Shown: positions 1-56,845 of the stretch, one piece after another
Layout: each line of letters starts with the position of its first letter
Numbering within the stretch: position 1 is the stretch's first letter
Origin: Chlorobiota bacterium
GTDB taxonomy: Bacteria > Bacteroidota > Bacteroidia > Bacteroidales > B39-G9
Assembly: GCA_013152655.1 (NCBI GenBank)
Contig: JAADFW010000145.1
Coordinates: 1-56,845, forward strand
Direction: 5' to 3'
DNA: 56,845 nucleotides
The notes under the pieces: model-generated
What the model was told of the DNA's origin: nothing
The model's input: only the letters and a program-made list of their open reading frames with translations
Databases searched by the model: none
Translations under genes and position numbers: made by a program

Positions 1-1
1 G

Positions 2-34
2 TACCTTGAAAAAGGTGAATTGCTAAACAAATAA
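2..34 (+). CDS. C-terminal end of a probable RuvX/YqgF Holliday junction resolvase-like protein (partial)
   Basis: Only ten codons and a stop lie inside the window, reading YLEKGELLNK. RuvX (YqgF) proteins of Bacteroidota usually end in a similar ILQSYLE-type tail, and ruvX often sits directly before def in this phylum. The assignment therefore rests on a very short match plus gene order. The family is an RNase H-fold protein linked to rRNA processing or recombination. The next gene, def, starts 143 bp downstream in the same direction. The frame could also be an accidental open stretch. Confidence 0.4.
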   Translation, partial: YLEKGELLNK

Positions 35-177
35 GTGTTTGTGAAACAGAATGATTAACAGCACTAATTACAAGAATTAGATTCTAAAATATTTTATACT
101 AATTAAAAAATTATTTTTTTTACAGTTTAAGAATAACTATTAATTATTTTTGCACATTATTTTAACTTATTTATTTT

Positions 178-735
178 ATGATTTTTCCAGTATATGCATA
201 CGGGTCATCGGTTCTTCGGAAAGTTGCAAAGAATATTGAAAAAGACTACGCTGGATTAGCTGAGTTTATTAAGAACATGTTTGAAACCATGAACTCTTCT
301 GACGGCGTAGGTTTAGCAGCACCACAAATTGGAAAATCAATTCGGTTATTTGTTGTTGATGCTTCGCCTCTTGCTGAAGATGAACCTGAATTAGAGGGGT
401 TTAAAAAAGTTTTTATTAATGCACATATTGTTGAACAAAGGGGTGAAGAATGGGAATTTAATGAAGGTTGTTTAAGCATACCGGGTATTAGAGAAGATAT
501 AAAAAGAAAGCCGGAAATTACCATTCAATATTATGATGAAAACTTTAATTATAAAGAAGAATTTTTTGATGGAATAAAAGCCAGGATCATACAGCATGAA
601 TATGATCATTTAGATGGAATTTTATTTACTGATAAAGTAACTCCCATTAAAAAACGTTTATTAAAAAATAAATTAGCTGCTATAAGCAAAGGAAAAGTTG
701 ACGTAAAATATAAAATGATTTTTCCAAAAAAATAA
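178..735 (+). CDS. def: Peptide deformylase
   Basis: Removes the N-terminal formyl group from nascent proteins in the cytoplasm, using a bound divalent metal. All three family motifs are present: GVGLAAPQIG near residue 43, EGCLSIPG near residue 98 (Cys metal ligand) and QHEYDHLDG near residue 138 (two His ligands and the catalytic Glu). The length of 185 residues is normal. The ATG at 178 begins the usual MIFPVYAYGSSVLR start. A TATTTTTG element at 145-152 resembles a Bacteroidota -7 box, but no clear -33 element goes with it. The gene is followed 41 bp later by a TPR lipoprotein gene, a pairing common in Bacteroidota. Confidence 0.97.
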   Translation: MIFPVYAYGSSVLRKVAKNIEKDYAGLAEFIKNMFETMNSSDGVGLAAPQIGKSIRLFVVDASPLAEDEPELEGFKKVFINAHIVEQRGEEWEFNEGCLSIPGIREDIKRKPEITIQYYDENFNYKEEFFDGIKARIIQHEYDHLDGILFTDKVTPIKKRLLKNKLAAISKGKVDVKYKMIFPKK

Positions 736-776
736 ATTATTAATTATTAATATAACCTCTTTAATACTCTATCAAA

Positions 777-1304
777 ATGTTGAAAAAATTATTTATTGCA
801 TTAATCCCATTTATCATTTTTACTTCGTGTAATACAAAAAAAAGTGAAAAAGCAGAAGCTAATATGAAAATACAAAAATTAGAATCGGAAATTATTGCAG
901 ATACTACCGGTTTTATTAACAAGAAAGGAGCAAAACAATTATTAGAACTTTATGATGATTATGCCAAAAAGTATGAAATGGATAGTTTAGCTCCCCGCTA
1001 TTTATTTAAAGCAGGCGAATTAGCCATGAATTTAAATTTTTCTACTAAAGCGCTTGATTTTTTAAATCGTTTAGAAAATAAATACCCCAAAAGTGCAAAA
1101 ATGCCTTACTGTATTTTTTTTCAGGCTTTTATTTATGAAAATCAACTTAAAAATTTAGGCCAGGCAAAAATTTATTATCAAAAATTTATCGATAATTACC
1201 CAACCCACGAATTAGTTGATGATGCTAAAATATCAATAAGTAATTTAGGAAAATCGTTAGATGATATAATTAAAGGTTTTGATGAACAGAAAAAGGATGA
1301 ATAG
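777..1304 (+). CDS. TPR-type lipoprotein
   Basis: The protein has a short SPII signal peptide ending in FTSC, so it should be lipid-anchored. The rest (175 residues in all) is helical. It contains tetratricopeptide-like units, for example around LAPRYLFKAGELAMNL and YPKSAKMPYCIFFQAFIYE, and resembles the BamD/YbgF-type TPR fold. This suggests a periplasmic scaffold or adaptor, but no partner can be named from sequence alone. It lies between def and comEC on the same strand and is probably co-transcribed with def. BamD itself is longer, about 250 residues, so this is not the canonical BamD. Confidence 0.75.
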   Translation: MLKKLFIALIPFIIFTSCNTKKSEKAEANMKIQKLESEIIADTTGFINKKGAKQLLELYDDYAKKYEMDSLAPRYLFKAGELAMNLNFSTKALDFLNRLENKYPKSAKMPYCIFFQAFIYENQLKNLGQAKIYYQKFIDNYPTHELVDDAKISISNLGKSLDDIIKGFDEQKKDE

Positions 1305-1370
1305 TATTCCTCCTTTACTTTCTTTCAACAATCTCTTAAAAAAACGTAACTAACCATTAAATTGTTTTGT

Positions 1371-3512
1371 ATGAATTTCAGCCCGGAAATTCATAAGGTT
1401 CCTTTTATTAGATTATTAATTCCATTTTTATTTGGAATTATATTTCAGATATACTTCCCCTTAAAATTATACTACCCTGCTATTGTGCTGGTATCAGCAA
1501 TTATTATTGCTATTTTAGCCTATACAGTAACGTTTTATAAGAAAAAAATCAACCTGTTTCTTATAAATGATATTTTAACTTTCTTTTTACTATTTACTTT
1601 TGGTTTATTTCTGGTAAGTCATTCTAATTCTAAATTAGAAAAATTACAACAATATGACTTAACAAGCGGAACAATTATAGCTGATATTACAGAATCACCG
1701 GTTATTAAAGAAAAATCGGTAAAAACAATACTAAATGTAACTGCTATTAAAAGTCAGGATAAATGGATTGCAACAAGCGGAAAAGTTATTGCCTATTTGG
1801 AAAAAGACAGTTTATCTGAAAAATTAGTTTATGGAAACCGGTTGATTATGGATGCCAGTTTCGATAGTATTGACAACCCCAAAAACCCACAAGAGTTTAA
1901 TTACAAGAAGTATATGGCATTTCATCTAATATCCAGGCAAACATATTTAAAGTCAGGACACTGGAAATTAATTGGGAAAAACCACGGTAACAAATTAAAA
2001 GTATTAGCTGAAAGCTACCGAAAAAAGCTCATTAATATTTATTTAAAAAATGGAATAAAAAACAAAGAGTTTGCCGTATTATCAGCATTAACCTTAGGAT
2101 ATAAAGATAAATTAGATGCTGAAACCAAAAAATCTTATTCAGCTTCAGGAGCAATGCATTTATTAGCCGTTTCAGGATTGCATATAGGGATTTTATATCT
2201 GCTTTTATCGTCTTTACTTAAATTCATGCCAAAAACAAAAAGTTGGAAAATAATAAAAGTCATTATTCTTTTAAGTAGCTTATGGTTTTATGCATTAATA
2301 ACAGGCCTTCCTCCTTCTGCTTTCAGGTCAAGCCTTATGTTTAGCCTTATTATAATAGGAAATTCACTAAAAAGATACCCGAGCATCTACAACACCATTG
2401 CCGCATCTGCATTTATTTTATTAACTATTAATCCATTTATTGTTACAGAAGTAGGATTCCAATTGTCATATTTTGCAGTTATCGCTATTGTATTTTTTCA
2501 ACCAAAGATTAGTCGTATTTTTCATTTTAAACATAAAATACCGAAAAAATTATGGGATATTGTTGCCGTATCCATTGCTGCCCAAATTGGAACCGCTCCG
2601 GTTGCCCTTTTCTATTTTCATCAGTTCCCTGTATATTTTTTATTAACTAACTTTATAGTTTTACCTGTTGCTTTTATACTAATTTTTGCTTCTATTGGTT
2701 TGTTTATATTTTCATTTATCACCCCTGTTGCACATTTTATTGCCCTTTTTATTATTTATCTGTTAAAATTTCTTAATTCCTCAGTTCATATTATCGAAAA
2801 CTTACCCTTCTCTATTATACCTAATATTTCTTTTACCTTTTTGCAAGTAATAGTTTTATATATAGCCATATTGTTACTGAGTGCTTTTATTGTCACCAAA
2901 AACAAAAAATTAATTAGTTATACACTTCTTAGCTTTATTACATTTTTTATAATTTCCGATATAAGATATTACAAAACAATCTCGCAGCGTTATTTCATTG
3001 TTTATAATATTAATAATGTGTCGGCTTATAATTTTATTAACGGAAAAGATAATTTACTGATATCAGACATTGAAAAACAAGATAAAAACCTTGATTTTCA
3101 TGTAAAAAATAACTGGATTTATTTAGGAACTAACCAGGAGCAGATTATTAATCTTAAATATCTTGAAAATCCAAAATGGATTGCAAAAGAATTGAAAATA
3201 TTGCTTTCACAAAATATTTTTTACAAAAAAGGCTTTCTGCAATTTTATAATAAAAGAATTGTGCTTTATAACCAGGCTAATTTCAATCGTTATTTTACAC
3301 AGAAATTAAAAACAGATTATATTGTTTTATCAAAGAATAGTCATCCTGACCTGCATTATATCTCCTCTAACCTGGTTTTTAACAAATTAATTTTTGATTC
3401 ATCATTCAGTAGAAAACAATTGAATTCTTTAATTTCCGATTGCAAAAAATTAAATATTCCTTATTACTCTGTAAAAAATAATGGTGCTTTTCAAATTTCA
3501 ATAAATGACTAA
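1371..3512 (+). CDS. comEC: ComEC/Rec2-family DNA uptake channel, without an active C-terminal nuclease domain
   Basis: ComEC forms the inner-membrane channel for single-stranded DNA during natural transformation. An N-terminal DUF4131 region with about three membrane segments and a soluble loop (GKVIAYLEKD) is followed by the Competence domain, which carries the hallmark AMHLLAVSGLHIGILY near residue 265 and many membrane segments. The last ~170 residues look like a decayed beta-lactamase-like fold and show no HxHxDH metal motif. The ORF track starts at a TTG at 1362; the ATG at 1371 (MNFSPEIHKVPF) is preferred. The gene ends before a palindromic gap and trkA. Confidence 0.9.
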   Translation: MNFSPEIHKVPFIRLLIPFLFGIIFQIYFPLKLYYPAIVLVSAIIIAILAYTVTFYKKKINLFLINDILTFFLLFTFGLFLVSHSNSKLEKLQQYDLTSGTIIADITESPVIKEKSVKTILNVTAIKSQDKWIATSGKVIAYLEKDSLSEKLVYGNRLIMDASFDSIDNPKNPQEFNYKKYMAFHLISRQTYLKSGHWKLIGKNHGNKLKVLAESYRKKLINIYLKNGIKNKEFAVLSALTLGYKDKLDAETKKSYSASGAMHLLAVSGLHIGILYLLLSSLLKFMPKTKSWKIIKVIILLSSLWFYALITGLPPSAFRSSLMFSLIIIGNSLKRYPSIYNTIAASAFILLTINPFIVTEVGFQLSYFAVIAIVFFQPKISRIFHFKHKIPKKLWDIVAVSIAAQIGTAPVALFYFHQFPVYFLLTNFIVLPVAFILIFASIGLFIFSFITPVAHFIALFIIYLLKFLNSSVHIIENLPFSIIPNISFTFLQVIVLYIAILLLSAFIVTKNKKLISYTLLSFITFFIISDIRYYKTISQRYFIVYNINNVSAYNFINGKDNLLISDIEKQDKNLDFHVKNNWIYLGTNQEQIINLKYLENPKWIAKELKILLSQNIFYKKGFLQFYNKRIVLYNQANFNRYFTQKLKTDYIVLSKNSHPDLHYISSNLVFNKLIFDSSFSRKQLNSLISDCKKLNIPYYSVKNNGAFQISIND

Positions 3513-3528
3513 AGATTGCTTAAAGTCA

Positions 3529-3548
3529 TTTTACACACATGTGTAAAA
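3529..3548. promoter_or_regulatory. Perfect palindrome TTTTACACA-CA-TGTGTAAAA between comEC and trkA
   Basis: Two exact 9-bp arms are separated by 2 bp. The site lies 17 bp after the comEC stop and 127 bp before trkA. The two-base spacer suits a dimeric DNA-binding protein better than an RNA hairpin. As RNA it could still form a small stem that ends comEC transcription, but the downstream T run is poor. Confidence 0.45.
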
Positions 3549-3619
3549 GTTTTCATAAAACTATAAAATACCAACATTAACAATAAATTATTTCTGTTTG
3601 ATAAAATATTTCAACAAGC

Positions 3620-3652
3620 TTTGTTATTTTTATAATAGTTTGTTTTAATTTG
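3620..3652 (+). promoter_or_regulatory. Possible trkA promoter (TTTG-N21-TTAATTTG)
   Basis: A TTTG at 3620-3623 is followed after 21 bp by TTAATTTG at 3645-3652. That is one mismatch from the Bacteroidota -7 consensus TAnnTTTG. It would place the transcription start about 15 bp before the trkA ATG, giving a very short leader. Confidence 0.4.
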
Positions 3653-3674
3653 CCAATTAATTTAATTCACACTA

Positions 3675-5015
3675 ATGAGAATAATAATAGCAGGAGCAGG
3701 AGAAGTTGGTACACATTTGGCTAAAATGTTATCATCTCATAAACATGACATTACTGTAATTGATACTGATGAAGACAAATTAACTGCTATAAGTAGCCAT
3801 TTTGATATTCTAACCGTTCTGGGTTCGTGTACTTCATTTGAAAAATTAAAAGAAACAGGTATTAAAAAATCCGATTTGTTTATTAGTGTAACTCACACAG
3901 AAGAAATAAACATAACTGCCGCATTACTGGGGAAAAAATTAGGTGCAAAAAAATCAATAGCACGAATTAATAATTTTGAATATCTGGAACCTGAAAATAA
4001 AGCTCATTTTATAAGCCTTGGAATTGATTCATTGATTTATCCGCAAAAACTGGCAGCCAGAGAAATTGTAAACCTATTAAAGCAAACCGGAACAACAGAA
4101 ATGTTTGATTTTTCGGGAGGCAAATTATCGCTTTATGTAATTAAATTAGAAGAAGATGCACCTATTATTAATAAAACTTTAAAAGAAGCATCAAGCCTTG
4201 CAAAAAATTTTGATTACAGGGCAGTAGCTATTACCAGAGACGGAGATACAATTATTCCGCGCGGTGATGATATTTTTAAGGTAAATGATTTGATTTATGT
4301 AATTACTAACCAGTCTGGTGTACCAGACTTAATGCAATATTCAGGCAAAAAGAAAATACATATTAAAAATATTATGATAATGGGCGGTAGCCGAATTGGA
4401 CTCAGGACCGCAATGGAATTAGAAGATCAATTTAATATAAAGCTGATTGAAATAAGTCGCAGTCGTTGCAATTTTATTACCAGCCTGCTGAAAAACACAT
4501 TACTCATAAATGGTGATGGAAGAGATATTGAACTCTTAGAAGAAGAAGGAATTAGAAAAATGGATGCATTTATTGCTGCCACAGGAAATTCTGAAACCAA
4601 TATTTTATCTTGCCTCCATGCCAAACAAATGGGTGTTAAAAAAACTATAGCCGAAGTAGAAAACATTGATTATATTGATTTGGCCGATAATATTGGAGTT
4701 GACACAATTATAAATAAAAAATTAATTGCGGCAAGCCATATTTCACGCTTTACAATGAATGCCGAAGTAGAAAACATTGTTTGTTTAACCGGTGCCGATG
4801 CAGAAGTTTTAGAATTTGTAGTAAAAGAAAATGCAAAAATCACTAAAAAACCACTAAAGTCAATTCGCTTTCCTAAAGATGCTATTATTGGTGGAGTTAT
4901 ACGTGGCAATTCAAGTTTTATTGCTACCGGAAATACTGAAATAAAAAGCCACGATAAAGTAGTTATTTTTGTATTACCTTCGGCAATGTCTAAAGTTGAA
5001 AAATATTTTAACTAA
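3675..5015 (+). CDS. trkA: Trk potassium uptake system, NAD-binding regulatory subunit TrkA
   Basis: Peripheral membrane protein that gates the TrkH potassium channel in response to nucleotides. The 446 residues hold two RCK units. The first Rossmann domain opens with IIAGAGEVGTHLAK (GxGxxG), the second near residue 235 with IMGGSRIGLRTAMEL, and each is followed by an RCK_C domain (for example around DRAVAITRDGDTIIPRG and ENAKITKKPLKSI). The tandem arrangement and length are typical of TrkA. It is 9 bp from trkH, so the two are almost certainly one operon. Confidence 0.96.
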   Translation: MRIIIAGAGEVGTHLAKMLSSHKHDITVIDTDEDKLTAISSHFDILTVLGSCTSFEKLKETGIKKSDLFISVTHTEEINITAALLGKKLGAKKSIARINNFEYLEPENKAHFISLGIDSLIYPQKLAAREIVNLLKQTGTTEMFDFSGGKLSLYVIKLEEDAPIINKTLKEASSLAKNFDYRAVAITRDGDTIIPRGDDIFKVNDLIYVITNQSGVPDLMQYSGKKKIHIKNIMIMGGSRIGLRTAMELEDQFNIKLIEISRSRCNFITSLLKNTLLINGDGRDIELLEEEGIRKMDAFIAATGNSETNILSCLHAKQMGVKKTIAEVENIDYIDLADNIGVDTIINKKLIAASHISRFTMNAEVENIVCLTGADAEVLEFVVKENAKITKKPLKSIRFPKDAIIGGVIRGNSSFIATGNTEIKSHDKVVIFVLPSAMSKVEKYFN

Positions 5016-5024
5016 ATTTATTCC

Positions 5025-6473
5025 ATGATTAACTACCGTGTTGTATTTAATATCATGGGCAGATTATTGATAATTGAAAGCATTTTTATGCTTTTATCTG
5101 CACTTTTGCCTGTAATTTACAATGAACCAGATCTTTCTCCAATATTAATTTCTACAGGAATAACTTTTTGTTTTGGTATAGCATTAACTCTGTTAATAAA
5201 AAAATCGAAAACGCAGTTTGGCAAACGCGAAGGGTATATTATTGTTAGTTTAGTATGGGTTGTATTTTCTTTTTTTGGAGCATTGCCTTTTTATTTAAGC
5301 CATTACATTCCTTCTTTTACCGATGCATTTTTTGAAACCATATCGGGTTTTACTACAACAGGAGCCTCTATTTTAAACGATATTGAAGCATTGCCTCATG
5401 GCATGCTTTTTTGGCGCAGTATTATTCAATGGATGGGAGGAATGGGAATTATCGTTTTATCAATTGCTATTCTGCCAATGTTAGGCATCGGTGGAATGCA
5501 ATTATTTATTGCTGAAGTTCCCGGATTATCACCTGATAAATTGCATCCTAAAATTAAAGAAACAGCAAAAAGATTATGGGGAATTTATGTTCTTTTTACT
5601 ATCGCAGAAATTATTTTTCTTCTGTTGGGAGGAATGAATCTTTTTGATTCAATTTGTCATTCATTTACCACTATGGCAACGGGAGGATTTTCAACTAAAC
5701 AAGCAAGTATTGCTTATTACAACTCCTCGTACATACATTATGTAATTGTTGTATTTATGTTTATTGCCGGAACTAATTTTACTTTGTCATATTTTGCCTT
5801 AAAACTAAATTTTAAAAAAATCTGGAAAAACGAAGAATTCAAATTCTATTTTTATGTAATTGCCGTTTACACACTTTTAATAACAATTGACCTTTATATA
5901 CATCACAGCCAGACTTTGAAAATTGCATTTAGAGATTCTCTTTTCCAGGTTGTTTCTATTGTAACAACAACCGGTTTTGTTACAGCAGATTATCTGTCAT
6001 GGTTGCCATTTCTGGGAATAGCAATATTTACCCTTATGTTTTTTGGTGGTTCTTCAGGTTCAACCGGCGGTGGAATTAAAATGGTAAGAATATTATTAGT
6101 ATTAAAAAACAGTCTTTACGAATTAAAAAGATTAGTTCATCCTAATGCAGTTATTCCCATTCAATTGAATAAAAAAACTGTTTCGCAGGAAATAATACTC
6201 AATGTTTTAGCTTTTATCGTCTTTTATATATTGCTTTTTGCTATTGGTGTAATTATTATGTCAGCTGTTGGTTTAAATCTCGATTCGTCAATGGGTGCTG
6301 TTGCTGCCACACTTGGTAATATTGGCCCGGGAATTGGCTCTGTTGGCCCAATGTTTAATTTTGCCCATGTCCACCCTATTGGGAAATGGGTTTTATCCTT
6401 TTTTATGATTGTTGGCCGGCTTGAGCTATTTACTGTTCTAATCCTTTTCTCTCCGTCTTTTTGGAAAAAATAA
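5025..6473 (+). CDS. trkH: Trk potassium uptake channel TrkH
   Basis: Inner-membrane potassium-translocating subunit. The four pore-loop selectivity-filter segments of the TrkH/KtrB superfamily can be seen in order: SGFTTTGAS, TTMATGGFST, VTTTGFVT and LGNIGPG. The length is 482 residues, usual for TrkH, with about ten to twelve membrane segments. It begins 9 bp after trkA, and its end is closely followed by the acylphosphatase gene. This gives a complete two-component K+ uptake module. Confidence 0.96.
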   Translation: MINYRVVFNIMGRLLIIESIFMLLSALLPVIYNEPDLSPILISTGITFCFGIALTLLIKKSKTQFGKREGYIIVSLVWVVFSFFGALPFYLSHYIPSFTDAFFETISGFTTTGASILNDIEALPHGMLFWRSIIQWMGGMGIIVLSIAILPMLGIGGMQLFIAEVPGLSPDKLHPKIKETAKRLWGIYVLFTIAEIIFLLLGGMNLFDSICHSFTTMATGGFSTKQASIAYYNSSYIHYVIVVFMFIAGTNFTLSYFALKLNFKKIWKNEEFKFYFYVIAVYTLLITIDLYIHHSQTLKIAFRDSLFQVVSIVTTTGFVTADYLSWLPFLGIAIFTLMFFGGSSGSTGGGIKMVRILLVLKNSLYELKRLVHPNAVIPIQLNKKTVSQEIILNVLAFIVFYILLFAIGVIIMSAVGLNLDSSMGAVAATLGNIGPGIGSVGPMFNFAHVHPIGKWVLSFFMIVGRLELFTVLILFSPSFWKK

Positions 6474-6481
6474 ACACCTTT

Positions 6482-6760
6482 ATGGAAAAAATTGCAAATG
6501 AAATAATGGTTTATGGTATTGTACAGGGAGTTGGGTTTCGTTTCCAAACATTACAAGCAGCTGATAATTTTAATATTTCAGGATTTGTAAGAAATGAACG
6601 AGATGGTTCAGTTTACATATTTGCTGAAGCTGCAAAAGAAAATATGAACGCTTTTATTAACTGGTGTAAAAACGGGCCTTTATATGCTCGCGTTTCAAAA
6701 GTTAATGTGGTGGCAACTGAACCAAAAGGATTATCTGGATTTGAAATAAAAAGAACTTAA
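6482..6760 (+). CDS. acyP: Acylphosphatase
   Basis: Small cytoplasmic enzyme that hydrolyses acyl phosphates. The signature YGIVQGVGFRFQ supplies the phosphate-binding loop and catalytic Arg20, and GFVRNERDGSV supplies catalytic Asn38. These are 18 residues apart, as in the family. The product is 92 residues. The ORF track begins at a TTG (6461) inside trkH, but the ATG at 6482 fits the family length and starts 8 bp after the trkH stop. It is therefore probably the third gene of the trk operon; no functional link to potassium is evident. Confidence 0.92.
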   Translation: MEKIANEIMVYGIVQGVGFRFQTLQAADNFNISGFVRNERDGSVYIFAEAAKENMNAFINWCKNGPLYARVSKVNVVATEPKGLSGFEIKRT

Positions 6761-6774
6761 AAACCATACTTTAA

Positions 6775-6820
6775 AAGCCACAGATTCACTAATTTAAAAT
6801 ATTCTGTGAATCCGTAGCTT
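6775..6820. terminator. Imperfect hairpin between two convergent genes
   Basis: Arms of 15 nt (AAGCCACAGATTCAC and its near reverse complement at 6806-6820) pair at 13 positions around a 16-nt loop. There is no clear T tract on either side. The position between convergent genes suggests a bidirectional terminator, or a remnant of a dispersed intergenic repeat. Confidence 0.45.
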
Positions 6821-6943
6821 ATTCTAACTCTATAAACACTGATTAATTGCTAAAATTTATAAACTATCCACTTTTCCTCTTCGTTTTTTACAGGGCTTTG
6901 TTGTCCCTTCTAAAGTCTTCATACTGAAAAGACTGCTTTCTAC

Positions 6944-7408
6944 CTAATTGTCAAAACTTGAAGTTTTCGAAAAATAGTATTTTACCTTTGCTTCCCAATC
7001 GGAATCACTTAGAGATAATACTTCTATTTTTGCATAACCATCCTGGCATTTAACAACATAACTATGTCCTGCTAATAATGGGTTTATTAATGTATCCCAA
7101 TCTGCCGGAGCTCCACTAATAGTTGATAAACCAACTGTGCCAAAGTCTTTTTGTTCATTACTTAATCCATTCTGGTCGTTTCTCCACCAATAACCGGATT
7201 CATAATTAGGATTTGTTCCTCCTCCCGGATACCAGCTAATAACCTCACCATCATTATTCGTCCAATTTACAGTATCAGAAATACCTGCTGAAAAGTCAAA
7301 CCCAAAATGAGTGATTGTAGCTTCAGGATAAGTAAAATCATCATTTTTATTACAACTTATAAAAGCAGCAACAACAAATGCAAATAAAACTAAACTAAAT
7401 TTTTTCAT
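6944..7408 (-). CDS. Hypothetical lipoprotein
   Basis: Not recognised. The protein has a signal peptide with lipobox FISC and a mature start CNKNDDF. The Lys and acidic pair just after the Cys resemble the lipoprotein export signal that sends Bacteroidota lipoproteins to the cell surface. The mature part (about 135 residues) is rich in Trp, Gly, Asn and Asp, with the segments WYPGGGTNPNYESGYWW and YAKIEVLSLSDSDWEAKVKY, and is probably a beta-rich fold. It stands alone between convergent acyP and divergent actA. Confidence 0.7.
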   Translation of the reverse strand: MKKFSLVLFAFVVAAFISCNKNDDFTYPEATITHFGFDFSAGISDTVNWTNNDGEVISWYPGGGTNPNYESGYWWRNDQNGLSNEQKDFGTVGLSTISGAPADWDTLINPLLAGHSYVVKCQDGYAKIEVLSLSDSDWEAKVKYYFSKTSSFDN

Positions 7409-7908
7409 TTTAAAAAAGGTTTAATTAGTAATTAATTTGAAATAAACATTTATGGAATACAAAATATTTTTAAATACGACAATCTCAATTCTTTGTTACT
7501 AAACATTTGCATATAAAAATAATCTTGTTTTTAGCTAATTATTTTTAAAATGATTATACGTGATAATCTATTGAGCATTTACAATTATCTATTTTTTATC
7601 TGTCGTTTTTATATTGTCAAATTAGCCTATTCAGTTTAAAAATATTGTTATGTCTAAAATTCAACAGCACACAGAATTCTCCCAGCTTTATTGCAAAATA
7701 TTGCCCATACCATAAATATTTTGATATTTATTAAGGTAAAAAGATGTTTTTATCCGATATTTATTTAAATTTGACACATAAATAAAAAAGCAACCACTTA
7801 CGGTGTATTTTATTGATTTAATGCTACTTAAAATAAATATACCATCATAATAATTCATTTTTGTTTTTTATAAATAAAATTTATCTTTGATATTCTTCAG
7901 AAATTTAA
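7409..7908. other. 500-bp intergenic region between a lipoprotein gene and the act operon
   Basis: No coding potential or RNA gene is recognisable. The stretch is very AT-rich. It holds the act promoter at its right end and a second TAAATTTG at 7766-7773 with only a TTTT in the -33 position, which could be an alternative promoter. The left end must contain the promoter of the minus-strand lipoprotein gene, but no good match was found. Confidence 0.6.
7860..7889 (+). promoter_or_regulatory. Promoter of the alternative complex III operon (TTTG-N18-TATCTTTG)
   Basis: TTTG at 7860-7863 and TATCTTTG at 7882-7889 match the Bacteroidota -33 and -7 elements (TTTG and TAnnTTTG) with an 18-bp spacer. 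Transcription would start near 7896. That leaves 13 nt before the ATG at 7909, or about 76 nt before the preferred start at 7972. Confidence 0.65.
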
Positions 7909-7971
7909 ATGATACAATTATTTAATATTATGAATATTCTTTCCAGGCTAAAAACAAGTAAATTATTCCCA

Positions 7972-9408
7972 ATGAAAATATTTAGTATAAAGTTTCTTTT
8001 GTTCTTGTTTGTAACAACCTTTTATTTACCGGTGAATGCACAACCTGATGGAGAGCAGTTATTTAAAACAAATTGTGCTGTTTGTCATAAAATTGGCGCA
8101 AAATTAGTAGGCCCCGATTTAATGGGTGTTAACGATCGACATTCTGAAGAGTGGCTTTTAAAATTTATTAAATCTTCACAAACAGTTATTAAATCTGGTG
8201 ATGAAGCTGCCGTTAAATTATTTAATGAAAATTTTAAGTTGGTAATGCCTGACCAGCCTACTTTAAGCAACGAAGACATAAAAGCTGTTTTAAGTTATAT
8301 TGCCGCCTTTAGCGTTGAACAAGACCAGGCTGCAACTGAAATACAAAAAGAAGATAAATTGGCTGGCATGTCTGAAAATTTCTTACAAGAAGAAATAAAA
8401 GAAGGCACCCGGTTATTTCTTGGCTTAAAATCTCCTGAGAAAGGAGGCGAATCGTGCGTAAATTGCCATTATACAACCATTCCTGATTCTTTAAACTGGA
8501 ATCCTTCTGCTGCCGATCTTAGTAAATATTCTCTATCCAAAACAGATGCAGAACTTTTAAAATCAATAAATAATCCTTCTTCCGGAAAATTAAAAGAAGT
8601 ACATCAAAATTATAACCTCTCTGAAGATGAATTTACAAGCATAAAAGCATACTTAATTGATTTTGGTAAAAAAGGACTTAAAGAGGTAAGGCCATTGCCT
8701 AAAAGATTGCTTACTTTTTTAATCTTCGGATTTTTAATTGTTTTAATGCTAATTGATTTAATCTGGACACATAAAATAAAGTATAAAGTTATTCACCTGG
8801 CAGTTATCCTCTTAGCCATCGTTTTTATTAGTAAAATTATTATTGAAGAAGCTTATGCAGTTGCTTATGCTACGGGTTACGAACCCGATCAACCCATTAA
8901 ATTTTCTCATAAAGTTCACGCAGGCCAAAACCGGATTGATTGCCAATATTGTCATAGCTCAGCTGAAACAAGTAAAACAGCCGGTATTCCTTCAGCTAAT
9001 GTTTGTTTAAACTGTCATAAAGCTGTAAAAACAGGGCCAAACTCAGGAAGTTTTGAAATTGCTAAAATTTATGATGCCATTGAAAATAAAAAACCAATAG
9101 AATGGGTAAAAGTTCATAATTTACCCGACCATGTTTTTTTCAGTCATGCGCAACATGTTAATGCAGGTAAAATTAGTTGCGACCAATGCCATGGGCAAGT
9201 TGAAGAAATGCATGTGGTTAAACAAGTATCAGAATTGTCAATGGGCTGGTGCTTAGAATGTCATAAAAACACTAAAATTAATTTTACTAATAATGCATAT
9301 TACAGCCAAATGTTTGAACAATTACACAAAGATTTGAAGTCGGGCAAAATAGATAGCGTAACCGAAAGTCAGGTAGGTGGAATTGATTGTCAAAAATGTC
9401 ATTATTAA
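7972..9408 (+). CDS. actA: Alternative complex III subunit ActA, multihaem cytochrome c with N-terminal cytochrome domain
   Basis: Electron-accepting cytochrome subunit of the quinol:electron acceptor oxidoreductase. Seven CxxCH haem sites are visible: CAVCH, CVNCH, CQYCH, CLNCH, CDQCH, CLECH and CQKCH. The last five form the ActA pentahaem domain. The first two lie in an N-terminal class I-like cytochrome c region, with possible distal Met in KLVMPDQP. Two membrane segments (LLTFLIFGFLIVLML and VIHLAVILLAIVFI) separate the two parts. The ORF is open from 7909, but the ATG at 7972 begins a clean signal peptide (MKIFSIKFLLFLF...VNAQ), so I chose it. It is the first gene of the act operon. Confidence 0.93.
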   Translation: MKIFSIKFLLFLFVTTFYLPVNAQPDGEQLFKTNCAVCHKIGAKLVGPDLMGVNDRHSEEWLLKFIKSSQTVIKSGDEAAVKLFNENFKLVMPDQPTLSNEDIKAVLSYIAAFSVEQDQAATEIQKEDKLAGMSENFLQEEIKEGTRLFLGLKSPEKGGESCVNCHYTTIPDSLNWNPSAADLSKYSLSKTDAELLKSINNPSSGKLKEVHQNYNLSEDEFTSIKAYLIDFGKKGLKEVRPLPKRLLTFLIFGFLIVLMLIDLIWTHKIKYKVIHLAVILLAIVFISKIIIEEAYAVAYATGYEPDQPIKFSHKVHAGQNRIDCQYCHSSAETSKTAGIPSANVCLNCHKAVKTGPNSGSFEIAKIYDAIENKKPIEWVKVHNLPDHVFFSHAQHVNAGKISCDQCHGQVEEMHVVKQVSELSMGWCLECHKNTKINFTNNAYYSQMFEQLHKDLKSGKIDSVTESQVGGIDCQKCHY

Positions 9409-9481
9409 ATTATTGAGAAAGACTTATCATATAATACAAATTAAATAAATTATTAAATCAATATTAAAACAAACAAGTAGA

Positions 9482-12460
9482 ATGGATAACTACTGGCAAA
9501 GTATTGAAGAATACGGAAAAGACCCGAAAGAACTAGATAGAAAAGCAGAATTTACTGAAGAAAATCATCCTCTTGCAGAAATGTTTGATAAAAGTATTAT
9601 TAATGCACCTGCTTCGCGGCGAAATTTTTTAAAAATGTTCGGCTTCAGCATTGCTACTGCAACAGTGGTATCAAGTTGTAAAAACTCTGTAAATAAAGCT
9701 ATTCCTTATTTGATTAAACCGGAAGAAATTACTCCCGGGAAAGCTACTTTTTATGCTTCATCATATATGGATAGCAGCGATTATTGCAGCATTTTGGTAA
9801 AAACCAGAGAAGGACGGCCAATTAAAATTGAAGGCAATACCTTATCAAGCATTACCAAAGGCGGAACAAGTGCAAAAACACAAGCTTCCGTATTAAGTTT
9901 ATATGATACCGAACGATTACAGAATCCGATTGCTAAAGGAACTGAAAAATCATGGAATGAAATTGATAAGGATATTATAAAAGAATTAAATAAAATTTCT
10001 TCTGATAAGGGAAATATAGTTTTATTAACATCAAGTATTTATAGTCCTTCAACTAAAAAAGTAATTGAACAATTCCGAAAAAAACATAATAGCCTTAAAG
10101 TAGTTAATTATGATCCGGTTTCTGCTTCAGCAATAATTTTGGCAAATAAAAACACTTTCAATAAAGCATTAATTCCGTCATATTACTTTAACAAAGCAGC
10201 AGTAATAGTAAGTTTTGGAGCTGATTTTCTTGGAACGTGGATTTCTCCCATTGAATTTACCAGGCAATATGTTCAAAACAGAAAACTCACCAATGGTGAA
10301 AAAACCATGTCAAGACATATTCATTTTGAAACCGGCATGTCGTTAACAGGAAGTAATGCTGACAAGAGAATTCCAATTAAACCTTCCGATGAAGGAATTA
10401 TTTTGGCTAATTTATATAATGAACTAACAAAAATTACAGGAGCTGAATCGTTCAGCACTCCAGAGTCTCCGGTTAATATAAAAGAAATTGCCAACGAGTT
10501 ATTAAACAATAAAACTAAATCGTTGGTTGTTTCGGGCTCAAATAACCTTTCAAATCAAATTTTAGTAAATGCCATTAATAATTTGTTAGGTAGTTATGGA
10601 AATACTATTGATTTAAATACACCCTTCCTTATTAAACAAGCTATTGATTCTGATTTTAACTCTCTGGTTCAATCGATGAATGAGGGAAGCATAGATGCAC
10701 TTTTAATTTATAATGCAAATCCTGTTTATAATTCATTTATAAGTAGCAGTTTTATAACCGGACTTGAAAAAGTACCATTAAAAATTTCCTTTGCATCTAC
10801 ATTAGACGAAACAGCTTCGCTTTGTGATTATGTTTGTCCTGACAATCATTACCTTGAATCTTGGAATGACGCAGAACCTAAAAAAGGTTTTTATAGTTTA
10901 ATGCAGCCTACAATTGCAAATTTATTCAACACACGGCAATTTCAGGAAAGCATTTTAACATGGGCAGGCAATACAACAAAATATCATGATTTTATTCAAT
11001 CGGTTTGGGAAGCAGAACTATTCCCAAAACAAGAAATGCCTTTATTTAGAAATTTTTGGAATAAAAGTTTGCAAGATGGTATTTTTGAAGTACAGCCCGT
11101 GAAAGCTTCTCAACCTGAATTCATAGACTCTTTTACCAAACCTGCCATAGATAAACTGGCCTCTAATCAAAATGAAGCAGGTTTTGAAATCAGCTTTTAT
11201 GAAAAAGTTAGTATTGGAAATGGAAATCAAGCAAATAATCCCTGGCTACAAGAAATGCCTGACCCGATTTCAAAAATAGTATGGGACAATTACGCTAACA
11301 TTTCTCCAAAACAAGCCAAAGAACTGAATCTTAAAAATGGAGATGTTATAAATATTAATCATACTATACAACTTCCAATTTTTATTCAACCCGGACAGGC
11401 ATACCAAACCCTATCTGTTGCTTACGGCTATGGAAGGACAAAAACAGGAAAAGTTGGAAATAAAGTAGGAGAAAATGTTTTTCCATTACCTACAATAAAA
11501 GAAGGTTGTATTCAAAATACATTACTCAATGTTGCGGTTTCTGCCATTGGCTTTAACCATCCTCTGGCTATGACTCAAACACATCATTCCATGGAAGGGA
11601 GGAAAATAGTTAGAGAATCTACACTTGAAAAATATCTTGAAGACCCTAAGTCGGGTAATGAATATCATTTTGAAATAGAAGAAGAATCTACTTCTCTTTA
11701 TAAAAACCACCCAACGGAAGGACATCATTGGGGAATGGTAGTTGATTTGAATTCTTGTATTGGATGTGGAAATTGTGTAATAGCTTGCCAGGCAGAAAAC
11801 AATGTACCTGTGGTTGGAAAAGAGGAAGCTATGAAAAACCGGGAAATGCAATGGATTAGAATTGACCGCTACTATAATGGTGATCCTGAAAATCCTGAAA
11901 CAGTATTCCAGCCGGTAATGTGTCAGCATTGCGATAATGCACCTTGCGAAAATGTTTGTCCAACAGCTGCAACCAACCATAGTTCCGAAGGATTAAACCA
12001 AATGATTTATAACCGTTGTGTAGGAACAAAATATTGTGCAAATAATTGCCCTTATAAAGTGCGTAGATTTAATTGGTTTGATTACACTAATGCAGATGCA
12101 ATACCTGCAAACACTCACGATGTTGCAGGAATGACTGTTGATTTGAAACGTATGGTACTAAATCCTGATGTAACTGTCCGGGCAAAAGGAGTAATGGAAA
12201 AATGCTCTATGTGTGTGCAACGAATACAAGAGAAAAAATTAGATGCAAAAATTGAAGGCAGGCCTTTAAAAGACCTTGAAATACAAACAGCTTGTATGCA
12301 ATCATGCCCTTCTAATGCAATTATTTTTGGCGACATGAATGATAAAAAAAGCGAAGTTTCCAGACTTATGCACAACGAAAGAAATTACCATTTATTGGAA
12401 GAATTACATGTTTTGCCTTCTGTTGGCTATTTAACAAAAATCAGAAATAAAAAAGCATAA
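9482..12460 (+). CDS. actB: Alternative complex III subunit ActB, molybdopterin-oxidoreductase-like/iron-sulfur fusion protein
   Basis: Periplasmic iron-sulfur subunit. The N-terminal half resembles a molybdopterin oxidoreductase that in this family holds no cofactor. The C-terminal part, from about residue 745, is a ferredoxin-like module with CIGCGNCVIAC, CQHCDNAPCENVCP, CVGTKYCANNCP and CSMC...CMQSCP, consistent with three [4Fe-4S] and one [3Fe-4S] cluster as known for ActB. A perfect Tat motif SRRNFLK lies at residues 45-51, followed by a hydrophobic stretch and SSC at residue 66. The Cys is a candidate for lipid attachment, as reported for ActB. Length is 992 residues. It is 73 bp after actA. 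Confidence 0.96.
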   Translation: MDNYWQSIEEYGKDPKELDRKAEFTEENHPLAEMFDKSIINAPASRRNFLKMFGFSIATATVVSSCKNSVNKAIPYLIKPEEITPGKATFYASSYMDSSDYCSILVKTREGRPIKIEGNTLSSITKGGTSAKTQASVLSLYDTERLQNPIAKGTEKSWNEIDKDIIKELNKISSDKGNIVLLTSSIYSPSTKKVIEQFRKKHNSLKVVNYDPVSASAIILANKNTFNKALIPSYYFNKAAVIVSFGADFLGTWISPIEFTRQYVQNRKLTNGEKTMSRHIHFETGMSLTGSNADKRIPIKPSDEGIILANLYNELTKITGAESFSTPESPVNIKEIANELLNNKTKSLVVSGSNNLSNQILVNAINNLLGSYGNTIDLNTPFLIKQAIDSDFNSLVQSMNEGSIDALLIYNANPVYNSFISSSFITGLEKVPLKISFASTLDETASLCDYVCPDNHYLESWNDAEPKKGFYSLMQPTIANLFNTRQFQESILTWAGNTTKYHDFIQSVWEAELFPKQEMPLFRNFWNKSLQDGIFEVQPVKASQPEFIDSFTKPAIDKLASNQNEAGFEISFYEKVSIGNGNQANNPWLQEMPDPISKIVWDNYANISPKQAKELNLKNGDVININHTIQLPIFIQPGQAYQTLSVAYGYGRTKTGKVGNKVGENVFPLPTIKEGCIQNTLLNVAVSAIGFNHPLAMTQTHHSMEGRKIVRESTLEKYLEDPKSGNEYHFEIEEESTSLYKNHPTEGHHWGMVVDLNSCIGCGNCVIACQAENNVPVVGKEEAMKNREMQWIRIDRYYNGDPENPETVFQPVMCQHCDNAPCENVCPTAATNHSSEGLNQMIYNRCVGTKYCANNCPYKVRRFNWFDYTNADAIPANTHDVAGMTVDLKRMVLNPDVTVRAKGVMEKCSMCVQRIQEKKLDAKIEGRPLKDLEIQTACMQSCPSNAIIFGDMNDKKSEVSRLMHNERNYHLLEELHVLPSVGYLTKIRNKKA

Positions 12461-12496
12461 TTAAACATAGAATAAATTAATTTAAACTAATAAAAT

Positions 12497-13858
12497 ATGT
12501 ACGTATCTCCGATTAGAGAACCTTTAATTAAAGGAGAAAAAAGTTATCAAACTATTACGGATGAAATTTCCGCACCAATAGCCGGGAAACCAGGCCCATT
12601 ATGGTATGCCGGAATTACTTTTTCAACACTGGCTTTATTGGTTGGATTGTACGCTATGGGGCATACCGTTTGGAACGGCATAGGCACATGGGGTGCAAAC
12701 AGAACCATTAATTGGGGTTGGGGAATAACAAATTTTGTGTGGTGGGTTGGTATTGGCCATGCAGGTACCTTTATTTCTGCCATATTATTATTATTCCGAC
12801 AAAAATGGAGAACCAGTATAAACAGGGCAGCTGAAGCCATGACAATATTTGCTGTAATATGCGCAGCACTATTTCCGGTACTTCACCTTGGCCGTCCGTG
12901 GTTAGCTTTTTTTATGGCTCCGTATCCTTCAACTCGTGAATTATGGATTAATTTTAATTCACCGTTGATTTGGGATGTTTTTGCAATTAGTACCTATTTT
13001 ACAGTCTCTCTTTTATTTTGGTACATTGGACTAATACCCGATTTAGGAACTATCCGTGACAGAGTTACCTCAAAAGGGAAAAAAGCATTTTATAAATTTA
13101 TGAGTTTTGGTTGGACAGGGTCAGCAAAACACTGGCAACGTCACGAATCAATTAGTTTAATATTAGCCGGGTTAGCTGCTCCATTAGTTCTTTCTGTACA
13201 TAGTATTGTAAGCATGGATTTTGCTACATCACTAATTCCTGGTTGGCATACTACTATTTTTCCCCCTTATTTTGTTTCCGGAGCTATTTTCTCAGGATTT
13301 GCGATGGTATTAACACTAATGATTATTACCCGACGAACATTGAACTTACAACAATACATTACTGTAAATCATATCGAATCAATGAATAAAATAATTATTG
13401 CAACCGGTTCTATTGTAGGTGTTGCTTATATTACTGAATTATTTATGTCGTGGTATTCTGGAAATATTTATGAACAATATACTTTTTTAAACAGGGCAAC
13501 CGGGCCATATTGGTGGGCTTACTGGATAATGATGACTTGTAATGTAATCTCTCCCCAGTTACTGTGGTTTAAAAAACTTAGAAGAAATTTAACATTTACT
13601 TTTATTTTATCCATTTTTATAAATATTGGAATGTGGTTTGAACGCTTTGTTATTGTTGTTACTTCATTACATCGTGATTTTTTACCATCCAGTTGGTCTA
13701 TGTATTATCCTTCTATTACCGAAGTGGGTATTTTTATAGGCACTTTTGGAATATTCTTTACTTTATTTCTGCTGTTTATTCGCTTTTTCCCTGTAATTGC
13801 AATATCTGAGGTTAAAAGCGTATTAAAAAGTTCCAGTGAAAAATTCATTAAAAAGTAA
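12497..13858 (+). CDS. actC: Alternative complex III subunit ActC, NrfD/PsrC-like quinol-binding membrane protein
   Basis: Integral membrane subunit of the NrfD/PsrC family with about ten membrane helices in 453 residues. It is thought to oxidise menaquinol and pass electrons to ActB. Family features include NFVWWVGIGHAGTFISAILLL, HLGRPWLAFFMAPYPS and IVSMDFATSLIPGWHTTIFPPYF. It begins 36 bp after actB and ends 11 bp before actD, within the act operon. Confidence 0.96.
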   Translation: MYVSPIREPLIKGEKSYQTITDEISAPIAGKPGPLWYAGITFSTLALLVGLYAMGHTVWNGIGTWGANRTINWGWGITNFVWWVGIGHAGTFISAILLLFRQKWRTSINRAAEAMTIFAVICAALFPVLHLGRPWLAFFMAPYPSTRELWINFNSPLIWDVFAISTYFTVSLLFWYIGLIPDLGTIRDRVTSKGKKAFYKFMSFGWTGSAKHWQRHESISLILAGLAAPLVLSVHSIVSMDFATSLIPGWHTTIFPPYFVSGAIFSGFAMVLTLMIITRRTLNLQQYITVNHIESMNKIIIATGSIVGVAYITELFMSWYSGNIYEQYTFLNRATGPYWWAYWIMMTCNVISPQLLWFKKLRRNLTFTFILSIFINIGMWFERFVIVVTSLHRDFLPSSWSMYYPSITEVGIFIGTFGIFFTLFLLFIRFFPVIAISEVKSVLKSSSEKFIKK

Positions 13859-13869
13859 AAAGAACAAAC

Positions 13870-14397
13870 ATGAAAAGAACAAATAATTACATAACAGCAT
13901 ACTTTGAAGATGATGATGACTTGAAAGTTGGTATTAAAAGCCTTTTAGAGAAAAAAGTTACTATTCATGATGTTTTAACACCTTTTGCCGTTCATGGTTT
14001 AGATCATCTTTTAAATTTCAAGCGTTCACGAATTCCAAAAGTGGGTTTTATTTCAGGAATGGTTGGCGGTGTTTCAACATTATTATTCCAAACATGGGTA
14101 TTTACTAAAGCATGGCCTCTAAATATTGGGGGAAAGCCTTTCTTTGCCCTTCCTTCATTTATTCCGGTAACTTTTGAATTGAGTGTATTGATTGCAGCTT
14201 TTGGAATGATTGCTGCATATTTTATTAGTTCAAACATAGGCCCTGGTTCTAAAAATGTTATATATGATGAACGTGTTACGGATGACCGATTTTTAATAAT
14301 AATAGATTTAGAAAAAGATAATTCGATAAATGATAAAGAAAAAATAAAAGAAATTTTAAAAGAAATTGGTGCTAAAGGAATTACCATTAAAGAATAA
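13870..14397 (+). CDS. actD: Alternative complex III subunit ActD (DUF3341)
   Basis: Small membrane subunit of 175 residues with two transmembrane segments (FISGMVGGVSTLLFQTWVF and FELSVLIAAFGMIAAYFI), matching DUF3341. The N-terminal domain starts with an ACT-like stretch (YITAYFEDDDDLKVGI), and the C-terminal tail is charged. It supports complex assembly, and its precise role is not known. It starts 11 bp after actC. Confidence 0.94.
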   Translation: MKRTNNYITAYFEDDDDLKVGIKSLLEKKVTIHDVLTPFAVHGLDHLLNFKRSRIPKVGFISGMVGGVSTLLFQTWVFTKAWPLNIGGKPFFALPSFIPVTFELSVLIAAFGMIAAYFISSNIGPGSKNVIYDERVTDDRFLIIIDLEKDNSINDKEKIKEILKEIGAKGITIKE

Positions 14398-14448
14398 TTT
14401 TCTAAAAACTTAACTTCATAATTTGATTAAGAATAAAAATAAATTCCA

Positions 14449-15612
14449 ATGAACGAAAAATTTAAATTTGAAAAAAGCCAAAAAATTACTTTTATATTAT
14501 TAATTGTAGTTGGCCTTTTGAGTCTAACAGCCGGAATATTAATATATAAAGATCATCCTGAAAAGATATGGTCAAATATTTTACTTAATAATTATTACTT
14601 TTTAGCTATTGCCTTATGTGGAATATTCTTTGTTGCAGTACATAAAATTGCTGATTCAGGCTGGCAAGCAAGTTTAATTCGTATTCCAGAATCTTTTGCA
14701 TCTTATATCCCAATTGCTGCTATATTAATGTTTTTAATTTATTTCGGAATGCATGATATATACCATTGGACACATACAGAAAGTTTAGACCATATTTTAC
14801 AGGGAAAAACAGCTTATTTAAATATGCCTTTCTTTTTTATTAGAATGTTTATATATTTTGCATTATGGATTCTGGTAAGTTACGGACTAAGAAGACTTTC
14901 AATAAAAAGCGATTTTGAAAATGACAATAAACACTTTAATAAAAGCAGGACTTATGCAGCATTATTTGTTGTATTGTTTGCAATAACATCTTCAACCATG
15001 AGTTGGGATTGGTTGCTTTCTATTGATGCTCATTGGTATAGTACAATGTTTGGCTGGTATATTTTTTCAGGTGCCTTGGTTACTTCTATTGCTGCAATCA
15101 CTCTTATTATTTTATATCTTAGAAAAAAAGGCTATATGCAGTATATTACAGAATCGCACTTGCATGACTTAGGCAAGTACTTGTTTGGTTTTAGTATTAT
15201 GTGGGCATATTTATGGTTTGTACAATTTTTATTTATCTGGTATGCCAATATTCAGGAAGAAACCGTATATTTTGTCCAGCGATTAGAGCATTTCCCAATT
15301 CTTTTTTATGCTAATGTTATTATAAACCTTGTACTTCCATTTTTTGTACTAATGTCAAGAGGTTCAAAAATGAAAACTTCTATTTTAGCAACAATTGCAG
15401 CTATAATTCTAATAGGACATTGGATAGATTTGTATTTAGTAATTATGCCCGGTTCGGTGGGAAATTCAGCATCTGTTGGTTTTCTTGAAATAGGCTTAAG
15501 CATTGGTTATGCCGGACTGTTTTTATATGTAATATTCAATTCATTGACAAAAGCAAGTTTAGTTCCTGTTAACCATCCGTTTTTAGAAGAAAGTTTACAT
15601 TATGAAACCTAA
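14449..15612 (+). CDS. actF: Alternative complex III subunit ActF, second NrfD-like membrane protein
   Basis: Polytopic membrane protein of 387 residues with about ten helices. The conserved ActF stretch SWDWLLSIDAHWYSTMFGWY is present, followed by LHDLGKYLFGFSIMWAYLWF and FLFIWYANIQEE. ActF is the second quinol-oxidoreductase-type membrane subunit and makes a pseudo-symmetric pair with ActC. In the operons I know, the monohaem subunit ActE comes before ActF. Here ActF follows actD directly (51 bp) and ActE comes after it. Confidence 0.93.
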   Translation: MNEKFKFEKSQKITFILLIVVGLLSLTAGILIYKDHPEKIWSNILLNNYYFLAIALCGIFFVAVHKIADSGWQASLIRIPESFASYIPIAAILMFLIYFGMHDIYHWTHTESLDHILQGKTAYLNMPFFFIRMFIYFALWILVSYGLRRLSIKSDFENDNKHFNKSRTYAALFVVLFAITSSTMSWDWLLSIDAHWYSTMFGWYIFSGALVTSIAAITLIILYLRKKGYMQYITESHLHDLGKYLFGFSIMWAYLWFVQFLFIWYANIQEETVYFVQRLEHFPILFYANVIINLVLPFFVLMSRGSKMKTSILATIAAIILIGHWIDLYLVIMPGSVGNSASVGFLEIGLSIGYAGLFLYVIFNSLTKASLVPVNHPFLEESLHYET

Positions 15613-15697
15613 AATAATTACTATTATTTAGAATGAATAAATATTTTGTTAAATGCTCATTCTAATATTCTCAGAAAAATTATAAAATTATAGACAA

Positions 15698-16258
15698 ATG
15701 AAATATTCAACATTATTTATTGCAAGTACATTTTTCATTTTTACTTTCATTTCCTGTGATAAAACCCGTAATGATACCGCAAGGCACTTCATGCCCGACA
15801 TGCAAGATTCAAGGGCTTATGAAACTTATTCTGCTAATCCTAATTTTTCGGACGACAAAACTGCCAGGCCACCGGTTGAAGGCACAATTCCAAGAGGATT
15901 TATTCCTTATCAATATCCTAATACGCCAGAAGGTAAAATTGCTGCCGGAAACGAATTAAAAAATCCGGTTCTTTTAAATAAAGAATCATTAAAAGATGGT
16001 GAAAAAATGTATAAGCGTTTTTGCATTGATTGCCATGGAGAAAAAGGAGATGGAAAAGGCTACTTATTTACAAGTGGAAAATACCCGGTACAACCCCGAA
16101 CATTGATTGACAATGACTTAAAAACAAGGCCTGTTGGACAAATATATCATGTTATTACACTTGGCTCTGCTGTTATGGGTGCACATGGTAGTCAAATAGC
16201 TCCCAATGACAGATGGAAAATAATACACTACATTAAAGAAGTTCTTCAAAAAAATTAA
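15698..16258 (+). CDS. actE: Alternative complex III subunit ActE, monohaem cytochrome c lipoprotein
   Basis: A lipobox FISC at the end of the signal peptide gives a lipid-anchored periplasmic protein. One haem site (CIDCHGEKGDGKG) occurs near residue 110, with a probable distal Met in LGSAVMGAHGSQI and the terminal helix NDRWKIIHYIKEVL, typical of a class I cytochrome c. At 186 residues it fits ActE, which carries electrons from ActA toward a terminal oxidase. It closes the act operon. No cox genes follow. Confidence 0.93.
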   Translation: MKYSTLFIASTFFIFTFISCDKTRNDTARHFMPDMQDSRAYETYSANPNFSDDKTARPPVEGTIPRGFIPYQYPNTPEGKIAAGNELKNPVLLNKESLKDGEKMYKRFCIDCHGEKGDGKGYLFTSGKYPVQPRTLIDNDLKTRPVGQIYHVITLGSAVMGAHGSQIAPNDRWKIIHYIKEVLQKN

Positions 16259-16316
16259 AACTATTATAGTTTCCTTGTTTTATCATATTTTTAGGTACAT
16301 GTAGTTGAAACTACAT
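16258..16316 (+). other. Two short palindromes after the act operon
   Basis: AAACTA-TTA-TAGTTT (16258-16272) begins at the actE stop codon. ATGTAGT-TGAA-ACTACAT (16299-16316) is an exact 7-bp stem with a four-base loop. Together they could end or stabilise the act transcript, although T runs are weak. The rest of the gap to 16493 is AT-rich without recognisable genes. A TAGATTTA at 16463-16470 is a weak promoter candidate for ccsBA. Confidence 0.35.
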
Positions 16317-16493
16317 AAATATTATTTAGGATATTCATCTGTAAAAAACCTGCTTTTAATCATTTTTTAATAAAAAAAATTGCATTTTCTTGTAAATCAA
16401 TAAAAATTCTATTTTATAATTAATTTAAAACATTAAACATTATTTATTTTTACTGATTAATGTAGATTTAGCATTCATTAAAAAAATATTCCT

Positions 16494-19241
16494 ATGAAAA
16501 AAATACTTAACATTTTTATTTCCATGCAATCCATGGCAGCACTTTTAATCATTTTTGCCACATCTATGGCAGTTGCTACTTTTGTAGAGAATGATTTTGG
16601 TGCTATTGCTTCAAAAGCTGCAATTTATAATACCTGGTGGTTTAACCTTATTTTATTTTTACTCTCGGTAAATATGATTGGCAATATTTTTATTTATAAA
16701 TTATATTCCTTGAAAAAACTACCCATGTTCACTTTTCACGTAGCTTTTATTATAATTATTGCAGGAGCAGCTGTAACCCGATTTATAAGTTATGAAGGGA
16801 TGATGCATATTCGTGAGAATGATTCTTCAAACAAAATGGTTACCAGCAACACTTTTATTAGCATTGATGCACAATCAGGCAATGAAAAATACAATAAAGT
16901 AAAAACCGTTTATTTCTCAGCTATCACAAAAAACAGGTTTAAAGATAATTTTAAAATCAATGGTAAAAAAGTAACTGTTAAAACTATCAGGTATATTCAG
17001 AATACCGGAAAACAACAAAACGGACTTGATGCTTGCCTGTTTGAAGTAACTGTTGACGGAAATAAGCAAAAAGTAAAAGCATGGGGAAAATCAGGGACTG
17101 TACAAAAGGCACAAGAATTTACTTTTAATGATGTACAGTTTAAAATTTATTACGGTTCAATGTATTATACTATTCCCTTTAGCATTGCCTTAAAAGATTT
17201 TCAACTGGAACGATATCCCGGCTCAAACAGCCCTTCATCTTATGCAAGTGAAGTCATTTTAATTGATAAAGAAAAACAAGTTGAAAAACCTTTCAGAATA
17301 TACATGAATCATGTTTTAGACTATCGTGGCTATCGTTTTTTTCAATCTTCGTATGACCAGGATGAAAAAGGCACTATATTGTCAGTAAACCATGACAAGG
17401 CCGGAACACTTTTAACATATCTCGGCTACATTTTACTGGCAGTAGGAATGTTATTTACTTTGTTTAGTAAAAGCAGCCGGTTTTTGGCAGTTGCAAAAGA
17501 ATCTTCAAATTTACATTTGTCGAGAATTGCTAAAACAGTTTTATTAGGAATATTTCTGGGTTCACTTAGTTTTTCACCGGCAACAATTTATGCACAAAAA
17601 GAAAATGTTAAAATAATTGATGCCAGCCATGCTAAAAAATTTGGTGAACTTTTAGTCCTCGACAGAAATGGCCGAATAAAACCCATGAATACAATGACAA
17701 GCGAAGTGTTACGTAAAGTAGCTCGTAAAGACCGTTTTCTGGGTATGAATTCCGATCAGGTTTTTTTAAGTATGATTTCAGACCCGGTAACTTGGCAAAA
17801 TACTAAAATGATTCGCATATCTGACCCTGAATTAAAAGATTTTCTTAAGATTGATGGCAAATTTGCCTCTTATGCCGATATGATTGACCAGGAAAGCAAC
17901 CAATATCTATTAGGCAAATTTGTAAATGCTGCATACAATAAAAAACCATCAATGAGAAACAAGTTTGATAAATATGTAATGAAGGTTGACGAAAGAATGA
18001 ATGTTTGTTATATGGTTTACATGGGTAATTTTTTAAATATTTTCCCTGTTCCAAATGACCCTAACCAAAACTGGGCTTCGGTTAATGAGCATAAACATGA
18101 CTTTGTAGGCGAAGATTCTATATTTGTTGCAAATATATTTTCATTATATATCAATTCTTTACAAGAAGCTGTAAAAACAGGGGACTATAACAAAGCTGAT
18201 GAAAATTTAGATTATATTAAAAAATTCCAGCAAAAATATGCAGCATCTATTATACCCTCACAATCCAGAATTAAGTTTGAAATATGGTACAATCATTTAA
18301 ACTTGTTTGAAAGAATTTCATTTGTTTACGGAATTATAGGCTTTGTAATGCTTATTGCCCTGTTTATGAATGTTTTAATACCAACTCTAAAAGTAAAATT
18401 AGTAGTCAACATAAGTACTATTATTATTTTTGTTTCATTTATATTGCATACAATGGGTTTATTAGCCCGCTGGTATGTAGCCGGCCATGCCCCGTGGAGT
18501 AATGGTTACGAATCAATGATCTACATTTCGTGGGCCACAGTACTAGCAGGTTTCATATTTATGAAACGCTCTCCTATTTCATTATCGGCAACTTCGCTTT
18601 TGGCTTTTTTAATACTGTTTGTTGCTCATATGAACTGGCTTGACCCGCAAATAACCAATCTTGTTCCGGTTTTAAACTCATATTGGCTATCAATACACGT
18701 TGCAATTATTACTGCAAGTTACGGATTTTTAGCTCTTGGGTCATTAATCGGATTTTTGGTGCTTTTACTAATGATATTCAGAACTAATAAAAATGCTGCT
18801 AATATCAGTTTAACAATAAAAGAATTGGGTTTAGTAAATGAAATGACTTTAACAGTTGGCTTATTTTTATTAACCATTGGAACATTCTTAGGTGGTGTGT
18901 GGGCAAATGAATCATGGGGAAGATACTGGGGTTGGGACCCAAAAGAAACATGGGCTTTAATTACCGTTATTGTTTATTCATTTATTGTACACATGCGTTT
19001 AATTCCCGGCTTAAAAGGTACTTATTCTTTTAATGTAGCATCTATACTGGGCTATGGCTCTGTAATTATGACTTATTTTGGAGTAAATTATTATTTGTCA
19101 GGATTGCACTCTTATGCAAGCGGTGATCCTGTTCCGGTTCCTGTTTTTGTTTATTATACAATTGCAATTGTTGTTGTTGTTGCTATTGTAGCCTATTTAA
19201 ATGAAAGAAAATATAAAGATATAAACGAACCAACAGGATAG
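16494..19241 (+). CDS. Cytochrome c biogenesis fusion protein ResB-CcsA (CcsBA, system II)
   Basis: System II haem-attachment synthase of 915 residues, with both halves in one chain. The N-terminal ResB-like part has membrane segments around residues 10-90, a large periplasmic domain and a further segment near LLTYLGYILLAVGMLFTLF. The C-terminal CcsA part from about residue 600 carries the WWD-type motif WGRYWGWDPKETWAL near residue 806 and flanking His (HAPWSNGYESM, HVAIITASYG). It exports haem and joins it to CxxCH motifs. Being beside actA and actE, which have eight such motifs in total, it fits maturation of this complex. A strong terminator follows. Confidence 0.95.
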   Translation: MKKILNIFISMQSMAALLIIFATSMAVATFVENDFGAIASKAAIYNTWWFNLILFLLSVNMIGNIFIYKLYSLKKLPMFTFHVAFIIIIAGAAVTRFISYEGMMHIRENDSSNKMVTSNTFISIDAQSGNEKYNKVKTVYFSAITKNRFKDNFKINGKKVTVKTIRYIQNTGKQQNGLDACLFEVTVDGNKQKVKAWGKSGTVQKAQEFTFNDVQFKIYYGSMYYTIPFSIALKDFQLERYPGSNSPSSYASEVILIDKEKQVEKPFRIYMNHVLDYRGYRFFQSSYDQDEKGTILSVNHDKAGTLLTYLGYILLAVGMLFTLFSKSSRFLAVAKESSNLHLSRIAKTVLLGIFLGSLSFSPATIYAQKENVKIIDASHAKKFGELLVLDRNGRIKPMNTMTSEVLRKVARKDRFLGMNSDQVFLSMISDPVTWQNTKMIRISDPELKDFLKIDGKFASYADMIDQESNQYLLGKFVNAAYNKKPSMRNKFDKYVMKVDERMNVCYMVYMGNFLNIFPVPNDPNQNWASVNEHKHDFVGEDSIFVANIFSLYINSLQEAVKTGDYNKADENLDYIKKFQQKYAASIIPSQSRIKFEIWYNHLNLFERISFVYGIIGFVMLIALFMNVLIPTLKVKLVVNISTIIIFVSFILHTMGLLARWYVAGHAPWSNGYESMIYISWATVLAGFIFMKRSPISLSATSLLAFLILFVAHMNWLDPQITNLVPVLNSYWLSIHVAIITASYGFLALGSLIGFLVLLLMIFRTNKNAANISLTIKELGLVNEMTLTVGLFLLTIGTFLGGVWANESWGRYWGWDPKETWALITVIVYSFIVHMRLIPGLKGTYSFNVASILGYGSVIMTYFGVNYYLSGLHSYASGDPVPVPVFVYYTIAIVVVVAIVAYLNERKYKDINEPTG

Positions 19242-19272
19242 GTTTACTGTGTATATACAAAAAAACCAAAAT

Positions 19273-19306
19273 AAAAAGCCGGAAAAAGATTTCGGCTTTT
19301 TATTTT
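19273..19306 (+). terminator. Rho-independent terminator after ccsBA
   Basis: Exact 9-bp arms AAAAAGCCG and CGGCTTTTT around an 11-nt loop, followed by TATTTTG. It lies about 30 bp after the ccsBA stop. Confidence 0.85.
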
Positions 19307-19503
19307 GTAATCAAATTTATTATCATAATTTGGCGATAAATTTTTGAAATTTGCAGGCTAAACAGTTATACTTTTAAAAAAATATATATAAATAATGATA
19401 GTACTAATTGTAAATATTAATTTTTTTGTATATTTAATCTGTTTTAATAAAGCTCAATAGTTTTTTGAATTTTTCAATTTAAATTAATATATCATATTGT
19501 ATC

Positions 19504-19887
19504 ATGAATGCTATTAATATTGAAGGAACAAGCCATACGCCTAAAGTAGTGCTTGATAAGGAAAAAGAAATATTTGAAATTTCAGGTCAATCGCTACCGG
19601 AAAATGTAGCTTCTTTTTTTGCACCTATTTTTGAATGGTTGGATGAATATGCTAATAATCCAAATGAAAACTCGATTGTAACATTTCAAATGGAATATTT
19701 TAATACAGCTTCATCAAAAATGATTTATGAAATTCTAAATAAATTTGATGAATTATTTAACAAAGGAAATAATGTAAAAATTATTTGGAAATTTGATGAA
19801 GAAGACGAAGACATGGAAGAGGCAGGAGAAGAATATGCTGATATGATTGACGTTCCTGTTGAACTTGTTAGTTACACTGTTGATTAA
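19504..19887 (+). CDS. SiaC-family regulatory phosphoprotein (DUF1987)
   Basis: A 127-residue acidic protein matching DUF1987. It includes the ...FEWLDEYANNPN...FQMEYFNTASSKMIYEIL stretch with Thr68 in YFNTASSK, the position phosphorylated in SiaC of Pseudomonas. In that organism a phosphatase (SiaA) and a kinase (SiaB) switch SiaC, which binds a diguanylate cyclase. No SiaA or SiaB homologue is in this window, so any partners are elsewhere. It is a single-gene unit, with a terminator on each side (19273 and 19911). Confidence 0.85.
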   Translation: MNAINIEGTSHTPKVVLDKEKEIFEISGQSLPENVASFFAPIFEWLDEYANNPNENSIVTFQMEYFNTASSKMIYEILNKFDELFNKGNNVKIIWKFDEEDEDMEEAGEEYADMIDVPVELVSYTVD

Positions 19888-19910
19888 TTATTTGTCGCAA
19901 TATTTTATTT

Positions 19911-19943
19911 AAATCTTCTATACAAACATAGAAGATTTTTTTT
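19911..19943 (+). terminator. Rho-independent terminator after the DUF1987 gene
   Basis: Perfect 11-bp arms AAATCTTCTAT and ATAGAAGATTT around a 6-nt loop, running into eight Ts. It separates the DUF1987 gene from the cyclophilin gene. Confidence 0.92.
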
Positions 19944-19956
19944 AGCCCTTTTTTTT

Positions 19957-20751
19957 ATGCATCAAAAACTTTTGTTTGCTTTTATATTGATTTTTATTTT
20001 AACAAATTGCAAACAAAATAAACAACCTCCCACTAAAAAAATTATTAAGCAATCAACACAATTACCAGCAAAACAAAAATCTAAGGTAATTGTTGAAAAA
20101 AAAACAGATGCTTTAAAGCTAACAAACAAAAATATTATATCGTTTCTAACAAATTATGGGAAACATAATCCGGAAAATAAAGTTATTATTAAAACCGACT
20201 ATGGAAATATAATCCTTAAATTATATAAAAAAACACCTCTTCACAGAGCAAATTTCATTCGTTTGGTAAAATCAGGATTTTACAATAATACACTATTTTA
20301 CAGAATAGTATCTGGTTTTATTATACAAGGAGGTGATTCTGATGAGCCGGATAGAAAACAATTAAAAAATAAGGCTGGAAAATATACAATCCCTTCTGAA
20401 TTTAATCCAAATTTCTTCCATAAAAAAGGAGCATTAGCTATGACACGCAGCTATAAAAACAATCCGAATAAACGCTCCTCGCCATTCGATTTTTATATTG
20501 TACAGGGTGAGAAATACAACAATTTTCAACTAGATGCTTTTGAAAATGAATATAATATAAAAATAAGTCAATATAAAAGATCAATTTATAAAAAGTACGG
20601 AGGAGCACCCCATCTTGATGGAGAACATACTGTTTTTGGAGAGGTAATTTCAGGATTTGAAACCATTGACAAAATTGCTTCTGTTAAAGTTGACAGGTCT
20701 GACTGGCCTGTAAAAGATGTTTATATCAAAAGTATAGAAATACTAAACTAA
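19957..20751 (+). CDS. Cyclophilin-type peptidyl-prolyl cis-trans isomerase, lipoprotein
   Basis: Catalyses proline isomerisation during folding of envelope proteins. A signal peptide ends in LTNC (residue 18), giving a probable lipid anchor, followed by a Lys/Gln-rich linker of about 50 residues. The cyclophilin domain spans roughly residues 72-264. It contains VIIKTDYGNIILKLY, FYNNTLFYRIVSGFIIQGGD (the catalytic Arg lies in the FYRI segment), KGALAMTR and DGEHTVFGEV. The start follows a terminator T tract by 13 bp. Its stop codon overlaps the end of the convergent DUF4956 gene by 4 bp. Confidence 0.92.
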   Translation: MHQKLLFAFILIFILTNCKQNKQPPTKKIIKQSTQLPAKQKSKVIVEKKTDALKLTNKNIISFLTNYGKHNPENKVIIKTDYGNIILKLYKKTPLHRANFIRLVKSGFYNNTLFYRIVSGFIIQGGDSDEPDRKQLKNKAGKYTIPSEFNPNFFHKKGALAMTRSYKNNPNKRSSPFDFYIVQGEKYNNFQLDAFENEYNIKISQYKRSIYKKYGGAPHLDGEHTVFGEVISGFETIDKIASVKVDRSDWPVKDVYIKSIEILN

Positions 20752-21446
20752 TTGTCTTTATCTTTTTGTTGGTCAGTATCTTCAATATTTATAAAATTGA
20801 CTTTAGAATCTTCATCTCTATAAAAAATTCTTATGCGGGCAATATCACGCATAAAATCAATACGCCCAATTTCAATTTTTCTAATTTTTAATCCTGTTCT
20901 CTGCTCAAGGTCTTGTAGTAATAATTTTCTGTTTTCGGGTTTTATTAACTCAATTTTTTCATAAATAATAGTTTTTCTTAATTCAACTTTATTAAATATT
21001 ACTTTTTCAAATAAAGCTAAAACTCCAAGAATTAATAAGTTTGCTGTGATTAATTCTATATAACTAATTTTTTTGCTAGTAAGAGAATTAATTATTGAAA
21101 TACCAATGATGACAAATAAATATGTCATTTCCTTTATTGGAATCTGACTTGTTCTATACCTTATTATTCCAAATACAGCAAATAAACCAAGCGCAAAACC
21201 AAGTTGAAGCTTAACATTTTCTAACAAAAAACACAACATAAATATAGTTGTGCTCATTAATATATATGTAAAATAGTAATCTATGCGCCTTCTTGAGGGA
21301 TAATAAAAATACCTGACAATAATTCCAATTATCAAAAAATTGAAAAAGAAACGAATTAAAAGCTCAAAAAAATCAGGTGTGTCAATCAATTTAATCCCAA
21401 ATAATTTAATGTCCAAAAATGTTGTAATAATGTAAGAAGGTTCCAT
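20748..21446 (-). CDS. DUF4956 membrane protein
   Basis: The family signature FALGLFAVFGIIRYRTSQIPIKEMTYLFVIIGIS is clear around residues 83-116. About six membrane segments are followed by a cytosolic C-terminal domain of about 80 residues with GLKIRKIEIGRIDFMRDIARIRIFY. The function of DUF4956 is unknown; it often sits near VTC-type polyphosphate polymerases or CotH-like genes, none of which is present here. It is the last gene of the unit running from the nucleoside transporter, 11 bp after the preceding gene. Confidence 0.85.
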   Translation of the reverse strand: MEPSYIITTFLDIKLFGIKLIDTPDFFELLIRFFFNFLIIGIIVRYFYYPSRRRIDYYFTYILMSTTIFMLCFLLENVKLQLGFALGLFAVFGIIRYRTSQIPIKEMTYLFVIIGISIINSLTSKKISYIELITANLLILGVLALFEKVIFNKVELRKTIIYEKIELIKPENRKLLLQDLEQRTGLKIRKIEIGRIDFMRDIARIRIFYRDEDSKVNFINIEDTDQQKDKDN

Positions 21447-21457
21447 AGTAATACGTT

Positions 21458-21883
21458 TTATTCTTTTTCTATATCCGCTTTTTTATAAATATATTCTTCT
21501 TTTAATACTAGCTTCCCTTTATTATCATAAACAAGTTTAGCCATTTTAAGTTTTCCGGTATAAACATATTTGTTTACCTTTTTTACTTTTCCGTTTGCAA
21601 AATAAAATGTCCGTGTTAATAAATTGTCCCTTTCATCATATATGCTTTCAGTGTGCTTCTTAATTTTTCCATCTTTATCATAATTAATCTCTTCAATTAT
21701 ATTCCCTTTTTTGTCATAATTAACAATTTTTTTTACCCTTGTTTTTTCAATTCCTGTGGTAGAATCATATACAATGGTTTTAATACTCATTATTTTTTCT
21801 TCCTTAATATCCTTCTTTGATTGTGATATTCCGGTGAATGAAACAAATAAAAATAATAATAAAGGCAGATAAATTCTTACCAT
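21458..21883 (-). CDS. Secreted YD/RHS-like repeat protein, function unknown
   Basis: A 141-residue protein with a signal peptide (MVRIYLPLLLFLFVSFTGISQ) and about four imperfect repeats of the form YDxxGKI..E..YD: KIVNYDKKGNIIEE, INYDKDGKIKKH, SIYDERDNLLTR and LVYDNKGKLVLKE. Such repeats make extended beta structure, as in RHS/YD or MORN-like proteins. It is far too small to be an Rhs toxin. It is 47 bp after folA and 11 bp before the DUF4956 gene, so it is probably transcribed with both. The two may act together at the envelope, but this is only context. Confidence 0.65.
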   Translation of the reverse strand: MVRIYLPLLLFLFVSFTGISQSKKDIKEEKIMSIKTIVYDSTTGIEKTRVKKIVNYDKKGNIIEEINYDKDGKIKKHTESIYDERDNLLTRTFYFANGKVKKVNKYVYTGKLKMAKLVYDNKGKLVLKEEYIYKKADIEKE

Positions 21884-21930
21884 AATTCTATTGTATAAAA
21901 TATTAAAAAATATATTGGCAAAAAACTAAG

Positions 21931-22431
21931 TTATGCTTTATTTTCTGTTTTGCGGATATAATTTCTAAATGAATATGCCAATTTGTTTTTCTCATCAGGT
22001 TGATGAATTTCTTCCATATCTAACTGCCATTTATCCCTGTCAATCTCAATAAAAAAAGTATCACCAACAAAATCCTTATGAATACGGGTAATATACAATT
22101 TGTCAGCTATATCTATAGCTTGTTTATAAACAGTACCTCCACCAAGAATAAAAACCTCCTTTTGTCCGTTAGCAAAATTAATAGCTTCTTCAAGCGAATG
22201 AACAATATAACAACCCTCTGCTTTGTAATTCTTGTTAGAAGTAATTATTATATTAGTACGATTCGGCAATGGCTTTCCTACCGACTCATAGGTTTTTCTT
22301 CCCATAATAATATAATGGCCGGAAGTTATTTGTTTAAACCGTTTTAAATCTGCCGGCAAATGCCAAATTAACTGATTTTTATATCCAATAACATTATTTT
22401 CAGCTACAGCAACTATTATTGAAATAATCAT
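21931..22431 (-). CDS. folA: Dihydrofolate reductase
   Basis: NADPH-dependent reduction of dihydrofolate to tetrahydrofolate in the cytoplasm. Seen: IISIIVAVAENNVIGYKNQLIWHLPADLKRFKQIT at the start (substrate loop with the catalytic acidic residue in the PADLK segment), IIMGRKTYESVGKPLPNRTNIIIT (NADPH binding) and VFILGGGTVYKQAI. It has 166 residues. It lies 14 bp after thyA, whose reaction produces the dihydrofolate that this enzyme recycles, so the two are a metabolic and transcriptional pair. Confidence 0.97.
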   Translation of the reverse strand: MIISIIVAVAENNVIGYKNQLIWHLPADLKRFKQITSGHYIIMGRKTYESVGKPLPNRTNIIITSNKNYKAEGCYIVHSLEEAINFANGQKEVFILGGGTVYKQAIDIADKLYITRIHKDFVGDTFFIEIDRDKWQLDMEEIHQPDEKNKLAYSFRNYIRKTENKA

Positions 22432-22445
22432 CTTTTTATAAATTT

Positions 22446-23240
22446 TTAAACAGAAATAGCACCCTTTATATGTGGATGTGGGTTATAATTAACAACTTCA
22501 AAATCTTCATATTTAAAATCAAAAATATTCTTAATTGCTTTATTTATTTTCATTTCTGGCAATTGTCTTGTTTCTCTTGTTAGTTGAAGTTTACTTTGAT
22601 TAATATGATTTAAATAAATATGAGCATCGCCAAGTGTATGAATAAATTCATAGGCTTCTAACCCTGTAACTTGTGCAACCATCATAGTAAGTAAGGCATA
22701 AGAGGCTATATTGAAAGGAACACCAAGAAAAGCATCTGCACTACGTTGGTATAATTGACAAGATAATTTCCCGTTTGCCACATAAAACTGAAATAAAATA
22801 TGACACGGAGGTAAAGCCATATTTTCAAGATCGCCAACATTCCATGCACTAACTATATGACGACGAGAATTAGGATTGCTTTTTAATCCTTCTATTAATT
22901 TTGATATCTGATCAATTGATTGCTCATTTTCAACCGGCCACGACCTCCACTGGTATCCATAAATATGCCCTAATTCACCATCTTTATCAGCCCATTCATT
23001 CCAAATTTTCACCCCGTTTTCATTCAAATAACTAACATTTGTTTCGCCTTTTAAAAACCACAGTAATTCGTAAATAATAGACTTTAAATGTAATTTTTTT
23101 GTTGTTAGTAAGGGGAATCCTTCCTGAAGATTAAAACGCATTTGATATCCAAAAACACTTGTAGTTCCTGTACCGGTTCTGTCTTCTTTTTTTTCGCCAT
23201 TTTTTATTATATGATTCAAAAGGCCAAGATATTGCTTCAT
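22446..23240 (-). CDS. thyA: Thymidylate synthase (ThyA type)
   Basis: Makes dTMP from dUMP with methylene-tetrahydrofolate. The length is 264 residues and the catalytic Cys in [11 protein letters not shown] is at position 146, both exactly as in the classical enzyme. Other family motifs are [54 protein letters not shown] and DAHIYLNH. It lies 28 bp after the nucleoside transporter gene and 14 bp before folA. Confidence 0.98.
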
Positions 23241-23268
23241 CTTTTTAATTCTGTTACTTTAAAGTTTG

Positions 23269-24789
23269 TTAACCTAAAATCATCCCAACTATTGTAGCAG
23301 ACATTAATGACGCCAAAGTTCCTGCAAGTAATGCCCTTAATCCAAACTGCGATAAAAGAACCCTTTTCCCCGGGGCTAATGATCCAATTCCTCCAATTTG
23401 AATACCTATTGATGCAAAATTAGCAAATCCACATAACATATAGGTGGCCATAATAACAGATTTTTGTGAAGCAAAAGCACCGGCTTCCTTCAAATCTGCT
23501 AAACTTACATAACCAATAAATTCAGTCATTATAATTTTCTCACCCAACATTCTGCCTACAAGGGTTATGTCTTGTGTGGCAACACCTAACAACCACATTA
23601 ACGGGGCAAAAGCATAGCCCAAAATAAACTGTAGAGATAATTCTCTATATTGCCCGTGCGTAAAACTAGCAATTGAAGCGTTCAAGGATGTCCAGTCTCC
23701 TACTTTCAGAAAAACATAATTTAGCATAGCAATAAATGCTATAAAAACCAAAAGCATGGCTGCAACATTTACTGCTAAACGTAACCCTTCTCCTGTCCCA
23801 TTCGATATTGCATCTAATATATTTTTACCAATTCTATCTTTTGAAACATCAACACTTTTATCAATTTCTTTTGTTTGTGGTACAATTATTTTAGAAATAA
23901 CAACAACTCCAGGAGCTGCCATAATGGATGCTGCTAATAAATGCTTAGCAAAAATTAATCGCTGTACGGGGTCGTCTCCTCCTAAGAAGCTTATATAAAC
24001 AGCCAGTACACCACCAGCAAGAGTAGCCATGCCACCTGACATTACCAATAATATTTCCGACTTATTCATTTTTTCTAAATAAGCCTTTATCATTAATGGC
24101 GACTCGGTTTGTCCTAAAAAAATATTTCCTGCTACAGACAGGCTTTCAGCACCTGATAGATGTAATAGCTTTGTCATTACCCAAGCCATTCCGTAAACAA
24201 CTTTTTGTATTATACCAAGATAGAATAAAACGCTTGTTAAAGCAGAGAAAAATATTATAGTTGGAAGAATTGTAATTGCAAAATTTAAAAGTGGAGATTC
24301 AATTTTACCAGTTCCAAATGATTTAAAAAGAAATATGGTTCCTGCATTTGTAAAATCCAATATTTTCACAAAAAGCTTTCCAATTATTTCAAAAAATTCT
24401 TGTATGAAAGGAACATATAATACCCCAATAGCAAGAAGAATTTGTATGGTTAATCCGGTTAAAACTACTTTCCAGGAAACAGCCTTGCGGTTAGAACTAA
24501 ATAAATAAGCAATACCTATTAATACTATCATACCCAACAAACCACGAAGCAATGATTTTAAACTAAATCCGGCACCAATTTTAGCAGCAACATTATATTG
24601 ATGCTTCTTGATTGGTTCAATTACTTTTGTTGATTGCACATTTTCTACTACTTTACCGGAATCAGTTATTGCAACACGCTCGTTTTTATTAATAACTGAA
24701 TCATTATTATTGGTTTGTTTTATTACAGCAAAAACTGATAAACTAATTAGTAAAATAAAAATTGTGAAAAATATTCTTCGGTTTTTCAT
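23269..24789 (-). CDS. NupC/CNT-type concentrative nucleoside transporter with N-terminal extension
   Basis: Imports nucleosides with Na+ or H+. The CNT core from about residue 80 shows the family stretches GNIFLGQTESPLMIKAYLEKMNKSEILLVMSGGMATLAGG, LLAASIMAAPGVVVISKI and MLCGFANFASIGIQIGGIG. The chain is 506 residues. Bacterial CNTs are usually about 400, and the extra part is an N-terminal signal-like helix (MKNRRIFFTIFILLISLSVFA) plus a polar linker of about 60 residues. It leads the operon with thyA and folA, which fits salvage and synthesis of pyrimidine nucleotides. Confidence 0.94.
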   Translation of the reverse strand: MKNRRIFFTIFILLISLSVFAVIKQTNNNDSVINKNERVAITDSGKVVENVQSTKVIEPIKKHQYNVAAKIGAGFSLKSLLRGLLGMIVLIGIAYLFSSNRKAVSWKVVLTGLTIQILLAIGVLYVPFIQEFFEIIGKLFVKILDFTNAGTIFLFKSFGTGKIESPLLNFAITILPTIIFFSALTSVLFYLGIIQKVVYGMAWVMTKLLHLSGAESLSVAGNIFLGQTESPLMIKAYLEKMNKSEILLVMSGGMATLAGGVLAVYISFLGGDDPVQRLIFAKHLLAASIMAAPGVVVISKIIVPQTKEIDKSVDVSKDRIGKNILDAISNGTGEGLRLAVNVAAMLLVFIAFIAMLNYVFLKVGDWTSLNASIASFTHGQYRELSLQFILGYAFAPLMWLLGVATQDITLVGRMLGEKIIMTEFIGYVSLADLKEAGAFASQKSVIMATYMLCGFANFASIGIQIGGIGSLAPGKRVLLSQFGLRALLAGTLASLMSATIVGMILG

Positions 24790-24992
24790 TGTGTAACTTT
24801 AAATAATATAATTTGAAAATTGTCTTAATAAATTAAACACACAAGATAATTCAAATTTATTAATTATTAAATAACTTAATAATTATGATAACTAATTTAT
24901 TCTAAAAGTATTCAGGGTAATAAGCAATTGAGCATTGCTGAGAAAGTATTATAATAACTTTATGATATAACCTAAATATGTGTTATCAAATG

Positions 24993-25018
24993 AAAAAGGT
25001 AAAACGGCTACCTGTTTT
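24993..25018 (-). terminator. Probable terminator of the DUF151 gene
   Basis: On the minus strand, AGGTA and TACCT (25009-25013 and 24997-25001) form a 5-bp stem around a 7-nt loop, followed by TTTTT. The stem overlaps the TAG stop codon of the upstream gene. Short but well placed. Confidence 0.5.
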
Positions 25019-25628
25019 TTTCTCTCTTATTAATCTCATCTCTAATTAACGATGCCTTTTCATAATCTTCATTATCAATAGCTTTTTGAAGCATCTTTTC
25101 TAATTCCTTTTTTGTTTTATCTTTAAGTACATTGAACGGATCTGTGGTCTTTGGGTTAGCTTTTGCCTCTTTACTTACAGGGGGTTGCTTAATTTTACTA
25201 CGTTTTTTTTCTTTGTCAATATCTAAATAAATGCCTGCTTTTTCCATAATTTCTTCAGTAGTATAAATAGGACATTTAAACCGAATTGCTAAGGCTACCG
25301 CATCAGAAGTACGTGCATCAATTTTTATTCTATTATTGCCATTATCGCACACTAATTCAGAATAAAATATTCCTTCTTCCAATTTATAAACATTTACTTC
25401 TAAAAGATTAATATTAAAAGCAGTGGCAAAATTCAATAACAAATCATGTGTTAATGGCCTGGGAGGCTTTAAGCCTTCAAGTTCAATTGCAATTGACTGG
25501 GCTTCAAATCCGCCAATTATGATAGGTATCCTTCTTTTGCCATTTTCTTCACTTAAAACCAATGCATACGCTCCTGATTGCGTCTGACTATAAGATAACC
25601 CAAGGATGTTTAATAATATTTTACCCAT
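25008..25628 (-). CDS. Bifunctional nuclease family protein (DUF151) with C-terminal UVR motif
   Basis: The N-terminal ~130 residues match DUF151, a domain with reported DNase/RNase activity in plants and Mycobacterium: SGAYALVLSEENGKRRIPIIIGGFEAQSIAIELEG and DARTSDAVALAIRFKCPIY. The C-terminal KKELEKMLQKAIDNEDYEKASLIRDEI is a UvrB/UvrC (UVR) helical hairpin. The ORF track starts at 25649. That ATG lies inside the terminator hairpin 25638-25662, so the ATG at 25628 (MGKILLNILGL) is preferred, giving 206 residues. It is downstream of etfA on the same strand, but the hairpin probably separates them. Confidence 0.88.
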   Translation of the reverse strand: MGKILLNILGLSYSQTQSGAYALVLSEENGKRRIPIIIGGFEAQSIAIELEGLKPPRPLTHDLLLNFATAFNINLLEVNVYKLEEGIFYSELVCDNGNNRIKIDARTSDAVALAIRFKCPIYTTEEIMEKAGIYLDIDKEKKRSKIKQPPVSKEAKANPKTTDPFNVLKDKTKKELEKMLQKAIDNEDYEKASLIRDEINKREKNR

Positions 25629-25630
25629 AC

Positions 25631-25662
25631 TAAAAACAAAGGTAATCATTTTGATTACCTTT
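25631..25662 (-). terminator. Terminator of the etfBA operon
   Basis: On the minus strand, an exact 11-bp inverted repeat AAAGGTAATCA / TGATTACCTTT with a three-base spacer is followed by TTTGTTTTTA. It lies 29 bp after the etfA stop and covers the longer start proposed by the ORF track for the next gene. Confidence 0.85.
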
Positions 25663-25690
25663 CATTTATTCTTTTAGCAAATATAATAAT

Positions 25691-26665
25691 TTACTTTTGT
25701 TCTTTAAAAGATTTAATGGCTTGTGTTAGTTTAGGAACAACTTCAAATGCATCACCTACAATACCATAATCGGCAGCTTCAAAAATAGGTGCTTCCGGAT
25801 CAGTATTAATAGCTACAATATTTTTAGATGAATTTACTCCGGCTAAATGTTGAATTGCACCCGAAATTCCAACAGCAATGTACAAATTTGGGCTAACAAC
25901 TTTACCTGTTTGTCCAACATGCTCTTCACTTGGCCTCCACCCCAGGTCGGAAACCGGCCTTGAACAAGATGTTCCGGCATGTAAAACTTCTGCCAGTTCT
26001 TCTAAAATTCCCCATTTTTCAGGGCCTTTCATTCCCCTGCCTCCTGAAACCAGAATTTCAGCATCTGTTATTGGAAGCTTACCTTTGTTTTTCATTACTT
26101 CCTTCGTTTCAAGTTTAAAATCTGTATCATTTATTGTAGGCATAAATTCTTCTACTTGAATTTCAACAGCATTTTCAACTAATTTAAATGCATTCTGATT
26201 CAAACTAATAAGTTTTATATCTGTTTTTAATTCTATATCAGCAAAAGCTTTACCTGAATATACTTTACGCCTAATAATAAACGGATCAATACTAACAGGC
26301 ATACTTGTTACACCCGGAGCAAAACCGGCTTTTAATTTAACCGAAACTCTCGGAGCAATCGATCGGCCTGAATAATTATTAGGAAATATTACAGTTTTAA
26401 CAGATAACTTTTCAATTAATTCTACAATAGCTGCAGAATAAGATTGTGCATTAAAATTTTGATATTTTTTATTTTTTATTTCAAAAGCTTTCTTAACTCC
26501 AAATTTACCTAACGAGGCTAATTCACCATCATTAGTAGAACCAAATGTTACAGCATAACATTCGCTATTATATAATTTTGAAATTTCAGAAGCAAAAGAT
26601 GCTAACTCAAAAGTTGCCTTTTTAAATTTGCCATCCCAATTTTCAGTAAAGACTAATACAGCCAT
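25691..26665 (-). CDS. etfA: Electron transfer flavoprotein, alpha subunit
   Basis: FAD-binding subunit of ETF, which takes electrons from acyl-CoA dehydrogenases. The C-terminal FAD domain is clear: LVSGGRGMKGPEKW, AGTSCSRPVSDLGWRP, HVGQTGKVVSPNLYIAVGISGAIQHLAG and INTDPEAPIFEAADYGIVGD. The length is 324 residues. It is 25 bp after etfB. The divergent fadNAE operon includes an acyl-CoA dehydrogenase that would reduce it. No ETF:quinone oxidoreductase is in the window. Confidence 0.97.
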   Translation of the reverse strand: MAVLVFTENWDGKFKKATFELASFASEISKLYNSECYAVTFGSTNDGELASLGKFGVKKAFEIKNKKYQNFNAQSYSAAIVELIEKLSVKTVIFPNNYSGRSIAPRVSVKLKAGFAPGVTSMPVSIDPFIIRRKVYSGKAFADIELKTDIKLISLNQNAFKLVENAVEIQVEEFMPTINDTDFKLETKEVMKNKGKLPITDAEILVSGGRGMKGPEKWGILEELAEVLHAGTSCSRPVSDLGWRPSEEHVGQTGKVVSPNLYIAVGISGAIQHLAGVNSSKNIVAINTDPEAPIFEAADYGIVGDAFEVVPKLTQAIKSFKEQK

Positions 26666-26690
26666 ATCTAAATTTTTTTAAATTAATATT

Positions 26691-27434
26691 TTAAATAATT
26701 TTAGCTTCATCATGCAATAAGTGAACTAATTCTTCCACATTGTCGGCATCTACCATTTTACAAGCAGCTTTTGGAGGAGGAAGTTCATGCATAGTAATTG
26801 TTGTTAATTCCTCGCACTCAACCGGTTCTATAACCTTGAGAGGTTTTTTCCTGGCCATCATAATTCCTCGCATATTGGGAATTCTGGGTTCAAAAGCTAT
26901 TCCTTTTTGACCCGACGCTACAAAAGGAAACGATGTTTCTATTTGCTCTTTACCTCCATCAATTTCTCTCTCTACTATGGCTTTATCACCACTTATTTCA
27001 ACTTTGGAAGCACTGGTTATTGAAGGAATTTGTAAAAATTCTGCTAACATTTCAGATACCTGGGCACCATTGTAATTAATGGATTCTTTCCCTGTCAAAA
27101 CAATATCAAAACTCTCATTTTTAACTGCTTCAGCAATCTGTTTTGCCACAAAATATGCATCTTTCGGATCGGCATTTATACGTATTGCATCATCTGCGCC
27201 AATAGCCAATGCTTTTCTAAGAGTAGGTTCTGTATCAGAAAATCCTACATTTATTGCTGTTATGGTAATATTACCAACAGTCTCTTTCAATTCAAGTGCA
27301 CGAGTTAAAGATAGTTCTTCATATGGACCAATAATAAATTGTATGTCATCTTTCTTATATTCTAATTTATCATCGGTAAAGCTAATCTTTGCAGTTGTAT
27401 CCGGCACATGGCTTATACATACTAATATTCGCAT
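26691..27434 (-). CDS. etfB: Electron transfer flavoprotein, beta subunit
   Basis: AMP-binding subunit of ETF with 247 residues. The family is evident from RILVCISHVPDTTAKI, ALAIGADDAIRI, DIVLTGKESINYNGAQVSEMLAEFL and the signature GIAFEPRIPNMRGIMMARKKPL. It is the first gene of etfBA and is transcribed divergently from marR-fadNAE, with a 204-bp control region between them. A promoter -7 element lies 30 bp before the start. Confidence 0.97.
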   Translation of the reverse strand: MRILVCISHVPDTTAKISFTDDKLEYKKDDIQFIIGPYEELSLTRALELKETVGNITITAINVGFSDTEPTLRKALAIGADDAIRINADPKDAYFVAKQIAEAVKNESFDIVLTGKESINYNGAQVSEMLAEFLQIPSITSASKVEISGDKAIVEREIDGGKEQIETSFPFVASGQKGIAFEPRIPNMRGIMMARKKPLKVIEPVECEELTTITMHELPPPKAACKMVDADNVEELVHLLHDEAKII

Positions 27435-27464
27435 AATTTTTATTTATTATTTATTTAACATTTA

Positions 27465-27472
27465 CAAATTTA
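27465..27472 (-). promoter_or_regulatory. Probable -7 element of the etfBA promoter (TAAATTTG)
   Basis: On the minus strand TAAATTTG matches TAnnTTTG exactly. About 20 bp upstream the sequence is TTTTC rather than TTTG, so the -33 element is weak. The expected leader is about 24 nt. Confidence 0.5.
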
Positions 27473-27523
27473 TTAAAAAAAACAGCATATGAAAACCGGC
27501 TTATTGAAGCCTTCTTCTAACAT

Positions 27524-27547
27524 TTTGATATATATATATGTATCAAA
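27524..27547. promoter_or_regulatory. 24-bp near-perfect palindrome in the etfB-marR control region
   Basis: TTTGATATATATATATGTATCAAA equals its own reverse complement at 22 of 24 positions. It lies roughly midway between divergent etfB and marR, about 52 bp upstream of the etfB -7 element. Size and symmetry suit a dimeric regulator, and the nearby MarR-family gene product is a candidate. Confidence 0.5.
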
Positions 27548-27579
27548 TTAAATTGAATTAATAAAATTTCTATAAATTT

Positions 27580-27627
27580 ATTATGCAAGTAAAGTATTTT
27601 TTCTTATATTTACAATGCTTGCATAAT
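27580..27627. promoter_or_regulatory. Inverted ATTATGCAAG repeats flanking the probable marR promoter
   Basis: Exact 10-bp arms ATTATGCAAG (27580-27589) and CTTGCATAAT (27618-27627) are separated by 28 bp that include TATATTTA, a near-match to the -7 element. The right arm ends 11 bp before the marR ATG. This layout suggests autoregulation by the MarR protein, which is inference only. Confidence 0.5.
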
Positions 27628-27638
27628 ATTTTTTTTAA

Positions 27639-28094
27639 ATGAATATAAAAGAAACCATCGACTTTCAGCTTAAATCAACATCATTAGCTCTTATGAGAAT
27701 GTACAATTTAATAGCTTCACAAAACGGAATTACACAATCTTTAGGGTATGTTTTAGTTAACATTGGGAAAAACGGAACTCCAGCAACAAAAATTGCCCCT
27801 TTAATGGGCATGGGAATTACCAGCTTAAGCCGGCTTTTAAATAAAATGGAAAAAGAAGGATATGTGTATAGAACACGTGATAAAAAAGACAAACGCGTAG
27901 TTATCATCTCTTTAACAGACAAAGGTATTTCATTAAGAAAACAAGTAAAAAAAACAGTAGTTGACTTTAATAATAAAATAATAAATAAAATTCCGGCAAG
28001 TGAAATGAAAATATTTATGTCGGTTTTTAACACTATAAAAGAACAAGTTGAAACTGACATTGTAAATTTTAATTTAAAAAATTCAATACAATAA
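27639..28094 (+). CDS. MarR-family transcriptional regulator
   Basis: A 151-residue winged-helix protein. The DNA-binding core is visible as GTPATKIAPLMGMGITSLSRLLNKMEKEGYVYRTRDKKDKRVVIISLTDKG, with the usual Asp-Arg wing (DKKDKR), flanked by dimerisation helices. MarR proteins are usually ligand-released repressors. It precedes fadN by 15 bp and faces etfBA, so the likely regulon is fatty-acid beta-oxidation and its ETF, with acyl-CoA or fatty acid as a plausible ligand. Palindromes at 27524 and 27580-27627 are candidate operators. Confidence 0.92.
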   Translation: MNIKETIDFQLKSTSLALMRMYNLIASQNGITQSLGYVLVNIGKNGTPATKIAPLMGMGITSLSRLLNKMEKEGYVYRTRDKKDKRVVIISLTDKGISLRKQVKKTVVDFNNKIINKIPASEMKIFMSVFNTIKEQVETDIVNFNLKNSIQ

Positions 28095-28109
28095 TTTAAT
28101 AATGAAATT

Positions 28110-30512
28110 ATGACACGAAGAATTAAGAAAATTGCAGTATTGGGCTCAGGTGTTATGGGTTCTGGCATTGCATGCCATTTTGCAAACATTGGCCTTGAAG
28201 TATTAATGCTTGATATAGTGCCAAAAGAGCTTACTGACAGCGATAAAAAGGCCGGATTAACACTTGAAAACAAAGCAGTAAGAAATAGAATTGTAAACAA
28301 TTCGTTAAATGCTGCACTAAAATCAAAACCCTCACCGATTTATAAAAAATCTTTTGCCAAAAGAATAACCACCGGTAATTTTACCGATGATTTTCCAAGA
28401 ATAAAAGATTATGATTGGATAATTGAAGTTGTTGTTGAACGCCTTGATATAAAACAACTCATTTTTGAACAAGCTGATAAATACAGAAAGCCCGGAACAT
28501 TAATCAGCTCAAACACCTCAGGTATTTCTGTAGAATCAATGATTGAAGGAAGAAGTAATGATTTTCAGGAACATTTTTGCGGTACTCATTTTTTTAATCC
28601 ACCCCGTTATTTACAATTATTTGAAATTATTCCCACAAGCAAAACAAAAAAGAAGGTTGTAGATTTTCTTGCCAATTATGCAAAGAAGTTTTTAGGGAAA
28701 ACCGCTGTATTAGCCAAAGACACTCCTGCCTTTATTGCTAACCGCGTAGGAACTTTTTCAATTATGGAATTATTTAATAATGTTCAAAATCTTGGATTAA
28801 CCATTCCGGAAATTGATAAACTAACAGGCCCGGTGATTGGCCGTGCCAAATCTGCTACTTTCAGAACTGCTGATGTTGTTGGGTTAGATACGCTGGTTCA
28901 TGTAGCAAATAACATTAGAGAAAAAACCCAAGACGAAGCAAATGAGCTTTTTAAAATTCCTGATTATTTGCAAAAAATGCTTGAAAAAGGATGGCTTGGT
29001 TCTAAAACCAAACAAGGTTTTTATAAAAAAGTTGTTGAGGATGGCAAAAAGAAATTTCTTTCCATTGATTTTAATACATTAGATTATATTGAAACACCAA
29101 AACCAAAATTTTCTGTATTTGAAAAAACCAAATCTATTGACAACCTGAAAGAAAGAATGCCTGTTTTATTAAACGACGATGGTAAAGCCGGTATTTTTTA
29201 CAGAAAATCATTTTACAGTCTTTTTCAATTTGTTTCTAACAGAATTCCTGAAATTTCTGATGAAATATACAAAATTGATGATGCCTTGAATGCCGGGTTT
29301 GGTTGGAAACTTGGCCCGTTTGAAACATGGGATGCAGTAGGTGTGGAAAAGACCGTTACTGCAATGGAAAAAGAAGGGAAAAAAGCAGCATCCTGGATTT
29401 ACGACATGCTTTCAGCAGGAATAAACTCGTTTTATAAAATTGAAAACGGATTAAAATATTATTATAATATTTCTACAAAATCTTATACAGTAATTCCGGG
29501 ACAGAAGGAAACTTTATCTCTAGAAGTTTTAAGAAATTCGAGCGTAATATGGGAAAATGATGACTTAACAATTTTTGATCTTGGCGATGGGGTTTTAAAT
29601 GCTGAATTCCATACAAAAATGAATACTGTTGGTTCTGGTGTATTGCAAGGTTTAAATAAAGCTATTGATTTAGCTGAATCAGATTATGCAGCACTCATTA
29701 TTTCAAATGAAGGAGATCATTTTTCTGCCGGAGCAAATGTTGGTATGATTTATATGCTGGCCATCGAGCAAGAATGGGAAGAATTGAATATGGCCGTTAA
29801 TTGGTTTCAAAAAACAACTATGCGGCTCAGATATTCATCCATCCCGGTAATTTCAGCCCCGCATGGCATGACACTGGGAGGAGGTTGCGAAATCTGTATG
29901 CATAGCGACAAAGTAATTGCACATGCCGAAACATATATGGGTTTGGTTGAATTTGGCGTAGGATTAATACCCGGTGGTGGTGGCACGAAAGAATTTGCTG
30001 TTCGGCTTTCGGATGAATTAAAAAATGGAGATATAAGAACAAATGCATTTCTTAACAGGTACTTAAGTATAGGCCAGGCCAAAGTTTCTACTTCAGCTTA
30101 CGAAGCTTTTGACTTTGGATACCTTAGACATGGTATTGATGAAGTAATAATAAGTAAAAAGCTGCAATTAGCATATGCTAAAAATGTTGCATTAACTATG
30201 GTTAATAAAGGATATACCCAGCCGGCTCCACGGAATGATATCAAAGTATTGGGGAAAGAAGCTTTAGGAATGGTGTATGTTGGAGCCGATAGTTTTACTA
30301 CAGGTAATTACATGTCTGAACACGATAAATTAATTGCTGAAAAATTAGGGTTGGTTCTGGCAGGAGGTGAAATTTCACAAGCAATGAGTGAAGTATCGGA
30401 ACAGTATTTACTTGACTTAGAAAGAAAAACATTTATGGAGCTTTGCGCACAACGTAAAACACTTGAGCGGATGCAAAGCCTTATTACAAAAGGTAAAATA
30501 TTAAGAAATTAA
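28110..30512 (+). CDS. fadN: 3-hydroxyacyl-CoA dehydrogenase/enoyl-CoA hydratase, FadN type
   Basis: Bifunctional beta-oxidation enzyme with the dehydrogenase first and the hydratase last, the reverse of FadB/FadJ and the same as Bacillus FadN (about 790 residues; 800 here). The NAD-binding start is KIAVLGSGVMGSGIACHFANIG. HAD motifs follow (SSNTSGISVE, GTHFFNPPRYLQLFEIIP, DTPAFIANRVG). The crotonase domain at about residues 500-720 has NEGDHFSAGANVGM and PHGMTLGGGCEI, with the oxyanion-hole glycines and an acidic residue in GLVEFGVGLIPGGGG. It starts 15 bp after marR, and fadA follows after 29 bp. Confidence 0.95.
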   Translation: MTRRIKKIAVLGSGVMGSGIACHFANIGLEVLMLDIVPKELTDSDKKAGLTLENKAVRNRIVNNSLNAALKSKPSPIYKKSFAKRITTGNFTDDFPRIKDYDWIIEVVVERLDIKQLIFEQADKYRKPGTLISSNTSGISVESMIEGRSNDFQEHFCGTHFFNPPRYLQLFEIIPTSKTKKKVVDFLANYAKKFLGKTAVLAKDTPAFIANRVGTFSIMELFNNVQNLGLTIPEIDKLTGPVIGRAKSATFRTADVVGLDTLVHVANNIREKTQDEANELFKIPDYLQKMLEKGWLGSKTKQGFYKKVVEDGKKKFLSIDFNTLDYIETPKPKFSVFEKTKSIDNLKERMPVLLNDDGKAGIFYRKSFYSLFQFVSNRIPEISDEIYKIDDALNAGFGWKLGPFETWDAVGVEKTVTAMEKEGKKAASWIYDMLSAGINSFYKIENGLKYYYNISTKSYTVIPGQKETLSLEVLRNSSVIWENDDLTIFDLGDGVLNAEFHTKMNTVGSGVLQGLNKAIDLAESDYAALIISNEGDHFSAGANVGMIYMLAIEQEWEELNMAVNWFQKTTMRLRYSSIPVISAPHGMTLGGGCEICMHSDKVIAHAETYMGLVEFGVGLIPGGGGTKEFAVRLSDELKNGDIRTNAFLNRYLSIGQAKVSTSAYEAFDFGYLRHGIDEVIISKKLQLAYAKNVALTMVNKGYTQPAPRNDIKVLGKEALGMVYVGADSFTTGNYMSEHDKLIAEKLGLVLAGGEISQAMSEVSEQYLLDLERKTFMELCAQRKTLERMQSLITKGKILRN

Positions 30513-30541
30513 AATTTTAATAATTAAGAAATAATATAATT

Positions 30542-31714
30542 ATGAATGCATATATAGTAGGTGGTTACCGGTCGGCAATAGGGAAAGCTCCCAGAGGTTC
30601 TCTTCGTTTTACTCGTCCTGACGATATTGCAGTAACCGTAATCAAACATTTATTAAACGAGTTCAAAGAAATAGACAAAAAACTAATTGATGATGTTGTG
30701 GTAGGCAATGCTTTTCCCGAAGCAGAAACAGGATTTAATATGGGAAGAATGCTTTCACTAATGTCAATGGATACGGTTGACGTACCCGGTTCAACCATTA
30801 ACCGGTATTGTGCATCCGGATTAGAAGCAATTGCTATTGCCTCAGCTAAAATTACAGCAGGTATAGCAGATATTATTGTAGCAGGAGGTGCTGAAACCAT
30901 GTCAATGATTTCAATGGGAGGTTGGCGGCAAGTACCAAATCCTGATGTGGCTAAAAATAATCCAAAATGGTATTTAGGTATGGGGTTAACCTCAGAATTA
31001 CTGGCTAAAGAATATAATATTAGCCGAGAGGAGCAGGATATTTTTGCTGTAAAATCAGTGAATAAAGCTATTAATGCAATAGATAACGGCTACTTTAAAG
31101 ATCAAATTGTTCCTATTATTGTAAAAGAAAACTATTATAATAATGGAAAATTAGAATCAAAAGAATACGTTTTTGATACTGATGAGGGGCCGAGAAGAGG
31201 CACAACTGTTGAAAAATTAGCAAAACTAAAACCTGCCTTTGCACAAAATGGAAGATCAACAGCAGGTAATTCTTCTCAGATGTCTGACGGTGCTGCTTTT
31301 GTTTTAGTGGTCTCAGAAAAAATATTGAAACAATATAATTTAACCCCCATTGCACGCTTAGTAGATTATCAGGTTGCCGGAGTTGAACCCTATAAAATGG
31401 GTATTGGCCCTATGGCAGCTATTCCTAAGGTTTTAAAACACTCGGGAATTAAAATTGATGATATTGATTTAATAGAATTAAACGAAGCATTCGCATCACA
31501 ATCAATTGCCGTAATTAAAGAATTAGGGTTAAATGAAAAAATTGTTAATGTAAACGGCGGAGCAATAGCTTTAGGGCATCCTCTTGGCGCTACTGGAGCA
31601 AAATTAACCGTTCAGGTATTAAACGACCTTAAAAGAACCGCAGGAAAATACGGAATGGTTACTATGTGTATTGGTACCGGCCAGGGTGGTGCCGGTATTT
31701 TTGAAATGTTATAA
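30542..31714 (+). CDS. fadA: Acetyl-CoA acyltransferase (3-ketoacyl-CoA thiolase)
   Basis: Last step of the beta-oxidation cycle, releasing acetyl-CoA. The nucleophilic Cys90 lies in NRYCASGLEAIAIA. The other active-site motifs are ELNEAFASQ, NGGAIALGHPLGATGAK (His) and MCIGTGQGGAGIFE (second Cys). The length of 390 residues is typical. It is the second gene of the fadN-fadA-fadE set and is 29 bp from each neighbour. Confidence 0.97.
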   Translation: MNAYIVGGYRSAIGKAPRGSLRFTRPDDIAVTVIKHLLNEFKEIDKKLIDDVVVGNAFPEAETGFNMGRMLSLMSMDTVDVPGSTINRYCASGLEAIAIASAKITAGIADIIVAGGAETMSMISMGGWRQVPNPDVAKNNPKWYLGMGLTSELLAKEYNISREEQDIFAVKSVNKAINAIDNGYFKDQIVPIIVKENYYNNGKLESKEYVFDTDEGPRRGTTVEKLAKLKPAFAQNGRSTAGNSSQMSDGAAFVLVVSEKILKQYNLTPIARLVDYQVAGVEPYKMGIGPMAAIPKVLKHSGIKIDDIDLIELNEAFASQSIAVIKELGLNEKIVNVNGGAIALGHPLGATGAKLTVQVLNDLKRTAGKYGMVTMCIGTGQGGAGIFEML

Positions 31715-31743
31715 AATAAGTATAAATATTAAAATCTAAAATA

Positions 31744-33528
31744 ATGGCTGAAAATAAAACTTTAAAAGGTGGCGAATTCTTAATTAAAGAAACAAATGCT
31801 CAGGATATTTTTATACCTGAAGAATTTAATGAAGAACAAAAAATGATGGCTGAAAGCTGTAGAAAATTTACTGAACAGCAAGTAATCCCTACGGTTGAAC
31901 AATTAGAAAAACATGACCGTGAACTATTGATAAAATTACTTAAAGATGCAGGAGAACTAGGGTTGCTTGGCATTTCTGTGCCGGAGGAATACGACGGGTT
32001 TGGTCAAAATTTTGTTACCTCAATGCTTACAGTTGAAGAAATGGGAAAAGGATATAGTTTTGCCGTAGCTTTTTCAGCTCATACAGGTATTGGAACATTA
32101 CCCATTTTGTATTATGGAAACGAAGAGCAAAAGAAAAAATATGTTACAAAATTAGCAACCGGAGAATATATTGGAGCCTATGCCCTTACTGAAGCCGAAG
32201 CCGGTTCTGACCCAAATTCAGGGAAAACAAAAGCAGTATTGAGCGATGATGGAAAACACTATTTGCTTACAGGTGCTAAAATGTGGATTACCAACGGTGG
32301 AGTTGCTGATGTAATTATAGTTTTTGCAAAAATTGAAGACGACAAAAACCTGAGTGCTTTTATTGTAGAGACTAACACCGAAGGACTTAGCATAGGCGTT
32401 GATGAAAATAAAATGGGAATTAAAGGTTCGTCCACGGTTCAACTATATTTTGAAAATGCCAAAGTGCCGGTTGAAAATTTGCTGGGAGAAAGAAATGGGG
32501 GGTTTAAAATTGCCCTGAATATTTTAAACTTAGGCCGTATAAAACTTTCGGGAGCTACAGTTGGAGCATGTAAAGCTACTATTGACACAACCATAACTTA
32601 TGCAAATGAAAGAAAACAATTTGGCAAATTAATATCAAGCTATGGTGCTATTAAACACAAACTGGCTCAAATGGCAATATTAACTTTTGCTTCAGAATCG
32701 CTAACATACCGTGCAAGCCAAAACATTGACGATTCCATTAATTATTTTGTTGAATCTGGCATGGATAAAAGCAAAGCCACCGTAGAAGGAATTTATCAGT
32801 ATGCAATTGAAGCTTCAATTGCCAAAGTATTTGGCTCAGAAGTATTAGATTACGTAGTAGATGAAGGAGTACAAATTTATGGAGGAATGGGATACTCGGC
32901 CGAAACACCGGTTGAAAGGGCTTATCGTGATTCAAGAATAAACAGAATTTTTGAAGGAACCAACGAAATTAACAGGTTAGTAATAGTTGGTGAATTAATT
33001 AAACGCGGAATGAAAGGAAAAATTGATTTGATGACACCAGCACAAGCAGTAGCTAATGAATTAATGAGCATTCCTGATTTTTCAAGCCCGTCAACTGATT
33101 ATTTTGAAATAAAGAAAAACTTAGTAATCAATTTTAAAAAATCAATTTTAATGGTTGCAGGAGCTGCTTTACAAAAATTTATGGATAAACTTACTGATGA
33201 ACAGGAGATTTTAATGTATATTGCTGATATGCTTATTTATACATATGCTGCCGAATCAATGCTTTTAAGAATTGAAAAATTAAACAGCATGTATGATGAT
33301 GATAAAATAAAAGTTTACAAAGAAATGCTCAACGTATTCATGTATGATGCAACATCAATCATAAATAAAAATGGTGTTGATGCTATAAATTCATTTGCTA
33401 AAAGCGATGAACAACAAGCTATGCTAATGGGTATGAAACGATACACTAAAACAACACCGGTTAATGTTGTTGAAGCACGCAGAGATATTGCAAATAAATT
33501 AATTGCTGATAATAAATATAGTTTCTAA
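31744..33528 (+). CDS. fadE: Acyl-CoA dehydrogenase with C-terminal extension (FadE of the fadNAE type)
   Basis: FAD enzyme that makes the trans-2-enoyl-CoA and passes electrons to ETF. The first ~400 residues are a standard acyl-CoA dehydrogenase: AYALTEAEAGSDPNSGKT, MWITNGGVADVIIVFAK and QIYGGMGYSAETPVERAYRD, with a probable catalytic Glu in RIFEGTNEINRL. About 190 further helical residues extend the chain to 594, the same length as Bacillus FadE. It lies 29 bp after fadA. The etfBA genes that accept its electrons face the other way at 25.7-27.4 kb. Confidence 0.95.
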   Translation: MAENKTLKGGEFLIKETNAQDIFIPEEFNEEQKMMAESCRKFTEQQVIPTVEQLEKHDRELLIKLLKDAGELGLLGISVPEEYDGFGQNFVTSMLTVEEMGKGYSFAVAFSAHTGIGTLPILYYGNEEQKKKYVTKLATGEYIGAYALTEAEAGSDPNSGKTKAVLSDDGKHYLLTGAKMWITNGGVADVIIVFAKIEDDKNLSAFIVETNTEGLSIGVDENKMGIKGSSTVQLYFENAKVPVENLLGERNGGFKIALNILNLGRIKLSGATVGACKATIDTTITYANERKQFGKLISSYGAIKHKLAQMAILTFASESLTYRASQNIDDSINYFVESGMDKSKATVEGIYQYAIEASIAKVFGSEVLDYVVDEGVQIYGGMGYSAETPVERAYRDSRINRIFEGTNEINRLVIVGELIKRGMKGKIDLMTPAQAVANELMSIPDFSSPSTDYFEIKKNLVINFKKSILMVAGAALQKFMDKLTDEQEILMYIADMLIYTYAAESMLLRIEKLNSMYDDDKIKVYKEMLNVFMYDATSIINKNGVDAINSFAKSDEQQAMLMGMKRYTKTTPVNVVEARRDIANKLIADNKYSF

Positions 33529-33537
33529 ATATTTTTT

Positions 33538-34035
33538 ATGTTAAATAAAGGGAATAAAGTACAACAACTGGCCAATAATACGTTACGTTTTAAGTGGTTT
33601 TTAATAAAAAACCTTCCCCTTGGATTTTGGGTGGGTTTAAAATTATTAAAAGTTGATACTAACGAAACCATTGTTTCGGTGCCTTTTAAATACTTAAATA
33701 AGAATCCTTTTCATTCTATGTACTTCTCGGTATTAAGCATGGCAGCAGAACTCTCAACCGGAGTAATTGGAATGGCTGCAATTTACGATACAAAAAAACC
33801 GGTTTCAATGCTTTTATTAACTATGGAAACTGAATTTGTTAAAAAAGCAAAAACAAAAATTTTTTTTACCTGTACCGAAGGAGAGAAAATTATTGATACC
33901 GTTAATAAGAGCATTGAAAATAATCGTGGAGAAATTATCAAAGTTTCTTCAGTCGGATATGATACTAACCACAATTTAGTTGCAAAATTTAAATTTACGT
34001 GGACTTTTAAACCAAAACAGATTCAACAACATTAA
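33538..34035 (+). CDS. Hotdog-fold thioesterase-like protein (DUF4442/PaaI-like)
   Basis: A 165-residue hotdog-type protein similar to DUF4442, with GLKLLKVDTNETIVSVPFKYLNKNPFHSMYFSVLSMAAELSTGV in the helix-containing core. Members of the superfamily hydrolyse or bind acyl-CoA thioesters. Its position between fadE (9 bp) and the acyl-CoA synthetase gene (12 bp) supports a role on fatty acyl-CoA, perhaps releasing stalled acyl-CoA, but no activity can be proved from sequence. A second DUF4442 protein lies on the other side of the synthetase gene. Confidence 0.75.
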   Translation: MLNKGNKVQQLANNTLRFKWFLIKNLPLGFWVGLKLLKVDTNETIVSVPFKYLNKNPFHSMYFSVLSMAAELSTGVIGMAAIYDTKKPVSMLLLTMETEFVKKAKTKIFFTCTEGEKIIDTVNKSIENNRGEIIKVSSVGYDTNHNLVAKFKFTWTFKPKQIQQH

Positions 34036-34047
34036 ATTCAACAAGCT

Positions 34048-35844
34048 ATGGAAGTAAAAAGAACTTTTGATATTATAGACAGACTGCTTGAAAATTTTCC
34101 TCGTGAAGATGCTTTAAGTGTTAAAAGAAATGGAAAATGGGAACATTTTAGTACTGAACAATATAAAGAAAATGTTGATAACTTCAGTTATGGTTTAATT
34201 GCAGCCGGATTTAAAAAAGGTGACAAAATAATAACTGTTTCAAACAATAGGCCAGAATGGAATTTTGTTGATATGGGAATGAGCCAGGTAGGTGTTTTAC
34301 ATGTACCAATTTACCCCAATATTGGGCAACGAGAATATACACATATATTAAAGCACTCAGAAGCAAGAATAATTATAGTTTCTTCAATAGAGTATTATGA
34401 AAAAATAAAGCCTATTGCCGACCAAACACCAAATATTGAAAAAGTATATACTTTTAATAAAATAGACGGTATTCCAAACTGGGAGGAATTTATTGAGTTG
34501 GGCAGAAAAGAAGCTCCCGGATTAAAGGATAGATTAGCAGAAATTAAAAAAGATATTGACCCAAAAGAAGTATCAACAATAATTTACACCTCTGGAACAA
34601 CGGGACTTTCAAAAGGAGTTATGCTATGCCATGAAAATTTTATAAGTAATGTGAAAGCTACCAACAATATTCTTCCAATTAATGAAAAGGACAAGTTTTT
34701 AAGTTTTCTTCCGCTTTGTCATGTTTTGGAACGTATGGTAAATTATTTGGTTCAGCATAAAGGATGTGCAGTTTATTATGCAGAAAGTACTGATACAATT
34801 GGCGAAAATTTACTGGAAGTTAAACCCAATGGATTCGCCACAGTTCCAAGGGTTTTAGAAAAATTATACGATAAAATATTACTAAAAGGGAAAGGCCTTT
34901 CAGGTATTAAAAAAGCACTCTTCTTTTGGGCTCTTAATATAGGGTTGAAATATGAACTAAACAAGGCAAACGGAACATGGTATGAATTTAAACTTAACTT
35001 AGCTAATAAACTTATATTCAAAAAATGGAGAGAAGCTTTAGGCGGAAATATTAAAGTAATAATTAGCGGAGGAGCTGCATTACAAGAACGACTTTCAAGA
35101 ATTTTTAATGCCGCAGGCATTCCCGTTATGGAAGGTTATGGATTAACTGAAACCTCTCCGGTAATTTCAGTTAATCAAATTAGTTATCCTTATTTGAAAT
35201 TTGGTTCAGTTGGGCCAATATTAGATAATGTACAAGTTAAAATTAACGACGATGGCGAAATATTGATGAAAGGCCCCAATTTGATGCTTGGATATTATAA
35301 AGACCCTGAAAAAACAAAGGAAGTAATTGATAAAGATGGGTGGTTTCATACCGGTGATATTGGTGAATTAGATGAATTGAATATTTTAAAAATTACCGAT
35401 AGAAAAAAAGAAATATTTAAATTATCAACCGGAAAATATATTGCACCACAAATAATTGAAAACCGATTTAAAGAATCGCCATTTATTGAGCAAGTGCTAA
35501 CTGTGGGTGAAAGTGAAAAATTTGTTGCTGCAATTATTAGTCCTGCATTTAACTATTTACATAACTGGTGTACTTTACATAATGTTTTATACAAAGATAA
35601 CAAAGACCTAATTCAAAAACCGGAAGTAAAAAAACGATATCAGGAAGAGGTAGATAAAATAAATGTTACCCTGGCTGATCATAGAAAAATTAAAAAATTT
35701 GAATTAACCTGCAAGGAATGGACAACTGAATCAGGAGAATTATCGCCTACTTTAAAATTAAAAAGGAAGTTTTTGAAAAATAAATACAAAAATAAACTGG
35801 ATTATATTTATGGCTATTCAAATGATCCGGGATATATTGAATAA
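34048..35844 (+). CDS. Long-chain acyl-CoA synthetase (AMP-forming)
   Basis: Activates free fatty acids to acyl-CoA with ATP. The adenylation motifs are complete: TIIYTSGTTGLSKGVML (P-loop), MEGYGLTETSPVIS, GWFHTGDIGELD and ITDRKKEIFKLSTGKYIAP, followed by a C-terminal domain with the SPTLKLKRKFL tail typical of FadD15/FAA-type enzymes. The length is 598 residues. It is the last gene of the marR-fad operon and supplies substrate for fadE. Confidence 0.95.
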   Translation: MEVKRTFDIIDRLLENFPREDALSVKRNGKWEHFSTEQYKENVDNFSYGLIAAGFKKGDKIITVSNNRPEWNFVDMGMSQVGVLHVPIYPNIGQREYTHILKHSEARIIIVSSIEYYEKIKPIADQTPNIEKVYTFNKIDGIPNWEEFIELGRKEAPGLKDRLAEIKKDIDPKEVSTIIYTSGTTGLSKGVMLCHENFISNVKATNNILPINEKDKFLSFLPLCHVLERMVNYLVQHKGCAVYYAESTDTIGENLLEVKPNGFATVPRVLEKLYDKILLKGKGLSGIKKALFFWALNIGLKYELNKANGTWYEFKLNLANKLIFKKWREALGGNIKVIISGGAALQERLSRIFNAAGIPVMEGYGLTETSPVISVNQISYPYLKFGSVGPILDNVQVKINDDGEILMKGPNLMLGYYKDPEKTKEVIDKDGWFHTGDIGELDELNILKITDRKKEIFKLSTGKYIAPQIIENRFKESPFIEQVLTVGESEKFVAAIISPAFNYLHNWCTLHNVLYKDNKDLIQKPEVKKRYQEEVDKINVTLADHRKIKKFELTCKEWTTESGELSPTLKLKRKFLKNKYKNKLDYIYGYSNDPGYIE

Positions 35845-35861
35845 CTAATTATTAGTGCTTT

Positions 35862-36392
35862 TTAATTTGTATTATTCTTATTTTCTCGCTTCAATGTTTT
35901 CTTTTTATAGTAATCTTTGGAGGCAATATAAAGTGTTTTTTCTAACTCTGCATACACAATTCCTTTGCTGCCAGTTAATTTGAGCTTTTTACAAATATTT
36001 ATTTCTTTTAACTCGTTTATTCTTTGCTTAATATCATTAATCTCTTCTTTTGTAAATTCAAAAGAGGCAAAAACATTTTCTCTGGCGGGGCGTTTATATT
36101 TTATTAATGCCATTTTATCCCATACAATATAATTATCGCCAAGAATTTGAATTAATTGAATCATGAAAATTGGATCGGTTGCCGAAAATAAACTGCCCCC
36201 AAAAATGCTACCTGTATAGTTACGGTTTTTATAATTTAACGGAATTTTAATTTTAACTGTCATTAAATCTTTTGATATATAAATAATTCTTCCAACTGTA
36301 CGTCTGTACATTGGCGAAAAATTAAAACCATATTTAAAGATTTGATCTGTTCTGAAAAATACTTTTAAAATTTTGAATATTTTTTGATACAT
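35862..36392 (-). CDS. Second DUF4442 (YiiD_C-like) hotdog-fold protein
   Basis: A 176-residue protein with the DUF4442/YiiD_C pattern: FNFSPMYRRTVGRIIYISKDLMTVKIKIPLNYKNRNYTGSIFGGSLFSATDPIFMIQL and VWDKMALIKYKRPAR. It is probably an acyl-thioesterase-like protein. The C-terminus is basic. It is transcribed 14 bp after the nitronate monooxygenase-like gene and converges on the fad operon. It differs clearly from the fad-operon hotdog protein at 33538, so the two are not a recent duplication. Confidence 0.75.
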   Translation of the reverse strand: MYQKIFKILKVFFRTDQIFKYGFNFSPMYRRTVGRIIYISKDLMTVKIKIPLNYKNRNYTGSIFGGSLFSATDPIFMIQLIQILGDNYIVWDKMALIKYKRPARENVFASFEFTKEEINDIKQRINELKEINICKKLKLTGSKGIVYAELEKTLYIASKDYYKKKTLKRENKNNTN

Positions 36393-36406
36393 AAAAGCTA
36401 CTTTTC

Positions 36407-37366
36407 CTAATTATTCCTATAATCTTCAACTAAAGAATCAATAATTTCTTTTATAGGACTAATCCTCTTAACATGTTCAATTGCAGGTCCGGCACACCAC
36501 ACACTTTTATAAGTTGCACCAAAAGCAGCTTTTTCAATTTTTTTCATCCCCTTAATGGTAATCAACATTTTAGCATATTTTTTTAACCTTTTGTTTTTTC
36601 TTAAAACCCATTCCAAAAAGGTTGTTTTATTCCCTAAGTTTTGAACATAAGGTGTGTTAATTACTGTTAAAGGAGTTCCTGATATTTTTTTTGTCCTGAT
36701 AATATCTTTTTCTCCATACTTAATTAAGGCATTTTTATATTCTAAAGAAACACCAGCCTCGTTTGAAGCAATAAAGATTGTACCTACAGAAGCACCAATG
36801 GCTCCCCATTCAATAACCTGCTTTAAATCCTTGCCATTGGTTATACCTCCGGCAGAAATAACCGGAATATTGCAATTATTTGTTAGTGATGTAATAAGTT
36901 CTTCTGCTTCAATATTTCCGGCGTGTCCTCCGGCACTTGCATTTACAGCTATTATGGCATCAGCACCCAATTTCTCTACCTTTTCAGCATATTTCAAATC
37001 AACAACATCACAAAATACTTTTATTCCATTGCTGTGTGCTTTGTTAATTACTTCTTTAGGGTTTCCAAGCGATGTGATTATAAAATCAACTTTTAATTCA
37101 ATCAATGTTTTTAATTGACTTTTATATTTGGGGTTTGATTTGTTCACAATTAAATTTACACCAAACGGCTTATTGGTAAAATCCTTTATTTCTTTTATCG
37201 CAGTCCGTAATTCGTTATCGGTTCTGTAATTTAATGCCGGAAATGCAGCACTAATTCCATTTTGCAAAGCAGCTTTTATCATGTTTGTGTTCGAAACAAG
37301 AAACATAGGTGCCATTATAACAGGATAATCAATACCCAATAATTTATCAAGAGTATTTTTTTTCAT
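36407..37366 (-). CDS. Nitronate monooxygenase/FabK-like FMN oxidoreductase
   Basis: TIM-barrel flavoprotein of 319 residues of the 2-nitropropane dioxygenase family. Seen: PVIMAPMFLVSN at the start, NASAGGHAGN around residue 143 (the family GGH segment), PVISAGGITNGKDLKQVIEWGAIGASVGTIFIAS (FMN phosphate binding) and WCAGPAIEHVKRISPIKEII at the end. It may oxidise nitronates or act as an NADH-dependent enoyl reductase; sequence alone does not decide. It is followed 14 bp later by a hotdog protein, which gives some support for an acyl-CoA or lipid role. Confidence 0.88.
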   Translation of the reverse strand: MKKNTLDKLLGIDYPVIMAPMFLVSNTNMIKAALQNGISAAFPALNYRTDNELRTAIKEIKDFTNKPFGVNLIVNKSNPKYKSQLKTLIELKVDFIITSLGNPKEVINKAHSNGIKVFCDVVDLKYAEKVEKLGADAIIAVNASAGGHAGNIEAEELITSLTNNCNIPVISAGGITNGKDLKQVIEWGAIGASVGTIFIASNEAGVSLEYKNALIKYGEKDIIRTKKISGTPLTVINTPYVQNLGNKTTFLEWVLRKNKRLKKYAKMLITIKGMKKIEKAAFGATYKSVWCAGPAIEHVKRISPIKEIIDSLVEDYRNN

Positions 37367-37633
37367 TTAGAACAGTTAGTTTATTTTTTCAATTATATGG
37401 AAAATGCAAAAAATATAATCAAAAAAACTAAAGTTTCTGATAGTTATTTTCAATTATATTTGAATATCACTATTGCTAACATACGTGGTTTAAAGTTAAT
37501 AATTTCGATAAAACAAATGTCTTTTCTACAATTAAAAACCGGATTAAAAAATAAATTAAATGAAAATTTTAACGAAAGAAAGTAAATATGAGAGATAATC
37601 TATAATTTTAAAATAACAAGATTTATAATAATA

Positions 37634-38092
37634 ATGAAAAGAATAATCATAATTTTATTTATAGTTAAAATAGCAGGATTTATTTTATTGAGTTGCAAAA
37701 AAGAAGCCACGTCATCAGTAAATATTGTTTTATATGATAAACCACTCGCTACTATTCAACACTATATTCAAGGAAAGTGGAAATTTGTATATGGCAAAGG
37801 TGGATTTTGCGGCACTTGTCTGCATTACTGTGATAGTTGCTTCATTGAATTTACTCCAGATAATAGAGTTTTAGTGCCAAATAGAGATGGAACTTACTCA
37901 ACCGACACAACTATTGAATGGGTTAGGGATATTGGAACATATACAAATAATGATTCTACATACTTAATGAAGTTCTATGACAAAAATGGATATCCTAATA
38001 TTTATGTAATTGAACGGATTTATCATGACACCCTAATTTACCACGATAATTCAAGTGATGCTATATTTTATCATTACATAAGATACAATTAA
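37634..38092 (+). CDS. Lipocalin-like lipoprotein with a CxxCxxxCxxC cluster
   Basis: A signal peptide with lipobox LLSC is followed by a mature region of about 130 residues. IQGKWKFVYGKGGFCG and the later beta-type strands with aromatic residues (NRVLVPNRDG, YLMKFYDKNGY) resemble small lipocalin-like lipoproteins of Bacteroidota. The four Cys in FCGTCLHYCDSC are unusual and could bind a metal or form disulfides. No named family can be assigned. It is followed by a broken signal-peptide ORF and then rplU. Confidence 0.6.
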   Translation: MKRIIIILFIVKIAGFILLSCKKEATSSVNIVLYDKPLATIQHYIQGKWKFVYGKGGFCGTCLHYCDSCFIEFTPDNRVLVPNRDGTYSTDTTIEWVRDIGTYTNNDSTYLMKFYDKNGYPNIYVIERIYHDTLIYHDNSSDAIFYHYIRYN

Positions 38093-38115
38093 TTAACTTC
38101 CTAAAACTAAGATTT

Positions 38116-38211
38116 ATGAATAAAAAGTTTACTAAAACAATTATTTTAATGTTAGTAGTTTTGACATCATGTTTAGTCAATGCACAAAGCGGAGACACTA
38201 TAGATATATAA
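38116..38211 (+). pseudogene. Signal peptide remnant of a secreted protein (31 codons)
   Basis: Reads MNKKFTKTIILMLVVLTSCLVNAQ, a good secretion signal, then SGDTIDI and a stop. Beyond the stop the same frame continues KNEVNNMFKIKNISA before a second stop. It is too short to be a mature protein and looks like the 5' end of a decayed or truncated gene. A genuine very small secreted peptide cannot be excluded. Confidence 0.5.
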
Positions 38212-38262
38212 AAAAACGAAGTAAATAATATGTTTAAAATTAAAAATATTTCAGCTTAAATC

Positions 38263-38293
38263 TTTGCTAATCAATTATTCTTTTATACTTTTG
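38263..38293 (+). promoter_or_regulatory. Promoter of rplU-rpmA (TTTG-N19-TACTTTTG)
   Basis: TTTG at 38263-38266, a 19-bp spacer and TACTTTTG at 38286-38293 form a full match to the Bacteroidota housekeeping promoter. The expected leader is about 30 nt before the rplU ATG at 38330, which supports that start over the longer ORF. Confidence 0.85.
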
Positions 38294-38329
38294 CAGACCC
38301 AAGTTTTAAAAATTGAAAAAAATAATTCA

Positions 38330-38641
38330 ATGTACGCAATAGTAGATATAGCAGGACAACAATTTAAAGTTGAAAAAGACAGCAAGCTTTATGTTCAAAA
38401 ACTGAATGCAAAAGAAGGAACAAAAGTTGAATTTGACAAAGTTTTACTAATTGATAATGACGGGAAAGTTAAAGTTGGTAAACCGGTTATAAAAGGAGCT
38501 AAAGTTTCAGGTAAAGTTCTAACACATTTACGTGGAGATAAAGTAAAAGTATTTAAGAAAAAAAGAAGAAAAGGCTATAAAGTATTGAATGGACACAGAC
38601 AATACTTAACTCAGGTAGAAATTGAAGAAATTGTTTCGTAA
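38330..38641 (+). CDS. rplU: 50S ribosomal protein L21
   Basis: Large-subunit ribosomal protein that binds 23S rRNA. It starts [22 protein letters not shown] and ends with [25 protein letters not shown], as expected for L21. The ATG at 38330 gives 103 residues, the usual size. The ORF track begins at 38264, inside the promoter, and adds a non-conserved leader. rpmA follows 19 bp later, the universal pairing. Confidence 0.98.
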
Positions 38642-38660
38642 CCTTTTAAAATTAATAAAA

Positions 38661-38921
38661 ATGGCACACAAAAAAGGAGCTGGAAGTTCAAGGAACGGAA
38701 GAGAATCAGAAAGTAAACGATTAGGCGTTAAAATATATGGTGGACAGCTTGCTAAAGCAGGTAATATTATTGTTCGCCAAAGAGGAACTGTACACAGGCC
38801 ATATAAAAATGTTGGAATAGGTAAAGATCATACTTTATTTGCTTTAACAGATGGAACTGTTTTGTTTGAAAAAAAGAGAAATAATAAATCATACGTTTCA
38901 ATAGTTCCTGTAAAAGAATAA
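38661..38921 (+). CDS. rpmA: 50S ribosomal protein L27
   Basis: L27 helps position tRNA ends near the peptidyl transferase centre. [24 protein letters not shown] and [11 protein letters not shown] are the family hallmarks. The ATG at 38661 gives 86 residues, the usual length. The ORF track start at 38622 overlaps rplU and is not conserved. A strong terminator follows. Confidence 0.98.
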
Positions 38922-38942
38922 TATTAATATTTACATTATATT

Positions 38943-38994
38943 AATCTCCTGATATTTACTAATTTTGGTAAATTAATCAGGAGATTTTTTTTTA
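38943..38994 (+). terminator. Strong terminator after rpmA
   Basis: Arms AATCTCCTGAT (38943-38953) and ATCAGGAGATT (38976-38986) pair perfectly. An inner ATTTAC/GTAAAT stem extends the hairpin around an 8-nt loop with a 2-nt bulge. A tract of nine Ts follows. serS starts 15 bp later. Confidence 0.9.
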
Positions 38995-39008
38995 ATATAA
39001 TTTGGTAT

Positions 39009-40283
39009 ATGCTTACAATAAACTTTATAAAAGAAAACAAAGATTTAGTATTAGAGCGATTAAAAATTAAAAACTTTGATGCATCGAATATACTTAATGA
39101 AATAATTAAGCTTGACAATAATAGACGAAACACGCAGCAAATTCTTGACAAAAATCAATCTGAACTAAATATAATATCCAAAAATATAGGCCAATTATTT
39201 AAAGAAAAGAAAATTGCTGAAGCAGAATCTGCAAAAAAACAAAGTATTGAATTAAAAGAGGCAATAAAAAAACTTTCCGGTGAATTAAATAATATTGAAA
39301 CATCTTTAAAAAATAAGATAGTATTATTACCAAATTTACCCCATTCAACAGTTCCAAAAGGGTCAAACGAAAAGGATAATTTAGAAGTGTCCTCATATGG
39401 CTCTGTAATCACCCTAAACGAACAAGCACTGCCACATTGGGAATTAGCCAGGAATTATGATTTAATTGATTTTGAGCTAGGCGTAAAGCTTACAGGAGCA
39501 GGGTTTCCTGTTTATAAAAACAAAGGAGCCAAACTGCAACGTGCATTAATAAATTTCTTTCTTGATGAAGCTATAAAGGCAGGGTATAATGAAGTAATTC
39601 CCCCTTTGGTTGTTAATGAAGATTCCGGTTTTGGAACCGGACAATTACCTGATAAAGAAGGACAAATGTATCATATTGGCCTGGATAATTTATATTTAAT
39701 ACCAACTGCCGAAGTTCCTGTTACTAATATTTATAGAAATACAATACTTCAAGCGAAAGATTTTCCAATTAAACAAACAGCTTACACACCATGTTTTAGA
39801 AGAGAAGCCGGTTCGTATGGCAAGGATGTAAGGGGGTTAAATCGCCTTCATCAGTTTGATAAAGTTGAAATAGTTGTTATTGAGCATCCTGAAAAATCAT
39901 ACAAAAGATTAGATGAAATGGTAAAATATGTTGGGTCTTTACTTCAAAAACTTGAATTACCTTATAGAATACTAAAATTGTGCGGTGGAGATATCAGTTT
40001 CACCTCTGCCCTCACATATGACTTTGAGGTATATTCCTCAGCACAAAAAAAGTGGCTTGAAGTAAGTTCTGTATCAAATTTTGAATCATTTCAGGCCAAT
40101 CGCCTTAAACTAAGATTTAAAGAAGAAGGCAATAAAAAGCCTATATTAGCACATACTTTAAATGGAAGCGCGTTAGCATTACCCAGAATAGTTGCTGCAT
40201 TGCTGGAAAATAACCAAAATAATGATGGCATTAATATTCCAAAAGCATTACAAGAATATACAGGTTTTAAAATTATAAATTAA
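39009..40283 (+). CDS. serS: Serine-tRNA ligase
   Basis: Charges tRNA-Ser in the cytoplasm. The N-terminal ~110 residues form the long antiparallel coiled coil that grips the tRNA (KNQSELNIISKNIGQLFKEKK). The class II catalytic core follows: PTAEVPVTNIYRN, motif 2 CFRREAGSYGKDVRGLNRLHQFDKVE and motif 3 LNGSALALPRIVAALLENNQ. The length of 424 residues is normal. It begins just after the rpmA terminator and no convincing promoter is visible. Confidence 0.97.
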   Translation: MLTINFIKENKDLVLERLKIKNFDASNILNEIIKLDNNRRNTQQILDKNQSELNIISKNIGQLFKEKKIAEAESAKKQSIELKEAIKKLSGELNNIETSLKNKIVLLPNLPHSTVPKGSNEKDNLEVSSYGSVITLNEQALPHWELARNYDLIDFELGVKLTGAGFPVYKNKGAKLQRALINFFLDEAIKAGYNEVIPPLVVNEDSGFGTGQLPDKEGQMYHIGLDNLYLIPTAEVPVTNIYRNTILQAKDFPIKQTAYTPCFRREAGSYGKDVRGLNRLHQFDKVEIVVIEHPEKSYKRLDEMVKYVGSLLQKLELPYRILKLCGGDISFTSALTYDFEVYSSAQKKWLEVSSVSNFESFQANRLKLRFKEEGNKKPILAHTLNGSALALPRIVAALLENNQNNDGINIPKALQEYTGFKIIN

Positions 40284-40304
40284 ACCGTATAAATAACTGA
40301 ACAT

Positions 40305-40856
40305 TTGAACACAGAAACCATAATATTAGGAATTGACCCCGGAACAACAATAATGGGATATGGTTTAATTAAGATACTAAATAAACAACCAGAAGTAATC
40401 GCATTAGGTATATTAGACCTAAAAAAAATAACCGGGCATTATTTAAAACTACAAAAAATATTCAGTAGGACTTTACAGTTAATTGACGAATATCATCCTG
40501 ATGAATTATCAATTGAAGCCCCTTTTTATGGTAAAAATGTACAATCGATGCTTAAACTTGGAAGAGCACAGGGAGTTGTAATGGCAGCTGCTTTATATCG
40601 TTCAATTCCAATTTTTGAATATGCTCCGAGAAAAATAAAAATGTCGATTACAGGAAGTGGAAGTGCATCAAAAGAACAGGTTGCTTTCTTATTAAGCAAA
40701 ATACTAAATATTACAGATTTGCCTAAAAAATTAGATGCTACAGATGGCTTAGCCGCAGCTCTTTGCCATTATTATCAACCTAAAAACTCCCAAAATGGTG
40801 AAAAGTACAATAGTTGGAAAGATTTTATTGGTAAAAACCCATCACGTATCAAATAA
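40305..40856 (+). CDS. ruvC: Crossover junction endonuclease RuvC
   Basis: Resolves Holliday junctions with RuvAB. Acidic active-site residues are seen in ILGIDPGTTIMGYGL (Asp11), LSIEAPFYGKNVQSMLKLGRAQGV and DATDGLAAALCHYY. The other family stretch YAPRKIKMSITGSGSASKEQV is present. The start is a TTG at 40305: an in-frame stop lies at 40290-40292 and no ATG occurs before the catalytic Asp. The length is 183 residues. It is 21 bp after serS. Confidence 0.94.
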   Translation: MNTETIILGIDPGTTIMGYGLIKILNKQPEVIALGILDLKKITGHYLKLQKIFSRTLQLIDEYHPDELSIEAPFYGKNVQSMLKLGRAQGVVMAAALYRSIPIFEYAPRKIKMSITGSGSASKEQVAFLLSKILNITDLPKKLDATDGLAAALCHYYQPKNSQNGEKYNSWKDFIGKNPSRIK

Positions 40857-40871
40857 TGAATTTATCTTTTG

Positions 40872-41264
40872 TTAAATATTCTTTGAAATTTCTTCAGCAA
40901 TATTTCTAAATTCCTCGTCAGTAAATTTCAGTTTTGGCCGTGCAAAATTAATATCGTGCAAATTGTTTATCGGAATCAAATGAACGTGTGCATGAGGTAC
41001 TTCCAGTCCTAAGACAGCAACTCCAACTCTCTTACAATCAACAACCTGTTCAATTGCTTTAGCTACTCTTTTACAAAATACATTCATTTTAGCAATAGTA
41101 GTGTCTTCAATATCAAAATAATAATCTACCTCAACTTTTGGAACGACCAGAGTATGCCCTTTTGCAAGCGGATTAATGTCTAAAAAAGCATAAAAATCAT
41201 CATCCTCAGCAATTTTATAGCTGGGTATCTCACCTTTAATAATTTTACTAAATATTGTTGCCAT
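40872..41264 (-). CDS. HIT-family nucleotide hydrolase
   Basis: A 130-residue protein of the HIT (Hint) branch that hydrolyses nucleoside phosphoramidates and related compounds. The His triad is in LEVPHAHVHLIPI. The start MATIFSKIIKGEIPSYKIAED and the middle DINPLAKGHTLVVPK are typical. It is transcribed 35 bp after greA. Confidence 0.95.
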   Translation of the reverse strand: MATIFSKIIKGEIPSYKIAEDDDFYAFLDINPLAKGHTLVVPKVEVDYYFDIEDTTIAKMNVFCKRVAKAIEQVVDCKRVGVAVLGLEVPHAHVHLIPINNLHDINFARPKLKFTDEEFRNIAEEISKNI

Positions 41265-41299
41265 TTCTTAATATTTTAAGTTGATTACTTTTCAATTTA

Positions 41300-41773
41300 T
41301 TAAAGAGAAATTTCAACTATTTCAAATGCAATTTCCCCAGCCGGTGCAATTATTTCAACTATATCACCAACTTTTTTTCCCAATAATCCTTTTGCTATTG
41401 GAGTATCAATAGAAATTTTTCGCAATTTTAAATCAGCTTCGCTTTCTGAAACTATTTGATATTCCATTATAGCCTGATTTTTTTTATTTTTTATTTTAAC
41501 CTTTGAAAGTATTTGTACTTTTGAATTATCCAGTTGTGTTTCATCAATAATTCTTGAATTTTGTATTGATTCTTTCAACTTAGAAATTTTCATTTCTAAA
41601 AGCCCCTGTGCTTCTTTAGCTGCGTCGTATTCAGCATTTTCCGACAAGTCTCCTTTATCTCTGGCTTCAGCTATTTGTTTAGATATTGCAGGGCGTTCAA
41701 CATTAATCAATTGATCTAGTTTTTTCCTCAACTTTAGTAATCCCTCTTCAGTAATTAACGAAACATTTCCCAT
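41300..41773 (-). CDS. greA: Transcription elongation factor GreA
   Basis: Stimulates transcript cleavage by paused RNA polymerase. The N-terminal coiled coil contains ARDKGDLSENAEYDAAKEAQG, with the conserved acidic tip, and the C-terminal FKBP-like domain ends with SPIAKGLLGKKVGDIVEI-type sequence (here DTPIAKGLLGKKVGDIVEI). The length is 157 residues. It leads a two-gene unit with the HIT gene; only a weak TATATTTT -7 candidate precedes it. Confidence 0.97.
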   Translation of the reverse strand: MGNVSLITEEGLLKLRKKLDQLINVERPAISKQIAEARDKGDLSENAEYDAAKEAQGLLEMKISKLKESIQNSRIIDETQLDNSKVQILSKVKIKNKKNQAIMEYQIVSESEADLKLRKISIDTPIAKGLLGKKVGDIVEIIAPAGEIAFEIVEISL

Positions 41774-41840
41774 AATAGTTGTATTATAAAATTATGTACT
41801 AAAATATAAATTTGGATTTTTAAAACTTGCTTACTATAAA

Positions 41841-41880
41841 ATAAAAAAGAATCCCGATATCAATCGGGACTCTTTTATTT
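41841..41880. terminator. Terminator after the PorV-like gene, bidirectional in form
   Basis: ATCCCGAT and ATCGGGA-type arms with flanking A and T runs (AAAAAAGAATCCCGAT / ATCGGGACTCTTTTATTT) form a stem with T tracts readable on both strands. On the minus strand it ends the TonB receptor/T9SS/PorV operon, 35 bp after its last stop codon. Confidence 0.85.
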
Positions 41881-41910
41881 TATGCTACAAAGATAATAAA
41901 ATATTTTTTG

Positions 41911-42957
41911 CTATAAACTAACTTTAGCTCCTATAGTATGAACACCGAAAAACGGGTCAGTAAACCGATAAGAGTAATCTACAGAAAAGGTAGAGCCTTT
42001 TTCTTTATTCAATGGGATATTAACAGATGCACCAAAAGCAGGGCCTGTAAAAGCAGTTTGCCTGCTATCATCTAAAATACCCTTCTCATATATAAACCCG
42101 CCTCTTAAATCCAACATTTTCATTATAGAGAGTTCCATACCAAGGTGATATTGGTCTTTTGTAAAGGAATTACTGGTAAAATTAGCAGCAGTTGTTAAAG
42201 TTAAATTCTCTGATAAATAAAAGTCGTAAGTAGCACCTATTTTAATTAAAGATGGTAATTCAAATTCAGCTGAACGCTGTTCAACAGTCATTATCACACC
42301 TGTTGGAACAGTTCCCCTAAAAGACATTCCATCACCTTTATAACTCATTGGAGGCCCAACATTCTTTAAAGTAATTCCGAACTTAATTTGTTCTGCTTTC
42401 CCTGTAACATATTGAATACCTGCATCAAAAGCCACACCACTTGTTTTCAAGTCAGCTATGCCACCAGAAACAATTTTCATAGTCAATCCGCCATAAATAC
42501 TATTTGAAAATTCTTTTGCAAACGAAATAGAAATATTCGTGTATTGAGGATGAAATGTTCCTAAACCTCCATCAGGCAATTCAACAGTTGTAATCTCTAT
42601 TTCACCAATATCTAATGACATGATTGCTAAACTTAATACTCCAGACTCACCGACTTTCTGAGATAATCCAAATGAATTAATGTGAATATCACTTCCAACA
42701 AACCAATTTGTTCTGGCAAAAATTAATTCAGTAGAACGGGTAAATGCTGTTCCGGCCACATTCAAATAAACAGCTTCTAATCCTCTTACAGAAGCAACAT
42801 TAGCACCACCAAAACCGGATGTTCTTGCCCATGGATTTATTAATAATTCACTTGCACCTGCCTGGCCGGCTCTTTGTTCGTTGCCGGCAAATAAAGCTAT
42901 ATTGTGCATATTAAAAACAAGCAGAAAACATAGTATATTTATTATACGCTTTTTCAT
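41911..42957 (-). CDS. PorV/PorQ-family outer-membrane beta-barrel protein
   Basis: A signal peptide (MKKRIINILCFLLVF...LFAG) is followed by the family start GASELLINPWARTSGFGGANVASVRGLEAVYLNVAGTA, recognisable as PorV/PorQ (UPF0164, FadL-like). The remaining chain alternates amphipathic strands to the C-terminus FGVHTIGAKVSL. The length is 348 residues. PorV carries T9SS cargo from the translocon to the surface attachment complex, and PorQ-like members are less well known. This copy lies 55 bp behind a T9SS cargo gene and a TonB receptor gene, so it may be a dedicated partner rather than the global PorV. Confidence 0.88.
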   Translation of the reverse strand: MKKRIINILCFLLVFNMHNIALFAGNEQRAGQAGASELLINPWARTSGFGGANVASVRGLEAVYLNVAGTAFTRSTELIFARTNWFVGSDIHINSFGLSQKVGESGVLSLAIMSLDIGEIEITTVELPDGGLGTFHPQYTNISISFAKEFSNSIYGGLTMKIVSGGIADLKTSGVAFDAGIQYVTGKAEQIKFGITLKNVGPPMSYKGDGMSFRGTVPTGVIMTVEQRSAEFELPSLIKIGATYDFYLSENLTLTTAANFTSNSFTKDQYHLGMELSIMKMLDLRGGFIYEKGILDDSRQTAFTGPAFGASVNIPLNKEKGSTFSVDYSYRFTDPFFGVHTIGAKVSL

Positions 42958-43011
42958 TTTATTGTTATTTATTTATATATCAGCTTTTATTTTATTTTTA
43001 CTCTATTCTAA

Positions 43012-46000
43012 TTAAAATGCATTCAAGTCAATTGGCCTGAGAGATCCAAACCATTTAAGGATTTTCTCTCCAATCCCATCTGCATCTATATATATAATAT
43101 ATACACCACTGGCTATAGAAATTCCATAACTGTTTTTTAAGTCCCAGTCAACATAAGAAATATTATTGTCTTTCTTAAATCGTCTTACTAAAGTTCCATT
43201 AATTGTATATATTGAAATTGTACACTTTTGTGGTAAATTAGTAATTTTTACAAGATTTTCTAATTGAGAACCTTCATATTCTGAATATCCTTTATAAGGA
43301 TTTGGAACTATATTAATGTCATCTAAAGAGTTTTTAAGTTCTTCAGTATTATTAGTTATAGCAGCTATATCAGATAAATCAAATGAATATAATGGATAAT
43401 TATTGTTTTCATTATCTGATTTAGCAAACCCAAATAAATTTTTACTATAAGGTTGAGCAGTTCTAATTTTTATAGTAATATCAGACGACAAGAAATCAAA
43501 ATTTGGATTAGTATAAGGAATAGCACACCACATAGGGTTTTGCCAAACATGTACTTTATCTAAAGAAACACCACTGGTTAAAGATTTATAGATATATTTT
43601 CCTTCATCATATGCTGGCATATAAATAGAAGTATCATTTACTCCAGAAGAATTAACTCTTATTTTTTCATTATGCCCCATTACATAAATATAATGTTTAC
43701 CACCTAACAAAGGAAATCCACTATTTCCGCCTGTTAAAAAAAACAATAAATCATTAAGATCAGCAGTAGGATTAAACATCATATCCCTTCCATTTTGTCC
43801 AAGTAACCAAGAGTCTTCCCCAAACATCATATTTAAACGTTCTCCGGTAGCTATATCAATGGCATAACCCGGAAACCAACTCATTCCATGCGTTCCACTA
43901 TTATCAGGATTTCCGTCTTTATCAACTGAAGGAGCACTTCTTAAATCAAATTTTGCTGCATGCCCTTCTGACAATACAGAATTTTCAGCCATTTCAATTA
44001 CAGGGCATCTTGTCCATTTATCTTTATCGCTTGTAATTACAAGATCAATACTAGACAGCCTGTAATCTTTAAAATTTATAGCAGAAGCCGGATTAGCAGA
44101 TTTCCATACAGGCCCGTATTTATCACTTGAAGCAACAGCATAAGGAGCCCACCTCCCGTCAATAATTTTTTCGTAATATGCATCAGGGTCTTTTCCTCCG
44201 TAGTCTTCTACACCACTACCAGTTTGCGATCCTGAACGTATCCAATTTAACGGCGAAGAACCGTCAATGTCGGGGAAAAAATCTAACCAGGGGCTTCCCG
44301 GATTCTCATATTCCATTGAAGATGAAATAATTCCATTCTTTTTACTAACCAAAAAATTACCATTGTCAAGCTGGAAATACTGCGATTTCCCCCCTGGAAA
44401 CTGAACCTGGTCAATACTAACAGATATACCCCATTCCGGTATTAATTGTTCATTTTGATATCTTATCCATGACTCCGAAAACACGGTATCATCAAAAGTA
44501 TTACTCTCATTATCTCTTTTTAAAAGCATCCATTTTGTATCTAATATTAATCCGTATAAATTAATATTCGCACTATCTGAATTTGAATAATGATTGGGCT
44601 TAATTAAAGATGAATCAGGAGAAAACGCTAATATAAAATCTGCATCCGGTACATTTAACGGATCGATAACTTTTACAGTTACCGGGCCATGCCCATTCAT
44701 GTATGTTGGCGAAGGATCTTTCCAGGGAGAACCACTCATTATTTTATCAAGAGACTCCTGAGTTAATTCCAACTCATTGTATGCATTTCCTTTTCCCTCT
44801 ATTTGAACAATTTTAGGGCCGTCACCGTAATCAGATTGTATTGTTGTTCCTCCCTGAAGTGAATTAACCGGATGTGGAATCACTTCCTGAACCTGTATTG
44901 CTCCTTCTGCCCCTTTTCTACTGGCTAAATAAGGCTTCTTTTGTCCGTTTATAGTCAAAGGATCATTTTGATCATAGTGTAAAAAGTCATTATATGCATA
45001 CGCTATGGCTACATAATAGTACTTTTTATAATTTACCAATTGCCTGCTACTTGAAGCAAAATAATCATCAGTAACTGTAAAAGTATGAACTATGCCATCA
45101 TTAGCACCATTTACTTCTTCAACAGGAATATTTGCTCCTAATACATCATCCCATTCATAATTAACTAATTGCGAAACACCATCTTTTATATCACACTGAA
45201 AAATTAAACGAGCTAAATCAGGACTATGTATGTCTGTAATAGAAACTGTAGCATCCTTTAATTGAAATACCTGATATCCCTGAAATCTGTAATTTACGTC
45301 GCAATCTAATATTACATCAGGATTATCAGGATCTGTAGGACAAATAATAAATGGGTCTCTATCAGCATATTGTTCTAAATAGTTATTCGAATTTGGGTTA
45401 TTTGATATTTGAAAAATTATTTTCCCATCTAATTCTATTACAGAAACATCTGGTGCATCAGGCCCGTCAATTACTTTAAAACAATTCTCAAATAATCTTT
45501 GGGCTTTATCATCAGCACGTTGTACCTGAATTACAGATGAAAAAGGAGTTCCTGATTGTGCCCTTGCCCAAACAGCACCCAACGTTATATCGTTTACAGC
45601 ACCTGGTTCTAAAATAAAAGGGCCGGCAGATTGCACAAAACGTCTATCGCCGGGAGTATTTCCCTCATTTTGTTCAGACCATGCACTTGGTTGAGGAATT
45701 CCTGAAGTACCCCATCCACATGGGTCTGTATCATTTGGAAACATAAAATTAGCTGAAGGGCCACCGGACTTATAACCAGTACCTCCGTATTGCATTACAT
45801 TTCCATCTTTCCATATTCCTTTCAAGTAATTATAATGATCAAGAGCTGTAACCGGATCACTTGTAGCGTCAGCTCCACCATTATTAAAATACAAATAGCG
45901 GCGCATGCCCCAACGTTCATTATCAACTCTTGCATCGCCAAAATTTAATCCATTAATATTTCCATTAAAAATATCTGAAGCTCCTCTTAATACAATAGGA

Positions 46001-47187
46001 GCATCATCTGCATCATATTCTTTTCCATACCCGTTTGAACAGTCTAAATTATTATTTGCATCCCAATTTCTTAAATTATCCAATCCATCAGGATCCTGAT
46101 AAGGCCCTTCAAAAAAATCTATTCCAATGGCAGGAGGGTTTTTCCCATAAGTGTTTCCATTTCCATCTCCATCCGTGGCTTCACCATTATATAAGTAACC
46201 TAATCCTTTGTTTACATCACATCCCACATAATCATCATACGGATCTCCCAAATCAGCATCTGTCCATACTCCAAAATAAGTATCTGTTAAAGTAAATGTT
46301 GAACGGTTAATAATTTCATAATTATAAAAGGTCATATTATTTAATTCATCATTAGTTGAAAAAGCAAAAGCCTGAGCTCTAAATTCCATGCCAATTGCTG
46401 CTGCACCGGTTGTATGAGTATGAATATTCCCTTTGTCGTTATAAACCCACCATAATGTCTTATCTCCAAATAAACGAACCACTCTGTCTTCAACAGAAGT
46501 ACCACATTTTTCTTTTCCGTCTAAATCGTAGTACGGATAATCCCCCTCTCGCGGATTGTAAAATCCATCGCCATTAACATCCCAGAAAGGTGCCAGATAT
46601 TGAGCATAGCCATTCGCCATATCACCATTTCCCGGCCAGTTTAGAATAACATCCGGTATGGAGTAATTAGGAAAATCATTAGCTCTGGTGTTGGCATCTG
46701 CATTTGACCATGCTCTGAATTTAGCAACCTGTTGCCTGGTTATAACAAAATGCTTATCGTAAGCCACACAAACATCAGGTGTAACACTGGCAATTCCTTC
46801 TCCTTCGGTAATTAAAGGCCCCGGCCAAAAATCATATCCATTAGTTCTATATTTTATAGCAGCAAGCCTTAATTGCCCATTAATATCAACTCCACCAACC
46901 CAAATAGCACCTGCAAAAAGAGAATTTTTTCCTGAACCTTTAGGAACCTCATATCTGGGATCACCATTACCATCCCACCACATATCACCACCAGTCATAA
47001 TTAATGTCCTCACATTATTCAAATCCAGTTCAGTCATTGCAGAAGGCGGAATACAACCAGCTGTAGCTGATTTTACAGTATTTCCTGATTTTGTAGATTT
47101 GCTTTTTAATGGTTGTTCACCATAACTAACAAATGCTATTACAAATGCTAATAAAAACGTAAATGAAAGCTTTTTTAGATTTTTCAT
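43012..47187 (-). CDS. Giant secreted protein with type IX secretion C-terminal sorting domain
   Basis: A 1391-residue protein with a signal peptide (MKNLKKLSFTFLLAFVIAF) and a type A-like T9SS sorting domain over the last ~85 residues: NIVPNPYKGYSEYEGS, KCTISIYTINGTLVRRF and YGISIASGVYIIYID. The chain then ends KWFGSLRPIDLNAF, longer than the usual Lys-rich end. The middle is rich in Asp, Gly, Asn and aromatic residues, with calcium-loop-like stretches such as DGDGNGNTYG and DVNGDGFYNPREGD and beta-sandwich-like repeats. No enzyme motif was found. It lies 37 bp after the TonB receptor gene and 55 bp before the PorV-like gene. Confidence 0.85.
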   Translation of the reverse strand: MKNLKKLSFTFLLAFVIAFVSYGEQPLKSKSTKSGNTVKSATAGCIPPSAMTELDLNNVRTLIMTGGDMWWDGNGDPRYEVPKGSGKNSLFAGAIWVGGVDINGQLRLAAIKYRTNGYDFWPGPLITEGEGIASVTPDVCVAYDKHFVITRQQVAKFRAWSNADANTRANDFPNYSIPDVILNWPGNGDMANGYAQYLAPFWDVNGDGFYNPREGDYPYYDLDGKEKCGTSVEDRVVRLFGDKTLWWVYNDKGNIHTHTTGAAAIGMEFRAQAFAFSTNDELNNMTFYNYEIINRSTFTLTDTYFGVWTDADLGDPYDDYVGCDVNKGLGYLYNGEATDGDGNGNTYGKNPPAIGIDFFEGPYQDPDGLDNLRNWDANNNLDCSNGYGKEYDADDAPIVLRGASDIFNGNINGLNFGDARVDNERWGMRRYLYFNNGGADATSDPVTALDHYNYLKGIWKDGNVMQYGGTGYKSGGPSANFMFPNDTDPCGWGTSGIPQPSAWSEQNEGNTPGDRRFVQSAGPFILEPGAVNDITLGAVWARAQSGTPFSSVIQVQRADDKAQRLFENCFKVIDGPDAPDVSVIELDGKIIFQISNNPNSNNYLEQYADRDPFIICPTDPDNPDVILDCDVNYRFQGYQVFQLKDATVSITDIHSPDLARLIFQCDIKDGVSQLVNYEWDDVLGANIPVEEVNGANDGIVHTFTVTDDYFASSSRQLVNYKKYYYVAIAYAYNDFLHYDQNDPLTINGQKKPYLASRKGAEGAIQVQEVIPHPVNSLQGGTTIQSDYGDGPKIVQIEGKGNAYNELELTQESLDKIMSGSPWKDPSPTYMNGHGPVTVKVIDPLNVPDADFILAFSPDSSLIKPNHYSNSDSANINLYGLILDTKWMLLKRDNESNTFDDTVFSESWIRYQNEQLIPEWGISVSIDQVQFPGGKSQYFQLDNGNFLVSKKNGIISSSMEYENPGSPWLDFFPDIDGSSPLNWIRSGSQTGSGVEDYGGKDPDAYYEKIIDGRWAPYAVASSDKYGPVWKSANPASAINFKDYRLSSIDLVITSDKDKWTRCPVIEMAENSVLSEGHAAKFDLRSAPSVDKDGNPDNSGTHGMSWFPGYAIDIATGERLNMMFGEDSWLLGQNGRDMMFNPTADLNDLLFFLTGGNSGFPLLGGKHYIYVMGHNEKIRVNSSGVNDTSIYMPAYDEGKYIYKSLTSGVSLDKVHVWQNPMWCAIPYTNPNFDFLSSDITIKIRTAQPYSKNLFGFAKSDNENNNYPLYSFDLSDIAAITNNTEELKNSLDDINIVPNPYKGYSEYEGSQLENLVKITNLPQKCTISIYTINGTLVRRFKKDNNISYVDWDLKNSYGISIASGVYIIYIDADGIGEKILKWFGSLRPIDLNAF

Positions 47188-47223
47188 TTGAATATTTCTT
47201 AATATTTATTCTTATTTACTTAA

Positions 47224-50200
47224 TTAAAAATTTAACTGAATACCTAATTGCATTCTTCTGGGTAAACTATACCGCTGTGGTGCATTCATTGCCATTGTAT
47301 AATAATTTCGATAAGCAGTTTCATCTATTTGATCTCCTATTATACTCTGATATCCGGAAAAATTTAAATATCCATCATCATCCGGATTACCGGTTGTTTC
47401 AAATACGTCACGAATGTTAATCGTATTCAGAAGGTTTGAAACATCGAGATAAACTGTGAGGTATCCGGATTTTTTATTTGCATCATCTCCTTTACCCCAA
47501 TTCAACATAATATCTTTATCAAGACGCATGTTAATAGTAGTTCTCCATGGTTTTGTCGAGCCATTTATTGAACCAATTAAATAATTGCTTTGTTGTTCTC
47601 TTTTGCTGTAAGGTGTTCCTGACCCTGAATTAACAATAAAATTGACACCTGTATTTGCCAGAATATCCATTCCAAACCATTTTGGCCCATTGTATGCTTT
47701 TCCATCACCAAAACGATAATCAGCAACTATAGTAATAGCATGGCGCTGATCAAAATTAAATGGCAATAAGGTTCTAAGGTTAGGTTGGTCTGTACGTAAT
47801 AAGTTTCGTGCCGTATTTGGGTCAGAGCCCGTACCATTTGCAAATTGTAAAGTATATGCAGCACGCAAACTAATATTTCCAGTCCTTCTTAAATCAAAAG
47901 TAATTGTTATTCCTTTAACTGTACCAAAATCAATATTTCCATAAGTAAAATACTTAATAGGATAAGCACCATTCATAACAATAACTTGTGTCATATTTCT
48001 CATCTCGCGATAAAAAGCTGAAAGTTTTAAAGAAGAAGAATTTGTAAGTTTTTGTTGAAAACCCAGTTCATAATCTATTGTTTTTTCAGGCTTTAAGTTT
48101 GGATTATTAATAAAGTTACTTCCTCTGGTATATATGAAAAGATAATCAATAGGGTTCATTATCACCTGATTTGTTGGCCTTTTAGATAAAACATCGTAAT
48201 GAGCAAAAAATAATGCCACATCTGATATTGGGAAAGAAAATGATATTCTCGGCATTACAGTTACCTGAGGTTCATAATCTTTAAAAGCCGAAGCATTTAA
48301 CGCTTGTCCGGGGTTTTCAAGATAAGGCGCAACATTTCCTGTAGCAGCATTAATTATTGATGGATCATTAATTTCAGCTCCGGTTGCATCATACCAAACC
48401 ATGTCATTTCGAAATCCTTTAATTTTCGTAGGGCTTTCTGAATTGTCAACATAAACAACATAGTCATCACCAATGTTCTCCGGAATTTTACCAAGGTAAT
48501 AAGCAGAATTAGGATCTTTTATTTGTCCTGCTGTTTTACTCTCGTATAACAAGAATGGGTCTTTAAGTACCATTTGATTGGCATCAAAGCGGTCAACCCT
48601 AAGGCCCACATTGAAAATTAAATCGTTAAAAGCAAATTTATCTTGAACATATGCAGCTACATAATTTGGCATAAATGGTGCTTTTTTACGACTATATCTA
48701 ACATTTCCAACTTCATCAGTAAAAGTTTCTGTGAAAAAATCTTCAAAACTCGGAGTCCCTTTTATTTTTTTTCCATGATGATCGTAACCATAATAATTTA
48801 CATAAGAATTACCACTATTAAATAATTCATCAGCGCTAAAATAATCAACAGAGAAATTAGAAACATCATAAGAGTCAATATCAATCCAGGTTGTACTTTC
48901 AAGGGTTTCACTTTCATCTAATTGTCCTGTTTCAATAAGGTGTTTTCTAAAACGAACATCGAACAAAGACTGTGCATTTCCATTATATAATCTATCATAA
49001 GAAATTGTATCCTGAAATACGCCGGCAGCATCATATACCGGATTAGGCTTACTATAGTCAAGCTCTAATATATGGTTATTCATTAAGTCTCTTGCTAACG
49101 TCCATAAACCTACCGGAGAAACTGAGTACCAACGATCCTCTCTTTGTTCAAATTCAAAGCCCACAGACAATTCATGGTTTTTTATATCAGCAGCTCCGGA
49201 TGCAGAAATTCTAAATTGTGTGTTATCCCATTTAAAGTAACCATCATACTGTTCGCCGGGGGCACTAAATAATTGGTAAATTGAAGGAGGGGCTTGTCCG
49301 TTAAGAATACCTCCTGCATTTTCAATATTTACAAAATTTGCATATTGTCCATAAAAGTTATTATCGTACAACTCATAATATCGTTTAGTGTACCATGCAA
49401 TTTCAGGATTTATATCAGAAGCTTCAAATTCAACCAAAGTATCCTTAAATCCATTATGCAATCTTCCGTAATAGGGCAATCCTGCATTTTGAGCAACGGT
49501 ATCGACTAAATAATTAATTGTATATGAATTAATCTTATGGGTTGTAAATTTCCCCACATAACCATATTGGAACAATCTGTCTTTATGGGTATCGTCTTGT
49601 TGTAATCCTAAATCTTTAGAATAGTCAGCTTGAATTGAATAATATACATTTTTTATTATAGAATTAGATTCTTCACTTGCATTTGAATTAAATTTTTGAG
49701 TAAATCGTAAAAAAGTTCGCCATGTTGTCCTAATTCGCTGAGGGTTATTTTCTGAATTAAATAAAGCATTTTGCCATCCTCTATTTCCGGCAGGGTCAAA
49801 GTTCATATTTCCTCTGCTAAATGTATAATCGTGCCTGTTTGAGTAATCAAGGTTTCCTCCAAGTGTAATATTTATATTTTTAGTTGGCTGAAAATCAAAT
49901 TTCGCTGCCATATTAACTCCGTATTTACCAACATTTTGTCGGTATTTTATTTTTTCGAATGCATCCTTTTGTAAATAATCAGCAGTTTGAGTAGTTACTA
50001 ATCCTGTACTAGAACCAATTATAGGATTTTGAACTATACTATCATACATATCATCCTTTACTTTCCAATTTCCAATTGCAGAAGGATTGTCATCCTTCAC
50101 ATACGTAAATTCTGTTGATATGAAAAATCCTGCTACTGGTTTTTTAACAATTTTAGTAGAATCATTATAATCAGGAACCTTTTTAGAAAACATTGGCCCG

Positions 50201-50961
50201 CTTAAATTAAAACCAAATAAATTATCGCTATACGGATCAAGCAAATGAGAAGTATAAACTTCCATACCGCCAAATAAAGTTTTAGATGGCCCTTTAGTAG
50301 TAATACTTACAATTCCTCCCGTTGCATCACCATATTTTGCTGCCAAACCTCCAGTAACCATTGTTACTTGCTCAATTGCAGCCTTAGGTATATTGTTACT
50401 ACCACGAACTTTTACACCATCAATGTAATAAACCGTTGCTTCTTCTCTTGCACCCCGAACACTCTTAATTTCACCATCTTCAGTATATACACCACCAACA
50501 GTAGAAGCAACCGATTCAGCTGATCGGCCAGACATTTTTGCAATTTCCTCAGAAGTTACAGTACCTCCGGTTTGGGTATTATCTTTATCAATAAGAGGTA
50601 CTTTATAACCTATAACCTTAACTTCTTCAATTTCTTGAGTTGAAGCTGTCATTTTCAGGTCAACAAAAGTAAACTTATCAGCTTTTATTACTACACCGGT
50701 CATTTCAAGGTGTGTATATCCAACAAAAGAAGCTTTTACCGTATATTTTCCGGCAGGAATAGGTTTAATAGTATAATTTCCATCAAAATCGGAAATTCCT
50801 CCCCCCATTTGATTTCCATTTAATTCAACTACAACATTAGCAAATGGAATTGGTTCTCCAGTAGCATCATCAGAAATTTTCCCTTTTAATGCTCCTGTTT
50901 GAGCAAATATACCAAGCGAAAATAATAATGCAAACGAAACAAGAAGTGTTTTTCGCAACAT
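47224..50961 (-). CDS. TonB-dependent outer-membrane receptor with carboxypeptidase-like regulatory domain
   Basis: A signal peptide (MLRKTLLVSFALLFSLGIFAQ) precedes a CarboxypepD_reg-like beta-sandwich (residues ~22-105: GALKGKISDDATGEPIPFANVVVELNG). The plug domain follows (about 125-225, with SAESVASTVGGVYTEDGEIKSVRGAREEATVYYIDGVKV and GGLAAKYGDATGGIVSITTKG), then a 22-strand-type barrel ending in LQLGIQLNF-like residues with a terminal Phe. The length of 1245 residues is large for the class. It is not SusC-like by context, as no SusD follows. It leads the three-gene operon, and a promoter lies 43-75 bp upstream. Confidence 0.93.
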   Translation of the reverse strand: MLRKTLLVSFALLFSLGIFAQTGALKGKISDDATGEPIPFANVVVELNGNQMGGGISDFDGNYTIKPIPAGKYTVKASFVGYTHLEMTGVVIKADKFTFVDLKMTASTQEIEEVKVIGYKVPLIDKDNTQTGGTVTSEEIAKMSGRSAESVASTVGGVYTEDGEIKSVRGAREEATVYYIDGVKVRGSNNIPKAAIEQVTMVTGGLAAKYGDATGGIVSITTKGPSKTLFGGMEVYTSHLLDPYSDNLFGFNLSGPMFSKKVPDYNDSTKIVKKPVAGFFISTEFTYVKDDNPSAIGNWKVKDDMYDSIVQNPIIGSSTGLVTTQTADYLQKDAFEKIKYRQNVGKYGVNMAAKFDFQPTKNINITLGGNLDYSNRHDYTFSRGNMNFDPAGNRGWQNALFNSENNPQRIRTTWRTFLRFTQKFNSNASEESNSIIKNVYYSIQADYSKDLGLQQDDTHKDRLFQYGYVGKFTTHKINSYTINYLVDTVAQNAGLPYYGRLHNGFKDTLVEFEASDINPEIAWYTKRYYELYDNNFYGQYANFVNIENAGGILNGQAPPSIYQLFSAPGEQYDGYFKWDNTQFRISASGAADIKNHELSVGFEFEQREDRWYSVSPVGLWTLARDLMNNHILELDYSKPNPVYDAAGVFQDTISYDRLYNGNAQSLFDVRFRKHLIETGQLDESETLESTTWIDIDSYDVSNFSVDYFSADELFNSGNSYVNYYGYDHHGKKIKGTPSFEDFFTETFTDEVGNVRYSRKKAPFMPNYVAAYVQDKFAFNDLIFNVGLRVDRFDANQMVLKDPFLLYESKTAGQIKDPNSAYYLGKIPENIGDDYVVYVDNSESPTKIKGFRNDMVWYDATGAEINDPSIINAATGNVAPYLENPGQALNASAFKDYEPQVTVMPRISFSFPISDVALFFAHYDVLSKRPTNQVIMNPIDYLFIYTRGSNFINNPNLKPEKTIDYELGFQQKLTNSSSLKLSAFYREMRNMTQVIVMNGAYPIKYFTYGNIDFGTVKGITITFDLRRTGNISLRAAYTLQFANGTGSDPNTARNLLRTDQPNLRTLLPFNFDQRHAITIVADYRFGDGKAYNGPKWFGMDILANTGVNFIVNSGSGTPYSKREQQSNYLIGSINGSTKPWRTTINMRLDKDIMLNWGKGDDANKKSGYLTVYLDVSNLLNTINIRDVFETTGNPDDDGYLNFSGYQSIIGDQIDETAYRNYYTMAMNAPQRYSLPRRMQLGIQLNF

Positions 50962-51003
50962 AGTCTTATTATTATTTAGATAGATCGTATTTTTAAAAAG
51001 TTG

Positions 51004-51036
51004 TAAATATATGTAATATGATACAATATTGCCAAA
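51004..51036 (-). promoter_or_regulatory. Promoter of the receptor/T9SS/PorV operon (TTTG-N21-TATATTTA)
   Basis: On the minus strand TTTG (51033-51036) and TATATTTA (51004-51011) are 21 bp apart, one mismatch from the TAnnTTTG element. The same TATATTTACAA string occurs before marR. Transcription would begin near 50996, giving a leader of about 35 nt. Confidence 0.5.
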
Positions 51037-51070
51037 TTTTACACGTTAAAATATATTTTTTAAGCCTAAT

Positions 51071-51457
51071 TTAGAATTGTTTTCTGTTTATAATCTCAGA
51101 GTATATTATTGCATTTTTTAAATCAAATTCAATTCCTGCGTCCTCTTCGTTTAAAATAATATCAAAATCTTTTATTGGTGTTTTATCAGGTATTACATCT
51201 TCTCCTTCAATAAAAACAGGCTCGGTTTTTTTTGTTTCTATTTCTACTTTTTCTTCATACTCAGTTGTTGGTTCAGGGGTATTTTCAACCATATTTGAAA
51301 TACCTGACTGAAGAACATCCATGAAATTAAACGGTTTTTTTTGTTCACTACTTCCTGTAATATTTTGTGTTGGTTTTTTCTTCTTTTTAAGAGCTGAAGC
51401 GATGATTATTATGGCACTTATTACAATATATAAAATGCTTTCCCAATTTTTATCCAT
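51071..51457 (-). CDS. Small single-pass membrane protein, function unknown
   Basis: Not recognised. There are 128 residues: one N-terminal membrane segment (ESILYIVISAIIIIASAL), a run of five Lys (KKKKK) that should stay in the cytoplasm, then a polar Glu/Thr/Pro-rich region (PEPTTEYEEKVEIETKKTEP) and the end EFDLKNAIIYSEIINRKQF. Similar short N-anchored acidic proteins are common in Bacteroidota and uncharacterised. It lies 41 bp downstream of the basic protein gene at 51499 and 109 bp before the receptor operon, from which a promoter separates it. Confidence 0.65.
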   Translation of the reverse strand: MDKNWESILYIVISAIIIIASALKKKKKPTQNITGSSEQKKPFNFMDVLQSGISNMVENTPEPTTEYEEKVEIETKKTEPVFIEGEDVIPDKTPIKDFDIILNEEDAGIEFDLKNAIIYSEIINRKQF

Positions 51458-51498
51458 AGCTTAATATTATAAATGTTTTGAAAAGTAAAAATACAATT

Positions 51499-52017
51499 TT
51501 AATTATTGTTATTATCAATGATATAACTTTTTCTTCTTTTATTAATTCTATTAGTATTGTTAAAGACTCCTTCAATTTTACTAAATCCTTTTTTAAATTG
51601 AATTTTTGATTGTATTACCGTGCTTTTAATTTTCAACTTCATATACTTATAAATTCTTTGATGTAAATATTCTGTCGGTTTGTTCTGATTAATTCTTTTT
51701 GCCGATTTTTGCAAATTCTTCATTCTTTTTCGTGTAGCTTTAGTCTGAATTTTTTTTATTTTTTTTCTATTAGCCTTCCTGTCTGCTCTTTGTTGTTTTT
51801 TTATTGCTTTATACTCTTTATGTTCTTTTTTCAACTGCGAAAGGTTATTTAACTTATATGCTAATCCTATTTTCCCACTTTTTTTTATTTTACCATTATC
51901 AATAGAATATTTTTGACTATACAAAGCATTATAATTGAATAGTAAAAACGATATTAAAAATACTAATTTTACAATTTGTATATTTATAATAAGTAATATT
52001 GTATGAAAAGAATTCAT
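51499..52017 (-). CDS. Secreted Lys/Arg-rich protein, function unknown
   Basis: Not recognised. An N-terminal hydrophobic signal of about 30 residues (LVFLISFLLFNYNALYSQ) is followed by a strongly basic region: KKQQRADRKANRKKIKKIQTKATRKRMKNLQKSAKR. Further basic helices and the tail SYIIDNNNN follow. A charge this high suggests binding to nucleic acid, LPS or another polyanion outside the cytoplasm, but that is inference. The ATG at 52017 overlaps the start of the divergent gene at 52003 by 15 bp. No later ATG before the basic core would keep the signal, though a non-ATG start is possible. Confidence 0.6.
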   Translation of the reverse strand: MNSFHTILLIINIQIVKLVFLISFLLFNYNALYSQKYSIDNGKIKKSGKIGLAYKLNNLSQLKKEHKEYKAIKKQQRADRKANRKKIKKIQTKATRKRMKNLQKSAKRINQNKPTEYLHQRIYKYMKLKIKSTVIQSKIQFKKGFSKIEGVFNNTNRINKRRKSYIIDNNNN

Positions 52018-52440
52018 TTATCAAAAATACTGATTTTTTCAGCATCTTTTTTTTTATTGTTTATTCACAGTTTTTGTGTTAAAAAAGAAGAAAAACTCCC
52101 TTTTGCATACATCAATTACAGTTTTTATTTAACCGATCCGGCATTTTTTAATCTCAATTCTATTGGTGGGTATGCTGTAATTAAAAATGAAGGTATTAAT
52201 GGAGTAATTGTTTACAGAAAAAGTTTAGATGAAATAATGGCTTATGATGGAAATTGCACTTACCAGCCATCTGCCCGTTGCGGGGTTAAATTAAGTACCG
52301 ACCAAATAAGTGCAACTGATTCTTGTTGCGGCTCAGTTTTTCAATTATACGATGGGTTTCCTACAAAAGGCCCTGCCACACTGCCTTTATACGAATATAA
52401 AGTTACTGTTGAAAATGAAAGAGTTACAATTACAAATTAA
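52003..52440 (+). CDS. Rieske-like envelope protein lacking the histidine cluster ligands
   Basis: A 145-residue protein with a signal sequence ending near FIHSFCVKKEE; the Cys may be a non-canonical lipid site. The second half follows the Rieske pattern: IVYRKSLDEIMAYDGNCTYQP, then DSCCGSVFQLYDGFPTKGPATLPLYEYKV, with the usual GPA...PL...Y spacing. In a true Rieske protein the first pair is CxH and the second CxxH; here they read CTY and SCCG. So the fold looks right, but the two His ligands are absent. Extra Cys (ARC and CC) could give another metal site or disulfides. A strong terminator follows. Confidence 0.7.
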   Translation: MKRIHLSKILIFSASFFLLFIHSFCVKKEEKLPFAYINYSFYLTDPAFFNLNSIGGYAVIKNEGINGVIVYRKSLDEIMAYDGNCTYQPSARCGVKLSTDQISATDSCCGSVFQLYDGFPTKGPATLPLYEYKVTVENERVTITN

Positions 52441-52444
52441 TAGT

Positions 52445-52478
52445 AAAAGGCAGATAGTTATCTATCTGCCTTTTATTT
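52445..52478. terminator. Bidirectional terminator between convergent genes
   Basis: AAAAGGCAGATAG and CTATCTGCCTTTT pair over 13 bp with a 4-nt loop, with T/A tracts on both sides. It serves the Rieske-like gene on the plus strand and ahcY on the minus strand. Confidence 0.92.
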
Positions 52479-52496
52479 TACAAAGATTATATTTAA

Positions 52497-53915
52497 CTAA
52501 TATCTATAATGCTCGGGCTTATATGGGCCATTAAGAGGAACGCCTAAATATTCAGCTTGTTCTTTAGTTAATTTAGTAAGATTAACGCCTATATGAGGCA
52601 AATGTAATCTTGCAACTTCTTCATCAAGATATTTAGGTAATCGGTAAACAGCTATTTTATAATTTTTTTGCCACAAATCAATTTGGGCCAAAGTTTGATT
52701 TGTAAATGAATTACTCATTACAAATGAAGGATGTCCTGTTGCACACCCAAGGTTAACCAATCTGCCTTCAGCTAAAAGAATAATTGAATGGCCATCAGGA
52801 AAATAATATTGGTCAACCTGAGGCTTAATATTAACTTTTTTAATTCCTTTCCAATTTTCAAGTTCTGAAACCTGAATCTCGTTATCAAAATGTCCGATAT
52901 TACAAACAATAGCCTGATCGTTCATTTTTGACATTTGTTCAGCAGTAATAACATCTTTATTACCAGTTGTTGTAACAAAAATATTACCTTCAGTTAAAGC
53001 GTCTTCCAAAGTTGTAACTTCAAAACCTTCCATAGCAGCTTGTAATGCGCAAATAGGGTCTATTTCAGTAACAATTACCCTGGCTCCGTAACTCCTCATT
53101 GATTTTGCACTCCCTTTTCCAACATCGCCATAGCCACATATAACAATTACTTTTCCGGCAAGCATTATATCTGTAGCTCTTTTAATTCCGTCAGCCAGAG
53201 ACTCGCGACAACCGTACAGGTTATCAAATTTTGATTTAGTAACAGAATCATTTACATTAATTGCAGGAAACAACAATTTTCCTTCGCTTAACATTTGATA
53301 TAGCCTATGAACTCCGGTAGTTGTTTCTTCAGAAACACCTTTTATTCTTTCTGCTACTCTATGCCATGTTTTGTTATCTTTTTCAAATATTTTTTTAAGT
53401 CTGATAAGAAGTTCTTGTTCATCCAGTGCTTCAACTTTTTCATTTAATAGTTCAGGATTATTTTCAGCATCAAAACCCATATGTATCATAAGGGTAGCAT
53501 CGCCACCGTCATCAACAATTATATCAGGCCCATTCCCGTCCGGAAAAATTAATGCTTGTTCAGTACACCACCAATATTCTTCAAGTGTTTCGCCTTTCCA
53601 GGCAAAAACCGGAATTCCTCTTTCAGCAATTGCTGCGGCTGCATGATCCTGAGTTGAAAAAATATTACAACTAGCCCATCTCACATCAGCTCCTAAATCA
53701 ACTAAAGTTTCAATTAGTACAGCTGTTTGAATAGTCATGTGTAATGATCCGGTAATTCTGGCTCCTTTAAGCGGTTCTTGTCCTTTGTGTTTTTCTCTTA
53801 ATGCCATTAAGCCCGGCATTTCATTCTCTGCCAATTCAATTTCTTTTCTTCCCCATTCAGCTAATTTTAAATCTTTAACTTTATAGGGTAATCTTTCTAC
53901 TATTGTTCGTTCCAT
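52497..53915 (-). CDS. ahcY: Adenosylhomocysteinase
   Basis: Splits S-adenosylhomocysteine to adenosine and homocysteine in the activated methyl cycle. Seen: [31 protein letters not shown], the NAD-binding segment [41 protein letters not shown] and the C-terminal [12 protein letters not shown]. The length of 472 residues is typical of the form with the bacterial insert. queA, whose product uses S-adenosylmethionine, is the next gene upstream (24 bp). Confidence 0.98.
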
Positions 53916-53939
53916 AATTTATAATAAGTATTTAAATAT

Positions 53940-54989
53940 TTATAAAATTAACATTGCATCGCCATAAGTACCAAATCTATATTTTTCTTTTATGGCAACA
54001 TTGTATGCTTCAAATAACAAGTCGTATTCTGCAAAAGCAGCAACCATCATTAATAAAGTAGTTAACGGCAAATGAAAATTAGAAATCATTCTGGTAGCCA
54101 CATTAAATTCATATGGAGGAAAAATAAATTTATTTGTCCATCCGTCAAATGGTTTTAAATAGCCTAATGTAGAAACCGAGCTTTCTAATGTTCTCATAAC
54201 CGTTGTTCCAACAGCACATATTTCTCTTTTTTGGTCTTTTGCTTTATTTACAATATCAACAGCATCCTGTCCAATAAAAATTTGTTCAGAATCCATTTTG
54301 TGCTTAGTAAGATCTTCTACCTCAACATTTCTAAAATTGCCTAATCCTACATGTAAGGTTATTTCTGCAAAATTTATCCCTTTAATTTCCAATCTTTTTA
54401 ACAATTCCCTGCTATAATGCATACCAGCAGTAGGAGCAGCTACTGCTCCTTCATATTTTGCATAAATAGTTTGGTATCGTTCTTTATCTTCAGGAATAAC
54501 ATCTCGTTTTATAAATTTAGGCAATGGAGTTTCACCCAGATCATACAAGGTTTTTTTAAATTCATCGTACGAACCATCATATAAAAAACGAAGTGTTCTG
54601 CCTCGGGAAGTTGTATTGTCAATTACCTCAGCAACAAGCATGTCGTCTTTACCAAAATAAAGTTTATTCCCTATTCTAATTTTTCTGGCCGGATCAACTA
54701 AAACATCCCATAACCGTTGTTCCTTATTTAATTCTCTTAATAAAAACACCTCAATGCGTGCCCCTGTTTTTTCTTTATTGCCATATAATCTTGCAGGAAA
54801 AACTTTAGTATTATTAAAAACCATAACATCACTATCGTCAAAGTAATTTATTACTTCTTTAAATATTTTATGATCAATTTTCCCTGTCTTTTTATCAACA
54901 ATCATTAATCTTGATTCATCTCTGTTTTCAGAAGGATGAAGTGCAATTAATTCTTCCGGTAGATTAAACCTAAACTTTGATAATTTCAT
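53940..54989 (-). CDS. queA: S-adenosylmethionine:tRNA ribosyltransferase-isomerase (queuosine synthesis)
   Basis: Transfers the ribosyl part of SAM to preQ1 in tRNA to give epoxyqueuosine. The family stretches are [72 protein letters not shown] and [16 protein letters not shown]. The length is 349 residues. It lies 54 bp after truB, another tRNA modification gene, in the order usual for Bacteroidota. Confidence 0.97.
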
Positions 54990-55043
54990 GTTTTATTAAT
55001 TATATAATTTAAGTGATTTGATTACTTCGTATTCTTACTAGTT

Positions 55044-55733
55044 TTAATTATTTATTATTGTTTCAAATTGTGAAATAGTGAATGTATTTTCAATTTTAAA
55101 TTCTCCAACAGAAGTACGTTCTAATTTTGTTAAATGAGCACCACTTTTTAAAGAGAACCCAATATCGCGAATTAATGACCTTACATACATTCCTTTACTA
55201 CATTTTATTAAAAGAGTTACAAAAGGTAAATTAATATTTAATATTTCAATGCTTTTTATTTCAACCAAGCTTGGTTTAAGTTCAATGTTTTCGCCTTTTC
55301 GAGCATACTCATATGCTCTAACTCCATTTATTTTTTTTGCAGAAAATATAGGAGGAATTTGATTGATTTTTCCTATAAATTTATTTTTTAAAATATTTAA
55401 AAGTTCTTTCTCGTTTATATGATTATAAGGATAAGTTTTATCTACTTCTGTTTCTAAATCAAATGAAGGTGTTGTAGCACCAAATTTTATTTCTGCAATA
55501 TATTCTTTGTCATAGTTTGTAAAATCCTGTATTTTTTTTGTTGCTTTACCGGTACAAACGATCATTAATCCAGTAGCAAGAGGATCAAGCGTTCCGGCAT
55601 GGCCAACTTTTATTTTTTTTATATTATACCGCTTTTTTATCAAATATCTAATTTTATTTACTACATCAAACGATGTCCACTCGAATGGTTTATTTATTAA
55701 TAATACTTCACCATTTTTAAAGTCAAATTCCAT
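55044..55733 (-). CDS. truB: tRNA pseudouridine-55 synthase
   Basis: Makes pseudouridine 55 in the T-loop of tRNAs. The catalytic Asp is in KVGHAGTLDPLATGLMIV, and KEYIAEIKFGATTPSFDLE, IPPIFSAKKINGVRAYEYAR and CSKGMYVRSLIRDIG are further motifs. The length is 229 residues, the short form without a PUA domain. Its ATG overlaps the uppP stop by one base (TAATG), which suggests translational coupling. Confidence 0.97.
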   Translation of the reverse strand: MEFDFKNGEVLLINKPFEWTSFDVVNKIRYLIKKRYNIKKIKVGHAGTLDPLATGLMIVCTGKATKKIQDFTNYDKEYIAEIKFGATTPSFDLETEVDKTYPYNHINEKELLNILKNKFIGKINQIPPIFSAKKINGVRAYEYARKGENIELKPSLVEIKSIEILNINLPFVTLLIKCSKGMYVRSLIRDIGFSLKSGAHLTKLERTSVGEFKIENTFTISQFETIINN

Positions 55734-56512
55734 TAACTTACCGTTAAATCATATCCAAAGAATATAAAAATTAGAATCAACAATCCAATTGCAATTCTAT
55801 AATAACCAAACCATTTAAACCCATATTTTGTAAGAAATGCTATAAAGTATTTAATAGCAAACAGTGCAACAACAAAAGCAACTAAATTGCCAACTATAAG
55901 CATTACTATATTATGGTTTGTAATAGCCTCATGGTTTTTAAAAAGTTTGTACCCGGCAGCAGCAAACATAGTAGGAACTGCAAGAAAAAAAGAGAATTCA
56001 GCAGCAGTTTTTCTTGATAATTTTTGTGTCATTCCTCCAACAATTGTTGCAGCAGAACGAGAGACACCGGGAATCATAGCAATTGTTTGAAAAAATCCAA
56101 TTTTCAATGCTGTCTTATATGTTATTTCCTGATTTTTAGAAGGCTTATTATACCATTTGTCAACAAAAATTAAAATAACGCCTCCAACAATTAACATTGA
56201 AGCTACAACATAAATATTTTCTAACAAATCATCAATAAAATCGCTTAAAAGCAATCCTATTACAGCTGCCGGCAAAAAAGCAACAAAAAGTTTATAATAA
56301 AAAGTCATTGTTTGAAAAAACCTTTTCCAATATAATATTACTACAGAAAGAATTGCACCAAATTGAATATTGATAATAAAAGCTTGAATAAAATCATTGC
56401 TCTTCATTCCCAATATTCCTTCAGTAATAATCATGTGTCCGGTAGAAGAAATAGGTAAAAACTCTGTAATACCTTCAACAATTGCAATAATTATTGCTTG
56501 AAACCAATTCAT
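55733..56512 (-). CDS. uppP: Undecaprenyl-diphosphatase (UppP/BacA)
   Basis: Inner-membrane enzyme that recycles the cell-wall lipid carrier; it also gives bacitracin tolerance. The catalytic motifs [16 protein letters not shown] near the start and [13 protein letters not shown] near residue 155 are intact, with about eight membrane segments. The ORF track begins at 56572, but the ATG at 56512 ([14 protein letters not shown]) gives the family start and 259 residues. The longer form would overlap the DUF3098 gene. It is coupled to truB. Confidence 0.96.
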
Positions 56513-56541
56513 AGAAAGAAAAAAATAAATGATAAATATTA

Positions 56542-56793
56542 TTAGTTTTTTGGCCTTTTCATTATTGCCCATATTTCAAATAAAAACCCAAACAAAACAA
56601 CAATGGGTGCAATTGTAATTCTTCTGAAACTAAAAATTTCAGGATTAAACACATCAGGACTATCAGATTTACCACCAATCATAAGCATAAAACCTATTAT
56701 TACTATAACAAATCCTATTAACAGAAAAATATAATTTTCTTTTGCTATGGCAAAATCATGTTTATTTAATTTTTCAGATTTTTTGTCCATCAT
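56542..56793 (-). CDS. DUF3098 membrane protein
   Basis: A small protein of 83 residues with two membrane segments ([21 protein letters not shown] and [18 protein letters not shown]) joined by [18 protein letters not shown], matching DUF3098. The family is of unknown function and in Bacteroidota typically lies between ftsX and uppP, as here. Either of the two leading Met codons could start it. It lies 29 bp before uppP. Confidence 0.9.
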
Positions 56794-56811
56794 TCTTTTA
56801 TTTTCAAATAA

Positions 56812-56844
56812 TTAATAATATAATTTATCTAATTTAATACTTAA
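56812..56844 (-). CDS. C-terminal end of a probable FtsX cell-division protein (partial)
   Basis: The minus-strand frame entering from the window edge reads LSIKLDKLYY and stops 18 bp before the DUF3098 gene. Bacteroidota FtsX proteins usually end in a LYY-type tail, and ftsX normally precedes DUF3098. The evidence is ten codons plus gene order, so this is a tentative call. Confidence 0.45.
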   Translation of the reverse strand, partial: LSIKLDKLYY

Positions 56845-56845
56845 G

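Follow-up and report, generated by a model that had tools for sequence, protein, structure and literature searches.

In the SusCD systems, the gene for a TonB-dependent receptor lies next to that for its large surface partner. In SusC/SusD, RagA/RagB and BtuB/BtuG alike, receptor and partner are adjacently encoded, conserved pairs, and the partner is a surface lipoprotein. Pairing of another kind, between a surface protein and an outer-membrane barrel, occurs in the Porphyromonas gingivalis attachment complex, where the T9SS-exported proteins PorU and PorZ keep their long CTDs and are anchored by the PorV/PorQ-family barrels PorV and PorQ, respectively (PMC5562754). In length, CTDs that are retained (96 and 108 residues) exceed those that are cleaved (67 to 88 residues; PMC11285876). 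Cargo with type B CTDs, as in Flavobacterium johnsoniae, uses dedicated PorP/SprF shuttles encoded as cognate cargo-shuttle gene pairs, and unlinked cargo paralogs can share one shuttle (PMC12618676). Finally, in the Bacteroidota BAM complex, the FadL-type barrel BamG stands on BamA and holds the surface protein BamH via extracellular loops, in a set that includes no TonB receptor (PMC12578637, PMC12611786).

The locus described here has elements in common with all of these. The window, by which we mean the whole stretch of DNA analyzed, consists of 56,845 nucleotides from Chlorobiota bacterium (assembly GCA_013152655.1, contig JAADFW010000145.1), a member of the class Bacteroidia. It encodes, consecutively, a TonB-dependent receptor, a 1391-residue protein that we label Big, and a barrel of the PorV/PorQ family that we label PVQ. 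Our main reading, to which we assign a probability of roughly 0.55, is that this operon encodes one outer-membrane surface complex, with T9SS-exported Big sitting on PVQ and working with the receptor. The parts belong to known families; a full-text search of the open literature, with subscription papers and preprints outside its scope, found neither a description of a receptor-cargo-PorV trio nor an account of such a combination. The features of the locus are as follows.

40872..41264, minus strand: gene for a HIT-family protein, a kept neighbor of the trio in Bacteroidia
41300..41773, minus strand: greA, transcript elongation factor, likewise a kept neighbor of the trio in Bacteroidia
41845..41876, minus strand: terminator-like hairpin between PVQ and greA, 14 pairs with a T tail (terminator scan, the scan not being significant)
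41911..42957, minus strand: PVQ, 348-residue outer-membrane barrel of the PorV/PorQ family, in a separate clade (NF033709, tree)
43012..47187, minus strand: Big, 1391-residue surface protein with a Sec signal peptide and a T9SS-type CTD (ORF, NCBIfam, AlphaFold)
43015..43335, minus strand: Big residues 1285-1391, PorZ/PorU-like T9SS CTD, one of the most strongly conserved stretches of the protein (NCBIfam, Foldseek)
43015..43050, minus strand: Big residues 1380-1391, FGSLRPIDLNAF, conserved tail past the usual end of a T9SS sorting domain (motif-to-end lengths)
45463..47055, minus strand: Big residues 45-575, best conserved region, one compact fold (alignment, AlphaFold, Foldseek)
46546..46581, minus strand: Big residues 203-214, DVNGDGFYNPRE, calcium-loop motif resembling those of EF-hands and dockerins, conserved family-wide (sequence and alignment consensus)
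47224..50961, minus strand: TonB-dependent receptor, 1245 residues, with a carboxypeptidase-regulatory-like N-domain, plug and TonB-type barrel (Pfam)
51004..51036, minus strand: weak Bacteroidota-type promoter candidate, TTTG-N21-TATATTTA, one mismatch to consensus, upstream of the receptor (sequence)
51071..51457, minus strand: small protein of 128 residues with a single membrane helix at its N-terminus, encoded immediately before the receptor

The three genes follow one another on one strand in the order receptor, Big, PVQ, with gaps of 36 and 54 bp by ORF coordinates. A first-pass annotation of the same DNA had described these three ORFs and their family assignments, all of which were recovered using Pfam and NCBIfam, with conservation exceeding what that annotation could see. 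It was right about the close packing of the genes, although its spacings of 37 and 55 bp need correction. The single terminator it placed downstream does correspond to a hairpin with a T tail after PVQ, but the terminator scan as a whole returned five sites versus 4.7 in shuffled sequence, which is chance level. The single upstream promoter it proposed is not established. A sigma-70 scan gave 62 matches versus 55 by chance, and the sole exact Bacteroidota-type match near the operon in a consensus scan falls within the receptor gene. Because the scans perform at chance level, no promoter can be claimed, and the candidate TTTG-N21-TATATTTA is no evidence of function.

The receptor exceeds Pfam cut-offs for CarbopepD_reg_2 (59 bits), Plug (32.5 bits) and the TonB barrel (40.6 bits), and thus has the plug and TonB-type beta-barrel of a TonB-dependent receptor. 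Its orthologs in 21 genomes show 39 to 63% identity. The order of receptor followed by surface partner, together with the size of the receptor gene, resembles SusCD/RagAB, and the SusC/RagA model TIGR04056 gives 79 bits for a receptor from another class, so that one might suspect a disguised system of that type with the receptor as SusC and Big as a SusD-like lipoprotein. That score, however, is far under the cut-off of 368 bits, and the window receptor has no match to the model. Big is much larger than SusD and would have its own holding barrel; it carries a T9SS CTD, whereas the partners in SusC/SusD, RagA/RagB and BtuB/BtuG are surface lipoproteins. It has no SusD/RagB domain by Pfam, and its signal sequence does not end in a lipobox: no cysteine directly follows the signal helix, and the invariant Cys45 is about 20 residues beyond. 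Membership in SusCD/RagAB is contradicted by these findings, which makes the suggestion very improbable, although a similar way of working is possible.

Big has the makeup of a T9SS CTD protein, defined by a Sec signal peptide plus a C-terminal Ig-like beta-sandwich with motifs B, D and E; its N-terminus is hydrophobic, CTD motifs B and D are present, and the CTD motif glycines are invariant in the alignment. The T9SS signal is confined to the last hundred residues. Among NCBIfam models, the CTD of Big matches PorZ best (4e-10), followed by the generic sorting-domain model (2e-4) and PorU (2e-3), and the PorZ match recurs in Big from another class. Scores on the sorting-domain model TIGR04183 straddle its cut-off of 23 bits, at 21.2 bits for the whole protein and 24.8 bits in the genome scan. 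Searching the PDB by Foldseek with the predicted C-terminal half of Big gave a single match below an E-value of 0.001, to PorZ (5m11, E 7e-5). Lower in the list, above that threshold, are 8glk_D (TMt 0.69) and 8gl8_D (TMt 0.66), which are the CTDs of NucA and RemZ caught on PorV in the translocon, and PorU (6za2). This resemblance of the predicted fold to PorZ and to PorV-bound CTDs confirms, at the level of a structure model, that Big does carry a sorting domain, though a divergent one.

The CTD of Big spans about 107 residues and carries a conserved extra tail of about nine residues. From the G-x-Y motif to the C-terminus there are 31 residues in Big versus 20 to 23 in 27 of 30 ordinary cargo proteins of the same genome. 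The tail is retained in and beyond Bacteroidia, with D-L-N-x-F or L-D-R-F as frequent endings. In both its length and its closest relatives, by sequence and by predicted fold, the domain agrees with the PorU/PorZ kind, which would suit a CTD that is retained. If Big were ordinary T9SS cargo instead, its export would go via PorV, PorU would cleave it and a glycolipid would serve as its anchor, with PVQ a general or unrelated barrel left in the operon by history. Ordinary cargo is abundant in the window's genome, where about 100 type A CTD matches exceed the cut-off, long-type CTDs undergo cleavage in Prevotella (PMC11969387), and motifs B and D are found in Big as well. The CTD of Big is nevertheless nearer to the retained PorZ and PorU domains than to the cargo of its own genome, its extended tail is conserved across classes, and PVQ and Big stay together even as paralogs multiply, all of which leaves the ordinary-cargo explanation quite unlikely.

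For the remainder of Big, no relation to PorZ or PorU was found, and no domain of Big reaches its cut-off in Pfam. Full-length identity is 44 to 61% to 22 aligned full-length relatives. AlphaFold models of the two halves of Big are confident, with pLDDT values of 92.4 and 89.2 and pTM of 0.90 and 0.88. Compared by Foldseek to solved structures, the best conserved region, residues 45-575, shows a weak beta-supersandwich resemblance (best TM 0.24), which is the only ligand hint that the body fold provides. The resemblance of the N-terminal half to the beta-supersandwiches of GH94, GH116 and dextran dextrinase reaches an E-value of 2e-6, but with a TM of 0.24 and an rmsd of 14 A the likeness is not strong enough; since no catalytic domain turned up either, the identification of Big as a carbohydrate-active enzyme was rejected. 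Within this region, the loop DVNGDGFYNPRE resembles a calcium-binding loop and is a putative calcium-loop motif. Cysteines 45, 140, 228, 323 and 569 are invariant or nearly so across the family, with 45, 140 and 569 among the invariant residues, a pattern suggesting that the body of Big contains a metal site or disulfides with a structural role. One locus (L073, 5502-11577) encodes three tandem short relatives of Big, 650 to 704 residues long; the one tested has an ordinary sorting domain above the type A cut-off, and the N-terminal module of Big therefore also occurs with normal cargo signals.

PVQ belongs to the PorV/PorQ family, scoring 134.5 bits on NF033709 against a cut-off of 90. It falls far under the equivalog cut-offs for PorV (NF033710, 53.7 of 250 bits), PorQ (NF033711, 60.8 of 220 bits) and PorV2 (NF052325, 43.7 of 325 bits). 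In a maximum-likelihood tree, PVQ sequences from in and outside Bacteroidia form one clade with support of 100/97, apart from PorV, PorQ and PorV2. True PorV, PorQ and PorV2 genes are located elsewhere in the window's genome, as is a fourth PorV-like gene. The equivalog cut-offs and the tree rule out that PVQ is a copy of PorV, and the dedicated PorV-like barrel of the first-pass annotation thus holds up as a family of its own. The premise behind that proposal, that PorV normally serves all cargo, needs correction, as PorQ is the partner of PorZ (PMC5562754) and type B CTD cargo uses dedicated PorP/SprF shuttles (PMC12618676). Because these pairs exist, a dedicated PorV/Q-family barrel is not without precedent, but no earlier case was found in which the operon also encodes a TonB receptor. 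The locus resembles PorZ-PorQ and PorU-PorV in joining a T9SS-exported protein bearing a long CTD to a PorV/Q-family barrel, with the CTD closest to that of PorZ in sequence and fold; it differs in the separate clade of PVQ, the inclusion of a TonB receptor and the extra conserved tail. It resembles the type B system in its cognate gene pairing and differs in that the CTD of Big is type A and PorZ-like and PVQ is not PorP/SprF. The porU and porV genes are neighbors in the window's genome too, with a PorU-like sortase beside the start of porV at a contig end (L190, 6102-9935). The same genome encodes a second large PorU-like protein of 1627 residues (L191, 6342-11225).

Big was present in 34 of 60 genomes, counting the window's own, and in 31 of 57 genera. 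All relatives with a full-length Big and enough room on the contig have the order receptor, Big, PVQ, nearly always followed by greA and the HIT gene. Big is missing from more than 20 of the 57 related genomes that have a PorV match, an observation that counts against our model. Among named public genomes, over 560 relatives were found, and the trio occurs in about two thirds of the best 80 loci (Bacteroidales, Flavobacteriales and others); the remainder are mostly lone Big genes, many from Crocinitomicaceae. When 25 genomes with lone-Big loci were searched for PVQ, 23 held exactly one, and in all 20 PVQ loci fetched from those 23 genomes Big is directly upstream, with the receptor before Big wherever there is room. 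Lone copies are therefore mostly second paralogs in genomes that also hold a trio, rather than counterexamples to it, and we counted in favor of the model that nearly all genomes with a second, unlinked Big hold exactly one PVQ, in a trio. Unlinked second copies in single-PVQ genomes (L107, L110, L118, L132, L137, L153 and others) retain the CTD along with most of the tail, and may thus share that genome's single PVQ barrel, as unlinked type B cargo can share one PorP/SprF shuttle.

A phylum survey used a PVQ profile to search 393 evenly drawn Bacteroidota genomes, and found matches in 134 at an E-value of 1e-40 or better and in 109 at 1e-54 or better. PVQ is patchy in Bacteroidia, with seven survey genomes besides the window's own, and frequent in other classes, with up to five copies per genome. 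Of 60 loci outside Bacteroidia, fetched by PVQ alone, 57 have Big directly upstream and 52 have the full trio, with the receptor before Big, while for Bacteroidia loci, many of them fetched through Big, the corresponding counts are 100 of 100 and, where there is room for a receptor, 95 of 95; these counts include some loci twice, and full trios with distinct PVQ sequences number 136. Median intergenic gaps within trios are 34.5 and 29 bp. Since greA and the HIT gene are not adjacent outside Bacteroidia, the trio itself is the conserved unit. Its conservation is far beyond chance, and the three families are anything but rarely adjacent in other genomes, the circumstance that the first-pass annotation had named as fatal to its idea. 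Judged by this gene order, the trio is an ancient, apparently inseparable set across the phylum Bacteroidota. The secretion system that Big would need shows a matching distribution. SprA, scored at an E-value of 1e-150, occurs in 317 of 393 survey genomes; once two split matches are counted, 134 of 134 PVQ-positive genomes have it, versus about 185 of 259 others. A count over 42 PVQ-positive genomes likewise gave SprA in all 42, so that PVQ is found only with SprA, as expected for a T9SS-dependent family. Because the genomes are related, no probability is attached to this association.

Fifteen genomes outside Bacteroidia carry two or three trios, which allowed a swap test in which partners were exchanged among paralogs within a genome and tree distances were correlated over 2000 swaps. 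The correlation between receptor and Big was 0.926 versus a swapped mean of 0.43, that between Big and PVQ 0.777 versus 0.385, and that between receptor and PVQ 0.821 versus 0.47, and for each pair none of the 2000 swaps reached the observed value. The trees indicate that fixed sets of three, rather than single genes, were duplicated and went on to diverge. Such co-inheritance fits a joint function, although tight linkage alone would contribute too; against our model, linked genes co-inherit without contact as well. Adjacency could in principle reflect operon inertia with no joint function, much as greA and the HIT gene are kept beside the Bacteroidia trio with no obvious functional link. Outside Bacteroidia, however, greA and HIT are gone, yet the trio is still there and its members duplicate together, and we give inertia hardly any credence. 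The earlier suggestion that the three genes act as one unit is borne out both by conserved order and by this co-inheritance of paralogous sets.

Neighboring genes were also surveyed. Across the orders of Bacteroidia, the trio is almost always followed by greA and the HIT gene; they are probably not part of its function. The small 128-residue protein upstream of the receptor has a conserved C-terminal motif, FDLRKAVIYSEILNR / FDLRKAVIYSEILNRPY. Small single-helix genes precede the receptor in about half of Bacteroidia trios, with a median gap of 115 bp (mostly 90 to 130 bp), and their product is possibly a fourth component in Bacteroidales or a regulator. About 16 Bacteroidia loci encode, farther upstream, a LytTR response regulator and a sensor histidine kinase of the propeller type (Reg_prop, Y_Y_Y). 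Examples are found at L046 (2-2437), L067 (7618-10764) and about 15 other Bacteroidia loci, in an arrangement like that at regulated uptake loci. At L067, the kinase gene comes directly before a copy of Big, and genes of the same size are similarly placed in L079, L083 and L093. The 1048-residue product encoded upstream of Big in some loci was considered as a different receptor, and the one tested is a propeller-type histidine kinase. Outside Bacteroidia, a GWxTD-domain protein of about 455 residues is encoded just behind one trio tested (L297, 9501-10868). Similar-sized genes lie behind several other trios outside Bacteroidia.

These surroundings bear on what the complex might do. It may be that the Big-PVQ pair holds, but that the trio serves to build the envelope, along the lines of BamG-BamH or the T9SS attachment complex, with TonB energy used for surface assembly, remodeling or signaling rather than for import. 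Deep conservation and a fixed position beside greA and HIT in Bacteroidia resemble a core function more than a diet-specific locus, no conserved enzyme gene was seen next to the trios examined, and the Bacteroidota BAM complex offers a precedent for a surface protein held by the loops of a FadL-type barrel (PMC12578637). Pointing the other way, the receptor has the complete plug and barrel domains of transporters, patchiness in Bacteroidia and several trios per genome elsewhere suit ligand-specific transport better, and the kinase and LytTR genes of about 16 Bacteroidia loci recall regulated uptake loci. On balance, we consider an envelope-building role unlikely.

Under our main reading, that of a surface complex of all three products, Big would be exported through the T9SS translocon SprA, and it would be neither cut nor glycolipid-anchored like ordinary cargo, so that the CTD is kept and Big remains at the cell surface. 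There the extracellular loops of PVQ would hold Big, as PorV does PorU and PorQ does PorZ. The body of Big would work with the co-transcribed receptor; its most likely part would be that of a lid or a partner that captures ligand, comparable to the role of SusD on SusC, and the receptor would import a ligand with Big's help. The proposed mechanism, as the most parsimonious reading, joins the precedent of an uncut CTD on a barrel, from PorZ-PorQ and PorU-PorV, with the SusCD precedent, and Big would be both. We infer, with good support, that Big is exported by T9SS and pairs with PVQ, which probably holds it on the cell surface. CTD retention together with Big-PVQ binding seems likely, contact between Big and the receptor is slightly favored, and import by the receptor with Big has about an even chance. 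The fullest version of the proposal is a phylum-wide TonB-dependent uptake machine with a T9SS-exported giant partner, whose uncleaved, tail-extended CTD sits on its own barrel; it would make Big-PVQ a third pair beside PorU-PorV and PorZ-PorQ, and the trio a T9SS counterpart of SusCD. We offer it tentatively, at somewhat less than even odds.

If the proposal is true, T9SS and TonB-dependent transport, two hallmarks of the Bacteroidota outer membrane that are treated as separate, would be joined in one ancient machine. That machine would be present in many uncultured lineages, with as many as five copies of PVQ in one genome. It would also become possible to test what determines the fate of a T9SS cargo protein, whether release after cleavage or retention on its carrier barrel, and the Big family, with its conserved tail and exclusive barrel, suits such a test.

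Follow-up and report, generated by a model that had tools for sequence, protein, structure and literature searches.

The Rieske ferredoxins of dioxygenases are soluble, cluster-bearing proteins. Extracytoplasmic iron-sulphur proteins acquire their cofactor in the cytoplasm and are then exported by the Tat system, and the Rieske protein is itself a Tat substrate (PMC7317946; PMC5449189). In NirD of Bacillus bataviensis, which shares the Rieske fold, one Cys and one His ligand are found to be substituted (PMC3475470). In the present study, a gene at 52003-52440 of the forward strand has been analysed, in a window of 56,845 nucleotides (the whole stretch of DNA under analysis). The open reading frame was confirmed to be real and gives a product of 145 amino acids; together with its homologues, the AlphaFold2 model and the Foldseek matches to Rieske structures, it points to a lipoprotein of Rieske fold which probably carries no cluster. 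No description of such a cluster-less Rieske lipoprotein family was found in the open-access literature searched, and no curated Pfam or NCBIfam model covering it was found. At the last residue of the protein (52435-52437 of the window), Asn is terminal in 191 of the 219 family members.

Fold and former cluster site

The AlphaFold2 model of the protein has a mean pLDDT of 92 (65 aligned sequences). Foldseek listed 50 PDB matches for it, every one of them a Rieske-domain protein (probability 1.00, best E-value 4e-5), with TM-scores of up to 0.73 by target length among the matches listed. These include dioxygenase ferredoxins, oxygenases, the Rieske domains of Chlorobaculum and Kuenenia, PetC3, the small subunit of arsenite oxidase and NirD. 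An hhalign profile alignment with 21 canonical Rieske proteins of Bacteroidota gave a probability of 99.7% (E-value 1e-26). The initial annotation had suggested a Rieske-like fold, to be checked by a profile search against Rieske families; the suggestion is borne out by the model with its fold search, and the profile comparison did not reject it. On the predicted structure, membership of the Rieske fold superfamily is confirmed, with the beta-sandwich and the two-loop cluster-binding subdomain.

The lone sequence scores weakly in Pfam (12.1 bits for Rieske_2 against a cut-off of 27), its search against PF00355 (Pfam Rieske) gave no match, and Pfam/NCBIfam scans of single proteins of the family returned sub-threshold matches only. 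Such scores below the cut-offs would be expected of a non-Rieske beta protein resembling the fold by convergence, but this explanation is contradicted by the fold search, by the profile-profile match and by the intermediates L026, L093 and L049, each of which exceeds the Pfam Rieske cut-off unaided, and it is considered extremely improbable. In a tree which included the motif columns, and in which many inner forks are not resolved, a fully supported branch separates all the ligand-deficient sequences from the canonical ones, in agreement with the earlier proposal of a separate subfamily.

Both hhalign and the motif alignment pair C-x-H of the canonical proteins with C85-T86-Y87, and CP-x-HGS with D106-S107-C108-C109-G-S. 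As CPxH lies opposite D106-S107-C108-C109, three of the four ligands are replaced (Y87, D106 and C109) and C85 alone is left. Thus, the former CxH motif (52255-52263, forward strand) retains its Cys and has Tyr87 for His, whereas in the former CPxH motif (52318-52329, forward strand) the ligand Cys is replaced by Asp106 and the ligand His by Cys109, with C108 of the classical disulfide between them; in place of the CxH and CxxH ligands of PF00355, the protein has C85/Y87 and D106/C109. C93 (52279-52281, forward strand) and C108 occupy the positions of the classical Rieske disulfide. Both cluster histidines had been noted as missing from the sequence alone and this is correct, their positions being Y87 and C109. 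Of the ligand pairs first read as CTY and SCCG, the former stands as C85-T-Y87, whereas SCCG does not contain the position of the ligand Cys, which is D106.

In L005, L066 and L067, relatives of the window from the same GTDB family, Cys is still present at 106, so this lineage may have gained Asp106 fairly recently. A Flavobacterium-type group carries C-N...C...C-x-C-D, in which both His are replaced in another manner; from its motif, this group appears to be a parallel decay of the ligand set.

Cysteine pairing

The pairing of the cysteines was analysed in 219 non-redundant relatives in which the fourth ligand position is other than His, Asp or Glu. Of these, 199 have both C85 and C109 and 20 have neither, and one without the other is never seen; C93 and C108 occur together in 131 and are jointly lacking in 78, the other 10 being exceptions (concordant in 209 of 219). 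No comparable signal couples the C85/C109 set to the C93/C108 set in these 219 relatives. In an unbiased ranking by APC-corrected mutual information, C93-C108 came first and C85-C109 second of 9,462 column pairs, with z-scores of 10.9 and 8.0. With the motif columns left out of the tree, C93 changes 33 times and C108 36 times, with about 9.4 of 10 supported pairs concordant (median p 0.004); C85 and C109 change 7 times each and all 4 supported independent pairs are concordant, which is too few for significance. The conservation of the four cysteines had been set as a check on the annotation, and what emerges is no free variation but two strict pairs, C85/C109 and C93/C108.

Since these are paired cysteines in a periplasmic protein, two disulfides are predicted. 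For C93-C108 the prediction corresponds to the classical Rieske disulfide, for which Cys at both positions and the first coevolution rank are seen at the sequence level. For C85-C109 it is drawn from the covariation and the second rank, and joint loss of this pair would also follow if both residues were metal ligands.

The C85-C109 disulfide could alternatively be redox-active, that is, a thiol-disulfide electron carrier or switch which succeeded the cluster. The pair does sit where the cluster used to be, and 199 of the 219 relatives retain it; however, it forms no CxxC motif, it is missing in several lineages (the 7 changes on the tree) although the gene is kept, and no redox partner was found among the neighbours examined, so that this role is judged improbable. 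In an extended form of this idea, the [2Fe-2S] centre would have been swapped in situ for a Cys pair through surviving intermediates, running from four ligands to three Cys and one His, to three Cys, to the two-Cys disulfide and finally to none, and the new disulfide would be a working periplasmic thiol redox centre; as a whole, we give this series a slim chance.

Export signal and metal binding

A Sec/SPII signal peptide is predicted at 52003-52077 of the forward strand, with Cys25 (codon 52075-52077) as the lipidation residue, on the basis of the conserved Cys column and the Tat-motif counts. The signal reads MKRIHLSKILIF...FC and has no twin-arginine motif, so it is not of the Tat type, and 216 of the 219 family members have Cys in the lipidation column. 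Under a broad pattern all 31 canonical relatives show a Tat-like motif, and under a strict pattern 28 do, with RR in 14; in the ligand-deficient relatives it is found in 2 of 243 (broad) and 6 of 243 (strict), i.e. about 2%, all these figures being pattern counts as distinct from signal-peptide predictions. This switch of signal type provides independent evidence for the loss of the cluster, which holds for the members bearing C106 too. Missing Tat machinery was considered as the cause of the change and is unsupported, as the genome has a TatC gene, in a copy with in-frame stops. The TatC frame of this genome (L305, C265:8154-8861) has two in-frame stops near 'KYRKHS*KI*GKAALS', reflecting either an assembly error or a damaged gene.

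The export signal also bears on whether the altered site, consisting of C85, Y87, D106 and C109 here and of C85, C106 and C109 with His or Tyr in relatives, may still bind Zn or [2Fe-2S]. Residues do sit on all four cluster-ligand positions, C85 and C109 are lost jointly, 14 of the 219 relatives have a set of three Cys and one His, and zinc-knuckle-like CPxCG motifs are present in some relatives. On the other hand, a cluster inserted before export would fit poorly with a Sec/lipoprotein signal. Among the 199 members with C85/C109, 126 have Asp and 68 have Cys at the third ligand position, but all 20 members lacking this pair have Asp there, which shows Asp106 to be independent of such a site. 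Moreover, a range of residues (Y, H, F, V, A, N, W or L) occurs at position 87, and in L255 and L259 all four Cys are missing. The optional Cys106, the variable position 87 and the members without all four Cys make a general metal role unlikely, and binding of Zn or [2Fe-2S] at this site is regarded as rather unlikely, if less so than the redox roles above. An all-Cys metal site, one of the options first put forward, is likewise unlikely in this protein, given that C106 is optional and some relatives lack all four Cys.

Metal could be bound by the relatives with three Cys and one His or with CPxCG, and could be held by the C106-containing relatives (68 of 219, which include the 14 of the three-Cys, one-His type) and by a Parabacteroides '(2Fe-2S)-binding' protein. 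Membership of the zinc ribbons was rejected, as the resemblance is limited to the CPxCG-bearing relatives and the present protein has no CPxCG. Several relatives are recorded here as observations in their own right. The protein of L034 (5932-6405) is Parabacteroides WP_005867883, annotated by NCBI as '(2Fe-2S)-binding protein'; in this protein and in that of L154 (2992-3450), the ligand positions are filled by three Cys and one His and the classical disulfide is missing; each is a candidate for an unusual metal site. In L191, L201, L204, L213 and similar relatives, C93/C108 is lost and Cys104 stands beside C106 (TCYCPVCGSK) in a zinc-knuckle-like arrangement.

Distribution and neighbouring genes

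Of 295 genomes from the same order, 217 were found to have a homologue of the protein. A profile search across the phylum matched 162 of 396 sampled genomes, a count which takes in canonical Rieske proteins, and a tighter profile confirmed 256 further relatives in GTDB contigs, where a scan with the single protein as query gave no match. Nearly all of the 80 loci kept from these contigs are titled as Bacteroidota MAGs, with one Alphaproteobacteria and one Chlorobiota. With homologues in 217 of 295 genomes and 256 confirmed relatives, the observation is not due to chance, and this is a large, unnamed family of envelope proteins widespread in the Bacteroidota, being present in about three quarters of the sampled genomes of the order.

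A gene for a secreted, Lys/Arg-rich small protein (51499-52017, reverse strand) lies head-to-head with the Rieske-like gene, their 5' ends overlapping by 15 bp. Of the 215 loci, from the order and from MAGs, that have 500 bp or more upstream, 120 carry it in divergent orientation; its product is a candidate partner. This product belongs to a conserved family with no convincing match in Pfam/NCBIfam. Next to it, at 51071-51457 of the reverse strand, a small membrane-anchored protein with a C-terminal FDLxxAxIYSEIxxR motif is encoded; of the 171 loci with over 1.5 kb of upstream sequence, 65 have it at this location. Its motif reads in detail FDLxxA(V/I)IYSEI(L/I)xR and is conserved beside the divergent pair. 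However, the unrelated AhcY gene lies downstream in convergent orientation in 85 of 182 loci, that is, kept about as often as the Lys/Arg-rich neighbour, and gene linkage may therefore at most hint at a function; reading a function from the conserved head-to-head neighbour was kept weak for this reason.

Discussion

Our analysis suggests that the 52003-52440 gene probably encodes a Rieske-fold protein, lipid-anchored in the envelope and devoid of [2Fe-2S], in which the C85-C109 disulfide would stand in for the cluster in a redox-inactive scaffold and the export route would have passed from Tat to Sec. Ancestral Rieske proteins would have received the cluster in the cytoplasm and crossed the membrane via Tat in a folded state. 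Three ligand positions have been replaced in the family (here His by Tyr87, Cys by Asp106 and His by Cys109) and the export route would have changed to a Sec/lipoprotein signal, by which the protein would reach the envelope unfolded and free of the cluster. In the oxidising periplasm, a disulfide between C85 of the first cluster loop and C109 of the second would tie the loops together in the cluster's stead, beside the classical disulfide C93-C108, and the lipid-anchored fold might then serve a binding or structural role without redox activity. The fold relationship, the replaced ligands, the paired cysteines and the lack of a Tat signal are established by the analysis; the disulfides, the absence of metal and this order of events are what we infer, and the absent ligands are the basis for proposing a scaffold role. 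Of the options initially listed for the protein, the redox-inactive scaffold and the disulfide protein are jointly the best supported; the all-Cys metal site is unlikely for this protein but may apply to some relatives, namely those with three Cys and one His.

The family offers a natural series of a metal-cofactor protein turning cofactor-free, in which ligand loss, a predicted loop-to-loop disulfide and the change from Tat to Sec coincide. It also defines a widespread envelope family without a curated model, and suggests that Rieske-like names, e.g. '(2Fe-2S)-binding protein', may mislead the annotation of Bacteroidota lipoproteins.

Among the known systems, NirD (Rieske_2, PF13806), the small subunit of assimilatory nitrite reductase, shares the Rieske fold and gives weak matches to the protein. 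Whereas NirD is a nitrite reductase subunit (PMC3475470), the present protein is an exported lipoprotein with another Cys arrangement; its lipoprotein signal, the scores below cut-off for Rieske_2 and TIGR02378 and the lack of nirB among the neighbouring open reading frames place it outside NirD. The Rieske ferredoxins of dioxygenases (carbazole CarAc, 1vck; HcaC) are the closest solved structures among the Foldseek matches listed and, unlike the present protein, are not lipoproteins. With the canonical Rieske proteins of PF00355 (bc1/b6f Rieske, PetC3 and the Tat-exported Bacteroidota Rieske lipoproteins), the family shares the fold, the C-terminal GPA..PL..Y, the loop positions and the cysteine positions C93/C108, whereas it differs from them in having three of the four ligands replaced, Sec/lipoprotein export instead of Tat and the extra loop-to-loop pair C85/C109.
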